A stretch of DNA of 60,708 nt from an uncultured Bacteroidales bacterium (lineage in GTDB: Bacteria; Bacteroidota; Bacteroidia; Bacteroidales; Paludibacteraceae), in NCBI GenBank assembly GCA_902799185.1, contig CADBZO010000006.1, positions 1 to 60,708 on the forward strand, given 5' to 3'. A program made the translations under genes and the position numbers. The notes beneath the pieces were generated by a model that saw nothing but the letters and a program-made list of their open reading frames with translations, was not told where the DNA came from and ran no database searches. Positions 1-60,708 of the stretch are shown in pieces; positions within the stretch are counted from its first letter, which is position 1, and the number at the start of each line of letters is the position of its first letter.

Positions 1-65
1 CAAATTTACGATGTACGATTTATTGACGATTTATTTTATGTACCATTGTCCTTCTCTTTAGCCTT

Positions 66-710
66 TCAGAACTTCCACCCGATGTGGTAGCTAAGTCCCC
101 AACTGATGTTGCCTCGTTTGCCGTAACCCGGGATGTATATCGGTCCCATCTCGTCTGCCAGCAACCCATCTTTCTCGCGGGTAAAGAGGATCTTGAGTCG
201 TCCCATCCAGCCCATATAAAGACCGCCTTGCACTTTCGATTTCTTGTTTTCCCACACTTGTACCTGACAACCGGCAACAATCTCTCCCCAGCAATCCACT
301 TTGCGGGGTTGAAAATCGGTTGCTATACGAATACCGATGAGCATGGCGTGCGGACTCTCGGGATGTTTCCGCAAGGGGTTAATGTCGCATCCCACACGGA
401 AATAACCACCATGGGCGTTATACGAGATGCTGTCTCCTTGCTCAGTCTTACCTCCTGCATAACCCAGTTCGAGCGTCGGGTAGAAACGGCGTGTGAGTTG
501 CCAGTTCATAGCTATCTCGTATTGCTGCAACCGCCCTTTGCTCAGTCCTGCCGTCAGCGCCGCAGCACCAGCATCAATCTTCACAATCATACCGCCATAC
601 ACCGGCCGCTTGGCGTCGGTCTCCTCTGCGCTGACAAGCCCCACCTGACCTCCCCACAAGGGGAGGGAAAGAAATATCATGAGAAGAACTATTTTCCTTA
701 AAAGACTCAT
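66..710 (-). CDS. DUF6048 family protein, probable outer-membrane beta-barrel
   Basis: Predicted 214-residue exported protein. The Met at 710 is chosen because it opens a signal peptide (MSLLRKIVLLMIFLSL) and the upstream extension in the same frame is low-quality. The body has features I recall from Bacteroidota DUF6048 proteins: PVYGG soon after the signal, YFRVGCDIN in the middle, MGWMGRLK, and a terminal IPGYGKRG...WGLSYHIGW ending in an aromatic residue, as barrel proteins do. Function is unknown. Odd: the signal-peptide end (LPLWGGQVG) is encoded by a CTCCCC/GGGGAG palindrome at 649-665, the same class of element found inside serS. It follows the DUF7935 gene by 20 nt, so the two are probably co-transcribed from the promoter at 1287-1318. 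Confidence 0.8.
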   Translation of the reverse strand: MSLLRKIVLLMIFLSLPLWGGQVGLVSAEETDAKRPVYGGMIVKIDAGAAALTAGLSKGRLQQYEIAMNWQLTRRFYPTLELGYAGGKTEQGDSISYNAHGGYFRVGCDINPLRKHPESPHAMLIGIRIATDFQPRKVDCWGEIVAGCQVQVWENKKSKVQGGLYMGWMGRLKILFTREKDGLLADEMGPIYIPGYGKRGNISWGLSYHIGWKF

Positions 711-730
711 CCGGGTGTGGTTTCTGCTTC

Positions 731-1264
731 TTACATCATCTCTTTTGCCTCGTCTTTGAGAGCTTCCAGAGCCCGTTCGCTCGGGGTGACGCCGTTGGCG
801 TGGTATGCACTGAGGAGAGTCTGCGCATAGAGTTGCGCCGTCGCGCCCTCGGGCAGCTGCGCCGCCATGCCGATGACGAACGCCGCCATCTGGTTTCGGG
901 CATTGATAATCATCTCCCATACCTCGTTGGAGACATAGACCTGCTGGCTCTGGTTATGATCAAACTCCGCGCGGATGGTCTGGAGAAGGTATTGCTGCAC
1001 CTGCATCACCGTCCATGACACCAACGCCTCGGGATTGGTCTTCTGCAACTCGACGAGCATATGCTCGGGCGTAGTGCGTTCCAAGAGGAGCGCGAGACGT
1101 TCGTAAGCCCTCAACCGTATAGGCGAGATCGTTTTTTGACTCTCGCGCTTGAGTTCCCATTGCCGTTTTTTCTCCTCATTTCGGAACTGGGAGTACTGGA
1201 TTAGCCAGAACCCGAAAATCATTACCGCAATGGTCAGTATAATCAGTAAGATCGTAGTTGTCAT
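731..1264 (-). CDS. DUF7935-like membrane-anchored protein
   Basis: 177 residues. One N-terminal membrane segment (about residues 3-24) is followed by a charged, mainly helical cytosolic domain. SPIRLRAYERLALLLERTTPE and the stretch LLQTIRAEFDHNQSQQVYVSNEVWE resemble a conserved Bacteroidota family I remember as DUF7935. Function is not known. The start at 1264 fits a promoter whose -7 element lies 23 nt upstream, giving a short leader. It is the first gene of a small unit with the DUF6048 gene. The family name is from memory; the fold description is what the sequence shows. Confidence 0.75.
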   Translation of the reverse strand: MTTTILLIILTIAVMIFGFWLIQYSQFRNEEKKRQWELKRESQKTISPIRLRAYERLALLLERTTPEHMLVELQKTNPEALVSWTVMQVQQYLLQTIRAEFDHNQSQQVYVSNEVWEMIINARNQMAAFVIGMAAQLPEGATAQLYAQTLLSAYHANGVTPSERALEALKDEAKEMM

Positions 1265-1286
1265 CTCTTCGTACTAATTTTGGGCA

Positions 1287-1318
1287 CAAAATTACAAAAA
1301 AAAAACGACATACGCAAG
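1287..1318 (-). promoter_or_regulatory. Bacteroidota-type promoter for the DUF7935-DUF6048 unit
   Basis: Reading the minus strand, CTTG (1315-1318) and TAATTTTG (1287-1294) are separated by exactly 20 nt. This matches the -33 TTTG-like / -7 TAnnTTTG pattern of the Bacteroidota primary sigma factor. The -7 box is 23 nt from the start codon at 1264. Confidence 0.7.
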
Positions 1319-1341
1319 TGCGTACGCCATTTTTGCGGTTT

Positions 1342-2229
1342 TTACTTCAAAAAGATCCCCGGTGAGGTCACAAAGCCTGTCTCTACGTGTCTGATGGAGT
1401 CGCCCCGTATCAGGAGGCAGACCGGCAGTTGTCCGGTGATAGACGCCATTTCGTTCTGCGAGATTGTACGTATCTCTATCTCAGGGCGGTATATACGCTC
1501 AAAACGAGCCTGCGCTTCCTCATCCTCGATTGCTATGCCTAATACCTTATCCGCAGCCTTAAACTGCTGATACTGCTGCACGTTTGCGAACGAGTTCTGG
1601 CAATGGGCGCAAGAGAAAGAGAACAGATAGACGATATACACGGAGTCGCCCTCAAAAGGATAGAGAGCCTGCAGTTTCTCCATCGTTTTGGTTCGGTTTT
1701 CCGTCTTCGCATGGCTCCATTTCGGCAGTTCGAAGGAAGCGCGCATAGAGAGTCCGCATATGAAACAAGCTATGACAGCCACTCCCATAGCGGCTACCGC
1801 CTTGCTATTCAGGTACTTGTCCTTTCCGTCCGGTCCGTCCAAGATTGCCGGAAGTGAGAACAATCCGAAGAGTGCGTTACGGACGAACGTCATCCAGGGT
1901 TTGGCGGTATATAATCTCGACAGCGCACCGAAGCATCCGCAGTCTTGAATACCTTTCGCCAGGACTCCGTACGCGAATATGGCACTCACCGTCAGGAGGA
2001 AGAGGTCTGCCGCCAGTGCGCTTCTTCGCGGCTTGACACGCAGCAGCAACGCCGTTCCCAGCACCGCCTCGATGGCAATAATAATCGGAGCACCTATACT
2101 GAACCATGCCGGTCCGTATTGCAGCATCATGTCCGCGAACGCTTCAGCATCCCAAGCCTTCGCAAAAGCCGAGACGAGAAACATGAGCCCCAGCAGGGTT
2201 GTACTGATCCAAGAGAGGTAACGCAACAT
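1342..2229 (-). CDS. MauE/DoxX-like membrane protein fused to a thioredoxin-like domain
   Basis: 295 residues from the Met at 2229 (MLRYLSWIS). The upstream Met at 2286 is rejected because the 19 residues it adds are translated tandem repeat. The N-terminal half has four membrane segments typical of MauE/DoxX redox-associated proteins (FAKAWDAEAF, LKGIQDCGCFGALS). The C-terminal part, from about residue 180, is predicted periplasmic and thioredoxin-like, with a CxxC motif (SFSCAHC) and a cis-Pro-like TGQLPVCLLIRGD. A role in disulfide exchange or electron transfer is an inference. The two upstream genes encode small lipoproteins with several cysteines, which are plausible partners or substrates. 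The stop is followed by ordinary intergenic DNA. Confidence 0.7.
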   Translation of the reverse strand: MLRYLSWISTTLLGLMFLVSAFAKAWDAEAFADMMLQYGPAWFSIGAPIIIAIEAVLGTALLLRVKPRRSALAADLFLLTVSAIFAYGVLAKGIQDCGCFGALSRLYTAKPWMTFVRNALFGLFSLPAILDGPDGKDKYLNSKAVAAMGVAVIACFICGLSMRASFELPKWSHAKTENRTKTMEKLQALYPFEGDSVYIVYLFSFSCAHCQNSFANVQQYQQFKAADKVLGIAIEDEEAQARFERIYRPEIEIRTISQNEMASITGQLPVCLLIRGDSIRHVETGFVTSPGIFLK

Positions 2230-2234
2230 AGGAA

Positions 2235-2269
2235 GGTGAAAGGTGAAAGGTGAAAGGTGAAAGGTGAAA
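2235..2269 (+). repeat. (GGTGAAA)5 heptamer tandem repeat
   Basis: Five perfect 7-bp units lie 5 nt upstream of the start codon of the MauE/thioredoxin gene on the minus strand. This is the cleanest of many period-7 arrays at gene junctions in this window. Confidence 0.9.
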
Positions 2270-2317
2270 GAAAAAAAACAGCCCACCGAAGCAGGCTATT
2301 TCTACACTTAGGCGTAA

Positions 2318-2575
2318 TTATTTTCCCTTGCAGGAAACAGAAACGTCTCCGAGGCCTTCCTTTTTCAGCTCTTTCTTTGCGTCTGCTGCGATAGCAGAGC
2401 ATGAATTATAACCTTCAGCCTTCACCTCTGCTGCAGTGTAATCAACAGACCGGGACTCACCCATGTAGGATACAGTACAAGTACATCCGTTCTCGACACT
2501 GTCTTTCTTGCAGCTTACAAAAGTTGCGCTTACGCCCATCAGCATAATAGCGCCCAAAATGAATAATTTTTTCAT
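2318..2575 (-). CDS. Small Cys-rich lipoprotein, paralog A
   Basis: 85 residues. The signal peptide MKKLFILGAIMLMGVSATFVSC ends in a lipobox-like VSC followed by KKDS, so it is probably lipidated. The mature part has CTCT, NSCSA and a terminal SCKGK, that is four cysteines beyond the lipobox Cys. It is clearly paralogous to the next gene upstream: the first 25 or so residues are almost identical and the cysteines align. Function unknown. It sits between its paralog and a thioredoxin-like membrane protein, so disulfide chemistry is a reasonable guess only. Confidence 0.75.
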   Translation of the reverse strand: MKKLFILGAIMLMGVSATFVSCKKDSVENGCTCTVSYMGESRSVDYTAAEVKAEGYNSCSAIAADAKKELKKEGLGDVSVSCKGK

Positions 2576-2630
2576 TGTGATTGTAGTTTTTAGGATTAAT
2601 AATTAGTTGTTTGTTTATTTATTTATTTGT

Positions 2631-2906
2631 TTATTTTCCCTTGCAGGAAATGCCTGTGATATCTTCTTCAACAATACCCGCCTCATAAGCAGCCTTATAC
2701 TGCTCTTTCAGATAAGCTGCAAATGCAGAACAAGACTTAATATCCAGTTCCTCAAGCTGAGCCTTCGTAGCCTCCTGCTGAGCAGGCTCTCCATCAACAG
2801 TAGCTGTACAAGTACATCCGTTTTCAATGCTGTCTTTCTTACAGCTTACAAAAGTAGCGCTTACGCCCATCAGCATAATTGCGCCCAAAATAAAAACTTT
2901 CTTCAT
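2631..2906 (-). CDS. Small Cys-rich lipoprotein, paralog B
   Basis: 91 residues starting at MKKVFILGAIMLMG (2906). A longer frame to 2987 would begin upstream of the promoter and is rejected. It has the same lipobox region (FVSCKKDS), then NGCTCT, KSCSAF and the terminal SCKGK as paralog A, so all four mature cysteines are conserved. The middle differs (EPAQQEATKAQLEELD), so this is an old duplication. The promoter at 2957-2988 serves it and probably paralog A and the MauE/thioredoxin gene. Confidence 0.75.
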   Translation of the reverse strand: MKKVFILGAIMLMGVSATFVSCKKDSIENGCTCTATVDGEPAQQEATKAQLEELDIKSCSAFAAYLKEQYKAAYEAGIVEEDITGISCKGK

Positions 2907-2956
2907 TTGATTATTATGTAAGATTAATAATTGATTGTTTGTTAACAATTTCTCTG

Positions 2957-2988
2957 CAAAAGTAGTACTTTTTTCCGAACCCGCCAAA
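2957..2988 (-). promoter_or_regulatory. Promoter for the Cys-rich lipoprotein operon
   Basis: The minus strand reads TTTG (2985-2988), 20 nt, TACTTTTG (2957-2964), about 50 nt before the start at 2906. Confidence 0.75.
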
Positions 2989-3062
2989 TATTATGATATT
3001 TTAATGCCAATTATTTTCATTTTGCAAACTACACTTTACAAAACAGGGTGTAATACACAAAA

Positions 3063-3103
3063 AATCTCACCTGCATTTTAGTACAGATGAGATTTTTGTT
3101 GCT
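3063..3103 (-). terminator. Rho-independent terminator after serS
   Basis: AATCTCA and TGAGATT pair around a CTG/CAG inner stem. On the minus strand the hairpin is followed by a T-run (TTTTTTG). It lies about 13 nt past the serS stop and may work in both directions, since the plus strand also ends in TTTTT. Confidence 0.75.
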
Positions 3104-3115
3104 ATCAATCAGTCT

Positions 3116-4510
3116 TTAGCGGATCATGTCGTCGCCGAAGAAGGGTTGGAGTGCCGCAGGGATGCGGATGCCTTCGGGTGTCTGGTTGTTCTCCAGGAGC
3201 GCCGCCACGATACGCGGGAGAGCGAGTGCTGAGCCGTTGAGGGTGTGGCAGAGGGTGACTTTCTTGTCCTCCGCACGGCGGTAACGGCATTTGAGGCGGT
3301 TCGCCTGGTAGGTGTCGAAATTGGAGGTACTGGACACCTCGAGCCAGCGGTGCTGTGCTTCGCTATAGACCTCGAAGTCATAGCAGAGCGCGGCTGTAAA
3401 GGACATGTCGCCGCCACTCAGACGCAGAATACGATACGGGAGCTCCAGTTTCTTGAGCAGACCCTCTACGTGTGCCAGCATCTCTTTGTGCGAAGCGTCG
3501 GAGTGCTCCGGCGTGTCGATGCGTACGATCTCGATTTTCGAGAACTCATGCAGACGGTTCAGACCGCGTACGTCCTTGCCGTAGGAGCCTGCCTCGCGAC
3601 GGAAACACTCCGTGTACGCGCAGTTCTTGATCGGCAGTTCTTTCTCGTCGATGATCACGTCGCGGTAGAGGTTGGTCACCGGTACTTCGGCGGTCGGGAT
3701 GAGGTAGAGGTCGTCCACCTCGCAGTGGTACATCTGTCCCTCTTTGTCGGGCAGCTGACCGGTACCGTAACCCGAAGCGGCGTTAACCACTGTCGGCGGC
3801 ATGATCTCCGTATAACCGGCTTTGTTGGCTTCCGCGAGGAAGAAATTGATGAGGGCACGTTGGAGACGTGCGCCCTGACCGATATAGACAGGGAAGCCTG
3901 CACCACTGATTTTCACACCGAGGTCGAAGTCGATGAGGTTGTATTTCTTCGCCAGCTCCCAGTGGGGGAGTTTGGACACCTCACCCCGACCCTCTCCTAA
4001 GGAGAGGGAGGAAAGACGCTCCTCTGCAATCTTCTCGTCGGTAGTGGTGTCCCAGTCGCGGAGGGCTACTGCGCCGTCTTTGGCGATGGCATCCATCATC
4101 GGCTGGTTGGGCCAGTTGCCGATGGTGACAGCGAGGTTGTCCTCTGCGGACGCACCTTCGGGCACGATATCGTAGGGGACGTTCGGGATGGTAAGCAGCA
4201 GTTTGGTCTGTGCCTCTTCCGCCTCTGCCATCTTGGTATCATACTCGGCGATCTGTGCTTTGAGTGCGCCTGTCTGTGCTTTGGCTGCTTCAGCTTCTTC
4301 GCGTTTGCCCTGCGCCATAAGTGCACCGATAGACTTGCTGATCTTATTCATCTCTGCGGCAGCCGCATCTTTCTGCTGCTGTGCCGCCTTGCGCTCGGTG
4401 TCGAGACGCAGCACCTCTTCGATAGCTTCTTCGGCTCCGGCAAAATGCTTTTTGTTCAAACCCGCAATGATACGGGCTTTATCATCATAGATTTGTTTTA
4501 ATGTTAACAT
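3116..4510 (-). CDS. serS: Seryl-tRNA synthetase with an in-frame insertion
   Basis: 464 residues, cytosolic. Class II synthetase charging tRNA-Ser. The N-terminal coiled-coil arm (about 1-105) is followed by the catalytic core with motif 2 FRREAGSYGKDVRGLNRLHEF and motif 3 NGSALALPRIVAALLENNQ, and TAEVPVTN in between. The usual family length is near 425; the excess lies between AEDN (about 122) and LPHWELAKKYNL (about 181). The last part of this insert, LSSLSLGEGRGEVSK, is translated from a perfect CCCTCTCC/GGAGAGGG palindrome at 3990-4008. The core motifs on both sides are intact, so the enzyme should be active. It ends just before a strong terminator. Confidence 0.95.
   Translation of the reverse strand: MLTLKQIYDDKARIIAGLNKKHFAGAEEAIEEVLRLDTERKAAQQQKDAAAAEMNKISKSIGALMAQGKREEAEAAKAQTGALKAQIAEYDTKMAEAEEAQTKLLLTIPNVPYDIVPEGASAEDNLAVTIGNWPNQPMMDAIAKDGAVALRDWDTTTDEKIAEERLSSLSLGEGRGEVSKLPHWELAKKYNLIDFDLGVKISGAGFPVYIGQGARLQRALINFFLAEANKAGYTEIMPPTVVNAASGYGTGQLPDKEGQMYHCEVDDLYLIPTAEVPVTNLYRDVIIDEKELPIKNCAYTECFRREAGSYGKDVRGLNRLHEFSKIEIVRIDTPEHSDASHKEMLAHVEGLLKKLELPYRILRLSGGDMSFTAALCYDFEVYSEAQHRWLEVSSTSNFDTYQANRLKCRYRRAEDKKVTLCHTLNGSALALPRIVAALLENNQTPEGIRIPAALQPFFGDDMIR
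3990..4008 (+). repeat. Palindromic element read in frame inside serS
   Basis: CCCTCTCC-TAA-GGAGAGGG, an 8-bp perfect stem. Relatives occur at 649-665 (DUF6048 signal peptide), 6682-6700 (DUF4886 gene), 30765-30785 (GH81 gene) and 23505-23523 (after ybeY). Confidence 0.85.
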
Positions 4511-4667
4511 TGTTTTATTGGGATTAAGGACCGTTCGCTACGCTCACTAAAGGAATAAGGAATAAAGACTAAAATGCTTTTATATAGTCGAATCCGTCCC
4601 ATTTTTATTCTTTCAGCGAAGCGGTCTGTGCTCTGTCAAGCGAAGCCGGTCTGTGTTCGTATTACAA

Positions 4668-4712
4668 ATAAAAATCTCCCACCTGAGCCGAAGCCTCGGT
4701 AGGAGATTATTC
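4668..4712 (-). terminator. Rho-independent terminator after rpmA
   Basis: AATCTCC/GGAGATT outer stem with an ACC-GAG inner stem. On the minus strand it is followed by TTTTATTTG. It begins 18 nt after the rpmA stop. The rest of the 4511-4730 gap holds two heptamers (AAGGAAT) near 4551 and no gene that I can support. Confidence 0.75.
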
Positions 4713-4730
4713 ATGTTCCCCAGAACCGAT

Positions 4731-4988
4731 TTAAGCTTCAGCTGTCACCGGCTGGATGGAGACGTACGACTTGTTGTCGCGTTTCTTGCGGAAGGTTACG
4801 ATACCATCGCAGAGAGCGAACAGTGTGTGGTCGGAACCCATACCCATGTTTTCACCGGGGTTGTGTACGGTACCACGCTGACGTACGATAATGTTACCTG
4901 CCTTTGCGAATTGACCACCAAAGATCTTCACGCCAAGACGTTTGCTTTCTGATTCACGGCCGTTCTTAGAACTACCGACACCTTTCAT
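4731..4988 (-). CDS. rpmA: 50S ribosomal protein L27, N-terminus shortened
   Basis: 85 residues. [37 protein letters not shown] and [14 protein letters not shown] are diagnostic for L27. The usual protein begins MAHKKGVGSS; this one begins MKGVGSS, so the AHK segment that normally reaches toward the peptidyl-transferase centre is missing. Its ATG lies inside the end of rplU (17-nt overlap). No alternative in-frame upstream start would restore AHK. This looks like a deletion across the normal rplU-rpmA spacer; a real deletion and a metagenome assembly error are both possible. Confidence 0.92.
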
Positions 4989-5277
4989 TCGTCAGGTCCT
5001 GACGGTGTCCGTTGAGTTTGCGGAAGCCTTTGCGGCGTTTCTTGTGGAAAACAAGGATTTTGTCGCCACGGCACTCGTTGTCGAGCACTTCGCAAACCAC
5101 TTTTGCGCCCTTTACATAAGGAGCACCTACTTTTACTTTGCCCTCGTTGTCGATGAGCAGTACGTTCTCGAACTCAACCGTTGCGCCCTTCTCGAGCTCG
5201 TTCATGCGGTTGATGAACAGTTTTTTGCCAGCCTCAACTCGGAACTGCTGGCCCTTCATTTCTACAATTGCGTACAT
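4972..5277 (-). CDS. rplU: 50S ribosomal protein L21, C-terminus altered
   Basis: 101 residues. [17 protein letters not shown], the central [22 protein letters not shown] and [24 protein letters not shown] are L21 signatures. The family normally continues with a short basic or hydrophobic strand after HRQ.LT; here it ends in NERCR, where the last codons are the out-of-frame reading of the rpmA start. It binds 23S rRNA domain I in the large subunit. It is first in the rplU-rpmA operon behind the promoter at 5366-5397. A leader of about 85 nt could carry autoregulation, but I see no recognised motif. Confidence 0.93.
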
Positions 5278-5365
5278 GCGTACCTAGCTGTATTTAATGT
5301 GATAGCGGTGCGGCGATCGTTATACGAAACGATACTTATTCTAGCCTAATCCGCGAAAAAACGTG

Positions 5366-5397
5366 CAAAGGTACTACTTTTTTATGACATACGCAAA
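5366..5397 (-). promoter_or_regulatory. Promoter for rplU-rpmA
   Basis: The minus strand reads TTTG (5394-5397), 20 nt, TACCTTTG (5366-5373). The spacer contains TATGTC and an A-tract, as in the other promoters in this window. Confidence 0.8.
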
Positions 5398-5503
5398 TAT
5401 TTGCGCATTTTTTTGCATTTTTTATGCGTAATATAGGATTTCAAAGGGTATGCAGGATTTCTTCGTAATCCGTCACCCTTCGGTGTGACGTCTTACAAGC
5501 TAA

Positions 5504-5544
5504 ACAAAAAAACTACACTTGAAAGTAAACTTTCAGATGTAGTT
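5504..5544 (-). terminator. Terminator downstream of tRNA-Arg
   Basis: AACTACA.TTGAAAGT pairs with ACTTTCAGATGTAGTT (5511-5543). On the minus strand the stem is followed by TTTTTTTG. It lies 15 nt past the tRNA 3' end. Confidence 0.8.
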
Positions 5545-5558
5545 TCTTGTTTATCTTG

Positions 5559-5632
5559 TGATCCATGCAGGATTCAAACCTGCAACCCCCACATCCGTAG
5601 TGTGGTACTCTATTCAGTTGAGCTAATGGACC
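5559..5632 (-). tRNA. tRNA-Arg (ACG)
   Basis: On the minus strand the acceptor arms GGTCCAT and ATGGATC pair over 7 positions (one G-T). The anticodon loop CTACGGA sits on stem CCACA/TGTGG, and the T arm is GCAGG-TTTGAAT-CCTGC. The anticodon is ACG, the standard wobble-modified tRNA-Arg reading CGN. CCA is not encoded (CAC follows). Length 74 nt. Confidence 0.93.
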
Positions 5633-5637
5633 TCGTC

Positions 5638-5730
5638 GAAAGCGGCTTGCAACTGTAACAAACCATGTTTGTTAGGGGTTGCCGCGCTTTCTCCTCTTCA
5701 ATTAAAGTGCTGATTGAGCAGCACTTTAAT
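5638..5730 (-). other. Two hairpins between tRNA-Asp and tRNA-Arg
   Basis: 5638-5691 folds into a long interrupted hairpin: GAAAGCG/CGCTTTC outer, GCAAC/GTTGC middle, AACAAAC/GTTTGTT inner around CAT. 5701-5730 is a perfect 12-bp stem, ATTAAAGTGCTG/CAGCACTTTAAT, with a 6-nt loop. Neither is followed by a T-run, so they look more like processing or spacer structures than terminators. Confidence 0.6.
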
Positions 5731-5752
5731 TGATTTGGTGAAAAGATTTTGG

Positions 5753-5826
5753 CGGTGCGGACGAGACTCGAACTCGCGACCTACGGCGTGACAGGCCGGT
5801 ATTCTAACCAACTGAACTACCGCACC
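5753..5826 (-). tRNA. tRNA-Asp (GTC)
   Basis: Minus strand. Acceptor GGTGCGG/CCGCACC (7 bp), anticodon loop CTGTCAC on CCGGC/GCCGT, T arm GCGAG-TTCGAGT-CTCGT. The anticodon GTC gives Asp. 74 nt with discriminator G. It is transcribed before tRNA-Arg from the promoter at 6048-6079. Confidence 0.95.
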
Positions 5827-6047
5827 TTCGCGTGAACTAAGGCTCAGTACGATTCGCAACTGCGTTGCTCATATGAACTTTCGCCTTGTTCCCGCTCTTC
5901 GGTCCGCAAACAGCACAAGTGCTTAGTTTACGTCCCGAGGGGGCTGCGCATTATAGCGCTCAATCTGTAAAGATCATGCCTTCTTTTCAAAAGCGCTTAA
6001 GAAGCGATTTTTCTCGGCACAAGTGCCTTCGATTTCAAAAGCGGGTG

Positions 6048-6079
6048 CAAAGGTACTGCTTTTTTTTGACATGACCAAA
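6048..6079 (-). promoter_or_regulatory. Promoter for the tRNA-Asp/tRNA-Arg unit
   Basis: The minus strand reads TTTG (6076-6079), 20 nt, TACCTTTG (6048-6055). The stretch 5827-6047 between the promoter and tRNA-Asp is a leader of about 220 nt in which I see no further tRNA or gene. Confidence 0.8.
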
Positions 6080-6097
6080 TTTTTCGGCAACTTTTTT

Positions 6098-6916
6098 TCA
6101 AAAAAGTGCATTTTCCTGCATTTTTACCGCTTTATGAGCCGATTTTTGGGTCAAACGGCGCTGTTTGGGCGTCATTTGCGGGTTTTTATAGCGGTTACGC
6201 CGGACATCTTTTCCAGTGATGATTTCGTACCAGACAGCCGCCGCCGTATAACGTCCATAGACATAGTTGAGATGATAGCCGTCGCGGCAGAGGGTGTCGC
6301 CGAGTTTCGTTTGGCGCGCCAATTGGATGGCGGTACCGCAGGGGATTATTTGACATTTGATATTGGTCATTTGACATTTATGCTGCACATAGTGCGTGCA
6401 GGCCTGTATGGAATCCCACATTTCTTGCTGGCTATTGTGGTAGCGAGGATAAGCGGGATGTTTGGCGTCGCGGCTGTACGCCCAGGTCTGCATCCAACAC
6501 AGCTGCGCATGGGGCTGGTAGGCCCTGACGGTGTCGATGAGCATCGTCAGCCAGGGTTCGTAGGTATCGCGGATACCGCTGTCATGGCTTGCCTGCTGGA
6601 GAGATATATAGTCATAGGTCCCGTCGCAGAGCGCCTGACGGAGGGATATTGTATCCTTAATCATACGGAACCTCTCCACGCCCCTCTCCCGAGGAGAGGG
6701 TGATACATTAGAACATATTCTATGAGAGTAGGCAGCGGTGTCGCGTAGCATGAACCGGGCGTGCTGCTCCAGCGAGCACCCGCCGTAATAGAGGTTATGC
6801 ACCTCCACCTGCACCCCCTTGGCGTCGCACAGCGGCACCAACTCCTGCTCCACGGCATCCCAGGAAAAAGAGTTGCCGATACAGAGGATACGGATGACTA
6901 ATAATAACGCTAACAT
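6098..6916 (-). CDS. DUF4886 domain SGNH-hydrolase-like protein
   Basis: 272 residues. IRILCIGNSFSWDAVE at the N-terminus is the block I Ser motif (GNSFS) of SGNH/GDSL-like proteins, and CRDGYHLNYVYGRY near the C-terminus supplies the DxxH pair. YYGGCSLEQHARF, DYISLQQASHDSG, YEPWL and MQTWAYSRDAKHPAYPRYH are features I associate with DUF4886 of Bacteroidota. The substrate is unknown, possibly an ester on a glycan. No cleavable signal is obvious. Odd: SNVSPSPRERGVERF is the translation of a CCCTCTCC palindrome at 6682-6700, and CQMTNIKCQIIPC is a translated period-7 repeat at about 6350-6385. Both would lie in surface loops if the protein folds. Confidence 0.8.
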   Translation of the reverse strand: MLALLLVIRILCIGNSFSWDAVEQELVPLCDAKGVQVEVHNLYYGGCSLEQHARFMLRDTAAYSHRICSNVSPSPRERGVERFRMIKDTISLRQALCDGTYDYISLQQASHDSGIRDTYEPWLTMLIDTVRAYQPHAQLCWMQTWAYSRDAKHPAYPRYHNSQQEMWDSIQACTHYVQHKCQMTNIKCQIIPCGTAIQLARQTKLGDTLCRDGYHLNYVYGRYTAAAVWYEIITGKDVRRNRYKNPQMTPKQRRLTQKSAHKAVKMQENALF

Positions 6917-7007
6917 ACAAAACTATACCATTTATGTCTGTGACAGCATTGTCCGGTCGCGGTCATATCGCGGTGTGGTCGCGGTCATATCCCGTTCATA
7001 TCGCGGG

Positions 7008-7047
7008 ATTGAGTCGTAATTGAGTCACGATTGAGTCATGATTGAGT
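7008..7047 (+). repeat. 11-bp tandem repeat upstream of the DUF4886 gene
   Basis: ATTGAGTC occurs three times and once as ATTGAGTG, at 11-bp spacing. A second, looser repeat (CGCGGTCATATC-like) fills 6957-7006. The region between polA and the DUF4886 gene holds only these repeats. Confidence 0.75.
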
Positions 7048-7062
7048 GCTCTTTCTGCCGTG

Positions 7063-9405
7063 TCAGTGTGCTTCCAGCCAGTTCTTGCCTACGCCGCATT
7101 CGGCAATCAGCGGGATAGACAGATGTACGGCGTTCTGCATCTCCCCCACGACGATCTCGCGCACGCGCTCCACTTCGTTCTCCGGCACATTGAAGTTCAG
7201 TTCGTCATGGACCTGCATGATCATCTGCGCTTTGAGTCCTTCGTCCTTGAGCCGGCGGTGGATAGAGACCATCGCCATCTTGATGATGTCCGCAGCGGTG
7301 CCTTGGATAGGGGCATTGACGGCATTGCGCTCGGCAAAAGAACGCACGGTAGCGTTATGCGAGTGTATATCCGGCAGGTATCGTTTGCGCCCGAAGAGCG
7401 TCTCGGCGTAGCCTTTCTGCCGCGCCAGCTCTTTCTGGCTCTCTATATAACTGATTACGCGCGGGAAGGCTGCGAAGTAGTCGTCTATGAGCTGTTTCGC
7501 CTCCGCGCGTGAGCAGTCGAGCTGCTGCGCCAGGCCGAAGGCCGAGATACCGTATATGATACCGAAATTGGCGGTCTTGGCCTGCCGGCGCTGGTCCTTG
7601 GTGACCTGCTCTATCGGCAAGCCGAAGATCTTCGCCGCCGTCGCGGCATGGATATCCTGGCCTGTACGGAAAGCGGCTAACATATGCTCGTCCTGGCTGA
7701 AATGCGCCATGAGCCGCAGCTCTATCTGGCTGTAGTCGGCAGAGAGGAACAGGCATCCGTCGTCTGGTATGACCGCCTCGCGGATGAAACGTCCGCGTTC
7801 GGAACGGACAGGCAGGTTCTGCAGGTTCGGATTGGAACTGCTCAGACGTCCGGTAGCGGTGACCGTCTGGTTGTAGGTGGTGTGGATCTTGCCATCCTCA
7901 CCGATGTAGCCGGGCAGGGCGGATATATAAGTAGAGATGAGTTTGCTCAGGGCCCGGTAATCCAGTATCAGACCTACTATCTCATGCCTGTCTTTGAGCG
8001 CCATGAGCACTTCCTCCGAGGTGGAGTACTGGCCTGTCTTGGATTTCTTGGCTTTGTCGTCCAGCCGGAGTTTGTCGAAGAGCAGTTCGCCGACCTGCCG
8101 GGGGCTGTTGATGTTAAACGGCTCCCCCGCGAGGGCGTATATACGGTTCTCGATGCCTTTGAGTTCGTCACCCAGCGCGGTCTCCGCCTCCCGCAGTTTG
8201 GCCACGTCTATCCGCACGCCTGCCGCCTCCATCTCACGGAGGACAGGCACCAGCGGCAGCTCCACCTCGTTATAGAGGTTCCACAGGTCCGCGTCCGCCT
8301 TGAGGGCGTCCCAGTCCGGTTCCCGGTAGGGGTTGAACGCCACCTCGGGGTTCAGCAGGTACTGGCAGAGGCGGTTCTCGGGGGTGTCGAAAGTATTTAC
8401 CATTTGGTCATTTACCATTTGATCATTTGACTCTTCTTCAGCGGAGGCGAAGAGATCCAATTGGTTGGGGTCAGCGGGTTTGGCTTTCTTTGGAGCGGGT
8501 TTATTATCCGCCAAACTTGGCGGATTCAGGGGAGAAGCTGCCGGTGTGAGTTTGCGGAGGAGGGTGTTGAACTCCAGCTCCCGGTAGAGTGCCGCGAGGG
8601 CTTCGGTGTCGGGCTCTTTGCGGAGCAGTTGCGCCTCGTCCAACGCGATAGGTACATCCGTACGGATGGTAGCGAGGAATTTCGAGAACTTGATCTCCTC
8701 CGTCTGGCTCTCCACTTTCGTACGGAGCGCGCCTTTGAGTTGGTCGGTGTTCGCCAGCAGGTTCTCTATCGAACCGAACTGCTGCAGGAGCGCCACAGCG
8801 GTCTTCTCTCCCACTCCTTTGCAACCGGGGATGTTATCGCTGGCGTCTCCCATGAGTCCCAGCAGGTCTATCACCTGTTCCTTGCGTTGCAGGCCGTATT
8901 TGTCACACACCTCTTTGGGTCCCATCCTTTCGAAGCCTCCGGTGTGACGCGGCCGGTACATGAACACATGGTCGCTCACCAGCTGGCCGTAGTCCTTGTC
9001 GGGGGTAGCCATATAGACCTCGTAGCCCGCTTTCTCGCCCTGCACGGAGAGCGTACCGATGACGTCATCCGCCTCGAAACCGGGCACCTCCAGCACCGGT
9101 ATATTCATCGCCTCCAGGAGTTGCTTGATGACGGGCACGGCTTTGCGTATGTCCTCCGGCGTCTCGGGGCGTTGCGCCTTGTACTGCTCGTACGCCTCGT
9201 GGCGGAAGGTACCGCCCTTGGGGTCAAACGCCACGCCCAGATGCGTGGGGTTGATCTTCCTGACGAGGTCCTCTAACGTCACACAAAAACCGAAGACAGC
9301 GGAGGTGTTCTCCCCTTTACTGTTCATCCGCGGCGAGCGGATAAAAGCGTAGTACGCGCGGAAAATCATTGCGTAAGCATCAATCAAAAGTAATGTCTTC
9401 GACAT
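7063..9405 (-). CDS. polA: DNA polymerase I lacking the 3'-5' exonuclease domain
   Basis: 780 residues, about 150 shorter than usual. The 5'-3' exonuclease (about 1-285) keeps DAYAMIFRAYYAF, GFEADDVIGTL, TPDKDYGQLVSD and GLMGDASDNIPG. The polymerase (about 375-780) keeps motif A SADYSQIELRLMAH, O-helix RRQAKTANFGIIYG and motif C MQVHDELNFNV. Between them is only a low-complexity linker (287-345), rich in Pro and Lys, ending in a translated 15-bp repeat (NDQMVNDQMVN), then NRLCQYLLNPE and the thumb region. No DxE proofreading motif is present. The linker also contains an ATCCGCCAA/TTGGCGGAT palindrome (8506-8525). Role: Okazaki-fragment processing and repair synthesis without its own proofreading. 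It is the last gene of a long collinear block. Confidence 0.95.
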   Translation of the reverse strand: MSKTLLLIDAYAMIFRAYYAFIRSPRMNSKGENTSAVFGFCVTLEDLVRKINPTHLGVAFDPKGGTFRHEAYEQYKAQRPETPEDIRKAVPVIKQLLEAMNIPVLEVPGFEADDVIGTLSVQGEKAGYEVYMATPDKDYGQLVSDHVFMYRPRHTGGFERMGPKEVCDKYGLQRKEQVIDLLGLMGDASDNIPGCKGVGEKTAVALLQQFGSIENLLANTDQLKGALRTKVESQTEEIKFSKFLATIRTDVPIALDEAQLLRKEPDTEALAALYRELEFNTLLRKLTPAASPLNPPSLADNKPAPKKAKPADPNQLDLFASAEEESNDQMVNDQMVNTFDTPENRLCQYLLNPEVAFNPYREPDWDALKADADLWNLYNEVELPLVPVLREMEAAGVRIDVAKLREAETALGDELKGIENRIYALAGEPFNINSPRQVGELLFDKLRLDDKAKKSKTGQYSTSEEVLMALKDRHEIVGLILDYRALSKLISTYISALPGYIGEDGKIHTTYNQTVTATGRLSSSNPNLQNLPVRSERGRFIREAVIPDDGCLFLSADYSQIELRLMAHFSQDEHMLAAFRTGQDIHAATAAKIFGLPIEQVTKDQRRQAKTANFGIIYGISAFGLAQQLDCSRAEAKQLIDDYFAAFPRVISYIESQKELARQKGYAETLFGRKRYLPDIHSHNATVRSFAERNAVNAPIQGTAADIIKMAMVSIHRRLKDEGLKAQMIMQVHDELNFNVPENEVERVREIVVGEMQNAVHLSIPLIAECGVGKNWLEAH

Positions 9406-9461
9406 TCCGTTAAAGTGTTAAAGTGTTAAACCGGTTTCCTTTTCAAGGAAATGTTCAATGG

Positions 9462-10124
9462 TTACCATCGGATTGGCTCCAGGCCGTTTTTAATCAGATA
9501 GTTATTGGCCTGACTGAAATGTCCGCATCCGTCAAAGCCCCTGTACACGGAGAGGGGCGAGGGGTGCGAGGTCTGTAACACGAGGTGTCTTCGTCGGTCG
9601 ATGAACTGGCCTTTGCGCTGGGCGTAGGAGCCCCAGAGCATGAAGACGAGGTGCTCGCGCTCCTTATTGAGCGCCGCTATGGCCGCGTCGGTCAGTTCTT
9701 CCCATCCCTTTCCCTGGTGGCTGCCAGCTTTGTGCGCCTCCACCGTAAGCGTAGCGTTGAGCAGCAGCACCCCCTGCTCCGCCCACCTGCGCAGGTCACC
9801 GCTCTGAGGAATAGGCGTGCCTAAGTCGCGGTGGATCTCCTTGTAGATATTCGCCAGCGAGGGGGGTATCTGCACGCCCTCGGGCACCGAGAAAGAGAGC
9901 CCCATCGCCTGCCCCGGCTCGTGGTACGGGTCCTGGCCGATGATGACCACCTTCACGCGGTCGAAAGGACAGGAGTCGAACGCATTAAAAATAAGGCCCG
10001 CCGGCGGGAAGCACCGGCAGGTCTTGTATTGCTGGCGCACATATTGGGTGAGGAGTTCGAAATAAGGCTTGTCAAACTCCGTCTGCAACACGCGCTGCCA
10101 GGATGGATCTATTCGTACGTTCAT
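9462..10124 (-). CDS. ung: Uracil-DNA glycosylase, family 1
   Basis: 220 residues. The water-activating loop IIGQDPYHEPGQAMGLSF (Asp 65, His 68), the LLLNATLTVEAHKAGSHQGKGWE region and the minor-groove loop HPSPLSVYRGF are all intact. It removes uracil from DNA in the cytosol at the first step of base excision repair. It lies 56 nt upstream of polA, a functionally sensible pairing because PolA fills the repair gap. Full length for the family. Confidence 0.97.
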   Translation of the reverse strand: MNVRIDPSWQRVLQTEFDKPYFELLTQYVRQQYKTCRCFPPAGLIFNAFDSCPFDRVKVVIIGQDPYHEPGQAMGLSFSVPEGVQIPPSLANIYKEIHRDLGTPIPQSGDLRRWAEQGVLLLNATLTVEAHKAGSHQGKGWEELTDAAIAALNKEREHLVFMLWGSYAQRKGQFIDRRRHLVLQTSHPSPLSVYRGFDGCGHFSQANNYLIKNGLEPIRW

Positions 10125-10135
10125 CAGTTAATGTA

Positions 10136-10196
10136 CAAAGGGACAAAGTACAATGTACAATGTACAAATGTACAAAGGGACAATGTACAATGTACA
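10136..10196 (+). repeat. Heptamer array of ACAATGT/ACAAAGG units
   Basis: The queA-ung junction consists almost wholly of units such as ACAAAGG, ACAATGT and ACAAATGT at 7-8 bp spacing. One stretch reads CAAATGTA and so resembles a minus-strand -7 box, but no partner -33 lies 20 nt away. Confidence 0.8.
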
Positions 10197-10208
10197 AAAT
10201 ATAAAGTA

Positions 10209-11312
10209 TTAATCGACAATCAGCATGGCGTCTCCGTAATCGCCGAATCGGTAGCCTTCCTTGACGGCCTCTTCGTAGGCGTGCATCGTCTCGTCATAGC
10301 CGGCGAAAGCAGCTACCATGAGCAGCTGGCTCGACATCGGCATATAGAGATTGACGAAGAAGCTGTTGGCTACCGTGAAGGTATAGGGCGGATAGATGAA
10401 CTTGTTGGTCCATCCGTCGTAGGCCTTGAGTTGTCCGTTGGTGCCGGCGATGGTCTCCATGGCCCGCATCACTTCGGTACCCACCGCACAGACACGGTGC
10501 ATCTGCTCATGGGCTTTGTTCACCGCCTGCGCCATCGCTTCAGGCATGATAATCTGCTCCGACTCCATCTTGTTCTTCGTCAGGTCCTCCACGTCAATCT
10601 CCTTGAAGATACCCAGCGACACATGGCTGGTCATGAAGGTCGTCTCGATACCGCGTATCTCCATGCGTTTGAGGAGCTGTTTGGAGAAATGCAGCCCCGA
10701 TGCCGGAGCCGCCACGGCGCCTATCTTGTCGGCGAAGATCGTCTGGTAGCGTTCTATATCCAATTCGCGCACCGGCTGGTCATGGTAGATCTCCTCATAC
10801 CTCGCCTGGGTCCGGGCATCCATCGGACGACGGATATATTTGGGCAGCGGGGCGCTACCCAGCGCATAGAGGCGGGGCACGAACTCCTCGTTGTCGTAAT
10901 CCGTGAGGAAACGGAAGGTACGTCCGCGGCTGGTGGTGTTGTCTATCACCTCGGCTACGATAGAGGTGTCCTCGTCAAAGGTCAGTTTGTTACCGATACG
11001 TATCTTACGCGCCGGGTCGACGAGCACGTCCCAGTAACGCGAGCGGTGGTTCAGCTCGCGCAGGAGGAAGACCTCGATGAGTGCGTTCGTCTTCTCCTTG
11101 TGCGCCCACAGGCGCGCCGGGAAGACCTTGGTGTCATTGAGTACAAAGAGGTCGCCCTCGTCGAAATACTGTACCATGTCGGTGACCATCTTATGCTCCA
11201 CCTCGCCCGTCTTGCGGTGCAGCACCAGCAGACGCGAGTCATCGCGGTAAGGCGCAGGGAATTGCGCAATCAGTTCTTCAGGCAGTTTAAACTTAAACTG
11301 GCTGAGTTTCAT
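10209..11312 (-). CDS. queA: S-adenosylmethionine:tRNA ribosyltransferase-isomerase
   Basis: 367 residues from MKLSQFKFKLPEELIAQFP (11312); two codons upstream look spurious. LFVLNDTKVFPARLW, AAPASGLHFS and TMTSHVSLGIF-like strands identify QueA. It transfers and isomerises the ribosyl group of SAM onto preQ1 at tRNA position 34, making epoxyqueuosine. It sits between truB and ung in a run of tRNA and DNA maintenance genes. Confidence 0.95.
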   Translation of the reverse strand: MKLSQFKFKLPEELIAQFPAPYRDDSRLLVLHRKTGEVEHKMVTDMVQYFDEGDLFVLNDTKVFPARLWAHKEKTNALIEVFLLRELNHRSRYWDVLVDPARKIRIGNKLTFDEDTSIVAEVIDNTTSRGRTFRFLTDYDNEEFVPRLYALGSAPLPKYIRRPMDARTQARYEEIYHDQPVRELDIERYQTIFADKIGAVAAPASGLHFSKQLLKRMEIRGIETTFMTSHVSLGIFKEIDVEDLTKNKMESEQIIMPEAMAQAVNKAHEQMHRVCAVGTEVMRAMETIAGTNGQLKAYDGWTNKFIYPPYTFTVANSFFVNLYMPMSSQLLMVAAFAGYDETMHAYEEAVKEGYRFGDYGDAMLIVD

Positions 11313-11334
11313 ATCATTGGATTTATACATATTC

Positions 11335-12057
11335 TTATTTCTCGTTGTTCAAACGACTCTTCGGTTCGTTTTTGTTGAGTTCCTCTAAAAAGCCGTCAAT
11401 CGTCATGCAGTCCTCCACCCTTGTGTCTCCTATGCGCGTACGGCGCAGGGCGATGAGGTGTGCGCCGGAGTTCAGCCGTTCGCCGATGTCGCGCGCCAAC
11501 GCACGGATATACGTTCCTTTGGAGCATACCACGCGGATGGTCAGTTGCATTTTCTCCTCTTCGAAAGCCAGCACTTCTATCTCGTCTATCTTGAGCAGCT
11601 TGGCTTTGAGCTCCGCCGTCTCGCCTTTGCGTGCCAGTTCATAGGCACGTTTGCCGTTGATCTGCACGGCGGAGAACATAGGCGGCACCTGCCACTGCTC
11701 GCCCAGGAACTGCGGTATCGTCTCATCTATCAGGGCACGGGTGATATGCTCCGTAGGGTACGTGGCATCCACCTCTTTCTCCAGGTCATAGGAGGGCGTC
11801 GTGGCGCCTAACTGCAACGTAGCCACATACTCCTTCACGTCGTATTGGAGCTTGTCTATCAGCTTCGTCTTCTTCCCCGTACAGATGATCACCACGCCGG
11901 TAGCGAGAGGGTCCAGCGTGCCGGTATGGCCTACCTTCAGCTTCTTCCTGCCTAACTTACGGCAGAGGTTATACCGCACTTTCGCCACCAGGTCAAACGA
12001 CGTCCAGTGGAGCGGCTTGTCGAAAGCCAGCACTTCTCCTTCTTCAAAATCCCACAT
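11335..12057 (-). CDS. truB: tRNA pseudouridine-55 synthase
   Basis: 240 residues. The catalytic motif KVGHTGTLDPLATGVV carries the Asp nucleophile. FDKPLHWTSFDLV, QVPPMFSAVQINGKRAYELAR and CSKGTYIRALARDIG are further TruB landmarks. The C-terminal PUA-like tail is short, ending soon after TRIGDTRVEDCMTIDGF, as in other Bacteroidota. Its start lies 1 nt past the uppP stop, so translation is probably coupled. Confidence 0.96.
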   Translation of the reverse strand: MWDFEEGEVLAFDKPLHWTSFDLVAKVRYNLCRKLGRKKLKVGHTGTLDPLATGVVIICTGKKTKLIDKLQYDVKEYVATLQLGATTPSYDLEKEVDATYPTEHITRALIDETIPQFLGEQWQVPPMFSAVQINGKRAYELARKGETAELKAKLLKIDEIEVLAFEEEKMQLTIRVVCSKGTYIRALARDIGERLNSGAHLIALRRTRIGDTRVEDCMTIDGFLEELNKNEPKSRLNNEK

Positions 12058-12058
12058 A

Positions 12059-12865
12059 TCAGCAGAGGGTGACGAGGATAGCCGTGATACCTACTATGGT
12101 GCAGTAGAGCGCGAACCATACCAGGCGCTGGCGGCGGACGATTTCAATCATGAACCGGCAGGCGAAACAGCCGGTGACGAACGCGGCTACGAGTCCCACC
12201 AAGGCAGGCACCAGCCCTAACTCGCTGGTCATCTCGCCTTGCAGCAGTTTGATACCGTCCAGAAGCGCCTCTCCCAGTATCGGCACCAAGACCATCAGGA
12301 ACGAGAACTGCGCCACGCTCTCTTTCTTCACGCCGCAGAGCAGGCCCGTAGCAATGGTAGAGCCCGAACGGCTCAAGCCCGGCAGCACCGCGCAAGCCTG
12401 CGCTATACCGATGATGAGGGCGTCTTTGTACCCCACCTCATGGCCGGCACCCTGACGTCTCTTCTGCAACCACTCGCTCAACGCCAGCAGCAGCGCGGTC
12501 ACCAGCAGGCAGATTCCCACCAGCAGCAGCCCGTTGCCGAAGAACGCTTCCACCTCGTCCTTGAAGAACATTCCGACGATGAACACCGGGATCATCGACA
12601 CCACGATCTTCGCCACATAGTCCTTCTCACTGTTCCATTTCAGCGTGGTGAACGTCCCTGCAAAGAGCTGCGCCACCTCGCGCCACAACACCACCAGCGT
12701 GGAGAGCACCGTAGCGGTGTGTACCACGATAGCGAACGTCAGGTTATCCTCCCCCGACGTGCCTAATAACGCCTGGCCTATCTCCAGATGGCCGGACGAC
12801 GACACCGGCAGGAACTCCGTCAAGCCCTGCACAATGCCTAAAATCAATGCCTCCAGCCAACTCAT
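12059..12865 (-). CDS. uppP: Undecaprenyl-diphosphate phosphatase (UppP/BacA family)
   Basis: 268 residues with about eight membrane segments. [15 protein letters not shown] and [23 protein letters not shown] are the two conserved catalytic stretches of UppP/BacA. It recycles undecaprenyl pyrophosphate to the monophosphate for wall and O-antigen synthesis. The start overlaps the DUF3098 stop as ATGA. The order ftsX-DUF3098-uppP-truB-queA is a conserved arrangement in Bacteroidota as I recall. Confidence 0.95.
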
Positions 12866-13077
12866 TTCTTCTTAGCGCGGAAAAGGATTGCAAAAATCAT
12901 AAACACAAAGCCGAAGAGCGAGACCATCGGTCCCACCGTAATACGGCGGAAAGAGAAGATCTCCGGGTTATACACCTCTCCGGACGGCGCTCCCACCATC
13001 AGCACAAAGCCGATGACGATGATGACGAACGCCACGGCAATCAGTATCAAATTCAGTTTCGGTAATGTCTGTTTCAT
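12862..13077 (-). CDS. DUF3098 small membrane protein
   Basis: 71 residues from [10 protein letters not shown] (13077). Two membrane segments flank the conserved stretch [20 protein letters not shown]. The family is of unknown function and is typically located between ftsX and uppP, which suggests a link to envelope growth. The start codon directly abuts a heptamer array (13078-13105); the alternative Met three codons upstream lies inside that array and is disfavoured. Confidence 0.85.
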
Positions 13078-13105
13078 AACTATCAACTATCAACTGTCAA
13101 CTATC
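13078..13105 (+). repeat. (AACTATC)4 heptamer array filling the ftsX-DUF3098 junction
   Basis: Four 7-bp units, AACTATC three times and AACTGTC once, run from the DUF3098 start codon to the last codon of ftsX with no spare bases. Confidence 0.88.
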
Positions 13106-13964
13106 ATATCTCGTACAACGAGTTATTATCCATGCGGATGTACCGTCCGGTAGCGATGAGCGAGGCGAAAAGGGTGATCAGGATACCGCTTCCCAGCACC
13201 ACGCCGGCCACCATCGCTATGTTCTGCCACGTGAGCGGGAAGAGTAGCAGCCCCATCTCATACTCCACGTAATAGACCATACCACCCAGTACCGCCAGCG
13301 CCGCCAATCCGGCGATGAAGCCCATCAGCACGTTCCGCAACACGAACGGTCTGCGGGTCACCCACGAGGTGGCGCCCACCAGCGTCATCGTGTTGATGAG
13401 GAAGCGTTTGGCGTATATCTGCAGGCGGATAGTATTGACTATCAGCACCATCGACACCAGCAGCAGCGTCAGCGCCACCCCTGCCAGGATCAGCGAGAAG
13501 TCATGTACGTTGCTGTTCATCAGATCCGCAAGGTCCCGCGGATAGAGCACCTCCGACACGTACGGCAGCGACTCCAGCTGCGCGGCTATCACCGCCAGAC
13601 TGTCGGGGTTGCTGTACAGGTCCGTGGGGTGGATCTCATAACTGGCTGACAGGGGGTTGTAGCCCAGAAACGCCGTGGGATCCTCGCCTAACGAAGTGAT
13701 ATGCTCCTGCAAGGCTTCCTCCCGGGACACATAGCGATAGCGGCTATAGCCGGCGCTGGCATCCAGCATCCGCTCCAGACGGGCGCACTGCGTGCTATCC
13801 GCCTCCGCGGTCAGCACCGCCGTGATGGTCATGTTCTCGCGCATACGCGTAAGAAGCGCTCCTGCAGACAGCAGGAGCACACATTCCAAGCCGATCAGAC
13901 ACAGCACCAACGCCACGCTGACGGCGGAAATGAAATAGGAATTTCTGAACCGATGCTTACGCAT
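13104..13964 (-). CDS. ftsX: Cell division ABC-type permease FtsX
   Basis: 286 residues from MRKHRFRNSYFIS (13964). One membrane segment, a periplasmic domain of about 110 residues (MTITAVLTAEADS to LYPRDLADLMN) and three more membrane segments give the FtsX topology. With FtsE it relays division signals to peptidoglycan hydrolases; no ftsE is in the window. The start overlaps the gldN stop by one base (TAATG), tying division and T9SS genes into one transcript. Confidence 0.92.
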   Translation of the reverse strand: MRKHRFRNSYFISAVSVALVLCLIGLECVLLLSAGALLTRMRENMTITAVLTAEADSTQCARLERMLDASAGYSRYRYVSREEALQEHITSLGEDPTAFLGYNPLSASYEIHPTDLYSNPDSLAVIAAQLESLPYVSEVLYPRDLADLMNSNVHDFSLILAGVALTLLLVSMVLIVNTIRLQIYAKRFLINTMTLVGATSWVTRRPFVLRNVLMGFIAGLAALAVLGGMVYYVEYEMGLLLFPLTWQNIAMVAGVVLGSGILITLFASLIATGRYIRMDNNSLYEI

Positions 13965-14917
13965 TAATACTCCCAAAGATCTTGCTCGAAGTTAAGTATC
14001 TCAGTAGCGATACGCTCCTGCTCTTTCTTGATCCCCTCCAAGTCATTGAACTTGTAGTCCGGGATCCAGCGGTTGTACATGTTACCCTCGCCTACGATAT
14101 AAGAGGTGAACAGACGTTTCTGGAAGAACTCGTCATAGGTCACGCGCTTGGTCTCGTTGCGGTTCGGGATAGCGTACTGCATAGCCAGATACGGACGCAG
14201 TTTGTCGAACGGAATCCAACATACAATCGACTCGCGCAATGCATCCATTACTTTTGTACTATCCGTTGTAGTGATTTTATCTGGGTGCAACGGGGCAATA
14301 GCCATGATTTTGGTATGCAGACGGGAGGTGTGTTTGTCGAAGAATACAATCTCCTGTACCAGATATTTCAGCTGGTTGCGCACCACTTTTGCAAAAGATG
14401 CATTCTGCGGCGACATGACATCATTAATACTATCATAATTAATCAGCATCGCGCGAGAAATCATAATATCATCATCTTCTTCAGAGCCTTCCAAACGGTC
14501 TTGAGCTGTTTGGATTCGGAATACATCCTTTGGTATCTGAACCTTTGTAAAAGGAGGTTGCTTGAAATCGGGCTTGATATTATTCACACCCGCAGGATAT
14601 ACTTCTAAACCATCTATTACAGCATCTCTGATTACCAAGAACAAGTTACGGTAATCAGCATCGTCAGCGCGCGTAGGGAAATAGAGCTGGTAGTTCTGTT
14701 TATACCGCATATCGATAATACGATATACGAAACGCGACCAGATTACATCGTCGGCGCGATGAAACACATTGACTATGGTATCATGCGTTTGGGAAAATTC
14801 CTCCGTCTGGATGCGCGCTGTTCCCAACTCATCGAAGAATGAGTTAACCTGATGCTGCGCTTGAGCCGTTGCCACGCCCAATAGCAGACATGCTACAATA
14901 CTTAATTTCTTTATCAT
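13964..14917 (-). CDS. gldN: Type 9 secretion / gliding protein GldN (PorN)
   Basis: 317 residues with a signal peptide ending AQAQ. DDVIWSRFVYRIIDMRYKQNYQLYFPT and the C-terminal YDEFFQKRLFTSYIVGEGNMYNRWIPDY identify GldN/PorN. In the T9SS it forms the periplasmic ring with GldK/PorK at the outer membrane. It is the last of the gldKLMN set; 12 nt separate it from gldM. Confidence 0.95.
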   Translation of the reverse strand: MIKKLSIVACLLLGVATAQAQHQVNSFFDELGTARIQTEEFSQTHDTIVNVFHRADDVIWSRFVYRIIDMRYKQNYQLYFPTRADDADYRNLFLVIRDAVIDGLEVYPAGVNNIKPDFKQPPFTKVQIPKDVFRIQTAQDRLEGSEEDDDIMISRAMLINYDSINDVMSPQNASFAKVVRNQLKYLVQEIVFFDKHTSRLHTKIMAIAPLHPDKITTTDSTKVMDALRESIVCWIPFDKLRPYLAMQYAIPNRNETKRVTYDEFFQKRLFTSYIVGEGNMYNRWIPDYKFNDLEGIKKEQERIATEILNFEQDLWEY

Positions 14918-14929
14918 ATTCGTAATAAA

Positions 14930-16474
14930 TTAATTCAATACTAAGGCAATACCTTGCAAACGTTTCTTTACACCACCTTCTCCTATAGCATCAATTTCAC
15001 TAATCATGATAATCGTTCCATTATCCAGTTTTGACATACGGGCTAACTGTTCTTTAGTGAATTTGTTACTTTTGGAGTTATAGGTAATACCACCTATAGT
15101 AGCTGCAAAACTCTTGATTTCCCATGGTACATCCAATAAACCATCCGGGCCATAGGAAGCCACCAACTCGCCTTGTGCAAACCTTGCATACGGAACCTTG
15201 CTACTGGATGCATATTCTTTTCCGGAAGCATCCTTGAAATATGCACTCGGCGTCGGCATCGGCTTAACACGATACTTCTGGTTACCCATGGACTGCATCT
15301 TTCCGTCCAATTCAGCACTTACAGAAATGATAACTTCTTTGGTATTCTCACCTGGTTTGATAATCCAAATCCCACCTTGCTGCTTCACTTGAGCACCTGC
15401 AACAGATACTTTTACTTTGTCGTTCGACACGCCCGGTACGGAGATGGAGAACTTGTTATCGTGTCCGCTGTACATCACGTTTAACTCCTTATTCTCTATC
15501 GTTACGGCTGGTTCGCCTACGCTATACTCGCTATCGAAGGACAAGTTACGCGGTTCGCCTGTAGCGGGGTCGATATACGTGATATATCCCGAGTATTTCT
15601 TGGTGCCTACGCTTGAAGCCACTGCTTCGTAGAGCCCCTGCTCGTTCAGACGCGTACCTTCCACGTAGTACTCCGGGGTCTGGGTGGAGTCGATAGCCGC
15701 CATGATGATCTGCGCACGGTATTTGCCGCCGCGGATCACATACCTGGACTCCGGTATCACGTACGCGTTCAGTTTATTCACGCGCACATCACCTGCGTCC
15801 GTACGTCCGCGAAGGTACTGGATCATCGTACTCTGGGCGTTACGTATATCGTTCTGCACTTTTGTCATTAATACTACTGCTGCACCAGAAGGCATATCAT
15901 GAAACATTTGCTGCTCCCACGGCACGATATCACCATCTTCTTCTACCTTGTCACTGGTGTTAAACATGACATTATATTCCTCCTCCTTAGTAGGATCCAA
16001 GGAAATCAGATAATTACGATAATCAATTATCTTGTTTTTCAAAACGATACCCGGTTTTTCACCTGTATCCGGCAATGCAAAGTGCGTTGCTGCATCACGG
16101 TTGTCATTTCCTTCGATCACACGTGCCTCGGGGTCGGCCTTCTTGGCTCCGTCAGTAGCTACGGCAATCTGGTATTTGAAATTCTGGATATAGTTATACA
16201 GGCTGTCGGAACGCTGCGTCAGCTCTACGGCTTTGTCGTACCACTCCCCGGCCTTCTGCGGGTTGTCGTCACGCACGGCGCGGAAGTCAGCCATCATAGC
16301 GTTGTTACGGCTGTCAGTCGTGGCAAGAGTCGAATGCAAGCTATCGTCCACCAACTTGAAAGCCTTGAGTACGTCTGTACTGACGTTCAACGCCAACATG
16401 GCGGTGAGCACCAGGTACATCATACCAATCATTTTTTGTCTCGGGGTTTCCGGACAGTTTTTTGCTCCACCCAT
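14930..16474 (-). CDS. gldM: Type 9 secretion motor protein GldM (PorM)
   Basis: 514 residues. The N-terminal membrane anchor lies in QKMIGMMYLVLTAMLALNVS, preceded by the conserved NCPETPRQ. A long periplasmic part follows with a helical D1 segment and beta domains (GGKYRAQIIMAAIDST, NVMYSGHDNKFSISVPG). With GldL it forms the proton-driven motor that reaches across the periplasm to the PorKN ring. Full length for the family. Confidence 0.96.
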   Translation of the reverse strand: MGGAKNCPETPRQKMIGMMYLVLTAMLALNVSTDVLKAFKLVDDSLHSTLATTDSRNNAMMADFRAVRDDNPQKAGEWYDKAVELTQRSDSLYNYIQNFKYQIAVATDGAKKADPEARVIEGNDNRDAATHFALPDTGEKPGIVLKNKIIDYRNYLISLDPTKEEEYNVMFNTSDKVEEDGDIVPWEQQMFHDMPSGAAVVLMTKVQNDIRNAQSTMIQYLRGRTDAGDVRVNKLNAYVIPESRYVIRGGKYRAQIIMAAIDSTQTPEYYVEGTRLNEQGLYEAVASSVGTKKYSGYITYIDPATGEPRNLSFDSEYSVGEPAVTIENKELNVMYSGHDNKFSISVPGVSNDKVKVSVAGAQVKQQGGIWIIKPGENTKEVIISVSAELDGKMQSMGNQKYRVKPMPTPSAYFKDASGKEYASSSKVPYARFAQGELVASYGPDGLLDVPWEIKSFAATIGGITYNSKSNKFTKEQLARMSKLDNGTIIMISEIDAIGEGGVKKRLQGIALVLN

Positions 16475-16524
16475 TACTGAAGTGTTTTATTGGTTGTCAC
16501 TTAAATTCCTTGTCATTCCACTGC

Positions 16525-17436
16525 TTATGCCAGTGCATTGAGCATGTTGCCGTAAATACCGTTCAGGTCAGCCACCTGTTTCTGCAGTTGCTTGGTGCCG
16601 GCAGCGAAAGCGGTCTGTGCCTCGGCGGCCTCTTTGGCGGCAGCGGCGGCACCCTTCTGTGCCTCAATCTGCGCATTGACGGTCTGCAGCTGGAGCTCAT
16701 AGACAGAGTTCAGCGACGCCAACTTCTGGCCTACCTCTACGACACCCTGCTTGTAGGCCTTGGTCTCCTCGGCTACGGTACCCATGTCGGTGCTTACCTG
16801 CTGGTAGCTCTGTGCCAGCGTTGCGGTAGCTGCGGTATAGGACTCGGTAGCCACCTCTGCAGCAGCCAGTTTCTCATTCAGCTTGACCCCTGTCTCGGCT
16901 ACCTTGCTCAGTTCGCTGAACTGCGTAGCGGTCTTGGCGAGGTTGGAGATACCGTCTTTCAGCGCCTTGATATCCTCGTCTTTGAGGGTCGGCACTTTCG
17001 CGGTACCTACACCGCCTTCCACGACAGGACCTGCAACAGGATTCGTATTCGCCGGAGCAGTATAACCGATAGCTGTCACGGGACCGCCTGCCACACCCGC
17101 ACCAACCAAGGTAGGACGGGGTTGTTTGGCTTTCTCTTCCAGCAACTGAGGATTCGTTCCATATTCCAGCAACTGCGGGAACACGTTCTCCCAGTGGAAC
17201 TCAGGGTGCGGATGATCCAAAGCTCCTATGACGAACAGGAATGCCTCAGTAAACATACCGACCATCAGCACCTGACTGGCACCCTGCCAGTGTAGAATCT
17301 TAAATAGTGCACCGATAATAACGACAGACGCACCTACCGAATACACAATGTTAGTAATACTTTTACCCTGATACGACTCATACCAGTGCATGAATTTGCC
17401 CCACAAACCTTTTTTTGCAGTTTTTTCAGTAGCCAT
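16525..17436 (-). CDS. gldL: Type 9 secretion motor protein GldL (PorL)
   Basis: 303 residues. Two membrane helices (ITNIVYSVGASVVIIGALFKILHW and VLMVGMFTEAFLFVIGAL) are followed by HPHPEFHWENVFPQLL and a long cytosolic coiled coil rich in Ala and Glu. A Glu in helix 2 (TEAFLF) corresponds to the proton-pathway residue of the family. GldL is the inner-membrane stator ring around GldM. Confidence 0.95.
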   Translation of the reverse strand: MATEKTAKKGLWGKFMHWYESYQGKSITNIVYSVGASVVIIGALFKILHWQGASQVLMVGMFTEAFLFVIGALDHPHPEFHWENVFPQLLEYGTNPQLLEEKAKQPRPTLVGAGVAGGPVTAIGYTAPANTNPVAGPVVEGGVGTAKVPTLKDEDIKALKDGISNLAKTATQFSELSKVAETGVKLNEKLAAAEVATESYTAATATLAQSYQQVSTDMGTVAEETKAYKQGVVEVGQKLASLNSVYELQLQTVNAQIEAQKGAAAAAKEAAEAQTAFAAGTKQLQKQVADLNGIYGNMLNALA

Positions 17437-17477
17437 AATTATTTTATGTTTTTAATATGATACGTGTTTTATTATGA

Positions 17478-18827
17478 TTAATCGCCTATATAAGCGCGTA
17501 CACAGCGGAATCCGATATACGGACGGCTCTCGTACTGGTACTCGTAGGTACGTACGCCGCACTGCATGAAATAGCTGATATCCTTCCAGCTGCCGCCTTT
17601 CACCACTTTGCGTTTCAATATATCCGGGTCGTCCTTTCGGGCCATATAGCTGTAATCCGGATTGAGGTCATGCACGTGGGTATTCATCGCGCTCTGGTAA
17701 GCAGAGTTGGTCCATTCTGCCACGTTTCCCGCCATGTCGTACAGGCCGAAGTCGTTCGGGCGGTATTGCGCTACCTTCATCGTCGTCGTGCCGGTATCGT
17801 CGTTGTACGCACCGCGGTAAGGCTTGAAGTTCGCGAAGAAACACCCCTTGCCGTCACGGGCGTAGTTGCTGCCCCACGGATACATAGCCATCTTACGACC
17901 GCCGCGGGCTGCGTACTCCCATTGCGCCTCAGTCGGCAGACGGTAGTCGTTCGCCTCATTGAGGGAGTAGCTGTTGAACAGTTTGGTACGCCAGTTACAG
18001 AAAGCATGCGCCTGCTCCCATGTCACACCCACTACCGGATACTCGGCATAGCCCGGGTGCTTGAAATACATCTGGAGCATGGGGTCGTTGAACGAGAACT
18101 GGAAGTCACGCGCCCAAACCAGCGTATCGGGATAGATACAGATGATCTTGGTGGTAATCAGGTCCTTCGGCTCTTTCAGCGGACGATAGAGCGTCGAGTC
18201 TTTGATCTCGCCCTCCTCGTTTACCCAAAACGTATCCACACGGGCTGTTGCACCCTTGGGGTAGGTACTGGTCTCCACGTCGTATTTGTTACGCTGCGGC
18301 AGCGCCTGGTCCATGTTGATCCAGCTGTAGCGGTAGTGCAGGTGGTTGGTATTGAGGGAACCGTCCGAATAGAACATCGGAGAGAGCGCGTCCACCACGT
18401 CCTCCTCCTTGCTGTTCCAGGGCACTTTCTTACGCCAGTTGATACGGAAATTCTCTTCGTCGAAATCCTCATCCTTCGGCGTGACGGCATAGTCCGTCAG
18501 ACCGGAAGCAATCAGGTAGGTCATGGCAATCGAGTCGCGCACCCAGTTGACGAACTGGTGGTACTCGTTGTTGGTGATCTCCGTCTCGTCCATCCAGAAA
18601 GCGTCCACCGTCACCATAATGATGTTGTCCGGTTGCTCGAAGACAGCGGACTGGGTATTGGCACCCATCATGAAGGAACCCTTCTTGACGAACAACATAC
18701 CATAGGGGTTAGCCTCCTTGAAGTTGGTACCCTTGCGTGCACCTACCAGCTCGCCGGCAGGTTTGTTGCAACTTGTCAACGCAATCGCCACAGCGATTAT
18801 TGGCAAAAATTTTGCTACTTTCATCAT
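17478..18827 (-). CDS. gldK: Type 9 secretion lipoprotein GldK (PorK)
   Basis: 449 residues. The signal peptide ends in ALTSC (lipobox), so it is an outer-membrane lipoprotein. The FGE/sulfatase-modifying fold follows, with VKKGSFMMGA, WMDETEITNNEYHQFVNWV, LPTEAQWEYAARGG, NDFGLYDMAGNVAEWTNS and RKVVKGGSWKD. It has a ring-building role with GldN, not an enzymatic one. It starts at 18827 or one codon later (MM), which does not change the lipobox. Confidence 0.95.
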   Translation of the reverse strand: MMKVAKFLPIIAVAIALTSCNKPAGELVGARKGTNFKEANPYGMLFVKKGSFMMGANTQSAVFEQPDNIIMVTVDAFWMDETEITNNEYHQFVNWVRDSIAMTYLIASGLTDYAVTPKDEDFDEENFRINWRKKVPWNSKEEDVVDALSPMFYSDGSLNTNHLHYRYSWINMDQALPQRNKYDVETSTYPKGATARVDTFWVNEEGEIKDSTLYRPLKEPKDLITTKIICIYPDTLVWARDFQFSFNDPMLQMYFKHPGYAEYPVVGVTWEQAHAFCNWRTKLFNSYSLNEANDYRLPTEAQWEYAARGGRKMAMYPWGSNYARDGKGCFFANFKPYRGAYNDDTGTTTMKVAQYRPNDFGLYDMAGNVAEWTNSAYQSAMNTHVHDLNPDYSYMARKDDPDILKRKVVKGGSWKDISYFMQCGVRTYEYQYESRPYIGFRCVRAYIGD

Positions 18828-18859
18828 ATCAGTAATGATTATTAATATTCGTATTAATA

Positions 18860-19810
18860 CTATAAGTATCTAATGGATTTGTACTTGTTCGTCCGTTTGG
18901 GCTTCAGGATATCAAATCCGTACGCCAGGTATATCTCGTGGCTGCCGTAACTCTCCAGCAGCAGTTTGTTGGTAGGCAGTTCGCAACTGTAGCCCAACTG
19001 CAGTCCGGAGATAATATCCACGCCTAATAATATATTCACGCTGCCGTCAATACGGTATCCCAGTCCCCATCGGTAGCGGTCTTTGTAGTCGCACATCAGC
19101 GTCAGGTTCACGTCCCAGCTTCTGAAATCGCTCATCACCATTGCGCTGGGCGTCAGCACCCACTCTTTGTGGTTTTTGAGCCGGAAGCGGTAACCGCCCG
19201 AGACATACATTGTTCCTACCAGTTTGACCGCCGAATAGTCGTCCCAATCGACCTGCGGCTGCGTCAGGTGGCTGTAACTGGCGCCTACCCACCACACGGG
19301 GGTGCAATAATACAGCCCTACGCCCATGTCGAATTTCATACCCGACTTGCTGCCCTGCGGGATAGCATCGTCGTTGGAGTCGTGGTACTCATCCTCCATA
19401 TCTTTCAGGTTCACGGAGTCTCCGCGGAAACCTACGTTGATGAATCCTATATCCACTCCCACGCTCAAATAACCTTTCCCTAATTTCTGGCGGTAGGCGT
19501 ACTGCACATGGAACGCCTGGTTGGTAAACAGGCCGTACCGGTCGTTCAGAAACCGCACTCCGGCGCCGTGGTGGGTCTTGCCTATCACAAAGGGCGAAGC
19601 GAAGGTAAACCAGGTACTCATCGGAGCGTTGGTGATGTCCACATACTGCATGCGGTGCATACCCGCCCCCTTCATCAGATCGCCCTCTCCCGCCGCCGCA
19701 GGATTAAAGGCCGTCGGCATATACATATACTGCCCCATTTGCGGGTCAAACTGCGCATAGACAGTGACTACGGCTACCAGCCCCAACAAGAGAACAATAT
19801 ATCGTTTCAA
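18860..19810 (-). CDS. porP: PorP/SprF family type 9 secretion outer-membrane protein
   Basis: 316 residues with a signal peptide ending VYAQ. FDPQMGQYMYMPTAFNPAAAGEGD is the conserved N-terminal block of PorP/SprF; HGAGVRFLNDRYGLFTNQAFHVQYAYRQKLGKG and the C-terminal GIYLAYGFDI-like strand fit a 14-strand barrel. It couples secreted substrates or adhesins to the motor complex. It stands directly upstream of gldK, as in many Bacteroidota. The 84-nt gap ahead of it is a heptamer array with no visible promoter. Confidence 0.93.
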   Translation of the reverse strand: MKRYIVLLLGLVAVVTVYAQFDPQMGQYMYMPTAFNPAAAGEGDLMKGAGMHRMQYVDITNAPMSTWFTFASPFVIGKTHHGAGVRFLNDRYGLFTNQAFHVQYAYRQKLGKGYLSVGVDIGFINVGFRGDSVNLKDMEDEYHDSNDDAIPQGSKSGMKFDMGVGLYYCTPVWWVGASYSHLTQPQVDWDDYSAVKLVGTMYVSGGYRFRLKNHKEWVLTPSAMVMSDFRSWDVNLTLMCDYKDRYRWGLGYRIDGSVNILLGVDIISGLQLGYSCELPTNKLLLESYGSHEIYLAYGFDILKPKRTNKYKSIRYL

Positions 19811-19815
19811 TTTTC

Positions 19816-19892
19816 AATGTCTTTTGTCTTTTGTCTTTTGTCTTTTGCCTTTCGACTTTTGTCTTTCGACTTTCGACTTTCGACTTTCGACT
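19816..19892 (+). repeat. Long heptamer array (CTTTTGT / CTTTCGA)
   Basis: About eleven 7-bp units fill the junction between porP and the DUF2795 gene. The porP-proximal half is mostly CTTTTGT and the other half mostly CTTTCGA, with mixed units in the middle, as expected if local copying spread two variants. Confidence 0.88.
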
Positions 19893-19894
19893 AA

Positions 19895-20122
19895 TTAATA
19901 CTCTTCTTCATCAAAAAAGAAATCCTCGTCCTGGGTCGGATAGTCCGGCCAAATATCCAGAATACTCTCGTACTGCTCATCGTCCTCGTCCTCCAGCTCG
20001 TTCAGGTTCTCTATCACCTCGGCAGGAGCTCCTATACGGTTCGCATAATCCAGCAACTCATCCTTGGTTGCCGGCCATGGTGCGTCCTCCAATTTCGATG
20101 CTAATTCTAACGTCCAATACAT
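19895..20122 (-). CDS. DUF2795-like small acidic protein
   Basis: 75 residues. MYWTLELASKLEDAPWPATKDELLDYANRIGAPAEVIENL is a helical module conserved across Bacteroidota and related to DUF2795; the tail is very acidic (EDEDDEQ, DEDFFFDEEEY). Function unknown. It is the first gene after the promoter at 20179-20210, so it would be the leader gene of the T9SS block. Confidence 0.85.
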   Translation of the reverse strand: MYWTLELASKLEDAPWPATKDELLDYANRIGAPAEVIENLNELEDEDDEQYESILDIWPDYPTQDEDFFFDEEEY

Positions 20123-20178
20123 AACTTTATTTCATCACAAATCGACCCAATACGGGCATAGTGTTTCAAAATATCGTG

Positions 20179-20210
20179 CAAAAGTAGTAAAAACTTTCCA
20201 TTCATGCAAA
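20179..20210 (-). promoter_or_regulatory. Promoter heading the DUF2795-T9SS-ftsX...polA block
   Basis: The minus strand reads TTTG (20207-20210), 20 nt, TACTTTTG (20179-20186). I find no comparable pair in the junctions downstream as far as 7063. Confidence 0.75.
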
Positions 20211-20283
20211 TATTTTATAGAATATTTTACATTTTTTGTCATTTTTTACACATTTCGCTTCATTTCTGTCAATTTTTACCCAT

Positions 20284-20814
20284 CTATTCTTGCGTCCAGC
20301 GCTCCTCCGTTTCGCCGGAGAGATGACTTATATAACGGCTCAGGACGAACAGATAGTCACTCAGACGGTTGACAAACCGTAGTCCTTCGTCTCCGCTCTG
20401 CGCCTCTATCATTTTGCGCTCGGCACGCCGGCAGACGGTACGGCAAATATGACACCGGCACACCGCCTCTCCGCCGGCAGGAAGGACAAACGCCCGCATC
20501 GGTGGTACGGTCTCCTGTATCCGGTCTATCCATTCCTCCAGCCGGGCGGTATCCTCCGCCTTTATCCACTCGCCCGGCGCCTCACTCAGCTCGGCGCCTA
20601 AGTTAAAGAGTTTGTTCTGGACCCACCGCAGCTGCTCCTGCACCTGTTCCGGAGCAGCCGCGTCTTGCGCCAGAGACGCACGCAGCCAGCCGATGGTGCT
20701 GTTCAGCTCGTCCACTGTGCCGTACGCCTCGATGCGCACGTCCGTCTTGGCTACGCGCTTGCCGCTCGCCAGCGAGGTCTCGCCCCGGTCTCCTGTTTTC
20801 GTATAAATAGCCAT
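20284..20814 (-). CDS. PduO-type ATP:cob(I)alamin adenosyltransferase
   Basis: 176 residues. IYTKTGDRGETSLASGKRVAKTD is the ATP-binding N-terminal motif; EAYGTVDELNSTIGW and CRTVCRRAERKM...FVNRLSDYLFVLSRY are the other two conserved blocks. It adenosylates cob(I)alamin or a corrinoid precursor to the coenzyme B12 form; it acts in the cytosol as a trimer. No other B12 genes are nearby. The upstream gap (20815-20935) has only a few ACAATGT-type heptamers. Confidence 0.95.
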   Translation of the reverse strand: MAIYTKTGDRGETSLASGKRVAKTDVRIEAYGTVDELNSTIGWLRASLAQDAAAPEQVQEQLRWVQNKLFNLGAELSEAPGEWIKAEDTARLEEWIDRIQETVPPMRAFVLPAGGEAVCRCHICRTVCRRAERKMIEAQSGDEGLRFVNRLSDYLFVLSRYISHLSGETEERWTQE

Positions 20815-20935
20815 AATTGATAATGTACAATGTACAAAGGGATTTTGGAGGTTGGTACAACGTTTTATGATCCGTACTTTCTATTAATTTTGTACAAAAG
20901 CCACTAGGACGCTTTGTGAATTGTTAATTGTTAAT

Positions 20936-21742
20936 TTATATCAAAATTCTATAGTGTCTCTTCAGGTAATGGGGATCGACGAAGACGAGTCCTACGTGGT
21001 AGAGGTCCATCGTGGTGGTCACCCGCGGATCCTGTTTCAGTTCCTCCCACGCCTGCTCCATCTGAGGCGAATAATGGATGTCGTCTATCGCCATCATGCC
21101 TTTCTCCACCAGCCTCGGCAGCAGCGTCTGAGCATAGCGTTTCGTAGCCTCATAGGTATGGTTGGCGTCGATATAGACCACATCCAGCCGCTCGCGCGCG
21201 TGTTTGAGTAAGGTGTTGTCTATATTGCCCTCCGCCCACTCTATATTCTCAATCTTCAGCGCACGCCATACACCCTGCGCTATTTTCAGCACCTCTGCGC
21301 TGCCCTCCATCGTCGTCACCCGGTTGCGGCTGTTCGGCATCGCCAGATAGGCGGTGGTCACGCCCAGCGAGGTGCCTAATTCCAGGATCTCCAAGGGCCT
21401 TTTCTCCTCCTCTCCGATGAAATTCACCAGCCGGAAGAGCAGCTGCCCCACCCGCGGGCTCTCCAGATGGGTCTTCGCTATCCGGCTCACGCGCCGTCGG
21501 ACGTGTGTGCCTGCCGGACTGCCCGCCGAACCGTAGTCCACCGTCTCTATCTCGTCGTCGCAAGCCATCAGCAGTTCCCTCCGCCGCTCGATATCCGCGA
21601 AGCAGTAATAGCTGTTCTCGTCCCGCATCACAAACCGCACCATACGGAACAGATAGGGCGAGTGAATACCCTCACCCGTGGTGTTCCATGACGTCAGACA
21701 GTGACGGATATAAGCCCATACTCGGAAAAAAACGGCTCCCAT
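20936..21742 (-). CDS. SAM-dependent O-methyltransferase-like protein
   Basis: 268 residues from MGAVFFRVWAYIRHC (21742). This start is preferred because the longer frame would begin upstream of the promoter at 21758-21789. LEILELGTSLGVTTAYLAMP is motif I for SAM binding; RVTTMEGSAEV and DVVYIDANHTYEATKRY follow as in class I O-methyltransferases of the TylF/CmcI or catechol type. SWNTTGEGIHSPYLFRMV near the N-terminus is typical of the Bacteroidota members. The substrate is unknown. Confidence 0.85.
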   Translation of the reverse strand: MGAVFFRVWAYIRHCLTSWNTTGEGIHSPYLFRMVRFVMRDENSYYCFADIERRRELLMACDDEIETVDYGSAGSPAGTHVRRRVSRIAKTHLESPRVGQLLFRLVNFIGEEEKRPLEILELGTSLGVTTAYLAMPNSRNRVTTMEGSAEVLKIAQGVWRALKIENIEWAEGNIDNTLLKHARERLDVVYIDANHTYEATKRYAQTLLPRLVEKGMMAIDDIHYSPQMEQAWEELKQDPRVTTTMDLYHVGLVFVDPHYLKRHYRILI

Positions 21743-21757
21743 AACTGAAATTTTGCG

Positions 21758-21789
21758 CAAAATTACTATTTTTTTTGCATATATCCAAA
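21758..21789 (-). promoter_or_regulatory. Minus-strand promoter for the methyltransferase
   Basis: The minus strand reads TTTG (21786-21789), 20 nt, TAATTTTG (21758-21765), 16 nt before the start codon at 21742. It interlocks with the plus-strand promoter. Confidence 0.8.
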
Positions 21790-21805
21790 ACTTTTTGTAA
21801 TTTTG
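21774..21805 (+). promoter_or_regulatory. Plus-strand promoter for the SpmA/SpmB-like gene
   Basis: TTTG (21774-21777), 20 nt, TAATTTTG (21798-21805). The ATG at 21810 begins 5 nt after the -7 box, so the mRNA should be leaderless or nearly so. Confidence 0.8.
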
Positions 21806-21809
21806 TGCC

Positions 21810-23042
21810 ATGATTTTGAATTATATCTGGATTTCGTTGATTCTGTTGGCGGTTCTGATGGGCGTCATACAGGCCGTGTGCTATGGCAACATAGATATCT
21901 TCTCCGCCATTCTCAATTCCTCTTTCGACAGTGCCAAGACGGGTTTCGAGCTCTCGATAGGTCTGACGGGCGTGCTCTCTCTGTGGATGGGTATCATGAA
22001 GATCGGCGAGCAGGCCGGTGCGGTACAGTCCCTCGGCCGGGCTATCAACCCGTTTTTCTCCCGTATCTTCCCGGACATCCCCAAGGGTCACCCGGTCTTC
22101 GGGTCGATGCTGATGAACATAGCGGCGAACATGCTGGGTCTCGATAATGCCGCTACGCCTATGGGGCTCAAAGCCATGGGTGAGCTGCAGGAGCTGAACA
22201 GCGACAAGAGCAAGGCTTCCAACGCCATGATCATGTTCGTCGTTCTCGGTGCTTCGGGGCTCACGCTCATCCCTACGACCATCATGGCGTACCGTGCCCA
22301 GCTCGGTGCCGCCAACCCTGCGGATGTGTTTCTGCCTATCCTGATTGCTACGTATATGGCTACACTGGTAGGCCTGGTCTCTGTCTGTATTGCGCAGAAG
22401 ATACGGCTGAAGGACCCGGTTGTCTTAGGTACGCTTGTCGGTCTCACGGCGCTCGTCGGGCTGCTGGTCTGGGGGGCGTCCGTACTGGCTCCGCACACGC
22501 TCTCCGTCGTCTCGGCGGCGGCTGCCGCACTGATTCTGTTAGGGGTCATCTGCTGGTTCATCATCCGGGCCATGGCGAAGCGAATCAACGTCTATGACGC
22601 ATTCATTGACGGAGCTAAAGGGGGGTTCCAAACGGCTATCGGCATCATCCCCTATCTCATCGCCATCCTCGTGGCGGTAGGCATGTTCCGCGCCAGCGGT
22701 GCGATGGGTCTGTTGGAGCAGGGTATAGCCTGGTGCTTCGCCGCCTGCGGCATCAACCCAGACCTGGCGGGCGCGGTACCCACGGCGCTGATGAAACCCC
22801 TCTCGGGGAGCGGGGCGCGAGGGCTGATGCTCGAAGCGATGACCACCCACGGAGCCGACTCCCTCGTAGGACGGCTGTGCTGTATCCTCCAGGGCACGAC
22901 GGACACCACGTTCTACGTCCTGGCGGTCTATTTCGGCTCGGTGAATATCAAAGACACGCGCCACGCCGTAGCCTGCAGTCTCCTCGCCGACCTCGCCGGC
23001 GTAATAACGGCTTTCGCCATCGCTCCGATTTTCTTCGGATAA
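21810..23042 (+). CDS. Nucleoside-recognition (Gate) domain protein, SpmA-SpmB fusion type
   Basis: 410 residues with about ten membrane segments. The first half contains GLTGVLSLWMGIMKIGEQAG and NMLGLDNAATPMGLKAM (SpmA-like Gate domain). The second half contains GAKGGFQTAIGIIPYLIAILVAVGMFRASGAM and the SGARGLMLEAM...GTTDTTFYVLAVYFGSV stretch (SpmB-like). In Bacilli the two halves are separate spore-maturation proteins; in non-sporulating Bacteroidota the fused form is a membrane protein of uncertain transport role. Divergent from the methyltransferase gene with overlapping promoters. Confidence 0.9.
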   Translation: MILNYIWISLILLAVLMGVIQAVCYGNIDIFSAILNSSFDSAKTGFELSIGLTGVLSLWMGIMKIGEQAGAVQSLGRAINPFFSRIFPDIPKGHPVFGSMLMNIAANMLGLDNAATPMGLKAMGELQELNSDKSKASNAMIMFVVLGASGLTLIPTTIMAYRAQLGAANPADVFLPILIATYMATLVGLVSVCIAQKIRLKDPVVLGTLVGLTALVGLLVWGASVLAPHTLSVVSAAAAALILLGVICWFIIRAMAKRINVYDAFIDGAKGGFQTAIGIIPYLIAILVAVGMFRASGAMGLLEQGIAWCFAACGINPDLAGAVPTALMKPLSGSGARGLMLEAMTTHGADSLVGRLCCILQGTTDTTFYVLAVYFGSVNIKDTRHAVACSLLADLAGVITAFAIAPIFFG

Positions 23043-23046
23043 ATGA

Positions 23047-23081
23047 ACAAATGGTAAATGCACAAATGGTAAATGCACAAT
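23047..23081 (+). repeat. 15-bp tandem repeat at the ybeY start
   Basis: Two copies of ACAAATGGTAAATGC run directly into the ybeY start codon. The same 15-bp word, on the other strand, is read in frame in polA and the GH81 gene as NDQMV. Confidence 0.8.
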
Positions 23082-23493
23082 GATCTGCTATAGCTGTCAA
23101 GATACCGATATGCCTGCTCTGGACGAGCGCAAGGTGAGCCGTTGGGTCCGCGCCGTAGCCGCCTACTACGGTTTTGCAGTCGGTAACATCCATTATATCT
23201 TCTGCTCCGACGAGCGGGAGCTGGAGGTCAACCGTCAGTTTCTCGGTCATGACTACTACACCGACGTCATCACCTTCGACTACTCCACCCCCTCGACCCT
23301 CAGCGGCGACATCTTCATCTCGCTGGACACCGTGCGTTCCAATGCAGAGACGGTGGGTGTGCCTTTTGACGACGAGCTCCGCCGCATCATCATCCACGGC
23401 GTGCTGCATCTGACCGGTCAGGGCGACAAGACACCCGAGACCAAAGCGCAGATGACCGCGAAGGAGGAGCACGCTTTATCCCTTTGGAAATAA
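23080..23493 (+). CDS. ybeY: Endoribonuclease YbeY
   Basis: 137 residues. DYYTDVITFDYS and the C-terminal RRIIIHGVLHLTGQGDKTPE define YbeY (UPF0054), a zinc-dependent RNase involved in 16S rRNA 3'-end maturation and ribosome quality control. The canonical HxxxHxxxxxH site shows two His here; the third position falls on GQGDK. I recall this substitution as common in Bacteroidota. It lies 37 nt after the SpmA/SpmB-like gene, so probably co-transcribed. Confidence 0.93.
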   Translation: MICYSCQDTDMPALDERKVSRWVRAVAAYYGFAVGNIHYIFCSDERELEVNRQFLGHDYYTDVITFDYSTPSTLSGDIFISLDTVRSNAETVGVPFDDELRRIIIHGVLHLTGQGDKTPETKAQMTAKEEHALSLWK

Positions 23494-23504
23494 GGACACC
23501 CCCC

Positions 23505-23565
23505 GCCCCCCTCTCAGAGGGGGAGGAGGATGCTTTCGACTTTTTGCTTTCGACTTTCGACTAAT
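23505..23565 (+). repeat. Palindrome and heptamers downstream of ybeY
   Basis: CCCCCTCTCAGAGGGGG (stem with short loop) is followed by CTTTCGA-type heptamers at 23530-23562. The rest of the gap to 23744 has an AAAAACCGC/GCGTTTTT hairpin at 23671-23696 that could stop ybeY transcription, and no gene. Confidence 0.65.
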
Positions 23566-23744
23566 TACTTAGAACGAGAAAAACGCATGTTTGCAAGGAT
23601 TTTTTGTGATTTGTAACTATTTTCCGTTGTAAAAGTACTGTTTTTTTGACATATGCAAATAAAAAACAGAAAAACCGCCTTTGTGCGTTTTTATTTGTAA
23701 TCAGTAGCGGAACACGCTGCCTTCCGATTTGGGGTTTGGGGTAT

Positions 23745-24668
23745 TTATATCTTGCTTAACAACTCGTCCGTAGTCCATTCCATACGGTTGAAACCGAACC
23801 ATTTCTTGCCGAGGTCTTTGAGGCTCGCACCTACATGATAGACCGTATCGTCAATGCACAGGAACCGGTCGTGCGCACGGTCGAACTGCTCTACCTCTAT
23901 CGGCGCATACTGCGCGTTGTGCTTCTCAAAGTCCAAAGTCAGCTGGTGAGAAATGTTCCGGGTGTAAATCTTAGCCGACACGCCTTTGTTCCGCTTGTCC
24001 AGCATAGCCAGAACGCTGTCGTCCACATAGTTGTCAATCAGCACAATGCGTTTCTTCGCCTCGCGTATGCGGTCATTGATAAAAGAGTACGCATCGAAAA
24101 TCTGTCCGTCAAAGAAGATACCCTGTTTCGGCTTCACGCTGCCGTCATCCAGACGATTCAGGAGCGCTTCGAAATTATGCCCGATAGAAGCTATCTCATG
24201 CTTGGTTTCTATGCGGAATTGTTCCAGCGCATCAAGTCTCTGTAAGATACCGGCATTGGCTACGATAAAACGGCGCATAGCTACAAAAGCCTCAATAATC
24301 TGCACACTGAGATGCACCGCGACATCACTGCGCAGCACTGCCGAAAGCATGGCTACCCCCTGTTCGGTAAAAGCATAAGGAGTGGTGGGAGAATGTTTGA
24401 GGGGCTGAAACCTATCACACTTTGTGATAAGTTCATCTGTTTCGGACGGTGTCAGTTGGAAACGGAAACTCTCAGGAAAGCGTGCTGCATTACGTTTTAC
24501 CGCTTGATTGAGAGCAATCGTCTTGATTTGGTACAATTCGGCAAGGTCGCGGTCTAACATCACTTGAGTTCCCCGTATCGTGAAAATACGGTGTTCTATC
24601 TCTTGTTGACTGTACGATAGTTCTAAAGAGCTGGTGGTATTATGCTTTATCAACGTGCGGACTGCCAT
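23745..24668 (-). CDS. ORF6N domain DNA-binding protein
   Basis: 307 residues. IEHRIFTIRGTQVMLDRDLAELYQIKTIALNQAVKRN...RFPESFRFQL is the ORF6N (KilA-N related) DNA-binding domain, residues about 25-115, ending in YAFTEQGVAML. The C-terminal part (KGVSAKIYTRNISHQLTLDFEKHNAQY, FDRAHDRFLCIDDTVYHVGASL) resembles a phospholipase-D-like or MIT-associated module common in these proteins. Such proteins come from phage and mobile elements, though many are fixed on chromosomes. No phage genes are nearby. Function here unknown. Confidence 0.88.
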   Translation of the reverse strand: MAVRTLIKHNTTSSLELSYSQQEIEHRIFTIRGTQVMLDRDLAELYQIKTIALNQAVKRNAARFPESFRFQLTPSETDELITKCDRFQPLKHSPTTPYAFTEQGVAMLSAVLRSDVAVHLSVQIIEAFVAMRRFIVANAGILQRLDALEQFRIETKHEIASIGHNFEALLNRLDDGSVKPKQGIFFDGQIFDAYSFINDRIREAKKRIVLIDNYVDDSVLAMLDKRNKGVSAKIYTRNISHQLTLDFEKHNAQYAPIEVEQFDRAHDRFLCIDDTVYHVGASLKDLGKKWFGFNRMEWTTDELLSKI

Positions 24669-24706
24669 TTTGCGTCGAGATACTGACTACTTATACAAAT
24701 CGGGGG

Positions 24707-24737
24707 CAAAATTACTACATTTTTTCACATGACCAAA
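24707..24737 (-). promoter_or_regulatory. Promoter for the ORF6N gene
   Basis: The minus strand reads TTTG (24734-24737), 19 nt, TAATTTTG (24707-24714), 39 nt upstream of the start at 24668. Confidence 0.7.
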
Positions 24738-24795
24738 TATTGGGGCGAAAATTTTTTGAAGGAGTGCGTTTTATTTGCAAAAAATCCCTTTCTCC

Positions 24796-24826
24796 TTGCA
24801 TATGTGCAATTTTTGTTGTACCTTTG
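24796..24826 (+). promoter_or_regulatory. Promoter for the pectate lyase
   Basis: TTG (24796-24798), 20 nt, TACCTTTG (24819-24826). The start codon at 24844 is 18 nt downstream; longer starts would lie upstream of the transcript. Confidence 0.8.
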
Positions 24827-24843
24827 CACAAAATTCCACTAAC

Positions 24844-26466
24844 ATGAAAAAAATTCTTGCTACCCTGTGTATATTATTAGGTATGACGATACCTGCTTCT
24901 GCCGTGAGCTATTGTGCTTCCACTTCGTGGGGCTATGCCGGGACGTCCGTCACGGGCGGCGGCAACGCCACGCCAATGCCTGTGACGAACGAAGACGAGC
25001 TGAGCAAAGCTTTGAGCAAGAGCGACCGCGTGATTATCATCGCGCAGGACATCACCGTCACCAGCCATATCAGCACGGACAAGGACAACCTGACTATCCT
25101 GGCTCTGCCGGGCAAGCGGCTCATCTCCAAGCAGCAGAACAAAGACAACTCCGGTATCCTGTACCTCAAAGGCAACAACCTGCTGCTGCGCAACCTGACG
25201 TTCGAAGGTCCGGGCGCGTACGACGTGGACGGATGGGACAACCTGTGTCTGGACAAAGCCACCAACGTATGGGTGGACCACTGCGATTTCCAGGACGGAT
25301 GCGACGGCAATTTCGACATCAAAGGCAAGTCGGACAACGTCACGGTGACGTGGTGCCGTTTCCGCTATCTGAAAGCGCCTAAGGCGGGCGGTTCGGGCGG
25401 TTCGAACGACCACCGTTTCTCCAACCTGATAGGCTCAGGCTCAAGCGATAAGCCGGAGGACGGGACGTATAACGTCACCTACGGCTTCTGCTGGTGGGAC
25501 GAGGGCTGCAAGGAGCGCATGACCCGCTGCCGCAACTGCGAGCTGCATTTCCTCAACTGCTACTGGAACAGTTCCGTAGCGAACTACTACGTAGGTCCCG
25601 AGAACGCGAAATGCTATTTCGAGGGCTGCACCTTTGCCGGTAAAGCCAACAGCGCCAAAGGAATATGGAGTCCGTTCAGCGGCTCCACCAACTACTGCAC
25701 CTTCGTCAACTGTACGGGTAACCTGCCGTCCAACACGGCGACCGCCGTTGCCGCACCGGTCTACAGCTACGACAAGCTGTCCGCCGCTACGGCGAAGAAC
25801 TACGTCACCCATGCCTGCGGCGCAGGCGCCACGCTGACCGTGACCGGCAAAGCCGCTGTCTCTTCCTCCTGCGACGGCCAGGATGAAGGCCAGGGCGGCG
25901 GGCAAGGCGGAGCCGTCTCCGGCGATTGCTGCATCGCCCTCAGCCTGGGCGAAGAACCCACTACTGCCAACGGCGGCATCCCTGCGGCTTTCAGCCAGGT
26001 GGCCGTCACTGCCAGCCTCAGCACCGACGAGAGCAAAGGCTCCGGATGGAAACAAGACTACCTGAACATGGGCGCAAACAGCGACTACGTGACTTTCGAT
26101 TTCTCGGCATACAACACTACTATCGTGTCCGTCTCGTTCGACGTCACCATCCCCAACTGGGCGGACACCAAGAACACCGTTGCCTACCATTGGGACAGCG
26201 GCGAGGAAAGCCGATACACCATCAGCAGTTCCACGAAAGAGACGGTCTCACTGACCGCCCCCGCAGCCGCCAAGTCGTTCACCATCCGGCGTTCCGCCAG
26301 CACCGGCACACGCCTCACGCAGGCATGTTTCACGCTGAAAGCCACCACCACGGCGCTGGACAGCCCCGTACAAGAAACGCCCGCGCGAAAAATCATTCGC
26401 AACGGGCAGCTTCTTATTCTCCGTAACGGGAAGGCCTACACGCTCTCCGGCGCGGAAATACCCTAA
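24844..26466 (+). CDS. Secreted pectate lyase, PL1-like, with C-terminal sorting motif
   Basis: 540 residues. Signal peptide MKKILATLCILLGMTIPASA. The right-handed beta-helix region has ITVTSHISTDKDNLTILALPG, NLTFEGPGAYDVDGWDNL, WVDHCDFQDGCDGNFDIKG (Ca-binding Asp cluster, about 143-159), SNDHRFSNLIGS and GCKERMTRCRNCELHFLNCYW (candidate catalytic Arg about 225-230). A Gly/Gln linker near 345 leads to a beta-rich module, and the end is RNGQLLILRNGKAYTLSG, the motif shared by six exported proteins here. It cleaves polygalacturonate by beta-elimination outside the cell. The last 219 nt are overlapped by the convergent aldo/keto reductase frame. Confidence 0.92.
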   Translation: MKKILATLCILLGMTIPASAVSYCASTSWGYAGTSVTGGGNATPMPVTNEDELSKALSKSDRVIIIAQDITVTSHISTDKDNLTILALPGKRLISKQQNKDNSGILYLKGNNLLLRNLTFEGPGAYDVDGWDNLCLDKATNVWVDHCDFQDGCDGNFDIKGKSDNVTVTWCRFRYLKAPKAGGSGGSNDHRFSNLIGSGSSDKPEDGTYNVTYGFCWWDEGCKERMTRCRNCELHFLNCYWNSSVANYYVGPENAKCYFEGCTFAGKANSAKGIWSPFSGSTNYCTFVNCTGNLPSNTATAVAAPVYSYDKLSAATAKNYVTHACGAGATLTVTGKAAVSSSCDGQDEGQGGGQGGAVSGDCCIALSLGEEPTTANGGIPAAFSQVAVTASLSTDESKGSGWKQDYLNMGANSDYVTFDFSAYNTTIVSVSFDVTIPNWADTKNTVAYHWDSGEESRYTISSSTKETVSLTAPAAAKSFTIRRSASTGTRLTQACFTLKATTTALDSPVQETPARKIIRNGQLLILRNGKAYTLSGAEIP

Positions 26467-27417
26467 CCGTTTCCCTAATTCTCTGATTTGCAGGTTACTC
26501 TCCAGCTGCGCAACGGAGCTGGCGCCTACGATGACGGAAGTGACACCCTGCCGGGCAAGCACCCACCGCAACGCCTCCTGGGCGATGGTGCGGTTGTTGG
26601 AAGCGGCTTCCTGCTGCAAGTCCTTCAGGTAAGAGAGCAGTTGCGGCGTACGTCTGTCGGAAGTCAGGAAATGCTCTTTCGCCATACGCGAGTCCGCGGG
26701 AATGCCGTCGAGGTACCGGTCGGTGAGGAGTCCCTGCGCCAGCGGCGAATAAGCGATGAAGCCTATTCCCTGCTCCCGGCAGAAAGAGAGGATACCGTTG
26801 TCCATGGGTTCTCGGTTGAGCATGTTGAGCCGTCCCTGATAGATGAGCAGCGGCACATCGCGGTCACGGAGATAGGTGACCGCTTGCTGCAAGGGCTCCA
26901 AAGGCCAGTTGGAGATACCTACATAGAGCGCTTTTCCCGCCCGCACGACATCCACGAGCGTCTGCAGCGTCTCCTCGACAGGCGTGTCGGGGTCAAAACG
27001 GTGGGAATAGAACAGATCGACATAGTCAATCTTCATGCGCCGCAACGACTGGTCGAGCGAAGAGACGAGGTACTTGCGGCTGCCCCACTCGCCGTAAGGG
27101 CCTTCCCACATGCCGTAACCGGCTTTGGTAGAGATAAAAAGCTCGTCGCGGAAGGGGCGGAAATCCTCGTCCATGAGCCGTCCCATGGTCTCCTCCGCCG
27201 AACCCGCCGGCACGCCGTAGTTATTGGCGAAATCGAAATGGGTGACACCGTGGTCGAAGGCATAACGGGTGATGGCGCGGCTGCGCTCATAAGGGGCGTC
27301 GGCACCGAAGTTATGCCAGAAACCCAAACTGACCTTGGGAAGCAACACGCCGCTGTTGCCGCAGCGGTTGAAAGCCGTAGAGAGATGCTCGTAACGGGAA
27401 GGAGAAGGGGAGTACAT
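26248..27417 (-). CDS. Aldo/keto reductase (YghZ-like) with aberrant C-terminus
   Basis: 389 residues. THFDFANNYG (Asp, Tyr), FISTKAGYGMWEGPYGEWGSRKYL (Lys), DLFYSHRFD (His) and IVGASSVAQLESN give an AKR of the YghZ/Kv-beta-like group, which reduces small aldehydes with NADPH. The core is intact to about residue 320. After NLQIRELGKR the frame continues for 60-70 residues that are antisense to the pectate lyase end and resemble no AKR tail (Gly/Arg-rich). The normal terminal helix seems to have been lost at a junction. Being at the 3' end of the glucan operon, its metabolic link to glucan use is unclear. Confidence 0.88.
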   Translation of the reverse strand: MYSPSPSRYEHLSTAFNRCGNSGVLLPKVSLGFWHNFGADAPYERSRAITRYAFDHGVTHFDFANNYGVPAGSAEETMGRLMDEDFRPFRDELFISTKAGYGMWEGPYGEWGSRKYLVSSLDQSLRRMKIDYVDLFYSHRFDPDTPVEETLQTLVDVVRAGKALYVGISNWPLEPLQQAVTYLRDRDVPLLIYQGRLNMLNREPMDNGILSFCREQGIGFIAYSPLAQGLLTDRYLDGIPADSRMAKEHFLTSDRRTPQLLSYLKDLQQEAASNNRTIAQEALRWVLARQGVTSVIVGASSVAQLESNLQIRELGKRLGYFRAGERVGLPVTENKKLPVANDFSRGRFLYGAVQRRGGGFQRETCLREACAGAGGTPDGERLGGCGGGQ

Positions 27418-27433
27418 AAGGTGAAAGGTGTAT

Positions 27434-29743
27434 TTACAATTTGATATTTATAATTTGCGGAGTGGTGAGACAACGGGAGTCAGGGGCTATCCAGACCATG
27501 AACTCCGCCTCGTCGGTATCGAACCACACACGGCTGTTAAGTCCGTCATGCGCCTCGTGCCAATACCCCAGCTGCTCCGGCGTGAGGGTGAAAGAGACCG
27601 TACGGCTCTCACTGGCCGGGATGAAGACTTTCTGAAAACCTTTGAGTTCGCATATCGGCCGTACCAGATCGCCGGAGAGCTGGCGGACGTATAGTTGCGG
27701 TGTCTCATAGGCATCATACGAACCGGTGTTGGTGACGGTGCAGGAGATGGAGAGCTTGTCTATCTGCGGTGTGCCGTACTCGAAGGTGGTATAACTCAGT
27801 CCGAAGCCGAAGGGGACGAGCGGCTCCGTAGGGGTCTCCAGCCAATAGGACGACTGGCCGATAGAGAACTGGGGACAGCCGATAGGGATGGAGTCGATGA
27901 GCATGGGCGGGTCATATGACGGCCGGCCGGTGTTATGCCGGTTGTAATAGAGCGGTATCTGACCCACCGTCTTCGGGAAAGTCATCGTCGTCTTGCCGGA
28001 CGGTACCGCCTCGCCGGTGATGAGCCGTCGGAGTGCTTCACCCGCCATCGTACCGCCGTGGTAGGCATAGAGCACCGCCGAAGCCTGCTCCATCTGCCGG
28101 CCGATAGTAAGCGGTCTGCCCGCCATGATGATCAGGACGACAGGCTTGCCGGTAGCCGCCAGCGCATCCATCATCTGCGCCTGCGCTCCGGGCAGGTTGA
28201 GATCCGTACGGCACCGTGCCTCACCGGAGAGGATCGCCTCTTCGCCGGCGAAGAACAGGATCACGTCACACTTCTTAGCCGCCTCTACCGCCTGCCGGAT
28301 ATGCGACAGGTCCTTGTCGCGGCTATAGGTCAGGCCGGGTTCAAAAGTAACCGTGAACGGAGCATGGCGGGTTGCGGCCTGTTCAAAGGCCATGCGGGGC
28401 GTGACGGAGTGCGCCGGTTCGCCGTCGAAGATCCAAGTGCCTAACTGTTCCTTGGGCTGGTCCGCCAGCGGACCGCATATGAGTATATTTGATATTTGAG
28501 ATTTGGGATTTGCTATTTGGTTATTCAGGGGCAGGACACCGTCGTTCTTGAGAAGAATAGCGGACTGTACCGCCATCTCGGTAGCGGTCTCCAACGCCTC
28601 GGGGCTGTAAGGCTCCGGACCGTTCTCCGGCACGTAGGGGTTGTCAAAGAGCCCCAGACGGTATTTGAGCCTCAGGATAGAGCGCACACAGTCGTCTATC
28701 TGTTTCTCGCTCACCCGCCCTTCTTTGACCAGCTCCGCCAGGTAGTCATGGTAGATATTTCCCTGCATGTCCATCTCCATGCGGGCGTTGAGGCATCGGA
28801 GAGCCGCCTCTTTCTTATCCGCACAAAGGCCGTGGGGTACGAGATCCGAACCGGAGCCCCAGTCACTGACGAGCAAGGCGTCCGAATCCCATTCACGGCG
28901 TAAAATATCTATATTCAGATGGGTATTGGCGGAGGAAGGGAGTCCGTTGAGGTCGTTGAACGAACACATCACGCTCATCGCCCCGGCGTCCAGTGCAGCC
29001 TTGAAAGGCGGCAGATAGACGTCACGCAACTGTGTCTCCGGGATCCATGTGGTGTTATAGTCGCGTCCGCCCTCCGTAGCCGAATAGCCGGCGAAATGCT
29101 TCACGCAGGCAGCCATTCCAGGTACCATTTGGTCATTTACCATTTCTTTATTCACTTCGTTCATACGATCTGCTTCGCTGTATGGGTCATTTTGGTAGCC
29201 ACGGACAGTAGCGGCACCCATGACGGAGGTGAGGTATGTATCCTCGCCGTAGCCCTCTGCCACACGTCCCCATCGGGGGTCATGCGCCACGTCCACCATG
29301 GGCGAGAAGGCCCAGCGGACGCCCTCTGCCACCGCCTCCTGCGCCGTCAGTTGCGCGGCATGCTGCACCAGCTCCGGGTTCCAAGCCGCAGCCTGGCCCA
29401 GCGGTATGGGATAGATGGTACGGAAACCGTGGATCACATCACGCGCCGCCACCAGCGGGATACCCAGACGGGTCTCCTCCACCGCCATGCGTTGCAGGCG
29501 GTTGACCTCTTTGGCACCTACGATATTGAAGACCGAGCCTACCCTGCCCTCCCGGATCAGTGCCTCTTTCTCTTCGGCCGACCAGGAAGGGTCGAGCTGG
29601 TTCATCTGCCCGATCTTCTCCTCCAGCGTCATACGGGAGAGGAGGTCGTCAATAAAACGGTCTTCAGCGCTCTTATGGGAGCACGCACAGACGGCCATCA
29701 AGAGTATAGACAGCACCGTTGCGCGAAATGTATATCTGGCCAT
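27434..29743 (-). CDS. GH3 beta-glucosidase lipoprotein (BglX-like)
   Basis: 769 residues. The lipoprotein signal ends LLMAVCAC. The GH3 N-terminal barrel has DVIHGFRTIYPIPLGQAAAWNPEL, FSPMVDVAHDPRWGRVAEGYGED, VKHFAGY and the nucleophile motif LLVSDWGSGSDL (Asp 294). The C-terminal sandwich and FN3-like domain (FGFGLSYTTFEYG, LYVRQLSGDLVRP) follow. It probably releases glucose from beta-glucan oligomers in the periplasm or at the outer membrane. Odd: the stretches ADRMNEVNKEMVNDQMVPG (188-209), PKSQISN (near 430) and the last residues IINIKL are translated repeats. Its first 71 nt overlap the GH81 gene in another frame. Confidence 0.94.
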   Translation of the reverse strand: MARYTFRATVLSILLMAVCACSHKSAEDRFIDDLLSRMTLEEKIGQMNQLDPSWSAEEKEALIREGRVGSVFNIVGAKEVNRLQRMAVEETRLGIPLVAARDVIHGFRTIYPIPLGQAAAWNPELVQHAAQLTAQEAVAEGVRWAFSPMVDVAHDPRWGRVAEGYGEDTYLTSVMGAATVRGYQNDPYSEADRMNEVNKEMVNDQMVPGMAACVKHFAGYSATEGGRDYNTTWIPETQLRDVYLPPFKAALDAGAMSVMCSFNDLNGLPSSANTHLNIDILRREWDSDALLVSDWGSGSDLVPHGLCADKKEAALRCLNARMEMDMQGNIYHDYLAELVKEGRVSEKQIDDCVRSILRLKYRLGLFDNPYVPENGPEPYSPEALETATEMAVQSAILLKNDGVLPLNNQIANPKSQISNILICGPLADQPKEQLGTWIFDGEPAHSVTPRMAFEQAATRHAPFTVTFEPGLTYSRDKDLSHIRQAVEAAKKCDVILFFAGEEAILSGEARCRTDLNLPGAQAQMMDALAATGKPVVLIIMAGRPLTIGRQMEQASAVLYAYHGGTMAGEALRRLITGEAVPSGKTTMTFPKTVGQIPLYYNRHNTGRPSYDPPMLIDSIPIGCPQFSIGQSSYWLETPTEPLVPFGFGLSYTTFEYGTPQIDKLSISCTVTNTGSYDAYETPQLYVRQLSGDLVRPICELKGFQKVFIPASESRTVSFTLTPEQLGYWHEAHDGLNSRVWFDTDEAEFMVWIAPDSRCLTTPQIINIKL

Positions 29744-32700
29744 TCTTTATAAATTTGAAATTTGAGATTTGAGATTTGAGATATGCTTCTTCGATATCGG
29801 TTATAATCGGGTCGCAGAGGCCTTCTCCATAGACCTCCAACTCCCACAGGGACGCACCGTAGCCGGTGTTACGGGTCTTGCAGAAGATGCGCACAAACTG
29901 TGCCTCCACGGGTTCGTTATTGATGCGTATATCGTGGGGCTGCGTGCCGCCCGTAGCGCCCGTGACGGATTTGACGGTCGTATAGTTCTCGCCATCGGAG
30001 CTGACCTGGATATCGAACGAAGTAGCATAAGCGTTCTCCCAGATGAGCCGCACTTGCGTCAGGAGGTAACAATCCTCCAGATCGACCGCTATCCACTCGT
30101 TATCCTGGAAGCGGCTGGACCAGCGTGTGTCCATATCGCCATCCACAGCTTTTGGCGCTGCCGTTCCATCTCCTTCGGCTCCGGAGGCCGTTGCGGGTTT
30201 ATGGAGCGCGAGGTTCACTTCCTCAAACGGCAGGATGTGCACAATCGCCGTGCCGGTTCTCTCAAAGCACGGGAAGACGAGTTCGTGATCGCCCACCTGG
30301 GCGGCGAGATAAACGGAGCTGCAGGTATCCATGACGTCGCCAAACTGATTGAGGATGGAGACGACGAAAGTCTGCTGCGTCCCTATCGGCATGGTCACTT
30401 CTGCGGGTGTCACCTCTGCCGTAGCAGCCATCTCGGTCTCCATGACGATGATCGTCAGAGACGCTGAGCAACCGCCGACGGTTCGGGTCTCGGTGAAGAG
30501 GCCGTAGTCGGGGTATGTCTTCTGCTCCGAAGAGGTGGAGATGATTGCTCCATTGAAGCTATACGCCGTTGTGGTGAGGGTGGTCGTCTGCCCCTGCTGA
30601 AGCACCGTGTCGGACGCGGAGAGAGCTACTGCAAAGACTGTTTCCGGGTCGCCGGTCAGCGGTCGTCCATATGCCTCCAGTTCATAGAGCGAAGTACCGT
30701 ATTGCGTAGCTCGCTGGAGCCCTGTCAAGCGGATATATCGGGCGCGAGTGGGGCCTACCTCCATCCCCTCCCTAAAGGGAAGGGAGATTCTTTCTACACC
30801 GCCGGCAGAAGCGTAGGTAGCGGTATGCCAGGTCGTGCCGTCCGACGAGAGTGCGAGTTCGTATTCGGACGCAAAAGCTGTCTCCCAACGCAGGATGAGA
30901 TGGTCGATAAAACATACCTCGCCCAGATCCACCATCGCCCATTCTCCATCGTGATGCGTCGATCCCCAGCGTGTGTCCGTCTTGCCGTCCGTGAGATTTG
31001 CTGCCACACAACCGGCGTTCTCAAACGAAGAGACCGTCACGGGTTTATGCAGCGCGAGGTTCGGGTACGGCAGATCCCAAGCCATCGGGTCGGGTTCAAT
31101 CGTCTCTTCTTCATCTTCGATGGTCGTGATTGTACGGGTCTCGCCACTGGAGATCAGCGTCAGACCATGCGGCACAGTTACCGTAGTGTCCTTTGCTCCG
31201 AAGAAATGCACGGAGAGCGGCGTAGAAGCCACATTATAGACTGCGTATGTCATGCGTCCGCTGAGAGTGTCCGTATAAGCGCACGCCATCGGATGCGAAG
31301 CAAAGATATCATACCGTTTCTCGCCCAAGCCCTTATGCGAATGCGCGAGCCAATAAGTGATGCCGCCCGTGTCGGGGTTCTTCGCCAGCGCCTTTCCCAT
31401 CTGATCCATTCTGTCCCACACATGAATCGCCGAATCGGCATCGAAGAGCGAGAGGTACGACAGACACACATTGCCCAGACCCGACTCATCACCCAAACCG
31501 CCTTGCGGGGCTTCGTAGTTGCCGACTTCTTTGGTAGCGTACATCTGCGTGTAGTCCCATTTCGCGAAAGGCAGGTCCTCGCTGAAACAGTTGGTTAGGA
31601 TAGGCGAGATCGGCAGCCATTGGATGGAATGCATCCAAACGGGGTCGCCGGAGAACCATGTCCACCAACCCACACCCTGCATCGTCAGGTTGCAGCAATA
31701 AGGGTGGTTATATTTGGTAAAATCGATATTGCGACGTTTCTTGTCAAACCAATACTCCGCCGTAGCGCGCGTCTCGAGGGTATAACCCATTATACCGGCT
31801 TCGAGCATCTCTTGGTCTTGCAGCGCAGCGCCCAAAAGCCATACGCCGCCCCATCCTTGTATCGCTTCCGAAGAGGACTCCTGGCCGTTGCCGTTACCGG
31901 CATTACCCATTCCTCCTGCAAACGAATGTCCGCAGTAAGGATTAAAGGTCCGGAACCAAGGCTCGTCCGCCGAACGCTGCCAGTTGGCGTAATCGCGTGC
32001 CACCTCCCGTGCCATCGGACCATACTGAGTCCGGAAATCGTCATCCAGCATGCACAGCAGCGCCGACGCATAGACGAAATAACCGTAATGGAAATGGTGG
32101 TCATTGAAGGTATCCGAGTCATAAGAAGGATCCATGCCGATGAGTGCGCCCCATTTCGGGTAACGCGCAAAATAGAACCGCTCTTCGCCCGGCGTGAAGG
32201 TGTACCAGTTGACGAGCACTTCTTTCAGACGATTCTTCGCCATACGGAAAGTAGCCGTATCGCCCATCTGCAGCGCAAAAGTCATGTAATGCGCCATCTG
32301 CGTCAGCCCCTTTCCGCCCCAATAGGTATCGCCACCGAACGAACCACGCTTGGCATAATCGGCATTGAGCGCTGCCATACGGGCTTCGGAGAACTCTTCT
32401 CCCCACTCCATCGGAGCCGGGAAGAACGGCAGGAAGGGATGCACCGGATACGTAAACGTAAAATCGTTTCCCGCGTACAGTCGCATCGTGCCGCGAGGAG
32501 AGAGATAAGTACCATTGACCATTTGGTCATTTACCATTTGGCCATTTGAGTCATAGTAATGATGCGGCAGAAAGGCCATCAAAACATTTACCATTTGGTC
32601 ATTTACCATTTGGTCTGTACTGACATGAAAAGTCGTCGTGAGCGACGAGGTAGCGGCATTATATGCGTACGAGAAAGTGGTCTTACGCGGGATTTGGAAC

Positions 32701-33401
32701 GCATATGGCGCACACGCCGCAGCGTCTAAACCATCCGTAAGCAAAGCGATTGTGAGTTTGTCCGTGTCCGTAAAGACTGCATATCGGGCGCTATTGGGAT
32801 TGGTAACCTGCATCGTGATTCCGGACGCCTCAAGCCAGACGAGCGGCGAACCTTCCATACACGTCACGCGCACCCATACATCGCCGTCCTGCATGATAAA
32901 CGACATTGCGAAATCCGACCAACTATCAACGAGCGCTTCCTCAAAAGCCGCTTTCTTTCCGGTAGCCGTATTGGAGAACGTCACCGAGAGCGGTGTGTCC
33001 CATTTGACCTCACATCCCGTGGGCTCCCAATAGGACGGATAACCAATCGTCAGTTCACCGTCTTTTGCCTCTGCCCAACCGGGATAGAACCACAGTTTGC
33101 CGGTCCAGGTATTGACGAGTGCGTGCGTCCACCAATCATTCGTCGGCAGCGCCAGAGAACCCTGTTGCGAACCATCGGGAGTGCCCAACCGCGCCAAGAG
33201 CGAGTCCGGCAGATAGAGTCTGCGATGCTCCATCTGGTACGCCTGACAACCGCCGTGAGCCGAGGTATGACTCTTGGACAGCGGCACATACGAAGCATAC
33301 GAACCCGCGCCTACAGAGACAGGCGTTTGGGCGAAAGAGGAGACCGCTACCGCTGAAAGAAGAAAGACCGCTGCGCTCAAAGACAAAAGACTCCGTTTCA
33401 T
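29673..33401 (-). CDS. GH81 endo-beta-1,3-glucanase with two discoidin domains and sorting motif
   Basis: 1242 residues. Signal peptide ends SSFAQ. An N-terminal beta-sandwich (about 60-330) leads into the GH81 catalytic barrel with DHHFHYGY (434-441) and QESSSEAIQGW (507-517). Then come a discoidin/CBM32-like domain (NLALHKPVTVSS...LYELEAYG), an Ig-like domain and a second discoidin (NLALHKPATASG...LWELEVYG). The end, KNGQIYISRNGAVYTLDG, is the shared sorting-like motif. Two translated 15-bp repeats (NDQMVNDQMVN) sit at about 262-273 and 287-296, and a palindrome gives LPFREGM. It would make internal cuts in beta-1,3-glucan outside the cell. The last 71 nt also encode the GH3 signal peptide. 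Confidence 0.93.
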   Translation of the reverse strand: MKRSLLSLSAAVFLLSAVAVSSFAQTPVSVGAGSYASYVPLSKSHTSAHGGCQAYQMEHRRLYLPDSLLARLGTPDGSQQGSLALPTNDWWTHALVNTWTGKLWFYPGWAEAKDGELTIGYPSYWEPTGCEVKWDTPLSVTFSNTATGKKAAFEEALVDSWSDFAMSFIMQDGDVWVRVTCMEGSPLVWLEASGITMQVTNPNSARYAVFTDTDKLTIALLTDGLDAAACAPYAFQIPRKTTFSYAYNAATSSLTTTFHVSTDQMVNDQMVNVLMAFLPHHYYDSNGQMVNDQMVNGTYLSPRGTMRLYAGNDFTFTYPVHPFLPFFPAPMEWGEEFSEARMAALNADYAKRGSFGGDTYWGGKGLTQMAHYMTFALQMGDTATFRMAKNRLKEVLVNWYTFTPGEERFYFARYPKWGALIGMDPSYDSDTFNDHHFHYGYFVYASALLCMLDDDFRTQYGPMAREVARDYANWQRSADEPWFRTFNPYCGHSFAGGMGNAGNGNGQESSSEAIQGWGGVWLLGAALQDQEMLEAGIMGYTLETRATAEYWFDKKRRNIDFTKYNHPYCCNLTMQGVGWWTWFSGDPVWMHSIQWLPISPILTNCFSEDLPFAKWDYTQMYATKEVGNYEAPQGGLGDESGLGNVCLSYLSLFDADSAIHVWDRMDQMGKALAKNPDTGGITYWLAHSHKGLGEKRYDIFASHPMACAYTDTLSGRMTYAVYNVASTPLSVHFFGAKDTTVTVPHGLTLISSGETRTITTIEDEEETIEPDPMAWDLPYPNLALHKPVTVSSFENAGCVAANLTDGKTDTRWGSTHHDGEWAMVDLGEVCFIDHLILRWETAFASEYELALSSDGTTWHTATYASAGGVERISLPFREGMEVGPTRARYIRLTGLQRATQYGTSLYELEAYGRPLTGDPETVFAVALSASDTVLQQGQTTTLTTTAYSFNGAIISTSSEQKTYPDYGLFTETRTVGGCSASLTIIVMETEMAATAEVTPAEVTMPIGTQQTFVVSILNQFGDVMDTCSSVYLAAQVGDHELVFPCFERTGTAIVHILPFEEVNLALHKPATASGAEGDGTAAPKAVDGDMDTRWSSRFQDNEWIAVDLEDCYLLTQVRLIWENAYATSFDIQVSSDGENYTTVKSVTGATGGTQPHDIRINNEPVEAQFVRIFCKTRNTGYGASLWELEVYGEGLCDPIITDIEEAYLKSQISNFKFIKNGQIYISRNGAVYTLDGRLCVLP
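29751..29785 (+). repeat. Heptamer array (AATTTGA/GATTTGA) inside the GH81 3' end
   Basis: Four to five 7-bp units. They encode the KSQISNFKF segment of GH81 and lie directly upstream of the GH3 start codon on the minus strand. Confidence 0.85.
32513..32616 (+). repeat. 15-bp repeats read in frame inside the GH81 gene
   Basis: CATTTACCATTTGGT-type words occur at 32513-32553 and 32584-32616. They encode NGQMVNDQMVNG and DQMVNDQMVNV. The same word occurs at 8395-8430 (polA), 29128-29150 (GH3 gene) and, inverted, 23047-23081. Confidence 0.85.
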
Positions 33402-33404
33402 ACC

Positions 33405-35027
33405 TTATAGTTTCACTAATATTGTTTCTACACTATTCGCCGGCATTTCCACCGTTGCGCTGTATTCGCCAATCTGCAGCGGGAAAGAAGCGGCCTCGCC
33501 GGTATTGAGGATATTCACAGCAATCTGTCCCTCCGCATTCTTCGTCGCGCAGACAAAAATCTGATCGCTAATTTCTGAAGGCTGACAGCTGATCACCTGA
33601 TCGCCCGGACGCATAGAGCGGCTGAACTGCTTGAGCACAAAATAATAGGGTGTGTAGTATATATTCTCGTTCTCGTAATCAATCATCACCGGCGCACCCG
33701 CAAAATTATTCACATGATTAGGCCCGCCGATGGAGTCTAGCACGATATTCCAATCAATGAAACCCGTCAGCCAATGGTTCATGCCCTCAATAATATAGCG
33801 TGCATAGCGATGGACAGGCGCATATTTAGGATGCGTTTCTCCCGCCCAACGCGTGGAGTAAGCCCAGTCGGTAGCAACCGGATTCCACCAGAAAGCATCA
33901 TTATTGAACCATCCGGACTCCTTGAACCCTGCCGGGTCGGTCACGCCGTCCCAGGGTTCGCAGCCGAGGTTGTCAATACATCCCTCGGTATGCAGGATCG
34001 TCTTATCCGGATAGAGGGCGTGAACCGAATCCAGCACAGCCGGGAAGCAGTCTATCGTAGAGCCGTACCAGTGTACCGCCATGCCGGCGGTGTAAGCGTT
34101 CGCCGCGCTGTCTCCGTAGATAGCAGCGGTATAAGGCCCCATCTCAAAGATGTTCTGGTCAAAACCGAAGATCTTCACGTCCTGCAATCCGCGTTGCGCG
34201 AAAGTCGGTCCGAGATATTTGCCGATGAACTGCGCCTCTACCTCCGGCGGGAAATCCATGCTCTCCCATCCGCCGTCATTGCCCATGGGTTCGTTCACCG
34301 GCGTGACCGCCCATATATCCAGTCCCTCAGCCTTCCATGCCTCCACGTATTTCGCCAGATAGCACGCATAGGCATCATAGTATTCCGGCAGCAACGCACC
34401 GCCGCGATGAAAACCGTTCTCGCGCTCGTAGTATTTCTTGTTCTCCTTCATCCACGCGGGTGCCGTCCAAGTATTGGCGAAGATGCGGTAGTTCTTGTCG
34501 TGCTGCTGTTGTTTGAGCGCCCACACGTCTTTCATCAGATGATAGAGATCGTAGTGTTCGTCCTTGATCTGCGGGTACACGGTCTTTGCGAACCCCTCTT
34601 TGTCACGGTCAAGCGAGAAAGAGACGAGTGCCGTGTCGTCCTCCTGCTCGGCGAGCGAGTACTTGCCTTCGACCGAGAAATCCGATGCACCGATCTGCGT
34701 GCGACTCATGGAAAAGTTCGCACCGCTCTCGCCGTATAACTCCTCCAGCACGGCTTGCCGCTCTTCGGGCGTAAGGCATGCCAATACAAACGCCGAGCTC
34801 TCCGTCAGGGAGGCACCGAAACCGTCTATCGTCTGGCGTGTGGCGGCAGGATCAATTACCACTGCATCGGCTGCTTGTCCTTTTTGAAAGACCACAGCGG
34901 GAGCCTCCGCGCATTTATCACCGGCCTCGGAGGTCAGCCATACGTGGGATGATTGTATCTGCGGCGTGCAGGACGCAAATAGAATCGTAATGAATAATGA
35001 ACAATGAATAATGAATATCTTTCTCAT
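33405..35027 (-). CDS. GH30 family glucanase lipoprotein
   Basis: 540 residues from MRKIFIIHCSLFITILFASC (35027), a lipoprotein signal with Cys 20; the start overlaps the phosphorylase stop as ATGA. IDGFGASLTESSA, NFSMSRTQIGASDFS, TWTAPAWMKENKKYY, VTPVNEPMGNDGGWESM (acid/base Glu 246) and ILHTEGCID (nucleophile Glu 348) are GH30 hallmarks. In this setting a beta-1,6-glucanase (as in GH30 subfamily 3) cutting laminarin or fungal side chains is the best guess, but a beta-glucosidase cannot be excluded. The signal peptide is built from a heptamer repeat (34992-35019). Confidence 0.9.
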   Translation of the reverse strand: MRKIFIIHCSLFITILFASCTPQIQSSHVWLTSEAGDKCAEAPAVVFQKGQAADAVVIDPAATRQTIDGFGASLTESSAFVLACLTPEERQAVLEELYGESGANFSMSRTQIGASDFSVEGKYSLAEQEDDTALVSFSLDRDKEGFAKTVYPQIKDEHYDLYHLMKDVWALKQQQHDKNYRIFANTWTAPAWMKENKKYYERENGFHRGGALLPEYYDAYACYLAKYVEAWKAEGLDIWAVTPVNEPMGNDGGWESMDFPPEVEAQFIGKYLGPTFAQRGLQDVKIFGFDQNIFEMGPYTAAIYGDSAANAYTAGMAVHWYGSTIDCFPAVLDSVHALYPDKTILHTEGCIDNLGCEPWDGVTDPAGFKESGWFNNDAFWWNPVATDWAYSTRWAGETHPKYAPVHRYARYIIEGMNHWLTGFIDWNIVLDSIGGPNHVNNFAGAPVMIDYENENIYYTPYYFVLKQFSRSMRPGDQVISCQPSEISDQIFVCATKNAEGQIAVNILNTGEAASFPLQIGEYSATVEMPANSVETILVKL

Positions 35028-38000
35028 AATTCTATAATTAGCTGTTTGATCTCGCCGTCTCGGGCGAAAATATGTTGACTTTGCTCTTTGGAGAGGGTCA
35101 GACCCTTCTCCCTGTTCTCCGGGCAAGGGAGGGAGCCGGATGAGTGCTTATAGATGATCTCCGTACCGCAGTAGGTGAACCGCAGTTCGTCGTCCTTGAA
35201 ATCCGCCTCCGTCAGCATGGTCGGATAGAACGAGATCCGGCCGTTGTGCACCGATACGCCCAGTTCGAACCAGCGGGAGAGAATATCTTCTTTAACCTGG
35301 CCCGTCATGCCCGGCTGCTGCACGCCCGCCATCGAGGGGGTGTGGGAATAGGGGTCGAAAGGGAACGAACCGTATTCGGCCGGCTGTTTGTGGGAGCCGA
35401 TACCTTCGCGGATAGCGGAATAGTGCGCACACAGACGCTGCAACACGTTCTCCTTCGTACTTTGTACACCGTCCCTTTGTACATTACTTATCGTTTCTCC
35501 TACCGCCAGCAGCAGTTTGGCTACCATGTGCCAGTAGATACAGCCGAGGCCTTCGTACTTATAGAACGTGCCGGAACGACCGGTGAAAGCGTGGTGGTGG
35601 AAGACCGACTCATACAGGTCCTTCAGCTCTTCCGGTAAATTATTGGCATTGCGGTATTGCGCATCGAAATGCAGTCCGCCCTCGTTATCCTGCCGGATGA
35701 CGGAACCGATATATTGCTGCACCACCGGCAGCGATTTCGCTTCTTCAGGAAGGTTGTTCATCTCCAGGAACGACGGTCTGCGCCGGTTGGGATAGAGCAT
35801 ATAGCTCCGCTGGTCCTCGCGGTAAAGCGCGGAGCGGCGCATGGCGTCCAACAGGTCCGCCGCTTCTTCTCCACTCAATAGTCCGGATGAGAGTACGGCT
35901 ACCTGTCCCTCCAGCATCTCATAGAGATGACTGATTTCTATATCATTGTCCGTAAAGCGGATGAGGTTGTATGCCTCGTACAGCCCGTCGGCGCGTTTAT
36001 TGGCGCGGATAGAGGTATCTATCTTTTTGAGCGTTGTTGTGAGGAAGTCTTGCAGTTCCTCTTTCTCCAGCACCTCCGTCCGGCCGCTGAGTCCGGTATA
36101 TGCTTTCGTACGGTACGCCTCGCCCGCCATCCCTACGAGGTCGGTGAACTGCCGGCGGTTGCCTTCCATATACGCCTGACGGATGGCGCGCAGGAAAGTG
36201 AGGGTCTCGGTGGCTATGGTCACATCCGTCCGGATCAGTTGTTGCAGGAACGCTACGTACCGCCGCATATAACAGAGCGTCACCATCGATGCGCCGTAAC
36301 CTACCAGCGCATTGTTGGCATCGTTCCATTCGGGCCGCAGGGTGTTCATCCAGATACCCGCCTCGGGGATGAAATTGCTCAGTTTGGCGAGCAGGGTGAT
36401 GAGCAGTTTGTCCGCCATCGTGGTATGATGCACCGCTCCGTCCGGGTCGTGCACCAGCTTGGCGTCGGCGCCCACCGTCGGCACTGATGCCATGATACGT
36501 TTGTGCAGCTCGTCGTCAAACCGGATACTGTTCTTCGGGTCGGCTACGATCTCCCGGTAGGACTTGAGCCGGTACGGCACGTTGGCGAAAGCGAACTCCG
36601 GCTTGTTGAGCAACGCTCTCAGTGCCTCCGGGTCGTGGCTGTAACTGAGTTCCAGCAGTTTGAGCAAATAGATGATCTGATGGTCGCCCCAATAGCCGAT
36701 ATTCGACCACGGGTTCTCGGGTTCAATCACTTCCCAGTCTATTCCTTTGTCCGTAATGCGATAGGGGTTGTAGCCGTCCGCAGTGGTTGCATTGAGGAAT
36801 TTGGCAATAACATGGTTGATGTAGAGCGGATAGGAAACCGAGAGAGCCTCCCAGTTCTGGAAAATGTCGCGCCAGTTGCCCTGGTAAGCCACGACGGGAT
36901 TGCCCTGCTCGTCCTGCACGCGTATGTCGAACAGGTTCCACGGGCGCGAAGGGTCGCCGTGCCGGCGTCCGAACGTCAGCGGCAGGTACTCCATCTCATG
37001 CCTCATCTCATCCGCCTTCGTACTTCGTACATCTTTTGGAGGGTACTCCAGGTAGTAGCCGCCACGCATTGTATTGAAGAGCACATTGGCGAAATGGCGG
37101 GCATCATTATGTTCGTCGCCCGTATGCTGTACACCGTCGTTCTGCGCAACTATTCGGCGCAGCGTGTCCGTAGAATGTTGCATCGCCTGCTCGATTATTC
37201 CGATGGCATCCGGACGGGCGATGAACTGCATCAGTTCGCGCACCTTCACCGCGTCGGCGGACACATCCGCCACATTATACCACGTATGTGCGCCTCGGGG
37301 CACCAGCGTCAGACGGGTGTGCGCCAGAAACGCTCCGCGTACGCCTTTGCTCTCCGTAAGGGTATTGCAAGGGTATAGCACCCCTATACGTTTACCCCGA
37401 GCTTGACGCAAGGTCTGCTCGGATACCGAGTATTCCGTACCGTCCGGCAGACCGAGGGCATAGACGGTGTTGCACCGGAGGCTCTCGCTCGGCTCCGCGC
37501 GGTCCACCAAGATCGCCTCCATGCGGAAGAGAGCCAGTGCACCCACCAGTTCGGTCTTCTTATAGCCATCAACGAGGGTGGAGAACTCGTTCTGGGTCTT
37601 GCGTTCCACGCCTGCCGGCAGCACGTTCAGCAGGCCGTCCACAATCTCCACTTCCGTGTCAAAATTACCAAGGTTCTCTATCGTCACGCGGCGCACCCAT
37701 CCGTGCTTGCCTGCCGGTGCCCATAGGTACGAGAAACGCAGTTTCAAGGTGTGGTTCTCCTCACAGAAGACAATCCGGTTGCCGACTGTCGATTTGGCTA
37801 TCTGGCGCGAGACGACGAAACTGTCCTGCTGCCTGTCGGAGAACGGAATCCACACCAACTCGCCGTTCACCTGAAACCGCTCGCCCTTGACACGGATCAC
37901 TGTCTTCGGACCGGTAGTCTCGTAGTTCTCCGTAATCTTGTCATCCGTGTAATAGGGAAACAGCGCCTCGTTGGGGCTCCGCCGTCCTGCCGTCAGGCCG

Positions 38001-38131
38001 CCTGTCGAACTCAGATACATCCACAGGTCCGTGTCCGAAGCCAGCGAGATGAAGAACGGCTGCATCTCGTCGTAGTTGGCGATCTCATAAAAACGCTCGC
38101 CATTGATCGTGATAAATTGTCCTTGAACCAT
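35024..38131 (-). CDS. GH149/GH94-like beta-1,3-oligoglucan phosphorylase
   Basis: 1035 residues, no signal peptide, so cytosolic. The N-terminal beta-sandwich (FYEIANYDEMQPFFISLASDTDLWMYLSS) and alpha/alpha-barrel region resemble the GH94 superfamily. NPWSNIGYWGDHQIIYLLKLLELS (about 474-497) and LRPEWNDANNALVGYGASMV (Asp 604 as candidate acid) fit the large phosphorylases I recall as GH149, which act on beta-1,3-oligoglucans. It would release glucose 1-phosphate from imported oligomers. Neighbours support this: an MFS sugar carrier directly upstream (TAATG overlap) and GH30 downstream. Segments VRSTKADE and VQRDGVQSTKEN are translated heptamers. The family assignment needs a profile search. 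Confidence 0.75.
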   Translation of the reverse strand: MVQGQFITINGERFYEIANYDEMQPFFISLASDTDLWMYLSSTGGLTAGRRSPNEALFPYYTDDKITENYETTGPKTVIRVKGERFQVNGELVWIPFSDRQQDSFVVSRQIAKSTVGNRIVFCEENHTLKLRFSYLWAPAGKHGWVRRVTIENLGNFDTEVEIVDGLLNVLPAGVERKTQNEFSTLVDGYKKTELVGALALFRMEAILVDRAEPSESLRCNTVYALGLPDGTEYSVSEQTLRQARGKRIGVLYPCNTLTESKGVRGAFLAHTRLTLVPRGAHTWYNVADVSADAVKVRELMQFIARPDAIGIIEQAMQHSTDTLRRIVAQNDGVQHTGDEHNDARHFANVLFNTMRGGYYLEYPPKDVRSTKADEMRHEMEYLPLTFGRRHGDPSRPWNLFDIRVQDEQGNPVVAYQGNWRDIFQNWEALSVSYPLYINHVIAKFLNATTADGYNPYRITDKGIDWEVIEPENPWSNIGYWGDHQIIYLLKLLELSYSHDPEALRALLNKPEFAFANVPYRLKSYREIVADPKNSIRFDDELHKRIMASVPTVGADAKLVHDPDGAVHHTTMADKLLITLLAKLSNFIPEAGIWMNTLRPEWNDANNALVGYGASMVTLCYMRRYVAFLQQLIRTDVTIATETLTFLRAIRQAYMEGNRRQFTDLVGMAGEAYRTKAYTGLSGRTEVLEKEELQDFLTTTLKKIDTSIRANKRADGLYEAYNLIRFTDNDIEISHLYEMLEGQVAVLSSGLLSGEEAADLLDAMRRSALYREDQRSYMLYPNRRRPSFLEMNNLPEEAKSLPVVQQYIGSVIRQDNEGGLHFDAQYRNANNLPEELKDLYESVFHHHAFTGRSGTFYKYEGLGCIYWHMVAKLLLAVGETISNVQRDGVQSTKENVLQRLCAHYSAIREGIGSHKQPAEYGSFPFDPYSHTPSMAGVQQPGMTGQVKEDILSRWFELGVSVHNGRISFYPTMLTEADFKDDELRFTYCGTEIIYKHSSGSLPCPENREKGLTLSKEQSQHIFARDGEIKQLIIEL

Positions 38132-39480
38132 TATTTTCTCCTTTCCTCCAGTTCCGTTTTCATTTGATTCATTGTCTGTTGGTCCAGATTATAGAACGCC
38201 ATGACAATAGCGCAGGAGGCGTACAGCGCTCCCGGTATGACACTCACCAACAGCCGGATACCCATCATCGCCGTATCGGACTGTACGTCGGCGTTGGCAA
38301 CGAAATTCGTCACACTCAGCAGCCAACCTGCCGCAGCCGCTCCGATTGCCCATCCGAGTTTCTGCGCCAACACGGAAGCCGAGAAACAGAGCCCTGTCGT
38401 ACGCCTGTTGAATTTCCACTCGCCGTAATCCGCCACGTCGGCCAGCATCGTCCATAGCAACGGCACCGCCGGCGCATAAGCCATTTTAGCCAGTATGTTA
38501 AATGTATAGACCATCGGCAGATTGTCGCCCGCCACAAAGATGAGCGCGAAGAACACTCCCGACACGATGGACGAGAGGATATAGACCATCTTGTTGCCGA
38601 ACCGCTTCGCAAGCGGTTTGGAGGCAGGCAGCGCGACTATCAGCGCCACGGTTCCCAAGACGTTGAACAGCTGCACATTCTCGGCGTTGTGGATATAATA
38701 TTTGAAGTAGTAGGCGATGGCGGCGTTCTGCATGGCGAACATGATGAACGACACGATACCTACGCAGGTCAGTACGATCCACGCTTTGTTCATGAACAGG
38801 TACTTGAAATCCTTCATCACGTTGTTATCCTGTTTCTTGGGTTGCGGTACGCGCTCCTTGGTCGTCGCGAAAGCGATGAGGAAGAAAGCTATACTGAGCA
38901 CGCCGAACAGACCTACCGTATATTGGTATCCCTGCGCCTGGTTCACCACGCCCTCGTTGCCCAGCGCCCCCAGCCATTTGACCAGATACAGCGCGGCACC
39001 CGTCACCACGAACTGGCCGATATACGCCGCTATGAAACGGTAAGTGTTCAAGCCTGCACGCTCGTTGGAGTCATCGGTCATCACCGCACTCAGCGAACTA
39101 TAAGGCAGGTTCACAAACGCATACGCCGTACGCAGCAGCAGACAGGTGATGAGGGCATAGGCGAACTTGCCGTTGAGCCCGAACTCCGGCGTAGTGAACG
39201 CCAGCACCGCCAGGATGGCATAGGGCACCGAGCCGAACAGCAGATACGGGCGGAACTTACCCCATCGGCTCTCCGTGCGGTCAGAGATGATACCTACTAC
39301 CGGGTCCATTACGGCGTCCCATATCGAACCGGCGAACATGATCACACCGGCCAAAGCGGGCGTCAGACCATAGATGTCGGTGTAGAAGATGAGCAACCAG
39401 AAACCCACCAGATCCCATACGAAATGGGAGGCGGTGTCACCCAAACTGTAACCTAATTTTTCTTTAACAGATAGTTTCAT
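38131..39480 (-). CDS. MFS sugar symporter, GPH (MelB-like) family
   Basis: 449 residues with twelve membrane segments. DTASHFVWDLVGFWLLIFYTDIYGL, IWDAVMDPVVGIISDRTESRWGKFRPYLLFGS and the repeated RFGNKMVYILSS loop are typical of glycoside-pentoside-hexuronide:cation symporters. It probably brings gluco-oligosaccharides or glucose across the inner membrane to the phosphorylase encoded next. The 42-nt gap after it is an 8-bp repeat (CTAGTTTA-like). Confidence 0.9.
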   Translation of the reverse strand: MKLSVKEKLGYSLGDTASHFVWDLVGFWLLIFYTDIYGLTPALAGVIMFAGSIWDAVMDPVVGIISDRTESRWGKFRPYLLFGSVPYAILAVLAFTTPEFGLNGKFAYALITCLLLRTAYAFVNLPYSSLSAVMTDDSNERAGLNTYRFIAAYIGQFVVTGAALYLVKWLGALGNEGVVNQAQGYQYTVGLFGVLSIAFFLIAFATTKERVPQPKKQDNNVMKDFKYLFMNKAWIVLTCVGIVSFIMFAMQNAAIAYYFKYYIHNAENVQLFNVLGTVALIVALPASKPLAKRFGNKMVYILSSIVSGVFFALIFVAGDNLPMVYTFNILAKMAYAPAVPLLWTMLADVADYGEWKFNRRTTGLCFSASVLAQKLGWAIGAAAAGWLLSVTNFVANADVQSDTAMMGIRLLVSVIPGALYASCAIVMAFYNLDQQTMNQMKTELEERRK

Positions 39481-39522
39481 TTCTTTACTACTAGTTTACC
39501 AGTTGACTAGTCGACTATAAGA

Positions 39523-40503
39523 CTAGTTTCGTTTATAAACCCTTATATAATCTACGTACATCTTCACCGGCGTGCCGTCTGCGGGCAATGCCGTCACTTT
39601 CCGGAACGAAGGATCGTCCGCCGTAATCACTTCCGGGTATTTCTCCGCCGCCGGCATGGCGGGGAAGAATCCGCCTACGGACAGGTTCAGCACCAGATAG
39701 AACGGGTGGTTGAAATAGTGTCCCGGGGCGTTGACCTCTTTGTTGCGCAAGGACAGTTGGAAATAAGGTACGGTCTCCGGATATTTGTCCTGATCCAGAT
39801 ACATGGCTATGGAGTCCTCCGTCCATACGAGGGTGAACAGATGGAAATCGCCCTGCACCGGATAGTCGGCGGTATAGAACCCGCCTACGTTGGGATAGGC
39901 GCCGTTGTTGAACGACTCGCCCCAGTGGCACGCTCCGTTGAAATAGCGGTCCTGCGTGCCGTTCTCAATACCGGTATGATGCCCCATCTCGCAGATGTCT
40001 ATCTCGCCGCACTTGGGCCAAACCACCCTGCCCTCTTTCTCCAGTTGCGCCACTTGGGCGTCTATGTCGTCGTTGTCCCCTAAGTTGGTAGCCAGGTTGT
40101 TTCCTAACATCCAGAATGCGGGCCAGAGCCCGTCGGCGGTGTGCGGGAAGGCGATACGCGCCTCCACCTTGCCGTACTCCACGGTCACCTTGTCCTGGGT
40201 GTTGAGACGCGCGGAGGTACAGGGACGGTTGCGGTAATCCTCCCGTCTGGCGGTCAGCACCAGACAGTTCTCCCCCGTCACGGGGTGCCGTTCCACAGAG
40301 ACGTTGTCCGGGCTGTAATACTGCAACTCGGCATTACCGCCCCCGCGGGCGTTGTCCTCCACATTCCAATAAGCGGTGTTTAAGGTCTCGCCGTCAAACT
40401 CATCGGACCAGACTAACTGCCATTCGCTTTTTGTGCATGACGAGAGCAAAAGGCAGATGGCAATAATTGATAATTGATAATTGATAATTGATAATCGACG
40501 CAT
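39523..40503 (-). CDS. GH16 laminarinase-like lipoprotein
   Basis: 326 residues. The signal MRRLSIINYQLSIIAICLLLSSC has Cys 23 as lipobox. One GH16 domain: LVWSDEFDG, GGGNAELQYY, YGKVEARIAFPHTADGLWPAFWMLG, then the catalytic motif GEIDICEMG (Glu 167, Asp 169, Glu 172) and MYVDYIRVYKRN at the end. Expected to be an endo-beta-1,3-glucanase on the cell surface. The hydrophobic core of the signal peptide is a translated (GATAATT)n heptamer array with a 7-residue period. One-base overlap (TAATG) with the next gene upstream. Confidence 0.94.
   Translation of the reverse strand: MRRLSIINYQLSIIAICLLLSSCTKSEWQLVWSDEFDGETLNTAYWNVEDNARGGGNAELQYYSPDNVSVERHPVTGENCLVLTARREDYRNRPCTSARLNTQDKVTVEYGKVEARIAFPHTADGLWPAFWMLGNNLATNLGDNDDIDAQVAQLEKEGRVVWPKCGEIDICEMGHHTGIENGTQDRYFNGACHWGESFNNGAYPNVGGFYTADYPVQGDFHLFTLVWTEDSIAMYLDQDKYPETVPYFQLSLRNKEVNAPGHYFNHPFYLVLNLSVGGFFPAMPAAEKYPEVITADDPSFRKVTALPADGTPVKMYVDYIRVYKRN
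40463..40495 (+). repeat. (AATTGAT)4 heptamer array inside a GH16 signal peptide
   Basis: Four near-perfect 7-bp units, 40463-40495, are read as LSIINYQLSII within the lipoprotein signal. Confidence 0.88.
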
Positions 40504-41570
40504 TATTCTACGATTTGTCCGGCTATTGTATATACTTTTTCGCCGCGGATTATAAGCAGCTGCCCGTTACGAAGAACTTTGGTACTTGGTACTTCTAATC
40601 TCCTTGCGGTCGAACGATCTGCTTCGCGGTATAGGTCACTTGGTACTTCTTCTATTCCCTGCGTCTTCTCCGGCTCTATCGCATCGGAAGGAGAAGGGCA
40701 TACAAACGTTTCGTTGGCGTCGCCCCGCTGGTAGATACGTATCCAGTCTATATACATCGACTGCGGACCGTTGGCAAGTGCCGTAATCTTGTTGATCTCC
40801 CATATCTGCGGGAAGTTACCGCCTACCGCGAGGTTGGCGATGATGAAGTTCGGTTTGCCGAACACCAGTTGCCGGTTATAATCCGCGTCATCGTTGGGGA
40901 CCAGGTCCGCATGGAAATAAGCCTTGTTCTCCGGATGCGCATCTTTATCCATATACATGTCAATCGAAGTGGGAGTCCAAATCATCGTCACGATATGGAA
41001 AGTGTCTTGCAGCGAATAAAACCATTCTGATGCTTGTGCATCGCCCAAAACGGTATTCCACGCCGAACCGACATGCATGGCGCCATTGAAATAGCGATCC
41101 TGACGGCCGTTGAAACCGTCTTTATGCCCCATCTCGATGATATCGGTCTCGCCACAACGCGGCCAGCCTACCTCGTCTATATTCTCGCCTAACTGCCAGA
41201 AAGCAGGCCATAAGCCGTTCGCCGTATTCGGGAGTTTGATACGCGCCTCTATCTTGCCGTAAGTATAGTATAAGTTATGCTTGCTGTTCACGCGCCCGGA
41301 AGTACAGCCCTTGCCGTGATAGCTCTCCTTGGTAGCCGTGAGGATGAGGCACTGCTTGCCGGTGGTGGGTTCAGCGCCTACGGAGACTCCTTTCTCGCAA
41401 TAGTACTGCAACTCGTTGTTTCCGCCTCCGTCGCCGTTGACCTCAATATTCCATACCTTGGTATCCAATGCTCCGTCGGTAAAATCTTCGTTCCAAACGA
41501 GGGTGTAGTTTTGCGCTTTTACCATGGTCGCAAGACAGCTTATAATCAAATATGTATATAATTTATGCAT
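40503..41570 (-). CDS. GH16 laminarinase-like protein with C-terminal sorting motif
   Basis: 355 residues. Signal peptide ends MVKAQ. GH16 core with LVWNEDFTDG, YGKIEARIKLPNTANGLWPAFWQLG and catalytic GETDIIEMG (Glu 141, Asp 143, Glu 146), ending IDWIRIYQRG near 285. A linker follows that includes SDLYREADRSTARRLE, the translation of a repeat shared with the GH3 gene, and then LRNGQLLIIRGEKVYTIAG, the shared sorting-like motif. Unlike its two GH16 neighbours it lacks a lipobox, so it is probably exported by the T9SS route instead. Target: beta-1,3-glucan. Confidence 0.93.
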   Translation of the reverse strand: MHKLYTYLIISCLATMVKAQNYTLVWNEDFTDGALDTKVWNIEVNGDGGGNNELQYYCEKGVSVGAEPTTGKQCLILTATKESYHGKGCTSGRVNSKHNLYYTYGKIEARIKLPNTANGLWPAFWQLGENIDEVGWPRCGETDIIEMGHKDGFNGRQDRYFNGAMHVGSAWNTVLGDAQASEWFYSLQDTFHIVTMIWTPTSIDMYMDKDAHPENKAYFHADLVPNDDADYNRQLVFGKPNFIIANLAVGGNFPQIWEINKITALANGPQSMYIDWIRIYQRGDANETFVCPSPSDAIEPEKTQGIEEVPSDLYREADRSTARRLEVPSTKVLRNGQLLIIRGEKVYTIAGQIVE

Positions 41571-41581
41571 CTCCTCATTTA

Positions 41582-43114
41582 TTATTTACATTGAAACCAA
41601 TGGATATTACAGTTTCCCGTTTTAACCTCCATACGAAGCGTGTGCTTGCCTTGAGGCAAACTAAGCGGAAACTCAAAAGTCGCCCATTGCTCGTCGGCAG
41701 AACGAGGAATAGTGATGGTGGTCGTTTCCGTTCCATCAATGCTTAACACAATCTGTGACCCCATATAAGCCATTGCACGCATTCGGATTGTATTGAAAGC
41801 CGTAGGTGCATCCAACTGATACTCCACCCATTTCCCGCTCAGGAAAGCCTCCATATATAATGTTCTCCAACTATCATTTGCCGGCAGGAAGTGCGGAGGT
41901 GTCACTGGTACGGAAGAGGATAACGTTCCAACAGAAGAGCAGGTGTTCATCAGCACATGTTTCTTCGGATTCAACCATACTGATTTATCAAAACTGGATA
42001 GTCCTTCATAAATCAACCCTTGTGCGCTCAAAACAGAAGGATCGGTCTTTGTCAGTAACTGATTCCATGGCTTATTAGCTATACTGCCATTTCCGCGAGC
42101 GAGGAACCACGCATATCGCTCTACACGCGTATCTTCTTCTAACATCAGCACCGTTTCCGACATATACCGCAACTGGTCATCAGCATTATTCACAGGTGCT
42201 TCCCAGCCGCAAAACTCTGTCATCCAGATTGGTTTATTATATTTATCAAACCGGTTAATAAATCCTCTCATTGCACCTGCAGAGCCCATATAGCAATGTA
42301 GCGCCAAAGCCGCCACATCATCCACTGAGACGCCGTCGCATGCAAAGAACTCATCGAGCCATTTGATCGGGTCGCTATATCCGGGTAATGTACCATAGTT
42401 CATCGCCGGTGCCACCAACAACATTCCTATCTCTTGCGCGAAAGCTTTTAACTCAGGCCAGGTGGCCGCCGCTTCTTGCGGAGTCATACGCGCCTGGTCA
42501 CTCAAGTTCGGTTCGTTATATGCCAGCAAATATCGACAGCTTGGATGCGCTTCTTTCCATGCTCGGATACGGTCTTTATTATAACTTGCGTTCCATGCCA
42601 TCGGGCAGAAATCCACGCCGTAGGCTTCCATCTGCTCAGCAATAGAAGACGAAGGGTTGGGTCCCCAGTTATACCCCCATGTGATAGCATGTGATAACAA
42701 CGCTATATCTTCCGGGTAAAACGGACTGGAGAATCCCACACCACGCTTGGGTGAGCGGGGCAGATAACGCATTGCGTCCGACAGATTATCTACTACCGGT
42801 GGCTCTTCTGACTTGTTCACAACTATCGTACAAGTCGCTTTGGCATCATCTGCAGAAGCAGTGATAGTTGTTGCTCCCTCTCCTACCGCAGTTACCACAC
42901 CGGCTATTACGGTAGCTACATCCGGTAACTCGGATGTCCATAACACCGCCTTGGTCTTAGGAGTCACCGTAGCTTCAATCACCGTATCCTGTCCTACTTC
43001 CAACGTTATTACCGATGATGACAACGAGATACATGTCGGCTCTTTAGGCTCCGTGCAAGCAAACAGCATGCATCCGCAGAAAACCACAGCGATATACTTA
43101 ATCGTCTTACGCAT
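41582..43114 (-). CDS. GH128-like beta-1,3-glucanase lipoprotein with Ig-like domain
   Basis: 510 residues. Lipobox CMLFAC. A BIG_2-type Ig-like domain (about 30-100: VGQDTVIEATVTP...ATTITASADDAKATCTI) precedes a GH128-like barrel: RGVGFSSPFY, ITWGYNWGPNPSS, YLLAYNEPNLSD (Glu 201), PAMNYGTLPGYSDPIKWLDEFF, ALHCYMG and IWMTEFCGW (Glu 300). The last 110 residues are a beta-sandwich resembling a carbohydrate-binding module (WVEYQLDAPTAFNTIRMRAMAY). GH128 members act on beta-1,3-glucans, which fits the locus. Confidence 0.87.
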   Translation of the reverse strand: MRKTIKYIAVVFCGCMLFACTEPKEPTCISLSSSVITLEVGQDTVIEATVTPKTKAVLWTSELPDVATVIAGVVTAVGEGATTITASADDAKATCTIVVNKSEEPPVVDNLSDAMRYLPRSPKRGVGFSSPFYPEDIALLSHAITWGYNWGPNPSSSIAEQMEAYGVDFCPMAWNASYNKDRIRAWKEAHPSCRYLLAYNEPNLSDQARMTPQEAAATWPELKAFAQEIGMLLVAPAMNYGTLPGYSDPIKWLDEFFACDGVSVDDVAALALHCYMGSAGAMRGFINRFDKYNKPIWMTEFCGWEAPVNNADDQLRYMSETVLMLEEDTRVERYAWFLARGNGSIANKPWNQLLTKTDPSVLSAQGLIYEGLSSFDKSVWLNPKKHVLMNTCSSVGTLSSSVPVTPPHFLPANDSWRTLYMEAFLSGKWVEYQLDAPTAFNTIRMRAMAYMGSQIVLSIDGTETTTITIPRSADEQWATFEFPLSLPQGKHTLRMEVKTGNCNIHWFQCK

Positions 43115-43118
43115 AAGA

Positions 43119-44441
43119 TTATTCTAATCGTTTTTGATAAACTCGCACCCAATCTACTTTCATCTGCTGCGGGAAAATATCGTTGTCAATACTACCGCCC
43201 CATGTACCGCCTAATGCCAGATTGAAGATCACGAAGAACTTGTTGGTATAGCTTGAATCGTAATAGAACGGCCAAGCCTCGAAATCATGCTCGTCAGAAG
43301 CTTCCGTTGTGATGGCAGTTATCTCGTCATCGATATAGAAACGGATTGCATCACGTCCAAACATATAATCCTTCATCACCTCTACGGCATAGATGTGCCA
43401 TGCGCCCTCCATTCCTTCGATATACTTGCGCGTATTCCAGTTATTACCTTTCGTTCCGTTCGCATTGCGCGTATGCAGCGCGTGAGAAATCATCGTCGGT
43501 TGCGAACCCACATGCTCCATGATATCAATCTCGCCACATGTAGGCCACACGCCTTTGGTGCCTAACATCCAGAATGCCGGCCATGTACCCCGCCCCGAAG
43601 GCAGCCATATACGCGCTTCGCATTTGAAGTACGCAAACTCCTGCTTGCCCCTTGAGTTGATTCGACCGGATGTATAGTTACGCAAAGAACTACCTGTACC
43701 GTAATCCTCCTTACGAGCCTCGAGGACGAGACAACCATTCTCCACTCGGATATTCTCCGGACGGTCGGTGTAATATTGTTTCTCTTGGTTTCCTCCTCCG
43801 GTAGCATTGACCTCGATAGTCCAGTTATCCATATTGAGCGACGAACCATCAAACTCATCCTCCCAAACCAACTTATACTCGCCTTGATAAGTACCGCCTT
43901 GCTGCAACACTATCACGGTACATTGCGCATACTGACCATTGGCTGCTGTAGCTTTAATGATCGTTCTTCCATCATTAACACCCGTCACTACACCGTTGGC
44001 ATCTACGGTTGCAACTCGCGTATCCTCCGACGACCATGTCACCGGAGTTGTGGGAATCACTTTCAATGTCTCGGTTGCTTTGACTTCTAAGAAGAACGTG
44101 GACTTGTTTATCGAAAAAGCAGCCGCTCCGCCTCCTTGTCCTACCACAAACACATGGCATTGCGCTTTGGCGGAACCGGCAGAAGCCGTTATCACAGCTT
44201 CCCCTTCTGCTATCGCTGTTACCACACCGGCAACCACCGTTGCTACAGAGGCATCCGATGTAGTCCATGTCACCACCTGACCTCCGGCTTCTGCCTCTAT
44301 AACGGCATCTTCTCCTACGGCCAATTGCAGCACAGCGGGAGTCAGTTGAATAGATGTTACTCCTGACTTGTTTTTACAGCCCGTCAGACCCATTGCCAAC
44401 ACCACTGCCATACATGCCAGCACTTGATAAAATGTTTTCAT
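43119..44441 (-). CDS. GH16 laminarinase-like lipoprotein with two Ig-like domains
   Basis: 440 residues from MKTFYQVLACMAV (44441). Lipobox GLTGC (Cys 22). Two BIG_2 Ig-like domains (about 28-100 and 108-180) lift a GH16 domain away from the membrane: LVWEDEFDGSSLNMDNW, GTWPAFWMLGTKGVWPTCGEIDIMEHVG (Glu 304, Asp 306, Glu 309), ending VDWVRVYQKR. Probably a surface endo-beta-1,3-glucanase. It is the first enzyme gene after susCD and the binding protein, separated from them by a strong hairpin. Confidence 0.94.
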   Translation of the reverse strand: MKTFYQVLACMAVVLAMGLTGCKNKSGVTSIQLTPAVLQLAVGEDAVIEAEAGGQVVTWTTSDASVATVVAGVVTAIAEGEAVITASAGSAKAQCHVFVVGQGGGAAAFSINKSTFFLEVKATETLKVIPTTPVTWSSEDTRVATVDANGVVTGVNDGRTIIKATAANGQYAQCTVIVLQQGGTYQGEYKLVWEDEFDGSSLNMDNWTIEVNATGGGNQEKQYYTDRPENIRVENGCLVLEARKEDYGTGSSLRNYTSGRINSRGKQEFAYFKCEARIWLPSGRGTWPAFWMLGTKGVWPTCGEIDIMEHVGSQPTMISHALHTRNANGTKGNNWNTRKYIEGMEGAWHIYAVEVMKDYMFGRDAIRFYIDDEITAITTEASDEHDFEAWPFYYDSSYTNKFFVIFNLALGGTWGGSIDNDIFPQQMKVDWVRVYQKRLE

Positions 44442-44462
44442 ACCTGTCATCAATAATTAGAA

Positions 44463-44490
44463 CCTAAGAGGGCGATCAAACCCTCTTAGG
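44463..44490 (-). other. Intra-operon hairpin between binding-protein and GH16 genes
   Basis: CCTAAGAGGG and CCCTCTTAGG form a perfect 10-bp stem with an 8-nt loop in the 64-nt gap. No T-run follows on the minus strand, so it may protect the susCD-proximal mRNA or reduce read-through rather than stop it. Confidence 0.7.
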
Positions 44491-44505
44491 CAAATACTTT
44501 GCAAA

Positions 44506-45708
44506 TTAGTTTTTAGCGGCTTTCTTGTAAATGAAGGCAGCATCAAATTGCAACATCGTACCCGTTTGAGCACCACTCAGGAAACCGAATACATTCAGGC
44601 CCTTCGGGTTGTTATTGCCATAAACCAAACCTTGACCGGTTAGGTACGACATCGGGATCTCAATCTCGCCCCAATCACCGTTACGGGTGAAGTTAGCATA
44701 CGGTTGATAGGTTATATTATTATCGACAAATGCATTAGCACCGATACAAACCTTACCCGAACCGCTTGTTCCATCGAGGAAGAGCAAGTGACTTGCGTTA
44801 TCGGTCGATTTCATAGCGAGGTGCAGATAATAATCACCCGGAGCATCCATGATAGCCGACAATTTATTGAGTTCAGCCAAGTCATCACAAGCGTATGCGC
44901 AACCCGACCAACCTACAGTAGTTACTTGCAACGAAACCCAGCCTTCAGCTTCACCATAGAAGTTCTTACCCTGAGTAGTACCTGCTTCGTACGTATTCTC
45001 CCATACCCAGAGGTTTTTAGTATCGTTATTGGGACGGAAGTCTGCTACGATACGGTCTGCGATCTGTTCAGCAGCCTGACCACCTAACTGGAATACGAAA
45101 TAATCTGTTCCTTCCAACGATACGTGGTGGATCTCTTCGCCACCGCCGCCTCCTTGGCTCTTTACAGTTACCTGGCACGATGCCTCTACATCACCTACGA
45201 AAGCGCGGATCTCTGCGGTACCTGCTGCTACTGCGGTTACCAAACCCTTGGCATCTACGGTAGCTACAGCGCTGTTCTTGGACTCCCATTGCAGTTCAGA
45301 TGCTTTCTCCTCCGGCTGAACAGTAGCAACGAGTTGCTCTGTTTTGCCTACCTCTAACTCAACAGCCAGTTTGTTCAAGGAAACAACCGTCTGACCCTCT
45401 TCATAAACCGTCACGCGGCAACGGGCGCTCTGTCCTTCTGCCGTAGCGATGATGTAAGCCGTACCCGGCGCTACACCTTCTACCAAACCGGATGTTACTT
45501 TAGCTACAGCAGCAGAGGAGGACTCCCATGTGATAGTAGCTTTAGCACCTGCAGGTTCTACGGTAGCTTTCAACTCTGCCGCCTCACCTACTTTGATGGT
45601 CAACGCCTCTTTGTCCAGTTTGATACCGGTTACGGACGTTGCATCTTCACCTTTTTTGCATGCTACCAATGCAAGGGCAGCCAATGCAAAAGCAAGAATT
45701 TTTTTCAT
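44506..45708 (-). CDS. Candidate surface glycan-binding lipoprotein (SusE/F position)
   Basis: 400 residues from MKKILAFALAALALVAC (45708), a lipoprotein signal. Two BIG_2 Ig-like domains (about 22-105 and 108-195) and a C-terminal beta-rich domain of about 200 residues with WVSLQVTTVGWSGCAYAC, YYLHLAMKSTD, and WGEIEIPMSYLTGQGLVYG. The gene lies directly after susD, the usual place for a surface glycan-binding protein, and several exposed Trp/Tyr could stack on glucose rings. No catalytic motif is seen. Binding to beta-1,3-glucan is inferred from context. Confidence 0.75.
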   Translation of the reverse strand: MKKILAFALAALALVACKKGEDATSVTGIKLDKEALTIKVGEAAELKATVEPAGAKATITWESSSAAVAKVTSGLVEGVAPGTAYIIATAEGQSARCRVTVYEEGQTVVSLNKLAVELEVGKTEQLVATVQPEEKASELQWESKNSAVATVDAKGLVTAVAAGTAEIRAFVGDVEASCQVTVKSQGGGGGEEIHHVSLEGTDYFVFQLGGQAAEQIADRIVADFRPNNDTKNLWVWENTYEAGTTQGKNFYGEAEGWVSLQVTTVGWSGCAYACDDLAELNKLSAIMDAPGDYYLHLAMKSTDNASHLLFLDGTSGSGKVCIGANAFVDNNITYQPYANFTRNGDWGEIEIPMSYLTGQGLVYGNNNPKGLNVFGFLSGAQTGTMLQFDAAFIYKKAAKN

Positions 45709-45763
45709 AATAATAAATGTTTTTTTTAGTAAAAAGTTAAACAATAAGGTTAACTGTCGATTA

Positions 45764-47395
45764 TTAATAGTTATCGTTTTGCTCTAACGCAGGATTGAGT
45801 TCAATCTCCTCTGCCGGAAGCGGGAATATCTCGTGCTTGCCGGCAATGAAGGTACGCATCTGATTTTGCGCTTCTACGCTCTCGGTCGCCTTATACGCAT
45901 CCATATGCGCTTTGGTATTTCCCCAACGCACGAGGTCGAACCAACGATGACCTTCCATCGCCAACTCCATACGACGCTCGTGACGGATCGCTTGCTCCAA
46001 TGTAGGAGCAGCAACGACTATACCATTCACAGAGAAGCTATATCCGGGATAAGTAGGCATTGACATACGGGTACGTACTTCATTGAGAGCATCTTGCGCT
46101 TTACCATTATCGCCGGCTCCGAGGCAAGCCTCAGCGTACATCAGCAATACATCCGCATAGCGAATCTGCTTGTTATTGAGCGGGCCACGGCTGGCGTGTA
46201 ATCCCCACTTACCCATACCGCCACCTTCGTTCGGGTTATCGTACATACCATACTTGCGATTCAAGAGCGGTGACCCCAGATAGGTCTCTTCCACTTCGTT
46301 TTCAAAACTCGTTGGGCGTAGGATGGCTACATCACGACGCGGATCACCGGCCTCAAACTCATTATAGAGATTCCATGTAGGGTGATTAAATCCCCAGCCT
46401 CCGCCGATATTGGAGTTACGGCTACGTACTAAGATCTGCGTAAAACTACCGGCAGTAAAACCATTACCTTCACCATAGTCTCCCCATGGTACTTCCATGT
46501 ATTGAATCTCAAACACAGACTCTTTGCCATTCTCGCCTTCCAATGCGAACATCTTCTGATAGTCCGCAGAATCTACCAACATATACTCATGGGAATCAAT
46601 AATACTATCTCCCCACGCTTTAGCTGCTTGGTATAAATCAGTAGCGTTTTGAGTTACCTTGCTTCTCCAATATGGGCTGGCTTCATAGAGATTCACCTTC
46701 AGCAACATGGCTTGTGCTGCACCTTTGGTAGCACGGCCGACTTCTGCATCTTCCAGTTCGCTGCGTTTCCATAGATACTTATTCGCCTGCTCGAAATCAG
46801 ATTTGATTTGCGCGAACATCGACTCCACACTGGCACGAGGTTGCTCCCATTCGGTCTCCGAACTAATGACTTTGGTTACCATCGGCACACCGCCAAAGAC
46901 ACGCAACAAACGAAAATAATAATACCCTCTTAAGAAGTGCACTTCGCCAATGAGTCTGTTTTTCAGCGATGCGGTGAAAGCCGTATCCGTAGCCATGTTC
47001 GGGATATTCTGTAATGCCAAATTACAGCGGGCTATACCCTGATATTGCGCACGATAGAAATCCAACAGAATCTGGTTTGACGGAGTGGTCTGCCAGTTTT
47101 CCATATCGAATGCAGCAGACATATCATTCGTATTCTGACCTCCCTTTAGCGCATCATCGCTGACGATATCACCGATAAACCATTCCGAATAATAAGTACT
47201 GTTATACTCCCACATCAAGGGCACATAACATCCGGTAACGCATTGTACTGCCGCCTCTTTCGAACCGAAGAAATCAGCCAACATCGTCACGCCCGGCTCC
47301 TGAGCCGTCAGATAGTCCTTACATCCGGTCATGGAAAGTGACAAAGTGACGAAGGACAAAGTACAAAGGAATATATTTCTAACTATATGTTTCAT
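45764..47395 (-). CDS. susD: SusD/RagB-like nutrient-binding outer-membrane lipoprotein
   Basis: 543 residues. The lipoprotein signal ends SMTGC. CKDYLTAQEPGVTMLADFF, YYFRLLRVFGGVPMVTKVIS and the C-terminal RHERRMELAMEGHRWFDLVRWGN...HEIFPLPAEEIELNPALEQNDNY are standard SusD blocks. It forms the lid on the SusC channel and grips the oligosaccharide. The middle of the signal peptide (FLCTLSFVTLS) comes from a period-7 DNA repeat (47336-47370). Upstream susC ends 18 nt away. Confidence 0.96.
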   Translation of the reverse strand: MKHIVRNIFLCTLSFVTLSLSMTGCKDYLTAQEPGVTMLADFFGSKEAAVQCVTGCYVPLMWEYNSTYYSEWFIGDIVSDDALKGGQNTNDMSAAFDMENWQTTPSNQILLDFYRAQYQGIARCNLALQNIPNMATDTAFTASLKNRLIGEVHFLRGYYYFRLLRVFGGVPMVTKVISSETEWEQPRASVESMFAQIKSDFEQANKYLWKRSELEDAEVGRATKGAAQAMLLKVNLYEASPYWRSKVTQNATDLYQAAKAWGDSIIDSHEYMLVDSADYQKMFALEGENGKESVFEIQYMEVPWGDYGEGNGFTAGSFTQILVRSRNSNIGGGWGFNHPTWNLYNEFEAGDPRRDVAILRPTSFENEVEETYLGSPLLNRKYGMYDNPNEGGGMGKWGLHASRGPLNNKQIRYADVLLMYAEACLGAGDNGKAQDALNEVRTRMSMPTYPGYSFSVNGIVVAAPTLEQAIRHERRMELAMEGHRWFDLVRWGNTKAHMDAYKATESVEAQNQMRTFIAGKHEIFPLPAEEIELNPALEQNDNY

Positions 47396-47413
47396 ATTCT
47401 TTCTCCTTTCCTA

Positions 47414-50400
47414 TTAGAAATTAGCATTCAGACCAAAGGTAAACGTACGGCTCTGCGGGTAGTTTCCGTAGTCCACACCGCTGCCCACCTCCGGGTCATA
47501 GCCTTTGTAGGCCGTGATGGTAAAGAGGTTGGAAGCAGTAGCGTAGAAACGCAGACGGCTGCAATGGAACTTCTGCGTGATATTTTTCGGCAGGGTATAA
47601 CCAATCTGCAGGTTCTTCAAGCGGAAATAGCTTCCGTCTTCTACAAAACGGGAAGAGTTCTCGCGGTTCATCGGAGATCCTACCGGATTGGGAATAGTAC
47701 CTTTGCGGTTTTCTAATGCCAGCCAATCGAGTCCCTTCACCTCCATGGAGGTACGTACCAAGTCTGTATATCCTACCCATACATCTTTCATGGAAGTAGC
47801 CAACGTACATTCATCACCGGCACCTTCCGTACGCAAACGAAGTGCATTATAGATTTGGTTACCGTAAACCCCCTGAAAGAATAATTGGATATCCACGCCA
47901 TAGAACTCAGCGCCTAAATTGATACCATAAGTCAACTTCGGGAACGGATTACCAATCACTTTCTTATCGTTCTCGTCTATACGACCGTCATTATTGAGGT
48001 CTTTATACTTTGCATCTCCGGCATGAACACCTATCTCATCCGGCTTATACGAATATAAGTGCTTCAAAGCCTCTTCATCCGACGCGTAAACGCCCTCATA
48101 CTCGTATCCCCAGAAAGACCCCAAGGCCATTCCCAAGTCTGTCTTTGTACGATCGCCCCAAAGCGGAGAACCGCCATTCAAGGCAATTAACTCATTCTTA
48201 ATCCACGACACGTTACCACCGATATTGTAGCTAACCGGTCCCACTTTGTGACGGTGATCAAGGGTAATCTCCACTCCTTGGTTTCGGATAACGCCTACGT
48301 TTTTGATAAGCGAATATCGGTTTCCTACATGAGCCGGAGCATTGACATACAATAATGCATCCTTAGTATCACGCAAGAACCAGTCAATCGTTCCGGACAG
48401 CATGCCATTCCAGAAGCCGAAATCTACACCGGCATCCCATTGCTCATTGGTCTCCCAGCGACCGGAGGTATTGACCTGGGTTAGTACAGCTGCACCAAAC
48501 TGCATCTCCGGACTCAAGCCCAACGGATATCCGTAGAATACTTTATCCGAGCTACCCATCGTTTGCACGAAACTACCGGAAGGTATTCCGTCATTGCCTA
48601 CACGTCCCCAACCGGCACGAATCTTAATATTATCCAGCCATTCCAAGTCCTTGTCGCGCAGGAAAGGTTCCTCACTCAAACGCCATGCCAAGGCGGCTGA
48701 CGGGAAGAATCCCCAAGGCTGCTCATGGAAACGGGAAGAAGCATCTGCGCGGAAGTTCAACGTCACCATATATCGGCTATCGTAGCAGTAGTACGCACGC
48801 CCGAGGAATGACATACGGCGAATACGCGCTACATTATCAGAAGCTGTGGTCAGGTCCTCGGTTGCGTTACTCAGATACCAGTTGCTTTCTACCGGATTGA
48901 GAATGGAAGCACCTGCGCCACCCATTCCATATTGGGTCCATTGCTGCCATGTCTGTCCGGCCATCACCGAGAAGTTATGCTTGTTTATCTCCCTGGCATA
49001 AGTAATCGTTGTCTCTTCTATTAAAGACATATAACGAGTCATACTGGAAGAGATAAAGTTCTTCGTAGCACGGTCATAGGACGAATAATCGTACTTATTC
49101 TTGAAATTACGATCTCTATTCAACGCAGAACCCATACTGATAGACGGACGGATGGTCAATCCTTCAACGGGATTAATCTCCAAATAGATATCGCCCAGCC
49201 ATCGTTCGTTGTTATTCTGCGGAAAACTCTCCTCTACCATTGAGAACGGATTCGTCACATTCTTGAAGTTAGACGAAGCAGCTATACGACCACTCAGGTT
49301 TTCGCCATCCTTGTTGACACTACCCTCGGGATAATGAGTCGGATCCCAGGGAGCCATTGCCAATGCTGCAGAGATAACAGAAGCACCCGGACTACTGTTA
49401 TTGTTCATCGCATTACGACCACGTGTCGATGCAAAAGAGAGGTGCTCTCCTAATTTCAACCACTTGAAGACACGAACATCCGAATTGAGACGAAGCGTCA
49501 AGCGATCGTAATTACTGCCGATGATAGTTCCATCTTGGCTAAAATACGAAGCAGAGAATGCATAGTGCCATTTTTCACCTCCGCCGTCGATAGAGAGGTT
49601 GTAGTTATGCATAAAGGCATTCGGACGGAATACTGCATCTTGCCAATCTGTCTCTTGCGCACTATAGTCAAAGCCGTTGGGATGAGAGGAGGACAGAATT
49701 AGCGGATAATAACTGGATTTAGCATTATAGACAGCCATCCAATCATTAAACCCATCCTTCGTAAAGTCGGCTAACTGAGTTGCTCCATTTTTCATTGCAT
49801 CGATACGCAGTTTGGTCAATGCGAACTCATCACGTTGCATCAGATCCAGTTTTCTCCACCTGTTCTGGAAACCCCAGTACGCATCAAAACCAACATTGAT
49901 CTTGCCTTCGCTACCTGTTTTAGTAGTAATCAAGATCACACCGTTCGCACCACGGCTACCGTAGATAGCGGTAGCGGAAGCGTCCTTGAGGATTTCCATT
50001 GACTGGATGTCGCTCGGAGAAAGGAAAGAGATGTCGTTGTCCGTGATGACTCCGTCAACGACATACAGCGGGTCGTTACCGCCGATGGCGGAACCTATAC
50101 CGCGGATACGGATGGTAGCGGCCTCTCCCGGCTGGCCGGAGCCCGAGGTGACTGTCACACCGGCGGCACGGCCTTGCAGCGCCTGGTCCAGTCCGGAGAC
50201 AGGCGCTTTGAGCAGCTGGTCGGCGCTGACGCTCGTCACGGCACCCGTGAGGTCGGATTTCTTCATCGTACCGTAACCGATGGCTACGACCTCCTCCAGC
50301 ATCACGTTGTCCGCTACGAGGGTCACGCGCAGCGGACCGGCGTTGGTGACCTTCACTTCCTGCGGCTTATAGCCCAGGAACGACACTACCAGCACGTCCC

Positions 50401-50596
50401 CGGCCTTCGCCTGCAGTTCAAAATTACCGTCAAAATCCGTGACCGTTCCCGTCGTGGTGCCTTTGACCACCACGTTCGCGCCGATCACCGGATCGGGCTC
50501 GTCCTGAGCCCCTACCACACCTTTCACGGTGAAGCTCTGAGCCCAAAGGCCCAGCGCCGTCACCATCAGAAGGAATAATATTCCTGTTCGTTTCAT
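47414..50596 (-). CDS. susC: SusC/RagA-like TonB-dependent transporter
   Basis: 1060 residues. Signal peptide ends GLWAQ; the carboxypeptidase-like domain (VKGVVGAQDEPDPVIGANVVVKGT...FDGNFEL) is followed by the TonB box region (VMLEEVVAIGYGTMKKSDLTGAVTSV), the plug (LQGRAAGVTVTSGSGQPGEAATIRIRGIGS, PLYVVDG, ILKDASATAIYGSRGANGVILITTK) and a 22-strand barrel ending in FGLNANF. It imports glucan oligomers with SusD. The start lies 3 nt past the stop of the secreted discoidin/FN3 gene, an unusual arrangement because SusC normally leads its operon. Confidence 0.97.
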   Translation of the reverse strand: MKRTGILFLLMVTALGLWAQSFTVKGVVGAQDEPDPVIGANVVVKGTTTGTVTDFDGNFELQAKAGDVLVVSFLGYKPQEVKVTNAGPLRVTLVADNVMLEEVVAIGYGTMKKSDLTGAVTSVSADQLLKAPVSGLDQALQGRAAGVTVTSGSGQPGEAATIRIRGIGSAIGGNDPLYVVDGVITDNDISFLSPSDIQSMEILKDASATAIYGSRGANGVILITTKTGSEGKINVGFDAYWGFQNRWRKLDLMQRDEFALTKLRIDAMKNGATQLADFTKDGFNDWMAVYNAKSSYYPLILSSSHPNGFDYSAQETDWQDAVFRPNAFMHNYNLSIDGGGEKWHYAFSASYFSQDGTIIGSNYDRLTLRLNSDVRVFKWLKLGEHLSFASTRGRNAMNNNSSPGASVISAALAMAPWDPTHYPEGSVNKDGENLSGRIAASSNFKNVTNPFSMVEESFPQNNNERWLGDIYLEINPVEGLTIRPSISMGSALNRDRNFKNKYDYSSYDRATKNFISSSMTRYMSLIEETTITYAREINKHNFSVMAGQTWQQWTQYGMGGAGASILNPVESNWYLSNATEDLTTASDNVARIRRMSFLGRAYYCYDSRYMVTLNFRADASSRFHEQPWGFFPSAALAWRLSEEPFLRDKDLEWLDNIKIRAGWGRVGNDGIPSGSFVQTMGSSDKVFYGYPLGLSPEMQFGAAVLTQVNTSGRWETNEQWDAGVDFGFWNGMLSGTIDWFLRDTKDALLYVNAPAHVGNRYSLIKNVGVIRNQGVEITLDHRHKVGPVSYNIGGNVSWIKNELIALNGGSPLWGDRTKTDLGMALGSFWGYEYEGVYASDEEALKHLYSYKPDEIGVHAGDAKYKDLNNDGRIDENDKKVIGNPFPKLTYGINLGAEFYGVDIQLFFQGVYGNQIYNALRLRTEGAGDECTLATSMKDVWVGYTDLVRTSMEVKGLDWLALENRKGTIPNPVGSPMNRENSSRFVEDGSYFRLKNLQIGYTLPKNITQKFHCSRLRFYATASNLFTITAYKGYDPEVGSGVDYGNYPQSRTFTFGLNANF

Positions 50597-50599
50597 AGC

Positions 50600-53500
50600 T
50601 TATCGGATGATTTGTCCGGTTACCGTATAGCGTACATTGCCGCGCTCGATGAGGAGCATGCCGTTGCGAAGTATCTTGGTTGCCTGCACGTGGTCTCCCT
50701 GTACATTCTCCACATTCTCAACAGCGGTGGCGTCAGAAGAGGTCGCAACGAAGAGCACATTCTGGATGAAGCAGATGCCGGCCAGGTTGTTGCAGTTGTA
50801 GAATCCTATCTGCTCGCAGTTGGTTTTGCCGTTGTCTTTGATATCCAGTACGATGTGGTTCCATTGACCGGCCGTGAGTTCGAACGCCGTAGAAGCGGCT
50901 CCTACGCCGATTACCTGAATATCCAGTTTGGCATTAGCGGCTGTCGGATAGACATCCATCTCCAGCGCGTTGTACGCCGTGATGTCGGTGGGTGCGAAAG
51001 CCAGACCGAAGCAGCTGCTCGGGGTAGCGTTCGGAGTGATGCAGAGCGCCTTGCTGTCCGCGGTCAGCAGACCTTGCGCGAGAGCCGGGCCGGCATACCA
51101 GTCCTGGACACCGAAAGCGAGGTTGGTGTATTTGTCCGAGAAGAGGCTCAGTACCTTGTCCGCCTCATAAGCCGGAGCCGCAGCGGGAGCCGGAGCCTCC
51201 AGCGTCTTGGCAGAAACGGTGACAGCTTCGGTGGCATTGCCTTTCTCGTCCTTGGCTACTATGGAGAAGGTATATTCGGTATTGGCCTGCAGGTTCGGCA
51301 CTACCACATTGACGGTTGCCCCGCTTGCCCCTGCGGCGGATGCTACTACCGTCTCGCCGTTCATGACCACGTAATTCACTACGCCCATGTTATCCGTTGC
51401 GCTGAGAGCCAGCGTCACGTCGAAATAACCGGCGGTAACCATCGAGCCCGTCAAGTCAGCCGGAGCCTCGTTGTCCTCCAGCGCGGTCGTGCGGTAGAAG
51501 AAGGCGTTGCCTACCCAGAACGTCAGGTTAGCCGCATTGTCGATCTTCACCTGATAGACATTACCCCAGTTGGTCACTTTTGCGAACTCACCCTCGTTCA
51601 GCGCCAGGTCGATGCTGTTCCACTGCTGACCTTTCAGGTTAACAAACTCACCAATCTCAGGGTCATTGCCGGTATTAGCTGCATTGCGGCAAATAGGTAC
51701 GATACGGAGCGAAGCGTCCTTTTCAATCCAGATGTCGTAGTGCAGTTTCTCCATTGTCATAGCGTTGATGGAGAAACCGTCCGTACCGAAATAGCCGGTA
51801 GCGGGAACGGCGTATTTCTTGCCGTACTCCTCTTGTGCGTAGGCGGTACCCGAGCCCCAGTCCTGGAAATTGCAATTGGCGTTATAAGTCGGGCTGTAGA
51901 TAGCCTTGACCTGTGCTGCCGGCCATTCCGGAGCAGGAGCGGCTGCCTGCGGCGCGAAATAATATGCATCCGTCTTAACCTGAACTTGGATAGTATTCGA
52001 TTCGTTCAATGCGGCATCCAGCGCACTGATTGCGAAGTTATAAGTCGTACCGCCCTCAAGACCATCAATCGTGATCTTGCCCTCTACCGGAGTTATCTTG
52101 CGGTCAATAGAATGCGTACTCTCAACAACATGATATTTGGTAACAGCGTTATTATCCGTTGCAGCTACTGCAATCACAACCGACGTACCGGTCTTGCTGT
52201 CCAATTCCGCGCTAACCAATACCGGTGCTTCATCATCGTCCGTTGCTACATATTCCGTTCCGAAAATACGAACCTCTTTCAGACGCAAGAAATTGGCGGT
52301 CTTTTCCAGCGAACGAAGACGAACATAACGGCCTGCTGCATTCACTACATTGAACTGCTCGCTGTTATTACCGGCCGCAACATCGTTCAGTACGGTCTCC
52401 CATGCCTCATCATCAGCTTTGTTGCTATCCGACGGAGCATCGTCACGAACCTGAAGAATATACTTCTTCGATGCCGGATCTCCCCAAACTACATCGATAG
52501 CAAACAAGGTGTATTTATCGCCTAAGTCAACGTACCACCACTCTTCGGTAGCCGGACGGTTAGCATAAGTAACCCAAGCCGTATTCGTATCACCATCATT
52601 AGCCTTGTCAAAGCTCTCTGCCGGGTTGTTGTCATAATAACCACCCTCGCAAGGCTGATTCAATGCCAAATTGGCACTCGGTACACAATATACCTCAATC
52701 TCCTTGCTGATCTCACCGCTTTGTGCAGTTACCGTCACTACGCCCGGCTGCGCTAAAGTAAGCACACCCGCGCTAATCGTACCTGCGGATGCGGGTGATA
52801 TAGATAAGGTAATGTCGGCATCAATATCGTGGTTCAACTGATCCTTACCTTGTGCTGTCAGCGTAATCGTCTCACCCACTTGTGCATAGACAGCTGAAGC
52901 ACTCAGTACAATCTTCGTCAACTCCGGAGTAATCTTACAAACCCCACCGTAAGTATATTCGAATTGCAGCGTCGGCCATGCATTGTTGTCCTTGCTGGTC
53001 GTATATTCGATAATGGCGTTCACATGAATCTTTGTGCCAAAGACAGGAGCTACTACACCCGCTTTCGGAGTCAAAGTAACCTTGTTGCCTGCGCACGAAT
53101 GATCAAAATAAGTAGCTGCCGGTTCGTTGGTGTCGCCCACAGTGAACTTATCAATGGAAATACCATTGCCACGGAAATGGGTAGCTGCATCATTGCCTCC
53201 GAGAGCCTCGCTGATAGTAATAACGACTGAACCATCTGCCTTGGTCTCCCATGTAAAAGCAGCCGTCGTATTACCGCTACTCATTACTTCGCCGCAATAC
53301 TCCGAATTAATGTCGCTGTCTAATTCACCCGTCTCGCCTTTGTCATTATAGACATTCAGACCAAAACGAACCGTCTCACCGTTCTTAATCAAAATCTCGG
53401 TGTTTTTAGCCGTCAGAGCAGACAGATAGAATACCGCTCCCGCGCCATCCTGTTTGTACTGAGCTTCGTTAGCCACCAATACGCCGTTGAAATAAACGGC

Positions 53501-53731
53501 ATTGAATGCGGCATCAGCGAAAGTCACATAAATACCGATTTCAGTGGCAAAACCCGGCTTCTGGATGTTTACCACATCTGTCGGTGTGGCTACTCCATCT
53601 ACCTCACTCCACTTGAACTGATTCGCATAAGCGGCATCAGTGGTTCCGATCCATGCTCCCGGAGCAGTGGTGTAAGCAAAACTCATGATACTTGCGCTTA
53701 GAAAAGCGACTAAGAAGAAAATCTTTTTCAT
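50600..53731 (-). CDS. Large secreted multidomain protein with discoidin and FN3 domains and sorting motif
   Basis: 1043 residues. Signal MKKIFFLVAFLSASIMSFAY. Order: an IQKPGFA-type module (about 20-125), a beta-sandwich region, an Ig-like segment (TLTAQGKDQLNHDIDADITLSISPASAG), a discoidin/CBM32-like domain (LALNQPCEGGYYDNNPAESF...LRLKEVRIFG), an FN3-like domain, a binding-like segment with WPAAQVKAIYSPTYN, another FN3-like domain, a repeat of that segment (ADKVLSLFSDKYTNL) and the end RNGMLLIERGNVRYTVTG. No catalytic motif. It is first in the glucan operon, 3 nt before susC, so it may be a secreted glucan-binding component. Function not established. Confidence 0.85.
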   Translation of the reverse strand: MKKIFFLVAFLSASIMSFAYTTAPGAWIGTTDAAYANQFKWSEVDGVATPTDVVNIQKPGFATEIGIYVTFADAAFNAVYFNGVLVANEAQYKQDGAGAVFYLSALTAKNTEILIKNGETVRFGLNVYNDKGETGELDSDINSEYCGEVMSSGNTTAAFTWETKADGSVVITISEALGGNDAATHFRGNGISIDKFTVGDTNEPAATYFDHSCAGNKVTLTPKAGVVAPVFGTKIHVNAIIEYTTSKDNNAWPTLQFEYTYGGVCKITPELTKIVLSASAVYAQVGETITLTAQGKDQLNHDIDADITLSISPASAGTISAGVLTLAQPGVVTVTAQSGEISKEIEVYCVPSANLALNQPCEGGYYDNNPAESFDKANDGDTNTAWVTYANRPATEEWWYVDLGDKYTLFAIDVVWGDPASKKYILQVRDDAPSDSNKADDEAWETVLNDVAAGNNSEQFNVVNAAGRYVRLRSLEKTANFLRLKEVRIFGTEYVATDDDEAPVLVSAELDSKTGTSVVIAVAATDNNAVTKYHVVESTHSIDRKITPVEGKITIDGLEGGTTYNFAISALDAALNESNTIQVQVKTDAYYFAPQAAAPAPEWPAAQVKAIYSPTYNANCNFQDWGSGTAYAQEEYGKKYAVPATGYFGTDGFSINAMTMEKLHYDIWIEKDASLRIVPICRNAANTGNDPEIGEFVNLKGQQWNSIDLALNEGEFAKVTNWGNVYQVKIDNAANLTFWVGNAFFYRTTALEDNEAPADLTGSMVTAGYFDVTLALSATDNMGVVNYVVMNGETVVASAAGASGATVNVVVPNLQANTEYTFSIVAKDEKGNATEAVTVSAKTLEAPAPAAAPAYEADKVLSLFSDKYTNLAFGVQDWYAGPALAQGLLTADSKALCITPNATPSSCFGLAFAPTDITAYNALEMDVYPTAANAKLDIQVIGVGAASTAFELTAGQWNHIVLDIKDNGKTNCEQIGFYNCNNLAGICFIQNVLFVATSSDATAVENVENVQGDHVQATKILRNGMLLIERGNVRYTVTGQIIR

Positions 53732-53813
53732 GGTCGTAATTTTAGTTAGTTAGTTATTGTTTAATAAATGATATCGTACCCGGTATCGTTCGGTTAACTT
53801 TGTTAAACCGTTG

Positions 53814-53845
53814 CAAAGTTACTGCTTTTTCCGCATATACACAAG
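53814..53845 (-). promoter_or_regulatory. Promoter of the beta-glucan utilization operon
   Basis: The minus strand reads CTTG (53842-53845), 20 nt, TAACTTTG (53814-53821). It matches the promoter at 60241-60272 at 27 of 32 positions including the spacer. A CGGTT-AAC/GTT-AACCG hairpin at 53791-53810 lies at the start of the leader. Confidence 0.75.
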
Positions 53846-53912
53846 TATTTCCGTATGCTGCGCAACATAAAAGTAACACAAGTATTTCCGTATGCTGCGC
53901 AACATAAAAGTA
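53839..53912 (+). repeat. Perfect tandem 37-bp repeat spanning the -33 region
   Basis: Two identical 37-bp units, 53839-53875 and 53876-53912. Each begins ACACAAGTATTTCCG and ends CATAAAAGTA. The first copy includes the -33 element of the operon promoter. Confidence 0.95.
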
Positions 53913-53966
53913 CGAAAAGTACGGAAAATACATTTGGTTTTCAGCGACTTACACTAAAATACATAC

Positions 53967-53998
53967 AAAAAAAAGTACGTACTTAGTACATACCTTTT
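53967..53998 (-). terminator. Terminator after the 132-residue gene
   Basis: AAAAGTACGTACT pairs with AGTACATACCTTTT. On the minus strand the stem is followed by a T8 run. It begins 18 nt past the stop at 54016 and isolates that gene from the glucan operon. Confidence 0.75.
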
Positions 53999-54015
53999 AG
54001 TGCTTCTGAAGATGA

Positions 54016-54414
54016 TTAGGAGTTGGGAGATTTCATTTCCTGCACCAGCACCGCGCGGACAAAGTTAGGGAAGGTCTTGCGTGGGGATGGCGAGTTGAGT
54101 TGTTCCCTCCAGCGGGTGTACAGTTCCATGTATCGGGGATGTGCTTTATTATTAATGATGTCTTTCGCGGCGATACAGGCTTCTCTCCATTTGGCCCGCT
54201 GCGCTTTTTCCCTGTCCGAGAGCGGGTCCCGCTTCAGGTCACGGCGCTCCTGGAGATAAATCTCATTAGGTCCGCAAGCGACAATCTCTCCGGTGAGGGG
54301 GTCTTTGACATGTTTGACCCGTGTGACGGTAATGCGGTTTGATCCCTGATCCAATTTCTTTCTGATAGCGCCAGTCATGAATTGCACGCCATCAACGGAT
54401 TTCATATGTGCCAT
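54016..54414 (-). CDS. Bacteroidales small protein of unknown function
   Basis: 132 residues, no signal or membrane segment. VTRVKHVKDPLTGEIVACGPNEIYLQERRDLKRDPLSDREKAQRAKWREAC is a block I have seen in many Bacteroidales proteins (pattern DPLTGE.VA.GPNEIY.Q.RRD...PL). The remainder is helical, basic and rich in Trp/Arg (YMELYTRWREQL). Function not known; nucleic-acid binding is only a guess from charge. It has its own promoter (54551-54582) and terminator. Its leader is about 135 nt. Confidence 0.75.
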   Translation of the reverse strand: MAHMKSVDGVQFMTGAIRKKLDQGSNRITVTRVKHVKDPLTGEIVACGPNEIYLQERRDLKRDPLSDREKAQRAKWREACIAAKDIINNKAHPRYMELYTRWREQLNSPSPRKTFPNFVRAVLVQEMKSPNS

Positions 54415-54503
54415 ATCTATAATAGGTGTTATAATAGTTGGTCAACTTATCTATAACAAATTCGGGGTGTTTCAGGTTGTTTTTTAGGAAATAATCACAA
54501 AAG

Positions 54504-54652
54504 AAGCCGGGTAACATCCGGTACAATGGGCGCTGATCCCAATTGCGGTACAAAGGTACAAAAAATATTTGACATATGCAAATTTTTGGAGTGCCGAAAG
54601 TGGAAAAACGCAAAAAAAGAAGAAAAAAGCCGGATAATATCCGGCACAATGG
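54504..54652 (+). repeat. Pair of 26-bp dyad repeats flanking a promoter
   Basis: AAGCCGGRTAAYATCCGGYACAATGG-like copies lie at 54504-54529 and 54627-54652, one on each side of the promoter at 54551-54582. The second has a perfect GCCGGATA/TATCCGGC dyad. A separate perfect dyad, GTCCGAAT-CAA-ATTCGGAC, lies at 54681-54699. Otherwise 54415-54807 has no gene that I can support. Confidence 0.75.
54551..54582 (-). promoter_or_regulatory. Promoter of the 132-residue gene
   Basis: The minus strand reads TTTG (54579-54582), 20 nt, TACCTTTG (54551-54558), with TATGTCAAATA at the start of the spacer. Confidence 0.8.
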
Positions 54653-54754
54653 ACAAAGAGCACGAAGGAAAGGGAGTGATGTCCGAATCAAATTCGGACG
54701 TAACGGACGAAGGAAAGAAAGAGCACAAAGGGGATGAGGGGGGAGAAACAAAAC

Positions 54755-54788
54755 CACAAGGAGCCCTCTGCATGGAAGGCTCCTTGTG
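54755..54788 (-). terminator. Terminator after the secreted-protein/peptide operon
   Basis: CACAAGGAGCC and GGCTCCTTGTG form an 11-bp perfect stem. On the minus strand it is followed by GTTTTGTTT. It lies 20 nt past the stop of the 47-residue peptide gene. Confidence 0.8.
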
Positions 54789-54807
54789 TTGATACGAGAG
54801 TAGGCGG

Positions 54808-54951
54808 TTAGAATATTTCTATAGGATGATCTAAGTCAGAGTCTGTCTGCTTGATTCCTTTGATACCCCCACCGGTACTGACATCCTGCATCAGCATAAA
54901 CGATGCAGTACACTCCATAATTTGAGTAACAGGACTATTGTATGTTTTCAT
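54808..54951 (-). CDS. 47-residue peptide gene with GGG motif
   Basis: Complete small frame: ATG at 54951, TAA at 54808-54810. The peptide starts MKTYNSPVTQIMECTASFML, continues MQDVSTGGGIKGIKQ and ends DSDLDHPIEIF. No signal peptide. It resembles short Bacteroidales peptides I recall that begin MK.Y..P....ME and carry a Gly-rich stretch after a hydrophobic segment, sometimes likened to GG-leader precursors. It starts 27 nt after the stop of the large secreted-protein gene and is followed by a strong terminator, so it is the last gene of that operon. Function unknown. Confidence 0.65.
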   Translation of the reverse strand: MKTYNSPVTQIMECTASFMLMQDVSTGGGIKGIKQTDSDLDHPIEIF

Positions 54952-54978
54952 AATATTCAAATTTTATGGGTTGTACAT

Positions 54979-57900
54979 TTATTTAATCCATTGTCCTTGC
55001 GCGTTATACGTGCGTCCGTCGCGTATAATAAGGAGCTGTCCGTCACGAAGCACCTTTGTACATTGTACCGGGGCGCTTTGTACATCACTGATGCCTGTAG
55101 CTATTTCCGTCTCTTTGTTATTGAAGATCACTCTCGCACGGGGTGCATTTGCGCCGCTGGTCGAGAAGTCCAGCACGAAATAGCCACGGAGCGCATTCAT
55201 CGGCTGATCGTTTCGCAGCACCGAAGCGGCATAGAGGTACTGGTCGCTACCAAGCACATAAGCGTTAGGGATGTTTTTCAACTCTTCGCCTGTGGTCGGT
55301 GCATAGATGCCGTAGTACTTAGCATAGCCGTCAGCAGGCTCATGAAGGTCTTTGTTTACAGTCACGCCCGTAAAGACAGGATTAGTGACATCAGCGCTCG
55401 GCGTATAGAGGTAAGGCACACCGGCTTCGATAGCCTCAGCGTCCACGAAGTTGATCCGCAGATCGCCGTTGTCTTTGAGGTAGGAGTTATTGAGTTTGGT
55501 TAACTGCCCCGGCAGTTTCTCTGCCCGCTGCTCCGCCTCCACACCAAACGGCAGCACGAGGGTGTAGAGGTTACCGGCGGTGAAGGAACGACCCAGAACT
55601 CCGATGACTGTTCGACCATCATAGGTTGTAAGGATAGCGCTGTTATCTTTCTCTTCGTCAACAGCAACTGCCTGCGGCAGAGGATCGTTCTTAAAACCTA
55701 CGGTGTAGGTGAAATTGTATGCAGGAGCACCATAAGATTCACTCGCGAAAGTTAATTGGAGATGAAGCTCTGTGCCGTCTGTGTAAGTGCCTGCTGTGGT
55801 AAAGGTGCCAGTATGGTTTTCTGCATCATATCCACTAAATGCTCCTGTCACATCACCCTCAATACCACTAACATATCCAACTACGTTTTTATCAGTAGTC
55901 ATCGTGAATGTTAGTTTATGGTCCGTCCCGCGTGTAATAGAATAGGTATATGCGGTCAAACCTTCTAGCGGACTAACGGTACTATAACCATACCAGGTAG
56001 CAGGTGTTATAGAACCTACTACCTTTACAGTGCACGTAGCTGACTTTGTACCATCAGCAACAGAAGTAGCAGTGATGTGAGCAGTTCCTTCAGCGACTGC
56101 TGTTACATAACCCGTGTTAGACACAGTTGCTACTGTCTCATTATCCGAAGACCAAGTAATAGACTTGTTTTCTACAAATGAAGGAAGAACTGTTGCGGAT
56201 AATTGCAATGTCTCACCCTTTACAACGGTTGCTGCCGCATGAGAAATCTCAACGGACTCAACAGATGAAGAGGGTCTTTCGTTTGAATCACCTACGCGAT
56301 AAGTAGTCGGGACATCAATTCTTGGGCCTCCAAAGAAGAAGAATGGATTAGAAGATGGATTAGAAGATAGTTGAGCACCTTTTTCGTAGGTTTCTTCTGT
56401 AGTAAATGAAACTGCGCGATTGACATCATCATAACCGGTAAGTGAATGCCATCCATTATCTCCGTTCACACCGTCATATACTTGTTTTACTCCTATACCG
56501 GAAGCATCTCCTCCAAAGTAAACTTTATAAGTCAGAGTTTTGTTGACGTTTCGAGTAATAGACCAGATTACATCCATGTCTAGTTTATCACCGATCCACT
56601 CTGCACTTCTTTGGATACCCCACCATGTTTTGTCAGTGATAGGTTCAACAGTCAGTTCACAAGTAGCAGAAACATCGGAGCCATCATTTGCCGTAGCGGT
56701 AATACGAGCCGTTCCGGCTGTGTGGGTTGTAATAACGCCATCGACTACAGTTGCTACACTTTCTGCATTCGAAGACCAAGTGATGGATTTATCAGTTGCA
56801 TTAACAGGAGCCACACTTGCTGTCAGTGTCAGCGATTCTCCGAGTTCTATTGTTGCGGATGTGTGATTAAGTGTAATAGATTCAACATTTACACCTGCAT
56901 CTACATGCTCCAGTCCAAAGACTTGGAAATCATACATAGAAATACCATATTGAAGAGACGGTGTACCATACCCTTCGCGTGCCCATACTCCTACATAACG
57001 GCAAGGGACTGAATTTGAGAAATTATTATAGTACTCGTAATTGAGAGATCCATCATTATTCGAAGCAGGATAAGTATTATATGCGTTGATAGTAGTCCAT
57101 GTCTCTAAATCTGTAGATACCCGGATGTCATAATCGTTTGGACGTGCAGTTTCCCACTTGATTGCAATTTCCGCTATGTCGTATATTGCTTCATTGCCCA
57201 AATCCACATACCACCAATCTTGGAAATCAGGGTTTGCTCCATTATTATAGTGAGTTGCTCCGTCAGATCCCCAGCGGTCGCCAAGATCAGCATTATTTGC
57301 CTTATATGCATTGTCATTATTATAGCCTGCTGTAGCCGTCTTCCCAAATGCCAAGTTGGCACTTACCTCATTACGCACGTTTATAGTAGCCACTTTTCCA
57401 CCGCCGGAGACAGTAATTGTAGCGTCACCTTGCTGTGCCGGAGTATAAACGCCGGCTGCAGTAATCGTTCCTGCACTTCCAGGAGAAATAGCATATTCCG
57501 ATGTTAGGGCAAAGTCATTGCCTAATTGGTCTAATGCTGTTACTGCAATCTGATAATCGGCACCTATCGTACAGAACTTGCCGGGGAGAGAAGCAGAATA
57601 GGTAGTCAGCACCGGAGTAGTGTTATACATGACGCGTAGTTCCCAAAGAGAATAACCATAACCAGTTCCGCGCTCTGTACCATAAATACGCAGATATTGC
57701 GCTACATATTTTCCTCCAAGGTCTATTGTTTGGGTGTTAGGGAACGGGTCTCCCAATATTTCGCTGACATGCTTAATAGTAAAGAAGTTCACGCCGTCAT
57801 CTGATACTTGGATATCATATGTCTTGATATATGCTCCTTCGTGTACCAACTGAACGGAATTAAATGCCTTACAAGCACCAAAATCTACACATATCCATTG

Positions 57901-59262
57901 TGGGTCTGATGCAGGGGTTTCCCAACGAGTTTCTTCCTTACCATCAATTGCAAGGGCTGCGTTTTCATTACTTGGAGCACTCGCTGTCACTGTTGAACCA
58001 GCAGAAGCCAAAGCAATATTCTCATTTTCTGTTGCGGTAAATGTTCCGTCGCCTACTTTGTAATAGATGATGTTGGCGTCATTGGCATCTTGCGTTTGAG
58101 CACTCATCCAGTTTCCTTCAAAATTAGTGTCACTGAACAAGAAGCGAATATACCATTCATTATTTAGGGTCGGGTTATTGATTGTATAAGTATAAGCCCC
58201 TGTAGCATCTGTATTCATTGCGTAATTGCCAAAACCTGCAATTTGCACTTCTGCGTAATCAAGTGCATGTTCAGTTAGACTACGGAGAGTAAAGACAACT
58301 TTATTATCTGCGTAATCTATTTGATAATACATTTTTTTCTCTGTAGGAGATGACCAATCTCCTTTTGCTCCAATGCACTCACTCACTTTAGCGGGTGTAG
58401 GGCCTTCGCCACCACCAGCAGAGGCTGTGGCGTTATAGACATAAATGTCGTAGGTCGTGCTTTCACAGACCATCGTAAAATGCGTTTCTTGCTGGCTGAA
58501 AGTAGATTGGGGAACTTTAATCTGAGCGCCTTCAATTGTATAAGCCTCATTGAGCTCACCTAGTGAGCAAGCACCAAATACAGCAGCCGGAAAAGGAATA
58601 CATATATCGTTGTTTAATAATTGCTTTACACCAAATCTTTCCTCGATAGCGGGTACTGTCAATATTTTAAACTTGTCGGTTCCATTAGTTATCCAACTCT
58701 GTGCACTCCAATCTATCGTTGCAGATTCAGGAGTAGAACCTCCGCCCGAGCATGAAGCCGACATATCTACATCTGTAAGGGTAAAAAGAGCACCATGTGG
58801 TTCAGACGTTTCATTATCTAAACTCATTAAAAAATAGATATTCGCAGTAGTAGGATATGTAGCCCATTCAAAATCCTTCTGCCATTTATTGCCACTTTGA
58901 GTCCAGCCTATTTCGAAATCAGCAACTCCAGGAGCATTGTCATTATTTTTCCATACTCCTCCTGGCCATTGCTGGAAACACCCTCCATCTCTTAAACCTG
59001 TTATATGTTCATTATCAAGAATGATACGAGTTGTTGTTTCATTAAGTTTCTGGATTGTAACATTTACAGATATGCTCGTGTTTTCTCCTGTAGATTGAAC
59101 AGTTTCTCCGCAATACCTTGTCGCAGCCCAACTTACTACACTCACGCATAGCATAAGCAGCAGAGTACATACCTTACGGAGGGATTTACAAGCGAATAGG
59201 GGGGGGTATGCGCCTTGCACATTCTTCGCATAATCCATAATAGATGTTATTTTTTTTCTCAT
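54979..59262 (-). CDS. Giant secreted adhesin-like protein with repeated modules and sorting motif
   Basis: 1427 residues. The export signal (KVCTLLLMLCVSVVSWAA) lies about 30 residues in, behind an odd N-terminal extension containing a C8 run. Modules in order: a first beta domain (YCGETVQS...), a DWSAQSWI module, a binding-like segment, discoidin (IALASAGSTVTASA...LWELRVMYN), Ig-like, second discoidin (NLAFGKTATAGY...), BIG_2, a WYG/SITRN module, BIG_2, a second SITRN module (ATWYGYSTVSP...), a long linker domain and RDGQLLIIRDGRTYNAQG at the end. No catalytic motif. Probably T9SS-exported and glycan- or surface-binding; function not established. Confidence 0.82.
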   Translation of the reverse strand: MRKKITSIMDYAKNVQGAYPPLFACKSLRKVCTLLLMLCVSVVSWAATRYCGETVQSTGENTSISVNVTIQKLNETTTRIILDNEHITGLRDGGCFQQWPGGVWKNNDNAPGVADFEIGWTQSGNKWQKDFEWATYPTTANIYFLMSLDNETSEPHGALFTLTDVDMSASCSGGGSTPESATIDWSAQSWITNGTDKFKILTVPAIEERFGVKQLLNNDICIPFPAAVFGACSLGELNEAYTIEGAQIKVPQSTFSQQETHFTMVCESTTYDIYVYNATASAGGGEGPTPAKVSECIGAKGDWSSPTEKKMYYQIDYADNKVVFTLRSLTEHALDYAEVQIAGFGNYAMNTDATGAYTYTINNPTLNNEWYIRFLFSDTNFEGNWMSAQTQDANDANIIYYKVGDGTFTATENENIALASAGSTVTASAPSNENAALAIDGKEETRWETPASDPQWICVDFGACKAFNSVQLVHEGAYIKTYDIQVSDDGVNFFTIKHVSEILGDPFPNTQTIDLGGKYVAQYLRIYGTERGTGYGYSLWELRVMYNTTPVLTTYSASLPGKFCTIGADYQIAVTALDQLGNDFALTSEYAISPGSAGTITAAGVYTPAQQGDATITVSGGGKVATINVRNEVSANLAFGKTATAGYNNDNAYKANNADLGDRWGSDGATHYNNGANPDFQDWWYVDLGNEAIYDIAEIAIKWETARPNDYDIRVSTDLETWTTINAYNTYPASNNDGSLNYEYYNNFSNSVPCRYVGVWAREGYGTPSLQYGISMYDFQVFGLEHVDAGVNVESITLNHTSATIELGESLTLTASVAPVNATDKSITWSSNAESVATVVDGVITTHTAGTARITATANDGSDVSATCELTVEPITDKTWWGIQRSAEWIGDKLDMDVIWSITRNVNKTLTYKVYFGGDASGIGVKQVYDGVNGDNGWHSLTGYDDVNRAVSFTTEETYEKGAQLSSNPSSNPFFFFGGPRIDVPTTYRVGDSNERPSSSVESVEISHAAATVVKGETLQLSATVLPSFVENKSITWSSDNETVATVSNTGYVTAVAEGTAHITATSVADGTKSATCTVKVVGSITPATWYGYSTVSPLEGLTAYTYSITRGTDHKLTFTMTTDKNVVGYVSGIEGDVTGAFSGYDAENHTGTFTTAGTYTDGTELHLQLTFASESYGAPAYNFTYTVGFKNDPLPQAVAVDEEKDNSAILTTYDGRTVIGVLGRSFTAGNLYTLVLPFGVEAEQRAEKLPGQLTKLNNSYLKDNGDLRINFVDAEAIEAGVPYLYTPSADVTNPVFTGVTVNKDLHEPADGYAKYYGIYAPTTGEELKNIPNAYVLGSDQYLYAASVLRNDQPMNALRGYFVLDFSTSGANAPRARVIFNNKETEIATGISDVQSAPVQCTKVLRDGQLLIIRDGRTYNAQGQWIK

Positions 59263-59284
59263 AATATTAGGTATTTAAGATTAG

Positions 59285-60205
59285 TTATTTGATTTCCACA
59301 CCAAGGGCGTTGTAACGGATGCCGTTCTTGAGGATAACGATCTGGCCGTTCTCGATGACCTTATGCGTTTTCGCGGAAACAGAGGCATTGTTAATTCCCT
59401 GTCCCGGATTATCGCCCGGTTGCTCTCCCGGTTGGTCTCCGGGCTGGTCTCCCGGCTTGGTGTTGCCGGCACCTACCGTATAATCCACGTCAATACGTGC
59501 CGCATTGCCGGTATAGGCGATGAGGAAGAAAATCACCGGTTTGGAACCGTCGGTATAGGTCTCCTTGGTGGTAAAACGTGCCAGCATACCCTGCATCGGG
59601 AGCGTGGTATAGACATCGTTGATACTTACTTGCGGCACTACGCCTGCTATCTCGCTTGACCAGCTGATCTCAAAGGTCAGCGTGGCATCGGCGTTGCGGG
59701 TGATGGACCAGTTGAACGTCACATCCGATCCGGCTACCGGTTTTACCTCGCGGCCGTAGAATGTAGCGGGCGTGAGGTCGCCCGGCTGGGGTTCGTCACC
59801 CGGTTCGTCACCCGGCTCGTCCTGGGAAATCTCGCCCGTACCATCGGCATAGAAAACTTTGCAATCGTAGGTCACACCTCCGGCCTCTACCGACACTTTG
59901 GTCTCCTTCGCTGTGAACGCCGAGAGATACATCACCATCCCGGCACCCTCGATCACATACTTACCGGTTGGCAAGTCACAGGAAGAGATGCCTGCCGGGA
60001 AATTGGTATAGATACCCGCCTCCGCGGCAAAACCCGGCTTCTGGATGTTAATCACGTTCTGCCCAAACGCAGCCTCCACTTTGTACTTGTTGGCATACGC
60101 TCCTTCGCCGGCACCGTCTGCCAACCATGCAATCGCACTCCAGTCCGTAGCGAAAGACATCAGACCGAGAGAAAGAATGGTCAAAAGAGAGAAAATTTTC
60201 TTCAT
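59285..60205 (-). CDS. Secreted two-module protein with PGD repeats and sorting motif
   Basis: 306 residues. Signal MKKIFSLLTILSLGLMSFA. Module 1 (about 20-125) has DWSAIAWLADGAG and NVINIQKPGFAAEAGIY, as in the neighbouring large proteins. An acidic linker with repeated DEPG joins module 2 (about 148-250: ATFYGREVKPV, FNWSITRNADATLTFEISW, ARIDVDYTVG). A second linker of PGDQ/PGEQ repeats leads to ENGQIVILKNGIRYNALG. In effect it is a minimal version of the giant protein and useful for defining both modules. Function unknown. First gene after the promoter at 60241. Confidence 0.82.
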   Translation of the reverse strand: MKKIFSLLTILSLGLMSFATDWSAIAWLADGAGEGAYANKYKVEAAFGQNVINIQKPGFAAEAGIYTNFPAGISSCDLPTGKYVIEGAGMVMYLSAFTAKETKVSVEAGGVTYDCKVFYADGTGEISQDEPGDEPGDEPQPGDLTPATFYGREVKPVAGSDVTFNWSITRNADATLTFEISWSSEIAGVVPQVSINDVYTTLPMQGMLARFTTKETYTDGSKPVIFFLIAYTGNAARIDVDYTVGAGNTKPGDQPGDQPGEQPGDNPGQGINNASVSAKTHKVIENGQIVILKNGIRYNALGVEIK

Positions 60206-60240
60206 GGTATTTTGGATTTTTGGTTCGTTCGAAAACGGTA

Positions 60241-60272
60241 CAAAGTTACTTCATTTTTCGCACATACGCAAG
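60241..60272 (-). promoter_or_regulatory. Promoter for the secreted two-gene-plus-peptide operon
   Basis: The minus strand reads CTTG (60269-60272), 20 nt, TAACTTTG (60241-60248), 36 nt upstream of the start at 60205. It is near-identical to the glucan operon promoter, suggesting shared control. Confidence 0.75.
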
Positions 60273-60420
60273 GAGCGTGGAGGCACATATGCGCAAAAAG
60301 TACCGAAGAGTATGTGTAAAAATACTGAGAATATGATGTTTGTACATTATGTCGAGCATAAAAAAGTACGGTTTTAGTATCTCTTTTTTGGGGAAGAAAT
60401 GTAACTTTTTCGTGTTAGAA

Positions 60421-60452
60421 TTTGGCTAATTCAAAAAAAAGCAGTACCTTTG
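60421..60452 (+). promoter_or_regulatory. Promoter for the truncated plus-strand gene
   Basis: TTTG (60421-60424), 20 nt, TACCTTTG (60445-60452). Transcription should begin near 60456-60458, at the first base of a hairpin. The stretch 60273-60420 between the divergent promoters shows nothing I can assign. Confidence 0.8.
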
Positions 60453-60457
60453 TCGTC

Positions 60458-60623
60458 GGAAGCGGCGATCAATGACTTCGATACATCCGTATCTCGTATA
60501 ATTGTCGCGCTTCCTCCTCCCCCCACCGGGCGTTAGTGCGCCCGACTGGGACCCCAAAAAGAGAAGAGAGGCGCCCGCCGGGGACCCCAAAAGAGAAGAG
60601 AGAGGAAGAGAGAGACACCCATA
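60458..60623 (+). other. Structured 5' leader with two hairpins and GA-rich direct repeats
   Basis: 60458-60514: GGAAGCG/CGCTTCC closes a multi-part hairpin with CAAT/ATTG and an inner GATAC-ATCC-GTATC. 60527-60544: CGGGCG-TTAGTG-CGCCCG. Then GGGACCCCAAAA-AGAGAAGAGAG occurs twice (60548-60571 and 60579-60604), followed by more GA-rich sequence up to the ATG at 60624. I recognise no known riboswitch. Confidence 0.65.
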
Positions 60624-60708
60624 ATGAAACGAACGGCATTATTCATATGTTTGTGTATGCTCGTCTGCACGTGTTATGCGGACGAGGTGCTCTCCGGCAC
60701 GGCGATGA
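60624..60708 (+). CDS. Start of an exported protein, truncated by the window end
   Basis: Only 28 codons are visible: MKRTALFICLCMLVCTCYA followed by DEVLSGTAM. This is a signal peptide with a cleavage site after CYA, or possibly a lipoprotein-like CTC. Nothing can be said about the product. It follows a structured leader of about 165 nt. Confidence 0.65.
   Translation, partial: MKRTALFICLCMLVCTCYADEVLSGTAM

Follow-up and report, generated by a model that had tools for sequence, protein, structure and literature searches.

The 3' end of a GH81 gene in an uncultured Bacteroidales bacterium is also the beginning of a GH3 gene read in another frame, which raises the question whether a single stretch of DNA is kept for both readings or whether the two genes meet there by accident. 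The window analysed here is the whole of contig C6 (60,708 nt), one of the 55 contigs that make up a 2.43-Mb draft genome. The GH81 gene (29673..33401, minus strand) codes for 1242 residues comprising a GH81 domain, two F5/8C stretches, a linker and a C-terminal motif; Pfam recognised the GH81 C-terminal domain and the two F5/8C stretches, and the N-terminus was of Sec type as judged by eye. The second gene (27434..29743, minus strand) starts 71 nt inside the first, in phase +1, and codes for a GH3 beta-glucosidase-like lipoprotein of 769 residues (Pfam GH3 N, GH3 C and Fn3-like), for which BglX was the top-scoring model, yet under the BglX cut-off. Both reading frames and their overlap (29673..29743, minus strand) are as claimed in the first-pass annotation of this DNA, which proposed that two export signals are dual-coded there. 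Our preferred reading, to which we assign a probability of about 0.88, is that of an old overlap on the same strand, in phase +1 and under selection, with the GH81 3' end serving at once as C-terminal motif, GH3 start region and lipoprotein signal.

All features of the junction lie on the minus strand. In the GH81 frame, the overlap covers the codons from NGQ to VLP plus the stop (NGQIYISRNGAVYTLDGRLCVLP*), while in the GH3 frame it reads as the signal from MARYTF to CAC (MARYTFRATVLSILLMAVCACSHK). It contains most of the GH81 C-terminal motif (29676..29756, KFIKNGQIYISRNGAVYTLDGRLCVLP) and the entire GH3 lipoprotein signal. The GH3 ATG (29741..29743) is built from the motif codons AAT GGC (Asn-Gly), and the motif Lys codon AAA (29754..29756) stands at -13 to -11 relative to that ATG, where it corresponds to the Bacteroidota A-12/A-13 element. 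The GH3 lipobox V-C-A-C (Cys21) is found at 29681..29692, and the GH81 stop TAA (29673..29675) falls within a His-Lys pair of the GH3 frame. Directly ahead of the start region lies A/T-rich, repeat-like GH81 linker DNA (29757..29790), which is unpaired in the predicted fold. The linker repeat ATTTGAGATTTGAGA was observed in GH81 at 29750-29792, with a similar stretch in GH3 at 28484-28526, and several relatives displayed comparable A/T-rich linkers ahead of the tag. DNA repeats were also seen in GH81 at 32513-32628 (CATTTACCATTTGGT, translated MVNDQMVNDQMVN).

The C-terminal motif is a tag of about 25 residues with a consensus, drawn by eye, of about K[VF][LI]RDGQLYILRDGKxYNxxGQxVK. The claim that it occurs on five other proteins of the window held, since five other gene ends matched the motif profile at E < 0.05 in C-terminal position (26383-26460 on the plus strand; 40509-40580, 50606-50680, 54991-55056 and 59300-59368 on the minus strand); a sixth, partial match at 2913 had an E value of 0.92. 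Among the 41 genomes searched, the motif was present in all 25 of the genus and in none of 16 from other families; at E 0.001, each genome of the genus had 9 to 78 matches. The models of the type IX type A C-terminal domain (CTD), TIGR04183 and PF18962, matched neither the whole GH81 protein (E up to 0.001) nor two motif-bearing tails (E up to 10), and profile comparison of the motif with the type A CTD, of which it might be a shortened form, gave a weak probability of 11.8.

These negative matches, together with the confinement of the motif to one genus among the genomes searched, favour the best surviving alternative, namely that the motif serves as a C-terminal tag of some other kind, or closes the protein structurally; the idea of two export routes would then be wrong, whereas dual coding as such would stand. 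We consider this unlikely, though with a real share of the probability. It has to be set against the presence of SprA in 24 of the 25 genus genomes (including the one studied here) and against the nature of the four motif proteins examined with Pfam (GH81, a pectate lyase, a CBM26 protein and a beta-helix protein, the last with a sub-threshold match), which are all of the extracellular polysaccharide-enzyme type. Likewise, counts of type A CTDs and of short tags were inversely related in a set of 16 genomes of the genus (rho -0.54, p 0.03), as if one kind of tag replaced the other. The GH81 motif is probably an outer-membrane sorting tag of type IX-like character, and it may constitute a short type IX signal, SprA being present and canonical tags being fewer where the motif is common.

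GH81 homologs were searched in 40 relatives and the genome itself, in 178 genus genomes and in a wider contig search (27 loci). The named relatives are Paludibacteraceae/Bacteroidales genomes, whose stated hosts are all ruminants. Loci whose junction DNA was identical, one genome occurring in two collections, were counted once, which left 36 distinct GH81 3' ends. A GH81 match at E 1e-100 or better was displayed by 46 of the 178 genus genomes, and 13 of these 46, read in addition to the first set, yielded three duplicates, one locus cut by a contig end and nine new junctions, all nine without GH3. The GH3 gene overlapped GH81 in 21 of the resulting 45 distinct junctions, a count that overstates independence because the sequences are related (GH81 identity across the 21 was about 64-100%). 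The overlap measured 71-80 nt and was in phase +1 in every case. In two junctions GH3 was adjacent with a start of its own: in L056, where GH3 carries a signal of its own, this start is placed on the GH81 stop (ATGA), and in L072 it lies 49 nt downstream of that stop. The dual reading was accordingly found in 21 of the 23 junctions having GH3 next door. The remaining 22 had no GH3 within the 1.5-4 kb covered downstream, where the gene could sit further off.

Two findings were named in the first-pass annotation as speaking against its proposal. One, homologs with the motif complete and GH3 starting downstream, does exist in L056 and L072, outside the overlapping group only; these arrangements are read as an older state and do not refute the overlap at the present locus. 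The other, GH81 ending before the motif, was seen once, in the distant L305, which has another tail; the other 44 of the 45 GH81 proteins run through the motif to their end (the motif of L307 being read by eye).

The GH3 signal, assessed by pattern and hydropathy, has the n-region, the hydrophobic core and the Cys-terminated lipobox of an SPase II lipoprotein. A hydrophobic stretch was present in all 21 overlapping GH3 proteins and the strict lipobox pattern in 19, the exceptions being L079, which reads WCSC, and L066, with LCSF. Since Phe replaces the lipobox Cys in the latter, its lineage has probably lost lipidation, yet kept the overlap.

The motif is also where the start site of GH3 lies. 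In all 21 overlapping junctions, the DNA from the GH81 stop to the GH3 domain was free of ATG, GTG and TTG start codons. The GH3 ATG sits in the codons of the motif pair [N/D/H]-G, with the motif Lys codon at -13 to -11. L074 has Glu-Gly instead; GAA before Gly cannot yield the usual ATG, which there lies one codon upstream, the Lys position being moved by one codon as well. This Lys codon was AAA in 21/21 GH81/GH3 overlaps and in 23/24 pairs of a second kind, lyase-like/LRR (see below); in non-overlapping motif genes of the genome it was AAA in 32 of 80 (80 of 82 were located). An A at -3 was displayed by 19/21 and 22/24 of the two kinds, respectively. In Flavobacterium johnsoniae, A at -13, -12, -6 and -3 are described as positive elements (Baez 2019, PMC6847099, as far as its account of start contexts goes); position -6 was T in all 45 sequences examined here, as opposed to the A of the published context. 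The predicted fold leaves the upstream linker unpaired and is overall no stronger than those of shuffled sequences.

The codon ahead of the motif Gly ended in T in 20 of the 21 overlapping junctions (L074 being the exception) and in 7 of 72 non-overlapping motif genes with N, D, H or Y at that place. Because a T ahead of Gly is required for the ATG, this T excess follows from the overlap, and it shows a codon choice that has been bent. The converse idea, that non-overlapping genes shun AAT or GAT before Gly to avoid false starts, was not supported, as the second [N/D]G of the motif was equally T-poor (6/64).

Constraint on both frames at homologous GH81-GH3 junctions was the check suggested in the first-pass annotation, and synonymous changes were held down in both across 10 sister pairs. 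The pairs, chosen by closeness and not from a dated tree, comprised 20 of the 21 overlapping sequences; differences were counted at codons with the same amino acid and compared with the rate over the whole alignment of the same pair. In the GH81 frame, 19 synonymous differences were observed for 49.1 expected (z -5.5), and in the GH3 frame 21 for 52.6 (z -5.8), i.e. about 0.4 of expectation in either frame. None of 1190 and none of 405 other windows of similar size with enough data were as low as the overlap, the GH3 windows being taken from the first 470 codons, or fewer where the DNA ended. Difference rates at GH81 codon positions 1, 2 and 3 were flat within the overlap (0.166/0.128/0.174) as against 0.094/0.064/0.312 upstream of it, which comes close to the earlier statement that any change there affects both proteins. 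In the motif of six non-overlapping pairs, which are more diverged, these rates were 0.367/0.300/0.600. Selection on GH3 only is disfavoured, since it would free GH81 position 1 (the third position of GH3), and this position was not free.

A complementary picture was provided by junctions without GH3. Among the 21 that could be judged, the GH81 motif was kept in 20 (read by eye), the ATG in five, and the ATG with a +1 frame open past the GH81 stop in only two (L052 and L300). The distant relative L300 displayed an ATG and a partly hydrophobic +1 frame open through the motif and past the stop, with no GH3 within 2.6 kb behind GH81, so that a reading of this sort does not require the gene to be present. 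In the tree of GH81 from the first 36 junctions, the overlap label changed at least seven times, five of the changes being forced by well-supported branches. Relict-like signal readings in the +1 frame were recognised in L052, L053, L080, L047 and perhaps L004, and these point to losses of GH3 rather than to repeated gains, as the apparent direction of this history. Taken from sequence comparison, dual coding is supported by its conservation, by synonymous suppression in two frames and by how the +1 frame has fared in junctions lacking GH3.

The recurrence of the arrangement in other gene pairs, like the start-site part, is missed by the first-pass annotation. The genome contained 97 matches to the motif profile, of which 87 were examined (L093 among them has 78 bases after it) and ten left out as lying at contig ends, partial or weak. 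Overlaps of more than 30 nt seemingly needed by the downstream gene occurred in five of the 87, all in phase +1. Other pairs of this sort were a sub-threshold Pel9A-like beta-helix protein followed by a BspA-type LRR protein on contig C8 (the lyase-like/LRR pair), a CBM26 protein with an alpha-amylase-domain protein behind it on C7 (both by Pfam), and two paralogous 38-nt overlaps on C13 in which the n-region alone is common to both frames. Apparent overlaps at L099, L101 and L169 were discarded since a more convincing start, whose N-terminus resembles a signal, lies further along, as was L121, whose frame is short and without signal character.

The LRR protein was matched in 118 of the 178 genus genomes, and among the 30 best loci of these the lyase-like/LRR overlap was present in 25 and absent in three (L187, L189 and L190), while L178 and L200 could not be judged. 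In L190 an ATG also lies inside the tail, and the signal starts behind it. A non-overlapping in-frame start exists in four of the 25 overlaps, too late to leave a signal. With L179 excluded as a near copy of L177, 24 sequences in 12 pairs gave 34 synonymous differences for 67.8 expected and 26 for 57.1 (ratios 0.50 and 0.46), the first gene being covered for at most 420 codons and the second for at most 400. The lyase-like/LRR pair shares both the architecture and the two-frame constraint of GH81/GH3, and selection on both frames was found for the two of them. For the amylase pair, where architecture alone was considered, the overlap occurred in 4 of 13 loci, and in each of these the frame ran on into the amylase without a stop; L211 kept a relict, its new start lying in a different frame. 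Two genomes (L131 and L251) carried a 26-nt overlap in phase +1 between a tag-bearing gene and its neighbour, which we take from their sequences to be hydrolase-like and GH130-like, respectively.

Deep overlap is not a general habit of the genus: genomes G007 and G012 had none with a signal peptide among the 30 best motif ends of each (60 of 132 matches, ATG starts only, some near contig ends with little DNA behind them); one of the 60 overlapped a GH130-like gene by 26 nt. Nor is the +1 frame of the motif signal-like by nature, its hydropathy being no higher than that of other coding DNA of the same genes; an ATG with an open +1 frame was displayed by 15 of 87 motifs and 76 of 344 stretches of other coding DNA, without enrichment.

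A further alternative is that the overlap is an ordinary neutral one, the GH3 start inside GH81 being a compositional accident without lasting selection on two frames. Bacterial genomes commonly have long overlaps in phase +1, which have been explained by composition, without selection, according to the general treatments of Sabath 2008 (PMC2542354) and Fonseca 2013 (PMC3887535). When synonymous codons were drawn at random with the GH81 tail protein held fixed, a placed ATG and an open +1 frame arose in about 27% of cases, so that a single genome would prove little, and L300 carries such a reading without GH3. We nevertheless regard neutrality as improbable, considering that synonymous suppression in two frames is confined to the overlap in two gene pairs and that +1 readings have decayed where GH3 is absent; it may still account for the origin of the overlap. 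A programmed frameshift producing one GH81-GH3 fusion, with an incidental signal-like reading, would agree with the constant phase and the constrained overlap and is highly improbable in view of the hydrophobic stretch (21/21) and strict lipobox (19/21), the ATG moved by one codon in L074, the A-12/A-13/A-3 start context, and relatives with plainly adjacent genes (L056 and L072) or without GH3.

Under the selected-overlap reading, the GH81 3' end would combine three roles, as C-terminal motif, as translation start region of GH3 and as source of its n- and h-regions and lipobox. The start region would consist of AAA at -13 to -11, A at -3, the unpaired A/T-rich upstream DNA and the ATG inside [N/D/H]-G, and we infer that a ribosome initiates GH3 there independently while other ribosomes complete GH81. 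A GH3 gene lying just behind GH81 probably lost its own start and took one in the GH81 tail, conceivably by deletion or start-codon replacement; the overlap would then have been kept by two-frame selection and have disappeared in several lineages along with GH3. More tentatively, the tag of this genus might be a ready-made gene start, from which a downstream secreted gene losing its own start takes both start site and signal peptide: the spacing K-x3-[N/D]-G would set AAA at -13 to -11 and place the ATG for the Bacteroidota ribosome. If true, selection then locks the pair, binding the production of two surface enzymes to one DNA stretch.

Same-strand phase-1 overlaps as outlined in PMC2542354 and PMC3887535 resemble the present ones in their long phase +1 configuration, in an ATG derived from NAT-GNN and in a possible origin by start codon replacement. 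Unlike the overlaps outlined there, those studied here oppose a probable sorting motif to a complete signal peptide with its start site, and two-frame constraint was measured in unrelated pairs. The type A CTD of type IX secretion (TIGR04183/PF18962), as presented in PMC10202324, is likewise a conserved tag of many proteins in SprA-bearing Bacteroidota genomes; the tag described here differs by its length of about 25 residues, by matching none of these models and by its restriction to one genus among those searched. The Kozak-like context of Bacteroidetes, in the outline given by Baez 2019 (PMC6847099), shares A at -13, -12 and -3, whereas in the present pairs the motif Lys codon of the upstream gene supplies the adenines at -13 to -11, and -6 is T. 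Titles and abstract openings in the literature yielded no description of a dual-coded export signal, which is not proof of its being unpublished.

The dozens of related junctions with or without the downstream gene constitute a natural experiment, where two-frame selection is visible when both genes are present and looks relaxed when one is gone. They illustrate a route by which a secreted gene may take over both its export signal and its start site from a neighbour, and they call for caution, as the export of one gene product can be broken when the end of another gene is edited or annotated. Finally, ruminant-gut Bacteroidota carry a short C-terminal tag that was unmatched in the curated libraries searched and may represent a short type IX signal.
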